From the IMG/VR virus record IMGVR_UViG_3300047276_000522, positions 1 through 23,416 of that record: a stretch of 23,416 bases of DNA. The stretch is one strand, 5' to 3'. The position numbers were made by a program, and so were the translations under genes. The notes under the pieces were generated by a model. It ran no database searches and had not been told where the DNA came from. It saw nothing but the letters and a program-made list of their open reading frames with translations. The stretch's first letter is position 1; each line of letters starts with the position of its first letter. Origin of the DNA: a virus. Below, one piece after another: positions 1 through 23,416 of the stretch.

Positions 1-49
1 ATATAAATGTATCATATGTTTGATTTCTTTCTCCATAATTAACGACCAT
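1..49 (-). CDS. possible 5' end of a gene running off the left edge
   Basis: Downstream of the gene ending at 82, two minus-strand ATGs lie in different frames and both stay open to the window edge. One starts at 49 (MVVNYGERNQTYDTFI) and the other at 36 (MEKEIKHMIHLY). There is too little sequence to choose between them or to name a product. The strand and spacing fit the early operon. Confidence 0.25.
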   Translation of the reverse strand, partial: MVVNYGERNQTYDTFI

Positions 50-81
50 AAGCGTCTGTAATTGTGGAACTTACAATCGTC

Positions 82-390
82 CTATTTGATATTCTGATTT
101 GACTCATTTGATTTATCCCAGTCTGAATACTTCAGCCCCCACATTACATTGAACCAGCGCATCTCCTGCTCGGCATAGGCTGCTCGCATCTTGAGTTCAC
201 GCATAAGGTATTGCTTACCCCACTCTGTAAACTCTTCTCCCTGCTCAGTGGTCATAGTGTACTTCTGAAACCACTTGTCTACGCCACGAATGTCTTCGTA
301 GGTAACGTCGTGTCCGGCAATAACAAACATCTGGTTGATTAAGTCAACGATTGCCTTCTCTTTCTTTTGTTCTCTTGTAAGTCGTTTCAT
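82..390 (-). CDS. conserved small phage protein, unknown function
   Basis: This gene encodes 102 residues, mostly helical and charged, rich in Trp and Met in the C-terminal half. It has no membrane segment and no metal motif. From memory of Bacteroidota phages, an acidic protein with the NQMFxIAGHDVTYxDI pattern recurs in their early regions, but no function is known to me. The ATG at 390 overlaps the stop of the upstream zinc-finger gene as ATGA, so translation is probably coupled. It is likely the next-to-last gene of the early transcript in this window. Confidence 0.75.
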   Translation of the reverse strand: MKRLTREQKKEKAIVDLINQMFVIAGHDVTYEDIRGVDKWFQKYTMTTEQGEEFTEWGKQYLMRELKMRAAYAEQEMRWFNVMWGLKYSDWDKSNESNQNIK

Positions 391-539
391 TCTTCAGTAT
401 TGAAATCGTTAGACGTACGACACTGCTCACACAGACGCTTGCCCTGCATCACAAGGCCAAGCTTTGGTGTGTGCATAGTTTCCTTGTCGCAGTGTAAGCA
501 GAATTGCTTACCTCGTTTGTGGATAGCGTCCTTGCTCAT
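387..539 (-). CDS. 50-residue zinc-finger protein
   Basis: The protein has a CLHC pair and a CEQC pair about 25 residues apart, a typical four-cysteine zinc ribbon, and is basic before the first pair. The frame stays open further upstream, but the ATG at 539 is the natural start: the extra N-terminal residues would be read antisense to the lipoprotein gene at 581-727. The stop overlaps the start of the next gene as ATGA. A nucleic-acid-binding or regulatory role is inferred from the zinc ribbon only. Confidence 0.65.
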   Translation of the reverse strand: MSKDAIHKRGKQFCLHCDKETMHTPKLGLVMQGKRLCEQCRTSNDFNTEE

Positions 540-580
540 ATTAAATAGATTTTGTACATTTAACATTAAATTAACATACG

Positions 581-727
581 ATGAAGAAACTTCTGATTGC
601 CTTGCTTGCATTACTCACCGCCTCTTGCTCAACCATCCAGCCTATGAACAGCTTTAGTAACCTGTCCAGCTGTAGTGTTGGAGGATGCTCCAATATGAGC
701 ATCCACCACCACGTGATCATCGAATAA
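581..727 (+). CDS. tiny lipoprotein, plus-strand singleton in the early arm
   Basis: This gene encodes 48 residues: MKK, a hydrophobic stretch (LLIALLALL), then TASC with a lipobox-like cysteine at residue 16, and a short mature part ending in three consecutive histidines and VIIE. It has the layout of a signal-peptidase-II lipoprotein. It is the only plus-strand gene in the left arm and sits exactly in the gap between two minus-strand genes; its TAA is one base from the stop of the convergent gene at 729. A -7-like box (TA, three bases, TTTG) lies at 546-554. Possible roles (inference) are superinfection exclusion or an Rz1-like spanin subunit, but no partner is visible. Confidence 0.6.
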   Translation: MKKLLIALLALLTASCSTIQPMNSFSNLSSCSVGGCSNMSIHHHVIIE

Positions 728-728
728 G

Positions 729-974
729 CTACTCATCGTCTGAGTCGTCCATATAGTCTTGATACTCAGGATAGTGCGTTCCTTCGTTTCCGTTCTGCAT
801 AATTGCTCGCCAACGAAGGTCTTGAGCTTTCTCATCTTCATCTTGTTGAGCAGCGTGATTTGAGCAGGGCGTAGCCTTTACTTGATGGTCTACGTGCTCT
901 TGGCTGTCGCCGATGTCGTCCCAGAACACGAACTTCATATCGCTTCCGGGTCCTTTACTGTTGTCTTGATTCAT
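729..974 (-). CDS. small acidic protein, unknown function
   Basis: The product has 81 residues, is strongly acidic, and ends in DDSDDE. No domain is recognised. The ATG at 974 overlaps the end of the HNH gene by 20 bases. An internal ATG at 938 would give 69 residues and avoid the overlap, so the start is uncertain. If the HNH gene is a later insertion, this gene and the one at 1714-1965 were once neighbours. Confidence 0.55.
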   Translation of the reverse strand: MNQDNSKGPGSDMKFVFWDDIGDSQEHVDHQVKATPCSNHAAQQDEDEKAQDLRWRAIMQNGNEGTHYPEYQDYMDDSDDE

Positions 975-1701
975 AGTTTTCTTCTAATTTTCCTCCCTTT
1001 AACAAATTACTTTTCCACCACATAGGTCGCAAGTTGGTATAGTGATTAAGGACATATACATCGTCTTCTGTTTTCGCTGTACATAGTGGTTTAATGTGAT
1101 CAATAACCCACTTGCCATTACCATATCCGTAATTATCCCAGCTCATTTGTTCAGTAAATAAAGATTCAATATAAACCTTAAACTCTCCAGCAGATAGACC
1201 AACAGAATCCATTGTTCTAAATTTCTTATCTAACATTGCGTATCTACAAAATCTATTTAGTCTTGATCTAAGATTACAAATCATTCTGAACAACTGGTCT
1301 GTTTTTCTTTTATTCTTTTGGCGCTCTATTCCTTTTGATATTATTTTAGACTTGTTTTTGTTGTAGTACTCTTTGTTTCTTTCCAATACACTCTGCTTAT
1401 TGCTTTCATATCTCGTCTTCCTATACTCAACGTATTTATCTTTATTTATCTCCCTATGGCGTTTTCCGTATTCTGAGATGCGATTTTTATTTAGTTCCCT
1501 ATATGATTTGCCATAAGACCTAATGTGCTCTTTACTTTCATTTTGATATTTTTTCTGCCTTTCACGTATGGTATCTCTATTGTGTTTATAGTATTCGCTC
1601 TGACATTTTTTACAGCTATAGTCAAATCCAGACTTTGCGCTTTTGTTTTTGCTGAAATCATCAAGAGACTTAATCTCACCGCATCTAGAACACTTTTTCA
1701 T
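955..1701 (-). CDS. HNH endonuclease with zinc ribbon and short repeats
   Basis: The protein has 248 residues in three parts. Residues 4-33 hold two CxxC pairs (C4, C7, C30, C33). Residues 40-135 form about six Lys/Arg/Tyr-rich repeats of roughly 16 residues with the pattern NK-x-x-I-x-E-Y-x-K-x-Y-R-E. The C-terminal third is an HNH nuclease with D201-H202 (IDHIKPL), N219, N223, N232 and K235. Such free-standing HNH enzymes in phages often act as homing endonucleases that cut related genomes. It is visibly more AT-rich than its neighbours and has its own -7 box, both signs of a late arrival. The target site is unknown. Confidence 0.85.
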   Translation of the reverse strand: MKKCSRCGEIKSLDDFSKNKSAKSGFDYSCKKCQSEYYKHNRDTIRERQKKYQNESKEHIRSYGKSYRELNKNRISEYGKRHREINKDKYVEYRKTRYESNKQSVLERNKEYYNKNKSKIISKGIERQKNKRKTDQLFRMICNLRSRLNRFCRYAMLDKKFRTMDSVGLSAGEFKVYIESLFTEQMSWDNYGYGNGKWVIDHIKPLCTAKTEDDVYVLNHYTNLRPMWWKSNLLKGGKLEENYESRQQ

Positions 1702-1705
1702 AGGA

Positions 1706-1713
1706 CAAATATA
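1706..1713 (-). promoter_or_regulatory. -7 box TATATTTG of the HNH gene
   Basis: This is an exact match to the Bacteroidota -7 consensus TAnnTTTG on the minus strand, four bases before the HNH start codon. The mRNA would be leaderless or nearly so. No TTG lies about 19 bp upstream. Confidence 0.6.
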
Positions 1714-1965
1714 CTACTTTTTTACTGAGCTCACTTCATAGCCTACGATTTTCTTTGAGTTAATCTTTACAATCACAATCTTCTTCTCTCCTTTATACGT
1801 TGACCCATAGACTCTATCCATCAGGCTATCCATAGTCTTGTGGTCGGTAGTCATAATCTCGCTCGGTGTCTCGCACTTAGTTACGATCCATTCCTCCTTC
1901 TTATACTTTTGTTTGCCTTTGGTATATGAAATCGTTGCCAGAAGGTAGTAGATCGGACGAGGCAT
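1714..1965 (-). CDS. hypothetical protein
   Basis: This gene encodes 83 residues with a basic, beta-rich pattern (YYLLATISY, EEWIVT, KKIVIVKI) and no recognisable motif. The ATG at 1965 gives a 65-base overlap with the gene upstream, long for this genome, so the real start could be a later non-ATG codon. Its stop lies immediately beside the HNH promoter. Confidence 0.6.
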   Translation of the reverse strand: MPRPIYYLLATISYTKGKQKYKKEEWIVTKCETPSEIMTTDHKTMDSLMDRVYGSTYKGEKKIVIVKINSKKIVGYEVSSVKK

Positions 1966-2287
1966 CGATACGGATTTTGTGGATTAGAGTTTCAGCGATT
2001 TGCTTGGCTGGTATGATTCCAGTACGCATCTGGTCCTGAATCCTTGCTGTAGGAATAGTGACGCAGTTGTCCTTGTCCTTACCCCAGATGAAGAAGACCA
2101 CGAACTCAGTGTCTGTTCCAAACGGAACGAACTTGATGTGGTCGCCCTCCCATTGTGCCTGCGTGACGAAGAACCGGATGTCTTCACCGCCCTTCTCGTC
2201 CTTGACGGCGAAGGAGGATGAAGGGGGGACAGTAATGTCCCTCCCCCATTCCATCGACAGCAGGTATGCAATCGATGACTCCAACAT
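1901..2287 (-). CDS. hypothetical protein next to the recombination cassette
   Basis: The product has 128 residues, soluble, with beta strands (DIRFFVTQAQW, EFVVFFIWG), and is not recognised. Its ATG overlaps the stop of the SSB-like gene as TAATG, so it is co-translated with the SSB-like, exonuclease and annealing genes. A role in recombination or replication is suggested by position only. Confidence 0.7.
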   Translation of the reverse strand: MLESSIAYLLSMEWGRDITVPPSSSFAVKDEKGGEDIRFFVTQAQWEGDHIKFVPFGTDTEFVVFFIWGKDKDNCVTIPTARIQDQMRTGIIPAKQIAETLIHKIRIDASSDLLPSGNDFIYQRQTKV

Positions 2288-2553
2288 TAGAACGGCAGAT
2301 CGCTGGTCTCTTTCTGAGCTACAGCTCCTTCAGCTTTGTTAGCAGACGGAGTGTGTACGTTCAGAGTTGAGTATGGCTTCTTGGGCTCACGACCAGGACG
2401 CACACTGATTTTTACAAATCCAGTCTCAGCAAGCATATCCGTTACGCGAGCAGCGTCAGCAGCCGAGAGTACTACACTGTAACCAGAGAACTCGCCCTGG
2501 TATTCGTTGTAGTACGTGTTACCAATGTAATTAGGTTTTTTACCTTCTGACAT
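2287..2553 (-). CDS. small SSB-like protein with DLPF C-terminal tip
   Basis: The 88-residue protein ends in SDLPF, the acidic-hydrophobic tip with which SSB proteins recruit replication and repair partners. A low-complexity Ala/Lys/Ser linker comes before it, as in SSBs. The N-terminal part (residues 6-65) is beta-rich and contains KISVRPGREPKKPYSTLNV, compatible with a small OB-like fold but shorter than a canonical SSB of at least about 110 residues. It lies directly downstream of the exonuclease and annealing protein. Single-stranded DNA binding is inferred; the tip and the context are what is seen. Confidence 0.6.
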   Translation of the reverse strand: MSEGKKPNYIGNTYYNEYQGEFSGYSVVLSAADAARVTDMLAETGFVKISVRPGREPKKPYSTLNVHTPSANKAEGAVAQKETSDLPF

Positions 2554-2564
2554 AAGAAATTAAA

Positions 2565-3353
2565 TTAAAGTTCTCCGTAAATAACATAATGATCGAGGTT
2601 CTCGCCGTTGATAAAGTAGTCCGTATAAGTACGAACAGCTTGCTCAACGAGACGTTTACCCTCGAGGTAGAAGGCTTCGGAGACGGAGTAGACCCCAATG
2701 TCCTTGCTACCTTTATCGACTACAATGAACTTAAAGTTCCAGTAGTCAATGCCAAACAGCGTAGAATATATGTAAACTTGTGCAGGATATCCATATTTTC
2801 GAGCGCTGTAACTAAATCCGCCAATGTCGCTTGTCGTTTTAAGATCGTAGACGGCAACACCCCGGTGAAGGATGTCGGCCTTAGCTCGGTGAGGTAGTCC
2901 GCAAACGTCGCCAATAGCTGGTTTCTCGAACTCTCCTCCTTTGAGCATATCCTTGACCACTTCGTTTCGCAATAGTGCGTCAACTACATACATTGCAGAG
3001 TCGTACTCCTTTGCAGTGAGTAGCGTCTGACCTTTGTTCAGTTTTTGTTTGGCCTCTTTGTACGTCTTAGTTGATTTAGTATCAACATCAACGGTGACAA
3101 AAAGAGTATCAACTTTGTCAGGCTCAAGGACTGCGGTGTGAATTAGTTTCCCAACAGATAGTGCTGACGTTTCAAGGGTGCTCCCACGCAGCATTTTTTT
3201 GTACTCCTTCGGGCTCTGGTTAAGGAGCTTATCAGAAGAAGATGATAGTGAAGCAGAAGAGAGATAACCATAGTAAAAGTCATCGTCCATCATAGCATCA
3301 AGAAGCGTGGGCAAGTCCCAGGACGTGCCGTCAAGCAATACTATCTCGTTCAT
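2565..3353 (-). CDS. RecB/Cas4-type PD-(D/E)XK exonuclease
   Basis: The 262-residue protein matches phage exonucleases of the RecE / exodeoxyribonuclease VIII type (PDDEXK, DUF3799-like). The visible catalytic pattern is H72 in GKLIHTAVLEP, D160 in HRAKAD, D170-x-K172 in VYDLKTT, and Q192-x-Y194 in YPAQVYIYS, in the order and spacing of the family. Such enzymes resect a strand from double-strand ends so that a partner protein can anneal the exposed strand. Its ATG overlaps the stop of the annealing-protein gene as TAATG, giving the usual fixed pair. Confidence 0.88.
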   Translation of the reverse strand: MNEIVLLDGTSWDLPTLLDAMMDDDFYYGYLSSASLSSSSDKLLNQSPKEYKKMLRGSTLETSALSVGKLIHTAVLEPDKVDTLFVTVDVDTKSTKTYKEAKQKLNKGQTLLTAKEYDSAMYVVDALLRNEVVKDMLKGGEFEKPAIGDVCGLPHRAKADILHRGVAVYDLKTTSDIGGFSYSARKYGYPAQVYIYSTLFGIDYWNFKFIVVDKGSKDIGVYSVSEAFYLEGKRLVEQAVRTYTDYFINGENLDHYVIYGEL

Positions 3354-3904
3354 TATTTCTTAATGAGCTTCGATAGTGCGTTACGCTGATCCGACGTCAA
3401 ACCAGGTCCGATGGCCAAGATGATCTCGTCGTACTTTTCTTTAGTACCTACTTCCTTCATACGATCCATAGCCTTGTTAAACATCTCGTCTACTTTGATT
3501 TGAGGCTTGACGCTCGGCTTTGCCGTAGGCACCGAAGCCGAAGCGTCTTGCTTGGCGATGGCCATTGCTACCTCGTTAGAAGATGCGATTGAAGTCTCGA
3601 TGCCGATACCAAGCATAGCCAGGGCACGACCAACAGCTGACGTTTCGCAGTTCTCAATGTATGAGGTCTTGTTGATGTGTGAAGACGTACGATCTTCTTG
3701 GGCGTGAGCTGAGGCAATCAGGCGATGTTCCTTATCAAGTACTGAACACTTGATGATGCACGACTCAGAATCTACGGCAATAATTTCGTTATGGATAGAC
3801 CAGCCTTCGTACTTGGCTTCGTTGCGGAAGTATAGAACACGTTGGTTGACCTCAACGTAGTCTTTACCCTTGATGTTTGTGGTCTTAAACTTGTAGTTAG
3901 ACAT
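3353..3904 (-). CDS. single-strand annealing protein (Rad52/Erf-like)
   Basis: The 183-residue protein has the N-terminal YVEVNQRVLYFR pattern, followed by a central ENCETSAVGRAL and GIGIETSIASSNEVA block that I associate with phage annealing proteins of the Rad52/Erf type. Residues 115-140 are a low-complexity linker, and the C-terminal 45 residues form a small helical tail. It would coat resected DNA and pair homologous strands. The next two genes are the PD-(D/E)XK exonuclease and the SSB-like protein. The exact subfamily (Sak, Sak3 or Erf) cannot be settled by eye. It is first in its transcript, behind the promoter at 3927-3957. Confidence 0.75.
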   Translation of the reverse strand: MSNYKFKTTNIKGKDYVEVNQRVLYFRNEAKYEGWSIHNEIIAVDSESCIIKCSVLDKEHRLIASAHAQEDRTSSHINKTSYIENCETSAVGRALAMLGIGIETSIASSNEVAMAIAKQDASASVPTAKPSVKPQIKVDEMFNKAMDRMKEVGTKEKYDEIILAIGPGLTSDQRNALSKLIKK

Positions 3905-3926
3905 TGTTTTGAATTTAATTATTGAA

Positions 3927-3957
3927 CAAATATAACAGCAATCTTATTGATATGCAA
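3927..3957 (-). promoter_or_regulatory. early promoter of the recombination operon
   Basis: On the minus strand there is TATATTTG (3927-3934), with TTG (3955-3957) 20 bp upstream. This is the full Bacteroidota -33/-7 arrangement. The -7 box ends 22 bases before the start codon at 3904. Confidence 0.65.
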
Positions 3958-3970
3958 TTATTTGCTGTTA
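3933..3970. repeat. inverted repeat around the recombination-operon promoter
   Basis: TAACAGCAA (3933-3941) and TTGCTGTTA (3962-3970) are perfect 9-bp inverted arms with a 20-bp spacer. The left arm overlaps the -7 box and the right arm lies just upstream of the -33 TTG. The placement suits an operator. The right arm also forms the stop codon of the 42-residue gene upstream. Confidence 0.5.
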
Positions 3971-4096
3971 AACTTTTGATTGGTTACGTTCGATGTACGT
4001 GCTCCACATCTTTGCGGCGACAGCCAAACGCTGGAGCCGGAAAGGATACTGCGTGCGTAGGCGTGCCATCGCAATCCTCATAAATTGGTCTCTCAT
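3968..4096 (-). CDS. 42-residue basic protein
   Basis: The gene encodes MRDQFMRIAMARLRTQYPF followed by a second half containing AAKMWSTYIERNQ, basic and amphipathic. Its ATG overlaps the stop of the upstream gene as ATGA, the coupling used throughout this arm, and it fills what would otherwise be a gap. Function is unknown. Confidence 0.6.
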   Translation of the reverse strand: MRDQFMRIAMARLRTQYPFRLQRLAVAAKMWSTYIERNQSKV

Positions 4097-4314
4097 AGCG
4101 ATAAATCGTTTTCAGTTAGTAGTGAATGCAATTTGTCTCTTGTTCTCTCGTAGGCTTTGTGAACTTCATCAGGCATTGAATCAGGAGCGTACTTGGTATT
4201 GGCTCTCAAGAAGTGGTCAAGCTCCCAAATGATGTAAGCGTACTTGCCTCCGTTGACGGCCTTCTCGAACTCATCTTGCTCATCGGGTAGGTCGTATTCA
4301 AGTGTTGCCTTCAT
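4093..4314 (-). CDS. conserved phage protein of the MKATLEYDLP type
   Basis: The gene encodes 73 residues, helical and acidic. The start MKATLEYDLPDEQDEF and the middle LDHFLRANTKY match a family I have seen often in phages, usually uncharacterised. Its start codon sits at the end of a 28-bp repeat that also marks the start of the gene at 4609. Confidence 0.75.
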   Translation of the reverse strand: MKATLEYDLPDEQDEFEKAVNGGKYAYIIWELDHFLRANTKYAPDSMPDEVHKAYERTRDKLHSLLTENDLSL

Positions 4315-4337
4315 TTCTCTTTGGTGTTAAAGGTTTC
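4310..4337. repeat. 28-bp direct repeat, copy 1
   Basis: Identical to 4605-4632. On the minus strand it reads as the codons ETFNTKEK, a stop, and an ATG. Here it lies after the stop of the gene at 4355-4609, so only the ATG is used. Confidence 0.8.
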
Positions 4338-4354
4338 AGTTGTCAAGTAATTCT

Positions 4355-4609
4355 TTACAACTCATTGTTGAATTTTGCTCTGTGAAAGTCGTATGCCGTC
4401 TTTGCTTGCATTGTATAATCAATAGCAAATTCACACATCACCTGTTGCTCTTTCTCAAGATGTAGTTCTGCAAAACTTATAGCATCTTCAAATGCTCGTC
4501 CTCTGAAATCATAATACCCCTCAAGGTCGGGGTATACTTTCACTTTAGCGTATGCCGTATCTCTATGGATTTTCAGCACTTCAATCAACTCTTGCATTGG
4601 TGTTTTCAT
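4355..4609 (-). CDS. MKTxMQEL-family protein, paralogue of the upstream gene
   Basis: The gene encodes 84 residues. Its start MKTPMQELIEVL parallels MKTAMQELLEWV of the upstream gene, and both share a later EKEQ block, so the pair looks like a tandem duplication. It lacks the ETFNTKEK tail of its partner; that tail is still encoded, out of use, in the 28-bp repeat just downstream of its stop. The ATG at 4609 overlaps the upstream stop as ATGA. Function is unknown. Confidence 0.75.
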   Translation of the reverse strand: MKTPMQELIEVLKIHRDTAYAKVKVYPDLEGYYDFRGRAFEDAISFAELHLEKEQQVMCEFAIDYTMQAKTAYDFHRAKFNNEL

Positions 4610-4632
4610 TTCTCTTTGGTGTTAAAGGTTTC
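4605..4632. repeat. 28-bp direct repeat, copy 2
   Basis: Identical to 4310-4337. Here it encodes the real C-terminus (ETFNTKEK) of the gene at 4606-4848 and the start codon of the gene at 4355-4609. Confidence 0.8.
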
Positions 4633-4848
4633 GTTGTAGTAATCTTCTGGGAAGTTCATTGAATCATCCACCTTGGCTTGATTGTCTAAATAACCAGCGA
4701 TGTAAGAATTTTTAGATGTTTCAATAATCTGTTCCTTCTCCTTCTCAAGTAAAGATTCAATCTTCTCCTCGATCAATCTTGGCGTATCTAAATCCATTGG
4801 CAGGGTCGCTCTAACCCATTCCAGTAATTCTTGCATTGCTGTTTTCAT
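4606..4848 (-). CDS. MKTxMQEL-family protein, YYNETF tail
   Basis: The gene encodes 80 residues, highly helical, with a Glu/Lys coiled-coil-like middle (IEEKIESLLEKEKEQII) and the tail YYNETFNTKEK, a combination I recall from uncharacterised Bacteroidota phage proteins. It starts with a TGATG overlap on the zinc-ribbon gene upstream and is followed by its shorter paralogue. Confidence 0.75.
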   Translation of the reverse strand: MKTAMQELLEWVRATLPMDLDTPRLIEEKIESLLEKEKEQIIETSKNSYIAGYLDNQAKVDDSMNFPEDYYNETFNTKEK

Positions 4849-5240
4849 CAGTTCTTTATTAGTAATACTTTTTTAGTGTCAAATGTTTTCTTACCACTCG
4901 GCCCAGTTACGTAAGACTTATCGCTGTGCTCCGCTAACAGGTAGTCTGCTCCACATTTAGAGCACTCAACACAGTATCCATCAAGGTCGTCGCTTCCAGG
5001 CTCCCAATCCTCAAATGTATCATCAATGTCTTCTACATTTTGATGACCGCAAGAGCAAGTGAATTTTACAGATACAGAATACGTAGTGATCTCTTCAGTG
5101 GTAAATACACCCTCAAGTTCACCAAGTTCCGCTCTTTTTTCAGCATCCTTTAAGAGTTTAATCATTTCTGGATTTCCAAACTCTGGAGCAACAACTTCAG
5201 AGCCTCGGTAAAACTTACCGTTTTTTAAAGTTAGTTTCAT
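4848..5240 (-). CDS. zinc-ribbon protein, unknown function
   Basis: The gene encodes 130 residues. A short N-terminal beta-hairpin region (KLTLKNGKFYRGSEVV) is followed by a helix and then a zinc site: C62 and C64 in TCSCGH, and C90, C93 and C96 in CVECSKCG, separated by an acidic loop. The C-terminal part (KSYVTGPSGKKTF) is basic. The ribbon suggests binding to nucleic acid or protein. It overlaps the next gene by one base as TGATG. Confidence 0.75.
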   Translation of the reverse strand: MKLTLKNGKFYRGSEVVAPEFGNPEMIKLLKDAEKRAELGELEGVFTTEEITTYSVSVKFTCSCGHQNVEDIDDTFEDWEPGSDDLDGYCVECSKCGADYLLAEHSDKSYVTGPSGKKTFDTKKVLLIKN

Positions 5241-5294
5241 TTCTATTTGGTTTCGGTTGGAAATAGTTATCCCGTATTGCAGGGCTAACGTAGC

Positions 5295-5426
5295 TTACGC
5301 GTCTTGCTTCTCTAACAGCTGCTTGAGTAAGGCATCGCGCTCTGATTCGGCGGCTTTGAGGGCCGCCTCCATCGCGCTGATGCGGTGCACGTAGAACTCG
5401 ACGAGGGCTTTTGTGTAGTCGTTCAT
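5295..5426 (-). CDS. 43-residue coiled-coil protein
   Basis: The gene encodes MNDYTKALVEFYVHRISAM and then a heptad-like helix containing AALKAAESERDALLKQLLEK. The frame is clean and the composition is that of a real short coiled coil. A larger open frame on the same bases (5215-5445) reads as an Arg/Pro-rich shadow and was left out. The leader before the ATG holds an AACCAAC element like those of other genes in this arm. Function is unknown. Confidence 0.65.
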   Translation of the reverse strand: MNDYTKALVEFYVHRISAMEAALKAAESERDALLKQLLEKQDA

Positions 5427-5443
5427 AGCTTAGTTGGTTTTTC

Positions 5444-5496
5444 ACTTGTGCTCTGGAGCAAAGCGAAGTTAGCGCTCAAATTCCAGAGTTGCAAGT
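5444..5496. promoter_or_regulatory. long imperfect palindrome enclosing a probable early promoter
   Basis: The arms are ACTTG + CTCTGGA (5444-5457) and TCCAGAG + CAAGT (5482-5496), with 2- and 3-base bulges. On the minus strand the outer arm carries a TTG, followed after 20 bp by TAACTTCG, close to the -7 box. It would serve the gene starting at 5426. The arms suggest operator control. Confidence 0.45.
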
Positions 5497-5523
5497 ATTT
5501 TGGTTGTTGTTGACTAAAAGTTG

Positions 5524-5841
5524 TTAACAGTTGATTAATTCTATGGATGATTCTGGGCATTCGTTGCTGCAAGCAACCTTGCTGTCCATTATCCACATTC
5601 CATCGTAGGAGTTGTCCGGGTCAGGCTTAACGTGGTAAACGCCAAACTTAATGATTCCCTCCTTTGATTTGCCTACGTTGTCATCCAGCCACAGGTTAAC
5701 GTCGTAGTAGTTGTCTCCGATCGTGGTGGTAACCCACTCGTCATCGACAAGCGGTGAGATGATAACCTCTGCCTTTTCTCCAGCAACACAGAACGTGATT
5801 CGGAAGGTAGAGCTGGTGAAGTCAACGTAGGACATTTTCAT
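5524..5841 (-). CDS. hypothetical protein
   Basis: The gene encodes 105 residues, beta-rich and acidic, with no signal peptide. Three cysteines are scattered (FCVAG, VACSNEC) without a clear metal pattern. It is not recognised. Its ATG at 5841 is coupled as ATGA to the small membrane protein upstream; MSYVDF two codons later is an alternative start. A roughly 100-base regulatory stretch follows its stop. Confidence 0.7.
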   Translation of the reverse strand: MKMSYVDFTSSTFRITFCVAGEKAEVIISPLVDDEWVTTTIGDNYYDVNLWLDDNVGKSKEGIIKFGVYHVKPDPDNSYDGMWIMDSKVACSNECPESSIELINC

Positions 5842-5972
5842 CTGAGCAGGTAGTTTATTATTTGAGCGCCAATCATAAGTAGTGCGTTAGCAAATATAAC
5901 TATCCCGAAGAATGACATAAATCCCCTGGCGATTTTGTCTGCGAGCTTTACAGCATCTCTCTCAATCTTCAT
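5838..5972 (-). CDS. 44-residue single-span membrane protein
   Basis: The gene encodes an amphipathic N-terminus (MKIERDAVKLADKIARG) followed by one hydrophobic span at about residues 18-40, containing SFFGIVIFANALLMIGAQI. The TGA overlaps the next ATG as ATGA. One-span phage proteins of this size may act as holins, exclusion factors or regulators; nothing here decides which. Its early position argues against a holin. Confidence 0.6.
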   Translation of the reverse strand: MKIERDAVKLADKIARGFMSFFGIVIFANALLMIGAQIINYLLR

Positions 5973-6036
5973 CGTCTTCAATGTTTTCAAAGTCGTTAAA
6001 CAAATTCTCGTTGATGTACCGAACTCGGAGTATCAT
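5962..6036 (-). CDS. possible 24-residue acidic peptide
   Basis: The frame MILRVRYINENLFNDFE ends in an acidic tail and overlaps the next start by 11 bases. The same frame stays open upstream without another ATG; a CTG at 6063 would give 33 residues (LTSDEPTKSM added). It fills a gap between two credible genes but is too short to be sure. Confidence 0.35.
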   Translation of the reverse strand: MILRVRYINENLFNDFENIEDDED

Positions 6037-6070
6037 ACTCTTTGTTGGCTCGTCACTGGTCAGCCTTCTT

Positions 6071-6337
6071 TTATTTTTGCTGATTGATAATTTCTTTGAT
6101 TGCATTTAGTTGGTTGGTTAATTGTTCTACAAGTGTACGCAATTGCTCGTTCTCTTTCTCAAGTGGAGTAATTTTTAGTACATTCCTACGGAAGGCGGAC
6201 TTGAACCTTGGGCCTGCGTCTATGTTTCCTTTGTGAACTTTAGACACGTAGGCCGGGGTGTAGCCAGTAGCAGCGGCGATATCAATAAGTTTAACGCCTG
6301 ATTTCTTGAGGTTTTTGATTTGCTGTTGAATTGTCAT
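6071..6337 (-). CDS. helix-turn-helix DNA-binding protein with coiled coil
   Basis: The gene encodes 88 residues. Residues about 14-38 (VKLIDIAAATGYTPAYVSKV) form a helix-turn-helix of the Cro/XRE type, followed by a basic stretch and a C-terminal coiled coil (ENEQLRTLVEQLTNQL) likely to dimerise. It is a candidate early transcriptional regulator and could act on the inverted repeats at 3933-3970, 5444-5496 or 10087-10115 (inference). The leader carries a GTTGGTT element, and the gene is first of a short block. Confidence 0.75.
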   Translation of the reverse strand: MTIQQQIKNLKKSGVKLIDIAAATGYTPAYVSKVHKGNIDAGPRFKSAFRRNVLKITPLEKENEQLRTLVEQLTNQLNAIKEIINQQK

Positions 6338-6354
6338 TGTGTTGGTTGTTAAGG

Positions 6355-6960
6355 TTATTTAAGTGCTTCTTCTAATTGCATACGGGTCATTCCAGTTTCT
6401 TGGGCTAACCACTTGAGGAATTTCTTTTCATCTCTCTTGCGCAGGACGATGTCGGTAGCGGTGGAGAAGATGTTACTTGTCTGGGCGAACACGAACCATA
6501 CCGGGGTCGGGGGTTCAAGGTTGCCCTCGCAAACCTGCTCAACGAAGTCGTTGAAGTTCCACTTCCATTTCACATCGTCGTACCTGTCGGTGCTCCATCC
6601 GGAGGCAATACTGTTGTATCCTTCGTTGAACTTGACCTCTACGTATCCCCTCCATCCAGAAGTAGAATTCCAGGCTGCGCTCTTGATGCACTCCGGAGCA
6701 CCTTCGTACTCGTCGTAGTTGTTGGCTTCCCTCGTTTTGTCAAGGCCATAGGCGTAGTCAAGAACGCCGACGGCCTCTCCTGGACCAGTGTATTCGTACA
6801 CTCGGACAGCGGACTCAAAGTGCTGGTTGTAGCACTCGTCGCAGATAATGTCTCCGCCTCCGTTGTAGGAGTAGAAGTCGTTGTCCTGGTTGATTTCGTA
6901 TTCACACTCCGAGCACTTTTGGATCGGAGCATCTACCGGGTTGTCGCTGTAGTCAATCAT
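6355..6960 (-). CDS. zinc-binding hypothetical protein
   Basis: The gene encodes 201 residues from the ATG at 6960, chosen because it overlaps the upstream stop as ATGA; the longer open frame would overlap the whole upstream gene. Residues 15-45 hold CSEC and CDEC pairs enclosing a Gly-rich loop. The middle is rich in Trp, Tyr and Asn (YVEVKFNEGYNS), and the C-terminus is helical (LRKRDEKKFLKWLAQETG). The family is not recognised. Confidence 0.75.
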   Translation of the reverse strand: MIDYSDNPVDAPIQKCSECEYEINQDNDFYSYNGGGDIICDECYNQHFESAVRVYEYTGPGEAVGVLDYAYGLDKTREANNYDEYEGAPECIKSAAWNSTSGWRGYVEVKFNEGYNSIASGWSTDRYDDVKWKWNFNDFVEQVCEGNLEPPTPVWFVFAQTSNIFSTATDIVLRKRDEKKFLKWLAQETGMTRMQLEEALK

Positions 6961-7112
6961 TTCTTTTTTAGTTTGTTGGTTAGTACTTCTAATTTCTTGG
7001 CGTAGTTGAAGGCATCTTCCTCGTAGGTGAACGACTTCATCCACTTGAACGGGCTCTTTTGCAGTACGTCGTACGACTCAGAGTCTGGGTTGTAGGAGAC
7101 GATGAACGGCAT
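6957..7112 (-). CDS. 51-residue protein, unknown function
   Basis: The gene encodes MPFIVSYNPDSESYDVLQKS and then a helix ending in LTNKLKKK. The ATG at 7112 is one of two choices; upstream codons would be Ser/Thr/Arg-rich shadow sequence. Its EEDAFNYAKK helix resembles FNEAFRFAKT of the next gene upstream, so the pair may be distant paralogues. It is coupled as ATGA to the gene at 6355-6960. Confidence 0.65.
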   Translation of the reverse strand: MPFIVSYNPDSESYDVLQKSPFKWMKSFTYEEDAFNYAKKLEVLTNKLKKK

Positions 7113-7113
7113 C

Positions 7114-7308
7114 TTAAATGAAGTAGTCGTTGTCGCTGAACTCGTATCCCGAAGTCTTAGCGAAGCGAAACGCCTCGTTGAAGTTACGGAATTCAAACCC
7201 GAGATTTTGGTCGGCCTCGTCAATGAGGACGAAGGTGTTGTTCTGGTACTCGATGCGCACCTTTGGTTTGCGCAGCGGAGTAAATACTTGGCTGAAGAAA
7301 CTTTTCAT
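7114..7308 (-). CDS. 64-residue protein, unknown function
   Basis: This small alpha/beta protein (VRIEYQNNTFVLIDEADQNL, then a helix FNEAFRFAKTSG) resembles its downstream neighbour, with one base between the genes. The start at 7308 overlaps the stop of the 54-residue gene upstream as ATGA. No function is recognised. Confidence 0.7.
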   Translation of the reverse strand: MKSFFSQVFTPLRKPKVRIEYQNNTFVLIDEADQNLGFEFRNFNEAFRFAKTSGYEFSDNDYFI

Positions 7309-7469
7309 CGTTTTAGTTTTAAGATTAGTTTTAGAAGTTCTACTTGATTGTGGTGGGTTTCAAGCGCTGAGTCGATCACGCCTGGGTCTATCTTCCTGAG
7401 TGGTTCTAGTTTCTCTTGGTATTCCCGGCTGTACTTCAACAGCAGTTCAATATGTTCGTCAATTGTCAT
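7305..7469 (-). CDS. 54-residue helical protein
   Basis: The gene encodes MTIDEHIELLLKYSREYQ and later ETHHNQVELLKLILKLKR, two amphipathic helices. It is joined to both neighbours by ATGA overlaps (7305-7308 and 7466-7469), which makes it convincing despite its size. Function is unknown. Confidence 0.7.
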   Translation of the reverse strand: MTIDEHIELLLKYSREYQEKLEPLRKIDPGVIDSALETHHNQVELLKLILKLKR

Positions 7470-7693
7470 ACCTCGTGCTCGGTTATGTATACCCGGATGG
7501 ACGTGTCGCCTGCGTTAATGTAGTACTCGTCTTGAGTCTCCTCGTCGGTGTACTCTTCAGCGTCTGGATACTCTAGTTCTAGTCTTCCCTTGACTAGGTC
7601 GAAGAAATACTTCGCCTTGTCATATGAGGTAAACACTTCGTGTTCGTTGTAGTCGAGGAGGTTTTGGGTCTCGTGAAGGATGAAGATTTTCAT
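7466..7693 (-). CDS. 75-residue acidic protein
   Basis: The gene encodes MKIFILHETQNLLDYNEHEV, a helix, an acidic stretch (YPDAEEYTDEETQDEY) and a terminal beta strand. This kind of small acidic protein is common in phage early regions. The leader ends in CAACGCTATG and contains the 13-base element shared with other genes here. Function is unknown. Confidence 0.7.
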   Translation of the reverse strand: MKIFILHETQNLLDYNEHEVFTSYDKAKYFFDLVKGRLELEYPDAEEYTDEETQDEYYINAGDTSIRVYITEHEV

Positions 7694-7707
7694 AGCGTTG
7701 GTCAGTT

Positions 7708-7720
7708 TTAGGTTGGTTAG
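7708..7720 (-). repeat. repeated leader element CTAACCAACCTAA
   Basis: This 13-mer occurs identically at 7708-7720, 8670-8682 and 8885-8897, always 14-15 bases upstream of a minus-strand start codon. Near copies lie at 8232-8243, 9563-9569 and 12609-12619. Three genes (starts 7693, 8420, 8871) also share CAACGCTATG at the start codon. It may be a translation-initiation or mRNA-stability element in a genome without Shine-Dalgarno sites. Confidence 0.6.
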
Positions 7721-7905
7721 TTGTTTTCTTTGAGCACTTTGTAGGCTTCTTCTAATTGTTCCCCGAGGTCAACGCTCAGCATCTCGATGATGTCGAAGGC
7801 GATTAGTTTTTCACGGGTTGCGTCGTCGGTTGCCTCGATGAATTCGCCAACAGCATTAAGGTAGTTGGAGTACGAGCGCAGCAGGTTGTCAAGTTGTGGT
7901 TGCAT
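7717..7905 (-). CDS. 62-residue helical protein
   Basis: The gene encodes MQPQLDNLLRSYSNYLNAV and continues as a helical, acidic protein. The ATG at 7905, one base after the upstream stop, is preferred over an earlier in-frame ATG at 7932. Its TAA stop is part of the 13-base leader repeat of the next gene. Function is unknown. Confidence 0.7.
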   Translation of the reverse strand: MQPQLDNLLRSYSNYLNAVGEFIEATDDATREKLIAFDIIEMLSVDLGEQLEEAYKVLKENN

Positions 7906-7906
7906 A

Positions 7907-8221
7907 TTAGTCTTGGTTTTGTAGTTTCTCAATCTCGGCTTCTACCTCCGTGAGGTCGATGTTTTCCTGGACGTGCTCGTAGAGCGCAGCAAAGGCGGCC
8001 TGGCTCACGTTAGTTATCTCGAAGTCTGACCCGGTGAAGTCGGTGAAGTGGAGGGCCTTGATGATGTCGAAGCAGTCAGCGTAGTAAATGCAGGCGTTGT
8101 CAATTGATTGGTGAATCCAGTCCTGCACAGCGTCGAGGTCGTCCAGTTGCTGAGACTTTGCAGCGTCGAGCAGTTCAGCCTAGAGGTCGCTAACGAATAG
8201 GTATTTATTGAAGGTTTCCAT
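7907..8221 (-). CDS. small phage protein interrupted by an in-frame amber codon
   Basis: From the ATG at 8221 the frame reads METFNKYLFVSDL, then TAG at 8180-8182, then AELLDAAKSQQLDDLDAVQD and on to the stop at 7907; 103 sense codons plus the amber. The part before the TAG begins like a normal gene start, has a leader element before it, and continues in frame. CTC-TAG-GCT is one C-to-T change from CTC-CAG-GCT (Gln). Either it is a recent nonsense mutation with restart at the GTG at 8128 (73 residues), or the amber is read through. TAG is used as a normal stop elsewhere in this window, so a genome-wide recoding is unlikely. Confidence 0.6.
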
Positions 8222-8252
8222 TGTTTCTAGATTTTAGTTGGTTAGTGGTCGG

Positions 8253-8420
8253 TTAGTTGTTTTGTTGGTAGTTTTTAATTGTGTCCCAGATTGCGTCCCA
8301 GATACCTGCGTCGGCAGTACGTTCGTGGAGCACAGCCCAAGTCGAGGTGCCGTGGTTTACTTTTAGTTTGCCGTCTTCAATTGATACGATAATACTAGCG
8401 GCACCTTGTTCAGTCTTCAT
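8253..8420 (-). CDS. 55-residue protein, unknown function
   Basis: The gene encodes MKTEQGAASIIVSIEDGKLK, a short beta region, then a Trp-rich helix (AGIWDAIWDTIKNYQQ). The frame is clean. The leader reads CAACGCTATG at the start as in two other genes of this arm. A plus-strand open frame on the same bases is Arg/Pro-rich and not credible. Confidence 0.65.
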   Translation of the reverse strand: MKTEQGAASIIVSIEDGKLKVNHGTSTWAVLHERTADAGIWDAIWDTIKNYQQNN

Positions 8421-8437
8421 AGCGTTGGTTTTTTTGG

Positions 8438-8656
8438 TTAGTCTTCTAATTCGAGCGCAGCCAGTGAGACGTTGCCCTCGCGGTCGAGGTAGCCGGCCTC
8501 AATTAAGGCCCGGGCTGCCCGGCCGTAGTGTCCCTGGAGACTCCAGGCCATTCCGGTCCGTACTAATTCGGCGAACAGGTTCACCGTTTGGTAGTCGCTG
8601 AGGTCGCCTTGCTCGTAGGCGATAATTAGGTCGACGAAGTCGGGTTGAGTTTCCAT
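8438..8656 (-). CDS. conserved phage protein (DUF7417-like)
   Basis: The gene encodes 72 residues. The pattern DFVDLIIAYEQGDLSDYQ, then an NLFAELVRTGMAW block and LQGHYGRAARALIEAGYL, is one I know from many phages as a small helical protein of unknown role (DUF7417, from memory). The length is full for the family. It starts behind the 13-base leader repeat. Confidence 0.8.
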   Translation of the reverse strand: METQPDFVDLIIAYEQGDLSDYQTVNLFAELVRTGMAWSLQGHYGRAARALIEAGYLDREGNVSLAALELED

Positions 8657-8685
8657 AGTTTCTATTTTGTTAGGTTGGTTAGTTG

Positions 8686-8871
8686 TTAGTGGAACAGCCG
8701 GTCGTTTTTGTCGGTCGTGTATCCGTAGCCTGTGATTAGTCCTTTGTCAAGGGCGTCGCCAAGTTCTTTGTACACCTTAGTGCGGTCTGGACTTTTGCAC
8801 TCAAGTTCCTCAAATAGGTGGCACTTGTTGTCGCGCTCCCAAAAAAAGTAATAATTGCGTTTAGTTTTCAT
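8686..8871 (-). CDS. 61-residue protein, unknown function
   Basis: The gene encodes MKTKRNYYFFWERDNKCHLF, a basic helical middle and ITGYGYTTDKND near the end. The ATG at 8871 follows the CAACGCTATG leader and the promoter at 8899-8929; an ATG ten codons earlier (8901) lies in the promoter and is unlikely. The early position behind a strong promoter suggests an immediate-early product. Function is unknown. Confidence 0.7.
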   Translation of the reverse strand: MKTKRNYYFFWERDNKCHLFEELECKSPDRTKVYKELGDALDKGLITGYGYTTDKNDRLFH

Positions 8872-8898
8872 AGCGTTGTCTTTGTTAGGTTGGTTAGT

Positions 8899-8929
8899 CA
8901 AATGTTAGAACAGTTTTTGAATTGTGCAA
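8899..8929 (-). promoter_or_regulatory. early promoter, same design as 9577-9608
   Basis: On the minus strand there is TTG (8927-8929), 19 bp, then TAACATTTG (8899-8907) followed by AC. The -7 box has one extra base relative to TAnnTTTG. It drives the gene at 8871 and those after it. Confidence 0.65.
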
Positions 8930-8951
8930 GTGGTTAGTAAATTATTTTCGG

Positions 8952-9545
8952 TCAATATTTACCCGAATTACGCAGGGCCTCCCATACGATGGCCTGGAAT
9001 TCGTAGCCCTTGAGCCCGACTTTTTTGGCCTCGTCAATAGTTATGCGCTCAAGTTCGCGGTACCTTTTCAGAGTCAAACCGGTTTCAATCGTCGCGCCGA
9101 AGCAGGCGCGCAGGTGCCATAGGTCAATCGTCACCTTCGTCTCGTCGAGCGCCCCGATATTGCGCACAAAGGCAAACGTTTTAGGGCTCGTCGCCGATAT
9201 CGTGAGTTCACCGCGGGCAATTGCGAACGCCTTGAACTTGTTAGCGTGGAACGTGCAAACCTTCACCTGCTCAGCAGGAACGCCCGCACGAACAGCCTTC
9301 AGCACCGACTCAGTGTCGATAATATTGCGCTCCCACTTATTGTTAGGGCTCAGCGCGCTGAGTATCTGAGCGACCCGCTCCGTCGTCGTATCGTATTGCG
9401 CAGCGTACCGGAGGCAAATATCGTGCGCAGCCTTGTACCACTTAGCGCCGTTGACTACGTCCGCCTCCGTTGCACTATTGAAAATTTCCCGAAGGTTAGC
9501 GCGCACCTTTGCTTTTTGGTACTTCGTTAGGGGCTTGAGTTTCAT
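8952..9545 (-). CDS. conserved phage protein of the SPNNKWERN type
   Basis: The gene encodes 197 residues. I recognise the conserved blocks AALSPNNKWERN-like (ILSALSPNNKWERNIID), VCTFHANKFKAF and VTIDLWHLRACFG as a phage family of unknown function (possibly DUF7178, from memory). The helical N-terminal region and the later IDLWHLR core are faintly reminiscent of helix-hairpin-helix DNA glycosylases, but no catalytic residue can be pointed to. It is the first gene of the leftward arm, directly behind the control region and a full early promoter. Confidence 0.75.
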   Translation of the reverse strand: MKLKPLTKYQKAKVRANLREIFNSATEADVVNGAKWYKAAHDICLRYAAQYDTTTERVAQILSALSPNNKWERNIIDTESVLKAVRAGVPAEQVKVCTFHANKFKAFAIARGELTISATSPKTFAFVRNIGALDETKVTIDLWHLRACFGATIETGLTLKRYRELERITIDEAKKVGLKGYEFQAIVWEALRNSGKY

Positions 9546-9576
9546 AGGTCTGAAGTTTTTTTGTTGGTTGACGGGT

Positions 9577-9608
9577 CAAAGGTTAGAACGACTTTTCACA
9601 TATGCAAA
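9577..9608 (-). promoter_or_regulatory. leftward early promoter of the control region
   Basis: On the minus strand there is TTTG (9605-9608), 19 bp, then TAACCTTTG (9577-9585) and AC. It matches the promoter at 8899-8929 in spacing and in flanking bases. The leader to the ATG at 9545 is about 30 bases. Confidence 0.7.
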
Positions 9609-9674
9609 TTTTTACCTAAAAAAAGTTTCACTAAATACGTAACTGATTGATAACGAGCGAGAAAAATTGACATA

Positions 9675-9709
9675 GCGCGTACGTGCGTGCGCGTGTACGT
9701 GTGCACATA
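9675..9709. other. 35-base alternating purine-pyrimidine tract
   Basis: Every base alternates purine/pyrimidine over 35 positions, mostly GC, GT and AC steps (GCGCGTACGTGCGTGCGCGT begins it). Such tracts favour left-handed Z-DNA under supercoiling. It lies upstream of the leftward promoter. Confidence 0.7.
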
Positions 9710-9727
9710 GCGCATAGGCGTGGGCAT

Positions 9728-9753
9728 AAGTGGGGAGAAGTGGAGTGAAGTGG
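9728..9753 (+). repeat. three AAGTGG repeats at exact 10-bp spacing
   Basis: AAGTGG begins at 9728, 9738 and 9748, so all three copies face the same side of the helix. A G-run and a C-run (9761-9766, 9781-9786) follow. Short phased repeats like these resemble iterons or activator sites. Confidence 0.5.
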
Positions 9754-9976
9754 TTAGGTTAGGGGGTGGATTGATGCCTCCCCCCTCCTGCAAAAAACAA
9801 CCTTTGCAAAAAAAACCACAAACGGCAAACCTCAAACGTCCTCACGGCGAAGGGGTGCACCTTAGTTGTGCAGGGGGGTGACTCAGTTCAGAAAACGCTA
9901 AAACCTACAAAACAAACCGAAGCAAACGAGGGGGCATAGGTTGCGGAATGCGTTTCGGTTCTCGTGCGCGTGCGGT

Positions 9977-9992
9977 ATAATATGTATATTAT
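9977..9992. repeat. AT-only palindrome
   Basis: ATAATAT and ATATTAT form perfect 7-bp arms around GT, flanked by GC-rich sequence (GTGCGG before, CCCC after). It is a possible operator or an easily melted site. Confidence 0.5.
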
Positions 9993-10086
9993 CCCCTAGG
10001 TACTATTTTCTAACCCCAGATGTAAAACTGTAGCTTGACGATCGGATACGAAAGGTAAATCTATTGGTTGACTTTTGGGCGTAGAG

Positions 10087-10115
10087 TTTTGCTGTCACGA
10101 AGTAAAACAGCAAAA
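10087..10115. repeat. inverted repeat TTTTGCTGT / ACAGCAAAA
   Basis: There are 9-bp perfect arms (10087-10095, 10107-10115) with an 11-base loop. The half-site TTGCTGT is the same as in the inverted repeat at 3933-3970 but arranged in the opposite order. Confidence 0.5.
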
Positions 10116-10170
10116 AACAAACAGGGCGCACTACGCCTGGATTGTGTTACTTTGGTCTTAGAGCGCTTGA

Positions 10171-10259
10171 GGTGGCTTTGTTTTGAGACGACGCCACCCT
10201 TGCTTTAGTGAGGCTCTCGTTATCTGAGAGAGCTGAACGTCTTATGAGGCTCAGAGCCT
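10171..10259 (+). other. cluster of three stem-loops, possible structured RNA
   Basis: GGTGGC/GCCACC (10171-10198), GCTCTC/GAGAGC (10213-10233) and AGGCTC/GAGCCT (10247-10259) follow each other within 90 bases. AGGCTC at 10211 could also pair with GAGCCT at 10254, giving an alternative fold. No promoter or terminator clearly frames an RNA gene, and it is not a tRNA. Confidence 0.35.
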
Positions 10260-10342
10260 AAGCGAAGTTAGTGAAGAAAAACGAGAAAGTCAAGTGGTTA
10301 GTAGTGTATTATAGTGTTGTTTTACAAGTGATTATATAAATA

Positions 10343-10359
10343 CCTACTAGATTAGTAGG
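10343..10359. repeat. 17-bp palindrome, first of a pair
   Basis: CCTACTA-GAT-TAGTAGG has perfect 7-bp arms. It is a candidate operator upstream of the first late gene. Confidence 0.55.
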
Positions 10360-10382
10360 AGTTTATTCTGCGTATGAGTAAG

Positions 10383-10399
10383 GGTACACGTTGTGTACC
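10383..10399. repeat. 17-bp palindrome, second of a pair
   Basis: GGTACAC-GTT-GTGTACC has perfect 7-bp arms, starting exactly 40 bp after the first palindrome and 29 bp before the late -7 box at 10428. Confidence 0.55.
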
Positions 10400-10427
10400 T
10401 AGTAAAAACAGCTATTGTTAGGGTGTT

Positions 10428-10435
10428 TATCTTTG
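10428..10435 (+). promoter_or_regulatory. late -7 box TATCTTTG of the M15 peptidase gene
   Basis: This is an exact TAnnTTTG, with four bases between the box and the ATG at 10440. No TTG lies at the -33 spacing. Confidence 0.65.
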
Positions 10436-10439
10436 CTGT

Positions 10440-10904
10440 ATGAAACTAAGTAAGTACGTATCGTTGGCTGAGGTAACACGGAGTGATACCGCTAAGCGCA
10501 AGGGCATCAGCAATGAGCCTACCCCTGAGCATCTCGAGAACCTGAAGGTTATCTGTGATGAGGTGTTTGACAAGGTTCGTGAGCACTTTGGTGTTCCCAT
10601 CTACATCTCTAGTGGGTACCGGTCTGCTGCTTTGAACAAGGCTATTGGTGGCAGTGCTACGTCGGACCATAACAACGGTCGTGCGCTTGACCTTGATCAG
10701 GATGGCCACGGTAATGGTGTGACGAATGCTGATGTGTTTAACTTCATTAAGAACAACCTGGAGTTCGACCAGCTGATCTGGGAGTTCGGAACAGATAAGA
10801 ATCCTGACTGGGTACACGTAGGCTACCGTAAGGGTGCTAACCGTAAGCAGATGTTGAAGGCTGTCAAGGAAGGCGGTAAGACAAAGTACGTACCTTATAA
10901 ATAG
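10440..10904 (+). CDS. M15-family zinc peptidase, probable endolysin
   Basis: The gene encodes 154 residues with the D-Ala-D-Ala carboxypeptidase / L-Ala-D-Glu endopeptidase fold of family M15 (VanY/Peptidase_M15_3 type). The SxHxxGxAxD motif gives zinc ligands H77 and D84 (SDHNNGRALD), with the third ligand H126 in WVHVGY; SGYRS at 58-62 is the conserved arginine block. It cleaves peptide bridges of peptidoglycan. It has no signal peptide, so release would need a holin. It is the first gene of the rightward arm; a lysis or virion-associated role is equally possible. Confidence 0.92.
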   Translation: MKLSKYVSLAEVTRSDTAKRKGISNEPTPEHLENLKVICDEVFDKVREHFGVPIYISSGYRSAALNKAIGGSATSDHNNGRALDLDQDGHGNGVTNADVFNFIKNNLEFDQLIWEFGTDKNPDWVHVGYRKGANRKQMLKAVKEGGKTKYVPYK

Positions 10905-10905
10905 A

Positions 10906-10913
10906 TAACTTTG
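10906..10913 (+). promoter_or_regulatory. late -7 box TAACTTTG
   Basis: This exact TAnnTTTG overlaps the region just past the peptidase stop, five bases before the next ATG. No -33 TTG is seen. Confidence 0.6.
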
Positions 10914-10918
10914 TAGTT

Positions 10919-11308
10919 ATGAAAGCGAAGATGACTGTTTACCAGAAGGGAGGCAAAGCCCCGATCACTCCGGATCCTAAGAAGAAGGAGATGTACGAGC
11001 TTGGAAAGAAGCTGTTTGGTGAGATGCCTAAGTACAACAAGGAGGAGTTCCGTTACGGTATGATGGGCGAGAAGGTAAAGAACCTCCAGAAGGAGTACGA
11101 TTACTGGATCAAGAAGGGAGAGAAGACAGCTGCATCTGGCGTTAAGGTCCAGATGGACGCTGTCAAGGCTAAGATGGAAGATCTCAAGGGTAAGATCAAG
11201 CCTACTCCAGAAAAGAAGTCTATGTTTAAGGGCGGCGGCAAGATGAATGTTGCCGGAGCCACTAATGAAGATGTGTACCGCTATATGGGGTACGGTAAAA
11301 AGAAGTAA
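10919..11308 (+). CDS. Lys-rich protein with MKAK..YxxGG start
   Basis: The gene encodes 129 residues, very rich in Lys, Gly and Met. It begins MKAKMTVYQKGGKAP, has a helical middle (NLQKEYDYWIKKGEK, coiled-coil-like) and ends with MFKGGGKMNVAGATNEDVYRY and YGKKK. The start resembles those of the genes at 11495 and 11697. No known domain is seen. The basic character and late position suggest a DNA-associated or head-internal protein (inference). Confidence 0.7.
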   Translation: MKAKMTVYQKGGKAPITPDPKKKEMYELGKKLFGEMPKYNKEEFRYGMMGEKVKNLQKEYDYWIKKGEKTAASGVKVQMDAVKAKMEDLKGKIKPTPEKKSMFKGGGKMNVAGATNEDVYRYMGYGKKK

Positions 11309-11309
11309 G

Positions 11310-11498
11310 ATGGAAAACAAGTGGATTCAAAAAGCACTTGCTAAGCATAAGCCGGGCACGCTTCACAAGCAGCTCGGCGTTGCTATGGACAAAAAAATTC
11401 CTGTTGCTAAGCTTAATGAAGCAGCAAAGGAAAAAGGAAAGCTCGGGCAACGTGCTCGTCTTGCACTTACACTAAAGAAAATCTCTAAGAAGCGATGA
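11310..11498 (+). CDS. 62-residue basic protein of the PGTLHKQLG type
   Basis: The gene encodes MENKWIQKALAKHKPGTLHK followed by a QLG segment, an IPVAKLNEAAKEKGKLGQRA segment and a basic tail. I recognise the pattern from small late proteins of Bacteroidota phages, without a known function. The ATG at 11310 lies two bases after the upstream stop; the longer open frame upstream is a shadow of the preceding gene. Confidence 0.7.
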   Translation: MENKWIQKALAKHKPGTLHKQLGVAMDKKIPVAKLNEAAKEKGKLGQRARLALTLKKISKKR

Positions 11499-11677
11499 AA
11501 GCTAAAAAGTACAACTACGGAGGCAAGATGGAAGAGATGTCCGGCGAGGAGATCGAAATCAAGTCTATGGATATGGCCTCAGGAATGAAACAGCTAGAAG
11601 CAGCTGTTAAGGCATCGGGTAAGATGCCTACCAGCTTCAAGTTCAAGGCTTGTTTCTACGAAGAGAACGAAGATTAA
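11495..11677 (+). CDS. 60-residue protein with MKAKKYNYGG start
   Basis: The gene encodes MKAKKYNYGGKMEEMSGEEI and a mixed-charge remainder ending in CFYEENED. The N-terminus is shared with the gene at 11697. It is coupled to the upstream gene by an ATGA overlap. Function is unknown. Confidence 0.65.
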   Translation: MKAKKYNYGGKMEEMSGEEIEIKSMDMASGMKQLEAAVKASGKMPTSFKFKACFYEENED

Positions 11678-11684
11678 TTAGATA

Positions 11685-11692
11685 TATCTTTG
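11685..11692 (+). promoter_or_regulatory. late -7 box TATCTTTG
   Basis: This exact TAnnTTTG lies four bases before the ATG at 11697. No -33 TTG is seen. Confidence 0.65.
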
Positions 11693-11696
11693 CATT

Positions 11697-12260
11697 ATGA
11701 AAGCTAAGAAATACGCAAACGGAGGTCCTGTGGACCCCAAGAAGAAGAAAGCCGCTGCTGCTAAAGCAAAGACATCTTCGGCTTATGAAGCACGTCGTGC
11801 CGAATCTCGTAAGGAGCAAGAGGCTGGTGCTAACCTTACTCGCCGCCAGATGGAAATCAATAAGCGCGTACGTATGGAGCAGAACCCAGAAGCTTACAAC
11901 AGGGCTCTTGCTACAACTCCACAGTACAAACAAGTAAGTGGCCGTGCTCAAGGTATCTCTAGCGCTGAGATCAAGAGTGGTGCTCAAGGACCTGTTGGTG
12001 CAATGACTCCGGAAGCGGCAAAGAAGGCAGAAGCTCGTGCAACGAAGCCGTCTGTAACGGTTCAGTCTACGAAGGCTCCGGCTCCCGCTGTTAAGCCTGG
12101 AGAGCTTAAGCCGGAAACGAAGGCTGCAATCGAGAAAGGAAAGTCTCGTTCGGCAGAGCTCGGCAAGAAGTCAGCTGACTACACAATGGAGGAAGCCCGC
12201 CGTAAGGGTTGGCAACTCAAGAATGGTGGGTCGCTAGCAAAGATGCTGAAGCGCAAATAA
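11697..12260 (+). CDS. Ala/Lys-rich basic protein with MKAKKYANGG start
   Basis: The gene encodes 187 residues of low complexity, dominated by Ala, Lys and Glu with Pro-rich stretches (APAPAVKPGELKPETKAA), probably disordered or helical. It begins MKAKKYANGGPVDPKKKK and ends with GGSLAKMLKRK. The composition recalls histone-like or internal head proteins that accompany packaged DNA (inference). It is followed directly by a strong terminator. Confidence 0.7.
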   Translation: MKAKKYANGGPVDPKKKKAAAAKAKTSSAYEARRAESRKEQEAGANLTRRQMEINKRVRMEQNPEAYNRALATTPQYKQVSGRAQGISSAEIKSGAQGPVGAMTPEAAKKAEARATKPSVTVQSTKAPAPAVKPGELKPETKAAIEKGKSRSAELGKKSADYTMEEARRKGWQLKNGGSLAKMLKRK

Positions 12261-12261
12261 A

Positions 12262-12283
12262 AAAGGGGGCTCAGGCCCCCTTT
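12262..12283. terminator. bidirectional terminator between convergent genes
   Basis: A 9-bp perfect stem AAAGGGGGC/GCCCCCTTT has a TCAG loop, flanked by A-runs on the left and T-rich sequence on the right. It serves the gene ending at 12260 and the opposite gene ending at 12285. Confidence 0.85.
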
Positions 12284-12284
12284 C

Positions 12285-12596
12285 TTATTCTTGTACGATT
12301 ACGAACTGTTTGAATCCGAAGCCTCGAGCGCTCATTACCTCGAAGCCGTCTACCGTTCTGTAGACCCACAGTAGGCCGTTCTTCTCGATGTCGAAGCCAC
12401 GCTTTTTGTGCTTCATCATTGTCTTCTTGAAGCTGTTGAACTCTTCGTCTTCGATGACGAAGTATTCGAACTCTTCTCCATCTTCGGTAACGGCAGTCTC
12501 TACCTTGTAGTTAAAGCCTTGGAGGAACTTAGGGGGCTCAACAGCAAACACAGAGAAGCTGGCGAAGAGCAGGGCTGAAAGGATTGTCTTTTTCAT
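12285..12596 (-). CDS. secreted or periplasmic hypothetical protein
   Basis: The gene encodes 103 residues with a clear signal peptide (MKKTILSALLFASFSVFA, cleavage after A18). The mature part is beta-rich and acidic (VETAVTEDGEEFEYFVIEDE) with no recognised domain. It is one of two minus-strand islands in the late arm. Its leader contains the AACCAACCTAA element typical of the early genes, so it may be expressed with them. An envelope role, such as altering the host surface or blocking superinfection, is inferred from the signal peptide alone. Confidence 0.75.
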   Translation of the reverse strand: MKKTILSALLFASFSVFAVEPPKFLQGFNYKVETAVTEDGEEFEYFVIEDEEFNSFKKTMMKHKKRGFDIEKNGLLWVYRTVDGFEVMSARGFGFKQFVIVQE

Positions 12597-12658
12597 TTTA
12601 CTTGGTCTTTAGGTTGGTTTGAGCGCTTTGCTCATTACAAGTGTACGAAAAAGATTTT

Positions 12659-12666
12659 TACTTTTG
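12659..12666 (+). promoter_or_regulatory. -7 box TACTTTTG
   Basis: This exact TAnnTTTG lies 24 bases before the ATG at 12691. It would restart rightward transcription after the terminator. Confidence 0.5.
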
Positions 12667-12690
12667 CAAGTACTAGCGAAAAAAATTTTT

Positions 12691-12885
12691 ATGAGGAACG
12701 AAATTCTTATGTCGTACGTCTTCCACTACAACCCATATCGGGATCAGTGGGCGGCTATTCCTCGTGACTACTATATAGATTACTTTAATGGAATCTATGA
12801 TCGCATCATCTTCCACGACTCAATCAACAGTTTAACAAGCTATATCATTAAGCAATGGCAAAGTCAGCAAAAAAGCGAGGAGTAA
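12691..12885 (+). CDS. 64-residue protein, unknown function
   Basis: The gene encodes MRNEILMSYVFHYNPYRDQW, then an aromatic-rich middle (DYYIDYFNGIYDRIIF) and a helix. Starts at 12691 or at the Met at 12709 are both possible. The YVFHYNPYRxxWAAIPR pattern recurs in small proteins of related phages, from memory. Its end overlaps the next short gene by 31 bases. Confidence 0.65.
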   Translation: MRNEILMSYVFHYNPYRDQWAAIPRDYYIDYFNGIYDRIIFHDSINSLTSYIIKQWQSQQKSEE

Positions 12886-12977
12886 ATCCTCTAGGCGTAA
12901 AGCGCGTAAGTAAGGATCGTGCTGTTGTTTGTATGAGCAACTTCGCGCTGTTAAACAAGTTGAGCAATGAAAACTAA
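12855..12977 (+). CDS. 40-residue basic protein
   Basis: The gene encodes MAKSAKKRGVNPLGVKRVSK and a second half ending in NKLSNEN. It overlaps the preceding gene by 31 bases and the following gene by 11 bases in other frames. The basic start and the dense packing support it, but its size leaves doubt. Confidence 0.5.
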   Translation: MAKSAKKRGVNPLGVKRVSKDRAVVCMSNFALLNKLSNEN

Positions 12978-13185
12978 GAAGTACTACGACGAGAACCCGG
13001 AGTCTTACGAGAAGAAGAAGGCGTACGATAAGAAGTACCATTCCACTCGCGAGCGTAAGCAGTACAGGGCGTTTCTTAATAAGAAGAACCGCCAAGCTGG
13101 TACATACGGGAATGGCGACGGTAAGGACTGGGACCACGAGGAGAAGCGATTCATCTCTGCTGTTCGCAACCGCACTAAGAAATGA
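12967..13185 (+). CDS. conserved phage protein of the NPESYEKKK...GTYGNGDG type
   Basis: The gene encodes 72 residues, very basic and hydrophilic. The blocks YRAFLNKKNRQAGTYGNGDG, DWDH and NRTKK match a small phage family I recall, always close to structural genes, with no assigned function. It is joined to the methyltransferase gene by an ATGA overlap. Confidence 0.75.
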   Translation: MKTKKYYDENPESYEKKKAYDKKYHSTRERKQYRAFLNKKNRQAGTYGNGDGKDWDHEEKRFISAVRNRTKK

Positions 13186-13766
13186 AATCGATGACTGAAG
13201 TCTACAACGAATATTGTGTAGACTCAAATGGATGGCATACCACGGACAAGGGCTCATACCACGACTATATCGAAGGATATTACTCTAAGGAGTTCGCCAA
13301 CCCGGATGCTGTTAAGGCTATCCTGGAGATTGGAGTACAGAACGGAGGAAGCTTGATTCTGTGGCACGAATGGTTCAAGAACGCAACCATCACAGGCATT
13401 GATGTGTCTCTTGAGTGCCTTAAGAATTACAAAGAGGCTTCTCTTGGTCGTGTGTTTCCTCGTGTGGAAATATTAATCTCCGATGGATATGATAGGAGTT
13501 TCGTAAAGGACTTCTCACCAGACAGCTACGATTACATTATTGATGATGGTCCCCATACGCTAGAGAGTATGAAGGACGCCATTGAACTGTGGATGCCGAA
13601 GGTAAAAACGGGAGGAAAGCTGATCATCGAAGACCTTCAGCACGTGGAGTGGTTTGATGAGCTTGCAGCCCACGCTAAAAAGTTCGGTTACGAAAAATAT
13701 CGGACCTTTGATCTTCGTAAGAACAAGGATCGCTACGACGATTTGATATTCGAACTGGAGAAATGA
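13182..13766 (+). CDS. class I SAM-dependent methyltransferase
   Basis: The gene encodes 194 residues. Motif I is LEIGVQNGGS (48-57), the acidic residue after strand 2 is in TGID (D74), DYIIDDGPH (117-125) is motif IV-like, and GGKLIIEDL (144-152) follows. The pattern is that of Methyltransf_24 / cephalosporin-hydroxylase-like and sugar O-methyltransferases rather than DNA methylases: no DPPY or Pro-Cys motif is present. The substrate is probably a glycan or small molecule. It is coupled to both neighbours by ATGA overlaps in the late arm, so virion or surface glycan modification is a reasonable guess. Confidence 0.8.
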   Translation: MKSMTEVYNEYCVDSNGWHTTDKGSYHDYIEGYYSKEFANPDAVKAILEIGVQNGGSLILWHEWFKNATITGIDVSLECLKNYKEASLGRVFPRVEILISDGYDRSFVKDFSPDSYDYIIDDGPHTLESMKDAIELWMPKVKTGGKLIIEDLQHVEWFDELAAHAKKFGYEKYRTFDLRKNKDRYDDLIFELEK

Positions 13767-13936
13767 AAACGAAGAAGAAAGAAACACATATAATGGTGGA
13801 CGCTCCAGAGGGACACCACTGGATGATGGAGAAGGGACGTTATTTCCTGATGCCAGACCCAGATGGGGGCTTTAAACCCCATCCTGGGGCTTCGAAGCAG
13901 GGACGATTCCGCTTATATCAATCCCACTCGAAATAG
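13763..13936 (+). CDS. 57-residue protein overlapping the regulator gene antisense
   Basis: The gene encodes MKTKKKETHIMVDAPEGHHW, a Met/Gly/Pro-rich middle (RYFLMPDPDGGFKPHPGASK) and a basic tail. Small His/Met/Pro proteins with a LMPDG-like and KPHPxASK-like pattern occur near head genes of related phages, from memory. It is coupled to the methyltransferase as ATGA. Its last 65 bases lie over the 3' end of the minus-strand regulator. Confidence 0.6.
   Translation: MKTKKKETHIMVDAPEGHHWMMEKGRYFLMPDPDGGFKPHPGASKQGRFRLYQSHSK
13862..13883. terminator. inverted repeat in the shared 3' ends
   Basis: GATGGGG and CCCCATC pair across an 8-base loop, and CAG/CTG extends the stem past a one-base bulge. 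It lies inside the antisense overlap of two convergent genes. It could weakly terminate both, although no T-run follows. Confidence 0.35.
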
Positions 13937-14504
13937 CTTTCGCTATAAGTTTCTTTCCTAAAGGTGTGTCTTCGTGCCCCTTTATTCTTTTCTTTAGATT
14001 ACCAAGTACCGGAAGTCCTTCTGATTTGTCGGGTATTTCTTTGTTTTGAGCATCTGAGTGGTATGCTACCTCTACCTTCTCTTTTCCCGAGGCTATTGCC
14101 TTCCACCTGTCAGCAATCATCCGGCCTTCCTGCGTCAGGGCATATCGCTTGCGGTAGTTCCACTTGTTTTCTTGACGAAACCACATAGAAGCATCCTTGT
14201 GGAGGTGTATGTCTTCTGAGGAGAAGTAGTCGAAAAGTAGCCCTTGCTTTCGGAGCTTTACAGTTAACCAGTCTTTGGTCTGGTTGTAGGACTTAGATAG
14301 CTGTTTAGCCATCCATTCAATGGTAAAGAACTCAATGTCGTAGGCAAATAGGAGGAACTGCGTGTGCATCGGCAGCAGCCCGTACTGCTGCTTGATGAAT
14401 CGGTCTGCGTGCCATACGTATTTGTACGTTGGTTCACCACGATTATCGCGGTATGCGAAGTCCCTGAACTTAAGGTCCTCCTTCTTTTTGAACTTTTTAG
14501 CCAA
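13872..14504 (-). CDS. winged-helix transcriptional regulator
   Basis: The gene encodes 210 residues from a TTG at 14504 (MAKKFKKKEDLKF). The open frame runs to 14606 but would then read antisense to the fibre gene start, and no ATG lies between. Residues 45-140 resemble a MarR/PadR-like winged helix: helices LPMHTQFLLFAYDIEFFTIE and MAKQLSKSYNQTKDWL, a recognition region with LRKQGLL, then a wing ending KRYALTQEGRMIADRW. The C-terminus is basic and variable. It is a minus-strand island among late genes, a candidate controller of the late switch or of its own overlapping promoter pair. Confidence 0.7.
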   Translation of the reverse strand: MAKKFKKKEDLKFRDFAYRDNRGEPTYKYVWHADRFIKQQYGLLPMHTQFLLFAYDIEFFTIEWMAKQLSKSYNQTKDWLTVKLRKQGLLFDYFSSEDIHLHKDASMWFRQENKWNYRKRYALTQEGRMIADRWKAIASGKEKVEVAYHSDAQNKEIPDKSEGLPVLGNLKKRIKGHEDTPLGKKLIAKAISSGIDISGIVPASKPQDGV

Positions 14505-14516
14505 TGAAGTAAATTG

Positions 14517-14524
14517 TATCTTTG
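14517..14524 (+). promoter_or_regulatory. late -7 box TATCTTTG of the fibre gene
   Basis: This exact TAnnTTTG lies 17 bases before the ATG at 14542. No TTG is at the -33 spacing; the nearest TTTG is 26 bp away. Confidence 0.6.
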
Positions 14525-14527
14525 TAG

Positions 14528-14535
14528 CAAAAGTA
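14528..14535 (-). promoter_or_regulatory. -7 box TACTTTTG of the regulator gene
   Basis: This exact TAnnTTTG on the minus strand lies 23 bases before the TTG start at 14504 and three bases from the opposite -7 box. The two polymerase footprints would overlap. Confidence 0.55.
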
Positions 14536-14541
14536 AATAAT

Positions 14542-15444
14542 ATGGCGACACTTAGTGGACAGAAGGTTAAAGACGCATTCGCTTCATTGTTGAAGCTGTC
14601 TAGCAATACTGCTACCTCTACGCTTAAGAATGTGGAGTCTGGTGACGGGGTTACTACTGCACTTCAAATTGGAACCACGAAGGTTGGCGTTAACGGAACG
14701 CTCGAGTTTCCTACGGTGCCTTCTACCGGATCTACCGAGACCGACGCTTTGTTCCTGAACGCATCAAACCAAGTTGTAAAGCGTACGCTCAACGCTGCTG
14801 CGTTCTCTGGTGGCGCTGTTACTACGGCAACCCTTCCTCTTGCTATCACTAGTTCTACGGTTCGCCTTGATAACCCGGCATCCATCTCTGATATCGGCAC
14901 CATTGCTAGTGGTGACCGATTCCTGGTATGGGATGCCAGTGCTACAGCTTGGCGTCGTATTGACTACTCTACGCTTAGCAGCCTCATTAACCCGGGAGCG
15001 TATCAGTCTGCACCTGAGCTTGTTGCTCGAACACGTGACGCCATAGTGCTTACTACTACGCCACAGTACCTCGAGTTTGCAAACATCGGCACTAGCGCGA
15101 CAACTTCATTGAACATTGGAACGGCAGCTTCTATTTACTCTTTTACCGATGCGTATGGAGGAACAAACTCCGGAGTTCGTGTCCTAGCGGACGGTGTATA
15201 TGAAATCACGTTAAGCGCAGCATTTACAACAGCTGGAACAAACGTAGACGTTTCTCTTTTCTTTGACATTAATGGAGTTAACGTAAACACGAACCAAACG
15301 GGATTCAAGACATCTGGAGATCACTTCATCACTCAGTCTACTATAGCTAACTTATCTGAAGGTGATGCTCTGTCTGTTCGCGCTACAGCTTCAAGCTCAA
15401 CAGAGCTTGAGGCATTCAGTGTATTCCACCTACGCAAACTCTAA
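14542..15444 (+). CDS. fibre-like virion protein with C-terminal jelly-roll domain
   Basis: The gene encodes 300 residues from the ATG at 14542, which follows the -7 box; a longer open frame from 14362 is antisense to the regulator. The N-terminus MATLSGQKVKDAFASLLKLS and the GVTTALQIGTTKVGVNG repeat-like region are typical of phage fibres. Residues 120-145 carry the RFLVWDASATAWRRI motif also seen in the fibre at 22192. Residues about 165-300 look like a C1q/TNF-like beta-sandwich (DGVYEITLSAAF, SLFFDINGV, AFSVFHLRKL) that would trimerise and bind a receptor. Confidence 0.75.
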   Translation: MATLSGQKVKDAFASLLKLSSNTATSTLKNVESGDGVTTALQIGTTKVGVNGTLEFPTVPSTGSTETDALFLNASNQVVKRTLNAAAFSGGAVTTATLPLAITSSTVRLDNPASISDIGTIASGDRFLVWDASATAWRRIDYSTLSSLINPGAYQSAPELVARTRDAIVLTTTPQYLEFANIGTSATTSLNIGTAASIYSFTDAYGGTNSGVRVLADGVYEITLSAAFTTAGTNVDVSLFFDINGVNVNTNQTGFKTSGDHFITQSTIANLSEGDALSVRATASSSTELEAFSVFHLRKL

Positions 15445-15743
15445 TGACTAAAGAGGAGGCGAGAGTAGAGCTGTTCATCTTTGCAAGGAACAGCTTTGAA
15501 GAGATATCGGAGAAGGCCAAGGAGCTTGGTCTTTACGATGACTTTATGATGATCGCCACGGCAGGTTTGGTTGTCGATCAGCAAAAAGGTAAAAACGTGG
15601 TAGAGTCTATATCTACTATTGACGTAGACAATCAAGAAGAGATGAATTCTTTGCTACTGTATCTTGCAACGTCTTACCAGGAAGATGATGACGATGAAGA
15701 TGGAGACACTTCAGATCCTGACTTCTGGCTAAATCTAAATTAA
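15444..15743 (+). CDS. hypothetical protein with acidic tail
   Basis: The gene encodes 99 residues, helical (RVELFIFARNSFEEISEKAK), with an acidic stretch near the C-terminus (EDDDDEDGDTSDPD). It starts within the fibre stop as TAATG, so it is co-translated. It is not recognised; a chaperone or assembly role for the fibre is only a positional guess. Confidence 0.7.
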   Translation: MTKEEARVELFIFARNSFEEISEKAKELGLYDDFMMIATAGLVVDQQKGKNVVESISTIDVDNQEEMNSLLLYLATSYQEDDDDEDGDTSDPDFWLNLN

Positions 15744-15748
15744 ATGAA

Positions 15749-15982
15749 ATGGACCTTATTCGTAAAATCATTGCGGGCACTGATCCGCTAAAAGCCTTAG
15801 CCTACTATGTGGGCCAAAAGGCAGGGGACGGAGAGATCGACTCTATTCTACTGGATGGATCTCACCTTCACAACCACGGCGAGCGTCGTTACCTTATCTA
15901 TCTAAAAAAGGATAACGGTATTATGCTGTGGAAGTCTATCGAGGGTATGCCTACTATCGTGGAATACGATTGCAACTTCTAG
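15749..15982 (+). CDS. hypothetical protein
   Basis: The gene encodes 77 residues, alpha then beta: MDLIRKIIAGTDPLKALAYY followed by YLIYLKKDNGIMLWKSIEGM. The pattern KIIxGxDPLKAxAYxVGQ is known to me from small phage proteins upstream of packaging genes, without function. The ATG at 15749 is five bases after the previous stop. Confidence 0.7.
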   Translation: MDLIRKIIAGTDPLKALAYYVGQKAGDGEIDSILLDGSHLHNHGERRYLIYLKKDNGIMLWKSIEGMPTIVEYDCNF

Positions 15983-15986
15983 TTGC
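15972..15986 (+). terminator. small hairpin at the end of the gene, possible weak terminator
   Basis: GCAACT-TCT-AGTTGC forms a 6-bp stem across the stop codon, and a T-rich run (CTTTTATTTT) follows six bases later. Confidence 0.35.
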
Positions 15987-16009
15987 GCTAAACTTTTATT
16001 TTAATTCAT

Positions 16010-16588
16010 ATGAAACCACTATACCATATTTTGGTACACATCCCGTCGGCGGTTAACGATACGATGAAGGTCGGAGAGACCGAAATCTACGTAGATACCA
16101 AGTACAACGAGTTCCAGCATCGTACGATGAAGGCTAAAGTTGTAGGTGTTCCAGCTAAGTTTGACTCTCAGGTGGAGGTTGGTGACTATGTGTTCCACCA
16201 CCACCACGTAGCTATCAACGACAATCAGGTAATTGACCCAAAGGAGAAGATTTACCGCGTCAACTACGATCCGTTTGGCGGAAGCGCTAACCAAGCATAC
16301 CTGATTGAGAAGCCGGACGGCACACTACTAGCTGTAGCTGACTGGGTATTCCTTGAGCCTGTTGAGGAGGAGCCAGAGCTGAAGAGCGATGTTATCGAAT
16401 TAATTACGTTTAAGGAGCCCGAGAAGCGCTGGGGACGCATCGTATACGGTAGCCGTTGGATTGAAGAAGAGGGTCTCGCTGTTGGAGATGTCGTGTACTT
16501 TGCTAAGGACGCTGACTACGAGATGGACATCAATGGGCGCAAGCTGTGGCGTATGCAAATCCACCACATACTATGCGTAAAGAAGTAA
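16010..16588 (+). CDS. tandem GroES-like co-chaperonin
   Basis: The gene encodes 192 residues. The C-terminal half (about 125-192) matches the end of GroES: AVGDVVYFAKDADYEMDING followed by a beta strand and HHILCVK, parallel to the GDxVxFxKYAGTEVxxDG...DILAV pattern. The N-terminal half (1-117) has a second copy-like arrangement: PLYHILVHIP, a variable loop (21-40), KVVGVPAKF, VEVGDYVFHHHHV, ending DWVFLEPV. GroES has one domain of about 97 residues, so this is about twice the size, like chloroplast Cpn20. T4 gp31 is the known phage precedent: it caps GroEL to fold the capsid protein. The position just before the packaging genes fits that role. Confidence 0.65.
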   Translation: MKPLYHILVHIPSAVNDTMKVGETEIYVDTKYNEFQHRTMKAKVVGVPAKFDSQVEVGDYVFHHHHVAINDNQVIDPKEKIYRVNYDPFGGSANQAYLIEKPDGTLLAVADWVFLEPVEEEPELKSDVIELITFKEPEKRWGRIVYGSRWIEEEGLAVGDVVYFAKDADYEMDINGRKLWRMQIHHILCVKK

Positions 16589-16869
16589 AGTTCACCACTG
16601 CTCAGGCAGCGAAGAACCTTATCTCCGCTATGGAGGCTGCCATCCAGAATATGACCGAGGAGATTCGCAAGCCTGTGGACCCAGATCTTACTGGTTCTGC
16701 ACGTAAGGCGGAGCTTCAAGCTATTAAGGACACGGCACTCGCCTGTAAGGATCTTATTGTAGAGCGCCAGAAACTTGAACAGCTTATTGGTGACCTTCAG
16801 GAGTCTGGTGGATTCGAGGAGGAGAAGGACTTCAAGGGAGGATTTGCAGAACGAATGGCTAAGAAGTAA
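16573..16869 (+). CDS. small helical protein before TerL, candidate small terminase
   Basis: The gene encodes 98 residues from the ATG at 16573 (MRKEVKFTTAQAAKNLISAM), which overlaps the upstream gene by 16 bases; a start at 16546 is possible but embeds more of that gene. The protein is almost wholly helical with a coiled-coil-like C-terminal half (CKDLIVERQKLEQLIGDLQE). No helix-turn-helix is obvious. Its stop overlaps the TerL start as TAATG. A small-terminase role is inferred from position, not from sequence. Confidence 0.6.
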   Translation: MRKEVKFTTAQAAKNLISAMEAAIQNMTEEIRKPVDPDLTGSARKAELQAIKDTALACKDLIVERQKLEQLIGDLQESGGFEEEKDFKGGFAERMAKK

Positions 16870-18983
16870 TGGCAGGGCTGAAGATGATAGACGGCAAAGA
16901 GGTGGTGAACATCTGTCCCAATGGGTCGGATGGTCCCATCATTGAGATTGAGTCTATTCTGATTCAGCTGCCAGAGATACCTGAAGATATCCTATTCAAA
17001 AGTTTACCATTGGTGAACCAAAAGTGGCAAAGATTTGAATTGCCCAAGGAGCTTGCTCAGATCCAGAGTATGGACGACTGGTACGAGGCTCCGCGTGAGT
17101 TCCAACAGAAGTGGAACCCGTACATCGAAGAGGAGTTTCGCAGAAGGAGGGAGGGCCTTTGGTTTATGAACAAAGGCACCCCCACCTACATCACTGGCCA
17201 TCACTATATGTTCCTTCAGTGGAGCAAAATTGATATCGGATATCCGGGATACCTGGACTTCCAGAGGAAGCTCTTCACACACTTTGCAGCGTGCGAGGCT
17301 GATCCTCGGTGCCTTGGCCAGATATACACCAAGTGTCGACGCTCTGGATATACCAATATGAGCGCTGCTACGCTAGTGGACGAAGGCTCACAGGTTACGG
17401 AAAAGCTGTTGGGCATTATGAGTAAGACCGGTACGGACGCTCAGGAGGCGGTGTTTGGATCTAAGATCGTACCCATCTTCCGTAGCTACCCATTCTTCCT
17501 CAAGCCTATCCTTGATGGTACAACCAACCCACGTATGGAGCTTGCGTTCCGGGAGCCTGCTAAAAGGATTACCAAGAAGAACAAGACCTCTCACCGAGGT
17601 GAGGCACTGGATACCATCATAAACTGGAAGAACACAACCAACAACGCATACGACGGTAGCAAGACCCATATGTTGTTTCTCGATGAGGCAGGTAAGTGGT
17701 TGAGCCCTAATGATATACGAGAAGTGTGGCGCATTCACCGCACCTGTCTGTTGGTTGGACGTAGGGTTATTGGCAAGGCTATGGTCGGCTCTACAGTTAA
17801 TCCACTTGACAAAGGAGGCCGTGAATTCCGAGACCTATACTATGACTCAGACCCGAATGATCGCAACGAGAACGGACGTACCAAAAGTGGTCTATATAAA
17901 ATCTTTATTCCAGCTTATGAGGCGTTAGAGGGATTTTTTGACCAATATGGTATGCCTATTGTGGAAGACCCGGAGGAGCCCGTAATGACTGAGGACGGAA
18001 CGTTTACGTCGATAGGTGCGCGAACGTTCTTGAAGAATGAACGCAAGGGTCAACAGAACAACAGCTATGAACTTAACGAGATCATCCGTCAGTTCCCATT
18101 TACGGAGGACGAAGCGTTTCGTGATTCAACGAAGTCTTCGCTGTTCAACATCCAGAAGATCTACGAGCAGATTCAGCATAATGAGGAGCTGTTCCCTAAT
18201 CCTGTTATTATCGGCAACTTCCAGTGGAAGGATGGCAAGCCAGACACGGAGGTTGTATTTGCGCCCGATCCAAACGGGCGCTGGAGAGTAGCTTGGCTTG
18301 CTCCTCCAGACATTCGAAATAAACGAAAGACTGAGAACAACAAGCTAGTGGCTCCAAACTCTGCGTTTGGCGTGATGGGGGTTGACTCCTATGACCTTGA
18401 TGCCACGGTCGACAACCGGGCATCGAAGGGTGCTTGCCACATCTATAACAAGTTTTCGATGGAGCATCCCGCGAATATGTTCGTTGCAGAATACGCTAGT
18501 CGTCCGCCACTTGCGAAGATTTTCTACGAGGATGTGCTGATGGCTGCTGTTTTTTATGGGTACCCTGTGCTGATAGAAAACAACAAGTATGGGATCGCCC
18601 GGTATTTTGAGTCGAGAGGGTACGATGAATATTTAATGGATCGTCCCGCACATTTGGCAACGACGGCGATGAAGACTAGCGTAAAAACTAAAGGTATCCC
18701 ATCAAACAGCCAGGACGTAATACAAGCTCACGCTCAGGCAATTGAGGCGTACATACACGACCACGTAGGCATAAATAACGAGACTGGTCATTTCGGGCGT
18801 ATGTATTTTAACCGAACATTAGAGGACTGGATTAACTTTAAGATTGACGATCGAACCAAGTTTGACTTGACGATTTCGTCCGGATTAGCACTTCTCGCAG
18901 CACAAAAACAAGTAAAGCAGGTCAAGAAGGTAGACTTCAATGACAAGGTTTTCTTCCGCAAGGGTAAGGAAATTACGCGCTAA
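16869..18983 (+). CDS. terL: terminase large subunit
   Basis: The gene encodes 704 residues with ATPase and nuclease domains of the phage packaging motor. The adenine/Walker-A-like segment is KCRRSGYT (155-162), a degenerate form, Walker B is MLFLDE (268-273) and the coupling motif is GST (307-309). The RNase-H-like nuclease shows D506 in MGVDSYDLD, E570 in VLIENNKYG and D666 in FDLTISSG. The start WFMNKGTPTYITGHHYMFLQ recalls TerL of crAss-like and related Bacteroidota phages. It translocates DNA into proheads and cuts the concatemer. It lies between the possible small terminase and the portal, the usual order. Confidence 0.93.
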   Translation: MAGLKMIDGKEVVNICPNGSDGPIIEIESILIQLPEIPEDILFKSLPLVNQKWQRFELPKELAQIQSMDDWYEAPREFQQKWNPYIEEEFRRRREGLWFMNKGTPTYITGHHYMFLQWSKIDIGYPGYLDFQRKLFTHFAACEADPRCLGQIYTKCRRSGYTNMSAATLVDEGSQVTEKLLGIMSKTGTDAQEAVFGSKIVPIFRSYPFFLKPILDGTTNPRMELAFREPAKRITKKNKTSHRGEALDTIINWKNTTNNAYDGSKTHMLFLDEAGKWLSPNDIREVWRIHRTCLLVGRRVIGKAMVGSTVNPLDKGGREFRDLYYDSDPNDRNENGRTKSGLYKIFIPAYEALEGFFDQYGMPIVEDPEEPVMTEDGTFTSIGARTFLKNERKGQQNNSYELNEIIRQFPFTEDEAFRDSTKSSLFNIQKIYEQIQHNEELFPNPVIIGNFQWKDGKPDTEVVFAPDPNGRWRVAWLAPPDIRNKRKTENNKLVAPNSAFGVMGVDSYDLDATVDNRASKGACHIYNKFSMEHPANMFVAEYASRPPLAKIFYEDVLMAAVFYGYPVLIENNKYGIARYFESRGYDEYLMDRPAHLATTAMKTSVKTKGIPSNSQDVIQAHAQAIEAYIHDHVGINNETGHFGRMYFNRTLEDWINFKIDDRTKFDLTISSGLALLAAQKQVKQVKKVDFNDKVFFRKGKEITR

Positions 18984-18992
18984 GATAACTTG

Positions 18993-19000
18993 TACCTTTG
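18993..19000 (+). promoter_or_regulatory. late -7 box TACCTTTG before the portal gene
   Basis: This exact TAnnTTTG lies 17 bases before the ATG at 19018. No -33 TTG is at the right spacing. Confidence 0.6.
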
Positions 19001-19017
19001 TGTATAAACTGCGATAA

Positions 19018-21477
19018 ATGGATCAATACTCAGTTAAAAGCAACGGATACGATTCTACGTTCCCCGATCCGCTAGCTTCCCACGAGGTAAAAGCTAGCAA
19101 AGGATACGGCCTGCAATATGCAAAGGCTATTTACGGCCAGTGGGGTAGTGCCCAGTGGGAGGGCTCACTTTACAGCAAGCGCTGGAAGGAGTTCGAAATC
19201 TCACGCGACTACGCCAACGGTACGCAAGATACTTCTATCTACAAGCAAATCCTTACGTCTCTTGACCCGAACAATGGTGACGGCTCACTGGTAAACCTTG
19301 ACTGGACTCCGGTACCCATCATTCCTAAGTTCGTTAAGATTGTAGTGAATAAGATTCTTTCGGCTAAGTTCTATCCTAACCTCGAGGCTATTGATCCGTT
19401 GAGCCGCAGCGAGAAGGATATCGAAAAGAACAAGGTCAAGATCTTCATTGAGAACAAAGACGTACTGAAAGAAGCCAAGGAAAGCGGACTGCGCACTGAG
19501 GTTGACCCGGACGCTTTACCTGACACTGCTGAAGAGGCAGAGATTTTCCTTGAGACTAACGTGAAGACTGCGGCCGAGATTGCTGCACAGATTGGTACGA
19601 ACCTTACGTTGAGCTGGAACGACTTCGACGAGAAGATCTTCCGTCGTAACGTAGAGGACCTAGTTAGCTGCGGTATGGCTGTTGTCAAGCGCAGTAACGA
19701 CCCGAACTACGGCATTGTAGAGGAATATGTAGATCCTGCATATTTCATCCACAGCTTCACCGATGACCCCACGTTTAGCGATATCACCTACGCAGGTCAT
19801 ATGAAGCGTATGAGCATCGCTGAGCTCAAGCGTCTTGCTGGTGATCAGTTCACGGAAGCTCAGTACGAGAATATGGCTCGTACGGTTATGAATCGTTTTG
19901 GTAACGATCCTAACCGCTTTATGAACTCGCAGTACGACGTGGGTATGGAGCGCTACTACTACGGTTACGACGAGTACACCATTGACGTGATGGACTTCGA
20001 GTTCGTAAGTGTAGACAACATCATCTTCGAGAAGAAGGAGTCTCGCTTTGGTAACGTAGGCTTTTATTTTAAGGGCCACAAGTACAACGCACCTCAGCAG
20101 AGCGTATACGACCGCGAGGCTGTTTATATGCAAAACCAGACGCTGTACGGTGGTAAGTTCATCGTGGGCACGGAGTACATCTTCGACTACGGTGTGAAGA
20201 AGAACATCCCGAAGAACGTACACGACCTGACTCGTACCCGGATGAGCTACAGTGCTGTGGCTACGAATATGCGCCGGATGATCCCGAAGTCAATGGTAAG
20301 TTCTGTTATAGGCTTTGCTGACCAAATCCAGATCACCCACCTGAAGCTTCAACAGTCTATCGCTAAGGCTAAGCCTGATGGATTGATTGTAGACATTGAG
20401 GGACTGGAGAACGTACAGCTCGGTCGTGGCGGAGAACTCCAGCCTTTGGATATCCAAGACATCTACGAGCAGACCGGTGTGTTCTACTACCGCAGTAAGA
20501 ACCCTGATGGTAGCTTCCAGAATCCGCCTATCCGTCCGTTGGACAATGCGATTCGCAACATCAACGAGCTCATCACCATCTATAACCACGCACTGCGTAT
20601 GATTCGTGATGCTACGGGTATCAACGAAGTGATGGATGGTTCTAGTCCTAAAGGCGATCAGCTAGTTGGCGTGCGCCAGCAGCAACTTGCAGCAGCCAAC
20701 AACGCTCTATACGACATCACTAATGCCTCTATGGTTCTGTATCGTAAGGTCTGTGAGGACGTTGTCAAGTGCTTGCAGATTCTACCTCCAAAGTCTATTC
20801 TGTACCGTGCGTACGAAACGGCTATTGGACGCGAGAATATGGCTGTACTGACGAGCTTCGCTAAGCTTCCGATGTACAACTTCGGAGTGCGTGTGGTTAC
20901 CGATATGAACGAGGTAGACCGTATGTACCTTGAGCAGAACATCCAAGCGTCTATCGCTGCGGGTGAGCTTGACATTGAGGACGCTATGGCTATCCGTCAG
21001 TTGCGTGATATCGACCAGGCCGAGCGACTGCTGATTGTGCGCCGTAAGAAGCGCATCAAGCAGCGTCAGGAGATGGCCCAGCAGAATTCTCAGTTCCAAG
21101 CTCAGGCTAACGCTCAGGTGGCTCAAGTTACCAGCCAAGCTAAGATGCAGGAGGAGCAGATGAAGGCTCAGCTTGAGCAGCAGCGCATCCAACTCGAGGC
21201 CGCTGCAAAGGCGGAGCTGTTGAAGGTTGAATACAACTTAAAGATGGAGCTTGCTAAGATCCAGGGTGACTACGGAATTAAGGAGCAAGAGATTGAGTCC
21301 GGTGTCCGTCAGAACGCTGAGAAGGAGGCTGAGGATCGCAAGGATGAGCGCATTAAGGAGCAAGCAGTTGCCCAAAGCAAACTGATTGCTCAACGTAAAG
21401 GTGAGCGTCCTGAACTAAACAAAGAAGACCTTAAGGAAGAGGAGGACATCGTATCTCTCATCTTAGGTGGTAGCTGA
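19018..21477 (+). CDS. portal protein
   Basis: The gene encodes 819 residues. The N-terminal part holds the wing and clip region with NLDWTPVPIIPKFVKIVVNK (residues about 97-120), a block I associate with portals of crAss-like phages. Residues 500-600 include RNINELITIYNHALRMIRDA and a DGSSPKGDQLVGVRQQQLAA stretch typical of the stem and crown. The last 140 residues (from about 676) are a long Gln/Glu/Lys coiled coil, usual for this portal type. It forms the dodecameric ring at the capsid vertex that docks TerL. The call rests on family memory, size and order. Confidence 0.88.
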   Translation: MDQYSVKSNGYDSTFPDPLASHEVKASKGYGLQYAKAIYGQWGSAQWEGSLYSKRWKEFEISRDYANGTQDTSIYKQILTSLDPNNGDGSLVNLDWTPVPIIPKFVKIVVNKILSAKFYPNLEAIDPLSRSEKDIEKNKVKIFIENKDVLKEAKESGLRTEVDPDALPDTAEEAEIFLETNVKTAAEIAAQIGTNLTLSWNDFDEKIFRRNVEDLVSCGMAVVKRSNDPNYGIVEEYVDPAYFIHSFTDDPTFSDITYAGHMKRMSIAELKRLAGDQFTEAQYENMARTVMNRFGNDPNRFMNSQYDVGMERYYYGYDEYTIDVMDFEFVSVDNIIFEKKESRFGNVGFYFKGHKYNAPQQSVYDREAVYMQNQTLYGGKFIVGTEYIFDYGVKKNIPKNVHDLTRTRMSYSAVATNMRRMIPKSMVSSVIGFADQIQITHLKLQQSIAKAKPDGLIVDIEGLENVQLGRGGELQPLDIQDIYEQTGVFYYRSKNPDGSFQNPPIRPLDNAIRNINELITIYNHALRMIRDATGINEVMDGSSPKGDQLVGVRQQQLAAANNALYDITNASMVLYRKVCEDVVKCLQILPPKSILYRAYETAIGRENMAVLTSFAKLPMYNFGVRVVTDMNEVDRMYLEQNIQASIAAGELDIEDAMAIRQLRDIDQAERLLIVRRKKRIKQRQEMAQQNSQFQAQANAQVAQVTSQAKMQEEQMKAQLEQQRIQLEAAAKAELLKVEYNLKMELAKIQGDYGIKEQEIESGVRQNAEKEAEDRKDERIKEQAVAQSKLIAQRKGERPELNKEDLKEEEDIVSLILGGS

Positions 21478-21485
21478 TAAAGAAG

Positions 21486-21493
21486 TAAATTTG
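21486..21493 (+). promoter_or_regulatory. late -7 box TAAATTTG
   Basis: This exact TAnnTTTG lies four bases before the ATG at 21498. No -33 TTG is seen. Confidence 0.6.
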
Positions 21494-21497
21494 CACT

Positions 21498-21872
21498 ATG
21501 GCAGCCTGTACGAACCCATCTGTAGTAAATCTAGATAATGCGCAACGAGTAGACATCGTATGCCGCAAGGGAGATACGTTCTCTATTGAGATTGATTTTT
21601 ACGACGCTAACGACGATCCCATTGATCTTACTGGATATACCTGGAAGATGGAAGTTTCTGAGAGCGATACGTCTCCAACTCCAATCCTCGACTCAACGGA
21701 TTTCAGCTACAACGGAAACTCTAGCGGTAAGCTTTACGTAACGGCTACGGCAAATACTATGTTGACAATTGACGGAGGTATGTATATCTACGGCCTTCAG
21801 AGTAACGACGCAGGTACGGTAAAGACGTGGCTGTACGGTCTATTCACCGTAAACGAAGACGTAGTAGAATGA
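21498..21872 (+). CDS. BppU-like virion structural protein
   Basis: The gene encodes 124 residues. The pattern CRKGDTFSIEIDFYDANDDP, IDLTGYTWKMEVSES and a later GMYIYGLQS resembles the N-terminal beta-sandwich of baseplate upper proteins (BppU_N type), which bind the tail and present receptor-binding proteins. Here the domain stands alone, with the attached fibre parts in the next genes. It is coupled to the next gene as ATGA. Confidence 0.7.
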   Translation: MAACTNPSVVNLDNAQRVDIVCRKGDTFSIEIDFYDANDDPIDLTGYTWKMEVSESDTSPTPILDSTDFSYNGNSSGKLYVTATANTMLTIDGGMYIYGLQSNDAGTVKTWLYGLFTVNEDVVE

Positions 21873-22192
21873 GTGCAATTGTAGTACGCGAAGCTGCGAA
21901 TAATGTAACGGTAACTGAAGTCCAGGGCACCACGTTGGTGGCCAACCAAAAGGGCAACACAGTTACTGTTACTGGCGTTATTGGCGGCGTAAGCCTTGAC
22001 GCTAACTATGTTTTCACTCAGTCCGTCCCGTCTTCCGAATGGGTTGTGACACACAACCTCAACAAGTATTGCTCCGTTACTGTTGTCGACTCTGCCGATA
22101 ACATCGTAGTAGGAGAAGTTTTATATAATTCACTGAACCAAGTAACACTAACATTCGCTGGTGCATTCAGCGGAAAAGCATTCTTTAACTGA
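21869..22192 (+). CDS. small fibre-associated beta protein
   Basis: The gene encodes 107 residues from the ATG at 21869, chosen for the ATGA overlap with the previous gene. The N-terminal half consists of short Val/Thr repeats (NNVTVTEVQGTTLVAN). The C-terminal half VPSSEWVVTHNLNKYCSVTV, VVDSADNIVVGEV and FSGKAFFN is the adaptor-type domain found at the end or start of many phage tail fibres. It probably links the baseplate protein to the fibre. Confidence 0.7.
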   Translation: MSAIVVREAANNVTVTEVQGTTLVANQKGNTVTVTGVIGGVSLDANYVFTQSVPSSEWVVTHNLNKYCSVTVVDSADNIVVGEVLYNSLNQVTLTFAGAFSGKAFFN

Positions 22193-23416
22193 TGGCTATT
22201 AAGTTCGTATCCTCCATTAACCTAAATCAGAATGAGCTGCAAAATGCAGTCATTCAAAACTTGGCTTCGGCACCCGGAAGCCCGGTAGAGGGACAAGTTT
22301 ACTACGACTCCTCCGCGGGTGATAAGTCGATTTACTTCTGGGACGGAACCCAGTGGGTTGACGTAGGTGGTGACATCCGCAGCGTAACCGCTGGTGCTGG
22401 TCTTACTTCTACTGGAACTCGTGACATCACGCTAAACGTAGGAGCCGGAACCGGTATTGCTGTTGGTACAGACACCGTATCTCTTAGCCACCTCGGTCTT
22501 GAGAGTCTTACAGATCCTAACGCTGACCGTATCTTCTTCTGGGATGATTCAGCTGGCGCTTCTCAGTGGCTTGAGGTTTCTACTTCTACGGGTATCAATA
22601 TCAGCGGTACTACCCTCCAGCTTGGTTCTATCCCCAACAGCTCACTCGCTAACTCAAGTGTAACCTACACCGCTGGTGCTGGTTTGACTGGTGGAGGAAC
22701 TGTTGCTCTTGGTGCAAGCGCTACGCTTACTGTTGGTGCTGGTACGGGTATCACCGTTAATGCTGACGACGTAGCCCTTAAGAATGCTGGTTCACTAACC
22801 AACAATAACGTAGTTAAGTGGGATTCCGGTAACGGACAGCTCACCAACTCGCTTATTACAGATGACGGCACCACTGTAACGATTGCTGGTAACCTTGACG
22901 TAAACGGAACGACTACCACCATCGACAGCACGATTGTTTCCATTGGTGACAATATGATGCAGTACGCCAACGCCAACGTGGCAAACAGCGTCGACATCGG
23001 TTTCTACGGCAACTACGTCAACAGCGGAACTAAGTACGCATCGTTTTTCTACGACGCATCTGCGAGCTCTGTAAGCGAGGCTGTCTTCACTTTGGGACAC
23101 ACGTCTACCGAGCCTGGTTCAACGGTATCAGGGCTCACCGTAGGCCGTCTTGTTGCTAACATTACTGGTGAGGTTACTGGTAATGCAGCCACTGCAACCA
23201 AGCTTGCTACTGCACGAGATATCACAATCACGGGCGATGCAAGCTGGACGGTAAGCTTTGATGGAAGCGCCAATGTTAGCTCTGGTTTGACGCTTGCTAA
23301 CAGCGGTGTTACTGCTGCTACGTACGGTACTGCTTCTAGCGTTGCTCAAGTAACGTTTGACGCTAAGGGTCGCGCTACGAGCGCAAGCTCTGTTGCGATT
23401 GCTATTACGGCATCGC
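22192..23416 (+). CDS. tail fibre protein, cut by the window edge
   Basis: The frame opens at the ATG overlapping the previous stop (TGATG) and stays open for 408 codons to the end. The N-terminus (MAIKFVSSINLNQNELQNAV) leads into a beta module with VYYDSSAGDKSIYFWDGTQW. Repeats of the AGAGLTGGGTVALG and GAGTGITV type and DRIFFWDDSAGASQWLEV follow. Next comes NLDVNGTTTTIDSTIVSIGD, a block shared with fibres of marine phages. The last part is Thr/Ser/Ala-rich and repetitive. It would form an extended trimeric fibre; the receptor-binding tip lies beyond the window. Confidence 0.85.
   Translation, partial: MAIKFVSSINLNQNELQNAVIQNLASAPGSPVEGQVYYDSSAGDKSIYFWDGTQWVDVGGDIRSVTAGAGLTSTGTRDITLNVGAGTGIAVGTDTVSLSHLGLESLTDPNADRIFFWDDSAGASQWLEVSTSTGINISGTTLQLGSIPNSSLANSSVTYTAGAGLTGGGTVALGASATLTVGAGTGITVNADDVALKNAGSLTNNNVVKWDSGNGQLTNSLITDDGTTVTIAGNLDVNGTTTTIDSTIVSIGDNMMQYANANVANSVDIGFYGNYVNSGTKYASFFYDASASSVSEAVFTLGHTSTEPGSTVSGLTVGRLVANITGEVTGNAATATKLATARDITITGDASWTVSFDGSANVSSGLTLANSGVTAATYGTASSVAQVTFDAKGRATSASSVAIAITAS

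Follow-up and report, generated by a model that had tools for sequence, protein, structure and literature searches.

A conserved gene ahead of the terminase

The window (the whole stretch of DNA analysed here, a 23,416-base IMG/VR viral fragment) contains an open reading frame (ORF) encoding 192 amino acids close upstream of a terminase gene. It raises two questions: whether both halves of the product are GroES-type co-chaperonin domains, as a preliminary description proposed, and what a chain with two such domains would do in a phage. The features of the locus, with coordinates in the window and strand, are as follows.

16010..16588, +, tandem GroES-type co-chaperonin gene (192-aa ORF)
16010..16318, +, N-terminal domain with a predicted GroES fold, residues about 1-103 (model of residues 1-118 alone, PDB match, and profile matches)
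16043..16132, +, putative GroEL-binding mobile loop of the N-half, residues 12-41, ..KVGETEIYVDTKYNEF.., to be compared with GGIVLTG of GroES (placed by alignments)
16295..16333, +, inter-domain beta-hairpin AYLIEKPDGTLLA, residues 96-108, between the last strand of domain 1 and the first of domain 2 (model strands E96-100 and E106-108)
16325..16585, +, C-terminal GroES-fold domain, residues about 106-192 (Pfam, profile, and structure matches)
16364..16432, +, putative mobile loop of the C-half, residues 119-141, ..LKSDVIELITFKEPEKRW.., a low-confidence stretch of the model (pLDDT 51-56) that is probably flexible
16573..16869, +, small downstream gene annotated without a function, listed from a GTG at 16546; an ATG near 16573, read from the sequence, overlaps the end of the co-chaperonin gene
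16869..18983, +, terminase large subunit (phrog_6681, E 5e-195)
19018..21477, +, portal protein (phrog_6547, E 5e-186)

The ORF at 16010-16588 is a genuine gene under strong purifying selection, because relatives that are 81-98% identical in protein differ from it mostly at silent sites (dN/dS 0.02-0.06). The gene order in the window is co-chaperonin, small gene, terminase large subunit, and portal, so that the gene adjoins the terminase as described previously, with one small gene between. This position is kept by the orthologues, which immediately precede the large terminase gene or are separated from it by one small gene in Cellulophaga phages phi18:3 and phi38:1, Flavobacterium elemo phages, Maribacter phage Panino, and the uncultured phage MW202828, and in every lineage examined the tandem gene stands between the lysis/structural genes and the terminase-portal genes.

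Elsewhere in the window, three small, lysine-rich ORFs (10919-11308, 11495-11677, and 11697-12260), none with a PHROG match, have similar starts (MKAKMTVYQKGGK, MKAKKYNYGGK, and MKAKKYANGGP), with 79% identity over 29 nt at the start of the latter two; these may reflect a common N-terminal signal or a duplicated gene. The minus-strand gene at 8952-9545 codes for a DUF7178/phrog_3842 protein (Pfam E 1e-33, PHROG E 2e-38), and the plus-strand ORF at 22192-23416, which extends past the end of the window, is a fibre-like or head-decoration-like mosaic in which different short segments match many PHROG structural families.

Two predicted GroES-fold domains in one chain

The C-terminal half is recognizably GroES-like. 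Pfam Cpn10 (PF00166) matches residues 110-190 just below its cutoff (E 0.0011, 19.4 bits versus 21.1), and four orthologues score above it (L130, 46.3 bits; phi18:3, 33.3 bits; phi38:1, 24.1 bits; and L127, 22.6 bits). A PDB search with a profile built from 22 C-halves matches bacterial GroES (E 1e-9), and the C-half of the full-length model aligns with single GroES structures at Z scores up to 9.3 and with T4 gp31 at 7.2 to 8.0. The two motifs singled out earlier as GroES-like strands, VEVGDYVF and HHILCVK, are present at residues 55-62 and 185-191, respectively. The division into two halves also stands, but the proposed split at residues 120/121 falls slightly late, as the first strand of the C-half occupies about residues 105-117.

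Assignment of the N-half to GroES is of moderate strength and comes from profile comparisons together with a predicted fold whose Z scores are below 7. In the window protein this half has no Pfam or NCBIfam GroES match and no PDB sequence match, as might be expected if the C-half alone were GroES and the N-half an unrelated beta domain. However, its profile aligns with that of the C-half (hhalign with non-overlapping segments; score 27.5, E 1.4e-4) well above the best of 60 column shuffles (13.9), and, from residue 1, with a profile of single-domain GroES from phages and E. coli (score 28.6, E 1e-4; best of 50 shuffles, 21.6). When residues 1-118 are predicted alone (pLDDT 78.7), the 15 best structural matches are all GroES or Cpn10 (Z 5.4-6.8), followed by the GroES-like domains of alcohol dehydrogenases at Z 4.1 and below, and the single confident Foldseek match is GroES (probability 0.99, next 0.18 or less). 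The earlier claim that the N-half repeats the GroES layout is thus borne out by both approaches. With a Cpn10 hit in the C-half and a GroES-like fold predicted for the N-half, neither of the two outcomes named as speaking against the preliminary description was seen, and the reading with one GroES domain and an unrelated N-half, which is also at odds with a whole-protein structural match spanning both halves (see below), was dropped as very improbable.

In the AlphaFold2 model of the full-length protein (pLDDT 80.7), the chain is two GroES-fold domains joined head to tail. The best PDB match to this model is Chlamydomonas Cpn20 (7ekq_R; Z 10.6, with 166 residues aligned across model residues 3-192 and both domains; Foldseek E 4.7e-4), and the structural matches ranking below it are single GroES chains on the C-half. 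Among viral structures, the best match is the 'Chaperonin cpn10' of Cellulophaga phage phi18:3 (E 2.5e-14). Like chloroplast and apicoplast Cpn20 (Cpn21), the phage protein has two GroES-like domains per chain, a layout familiar chiefly from chloroplasts, but its C-half profile is far nearer to bacterial GroES than to Cpn20 (E 0.07), suggesting from sequence that the phage tandem and Cpn20 arose independently. By the same comparison, the phage tandem would work like Cpn20 but is not a member of the Cpn20 family.

The two domains are connected by a tight turn, short in all relatives, from the last strand of domain 1 (AYLIE, residues 96-100) to the first strand of domain 2 (residues 106-117). 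Within a GroES ring, adjacent subunits pair through strands, the first of one with the last of the next; the simplest reading of the fusion is therefore that it links two such neighbours, as Cpn20 does. This side-by-side geometry is read from a monomer model and is to be taken as a prediction. On balance, the protein is probably a Cpn20-like lid for host GroEL that acts in late virion assembly, supplies two ring positions per chain, and has an open roof.

Putative mobile loops and the roof

Both halves have a loop of the right length at the GroES mobile-loop position (EIYVDT and VIELIT, compared with GGIVLT), although that of the C-half does not have the canonical GG-I-V-L tripeptide. The two loops and the inter-domain hairpin are conserved within the window clade. 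The N-half loop is retained in nearly all relatives (GGIEFIVST in MW202828-like proteins and GLILNVS in elemo) and is less clear in phi38:1. The C-half loop is more variable: it measures 23-26 residues in the window, L121, L077, phi18:3, and phi38:1 proteins, and 16-18 residues without a hydrophobic triplet in the MW202828-like, elemo, and Panino proteins. The shortened form is seen only in GroEL-carrying phages. A reciprocal rule, that a phage with its own GroEL has lost the C-half loop, was dropped, as the C-half loop of phi38:1 is full-length although this phage has both a GroEL and a single GroES; the relation holds in one direction and is based on few independent events.

The segment from strand 2 to the GD turn, which forms the roof, spans 8-11 residues in most relatives versus about 17 in E. 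coli GroES, and each half of the window protein has a roof at least 7 residues shorter than that of E. coli GroES; in L129/L130 the N-half segment is longer, at 16 residues. The protein thus shares with bacterial GroES (Cpn10, PF00166) a predicted beta-barrel fold, the GD-x-V strand, the loop position, and the last strand, but differs in its tandem form, its missing roof loop, and its weak sequence similarity. The missing roof loops also distinguish it from Cpn20 and are shared with T4 gp31, likewise a phage gene product with the GroES fold, although gp31 is a single-domain protein that forms a heptamer whereas the window chain has two domains. Gp31 works with host GroEL, and its missing roof loops are thought to help folding of the large capsid protein gp23 (PMC6318259).

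These features could alternatively fit a two-tier lid of seven tandems, in which a ring of N-domains binds GroEL and the C-domains are stacked above it as an upper tier, enlarging the chamber. In its favour, the MW202828-like, elemo, and Panino proteins dispense with the C-half loop yet keep the C-half fold, and neither half has a roof loop. The two-tier arrangement is nonetheless unlikely, since the full model aligns across both domains with Cpn20, in which the domains lie side by side, and the tight hairpin linker fits neighbouring positions of one ring.

A family of aquatic Bacteroidota phages

PHROG 13932 ('co-chaperonin GroES', 200 positions) matches residues 1-190 over profile positions 1-198 (E 2.2e-26), and homologous proteins of 180-200 aa occur in about 85 public phage records (Flavobacterium elemo, Cellulophaga and Maribacter phages, and MW202828), most of them labelled co-chaperonin GroES or cpn10. 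Relatives are also found in hundreds of environmental contigs. The assertion that known phage co-chaperonins have one domain is therefore incorrect, and the tandem family, which belongs to phages of aquatic Bacteroidota, is little noticed but already annotated (PHROG 13932 and RefSeq names) and so is not a new protein family. In MW202828.1, the tandem GroES gene (31782-32345) is labelled as a hypothetical protein, while its neighbours are named chaperonin 10 and groEL. The tandem architecture, the likeness to Cpn20, and the varied chaperonin gene content described below appear undescribed within the literature searched; no description of a tandem phage co-chaperonin was found there, although coverage of papers on viral chaperonins and Cellulophaga phages was partial and an earlier description is possible.

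The named PHROG 13932 relatives (phi18:3 gp096, phi38:1 gp089, elemo gp33, and the Panino protein) are of similar length and occupy the same place as the window protein but are only 20-30% identical to it. In phage Gundel_1, whose terminase is related, no gene of GroES size is annotated ahead of the terminase. Relatives of the tandem were not found in the bacterial genomes searched, and a prophage or chromosomal origin is thus unsupported at that sensitivity.

Chaperonin genes in different lineages

Whole records were scanned with Cpn60 and Cpn10 models. The window, L121, and L077 clades yielded no Cpn60/GroEL in 17 records and, in the 10 of these that were searched for one, no second GroES. 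Two near-complete window-clade contigs, G001 (59.4 kb) and G003 (59.7 kb), have no end overlap in a terminal-repeat test but are circularly offset by about 23.5 kb, each with its breakpoint inside the other; together they should cover a genome of about 61 kb, and the absence of GroEL from the clade is well supported. As the window is a fragment, we infer from its clade that the window phage likewise has no GroEL. The L077/L129 contig IMGVR_UViG_3300029309_000019 (64,677 bases) has a 19-base exact overlap between its ends and may be a complete circular genome.

Other lineages carry additional chaperonin genes. Phages of the phi18:3 type have the tandem and a separate single-domain GroES, with GroEL not found, whereas the MW202828-like, elemo, Panino, and phi38:1 phages have the tandem, a separate GroES, and their own GroEL. 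The separate GroES and GroEL genes form an operon in MW202828 and elemo, and GroEL is present in 16 of the 19 MW202828-like or elemo records, the remaining three being fragments of 30-42 kb with short-loop tandems. Compact phage groES-groEL operons are seen in L253, L255, MW202828.1 (40671-42561), and NC_055852.1 (25450-27263). The closest PDB match of the MW202828 GroEL is a reconstructed ancestral chaperonin of the Fibrobacteres-Chlorobi-Bacteroidetes group, which suggests capture from a Bacteroidota-type host. In a terminase tree, the GroEL carriers form two supported groups (MW202828-like; and elemo, Panino, and phi38:1), and the window, L121, and L077 clades form a third. The backbone of this tree is unresolved, so the order of GroEL gain or loss cannot be read from it, but the tandem occurs in all compared lineages and is thus the fixed component of a chaperonin kit that otherwise varies.

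The separate GroES in five or six groups (MW202828-like, elemo, Panino, phi38:1, and phi18:3) makes a mixed lid worth taking seriously there, with three tandems and one single GroES (the host's in the window clade, the phage's in sister lineages) giving seven domains. For a hetero-ring with the host protein, as suggested in the preliminary description, chloroplast Cpn20 and Cpn10 provide a precedent, as seven-domain hetero-rings of the two have been reported (PMC5780408). Still, in the window clade and two further clades the tandem occurs alone, so that a hetero-ring would need a host partner; the loss of the C-half loop in three groups would leave few loops in such a ring; and lids need not have seven domains, as Cpn20 homo-oligomers and concatemers of 6 or 8 domains function with seven-fold GroEL (PMC5780408, PMC3542282). 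Given the homo-oligomer and hetero-ring precedents, a homo-lid is mechanically plausible and so is a hetero-ring, whether the single GroES comes from host or phage; the hetero-ring is a possible but rather unlikely general form.

A proposed lid for host GroEL

A Cpn20-like homo-lid on host GroEL would operate as follows. One chain would supply two adjacent positions in the lid ring, and the mobile loops, of both halves in the window clade, would dock on the apical domains of GroEL, which is taken to be the host's because no chaperonin gene was found in the window phage or its close relatives. During late virion assembly, the lid would then shut phage proteins inside the cage, and with the roof loops absent its dome would be more open, as might suit a large substrate; the major capsid protein is a candidate suggested by gene position and by analogy with gp31. 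GroEL binding, the geometry and stoichiometry of the ring, and the substrate are all parts of this reading that we infer.

A different role, in which the protein has ceased to serve as a GroEL lid and instead caps a different ring machine such as host ClpP, or acts as a packaging accessory, is brought to mind by the best structural match, which comes from an algal Cpn11/20/23 complex on chloroplast ClpP, and by the linkage of the tandem to the terminase rather than to a phage groES-groEL operon. The conservation of GroES-like mobile loops in the window clade and the co-occurrence of the tandem with chaperonin genes in several lineages make this quite improbable, and Cpn20 itself has also been proven to work with GroEL, both in vitro and in E. 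coli (PMC3542282, PMC5780408).

Implications for chaperonin symmetry

More broadly, and tentatively, since this is a proposal that we hold to be somewhat less than evenly likely, phages of aquatic Bacteroidota may have independently evolved a Cpn20-like double lid as the core of a modular chaperonin kit, used with host GroEL alone, with an added phage GroES, or with a full phage groES-groEL. An even-numbered lid (6 or 8 domains, or 3x2+1) would then make a deliberately asymmetric cage, and the C-domain loop would be in the course of being lost where the phage supplies the chaperonin. How a double-domain co-chaperonin fits a seven-fold chaperonin is an unsolved 'symmetry dilemma' in chloroplasts (PMC5780408). 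With an apparently independent second origin in phages of cultured hosts (Flavobacterium sp. BAL314, Cellulophaga baltica, and Maribacter), the question becomes testable, including whether a lid with an even number of domains, or a hetero-ring, provides big capsid proteins with a larger or an asymmetric cage. The phages offer a natural series for comparison, from the tandem only to the tandem with a single GroES and then with both a single GroES and GroEL, with the C-half loop kept or lost.
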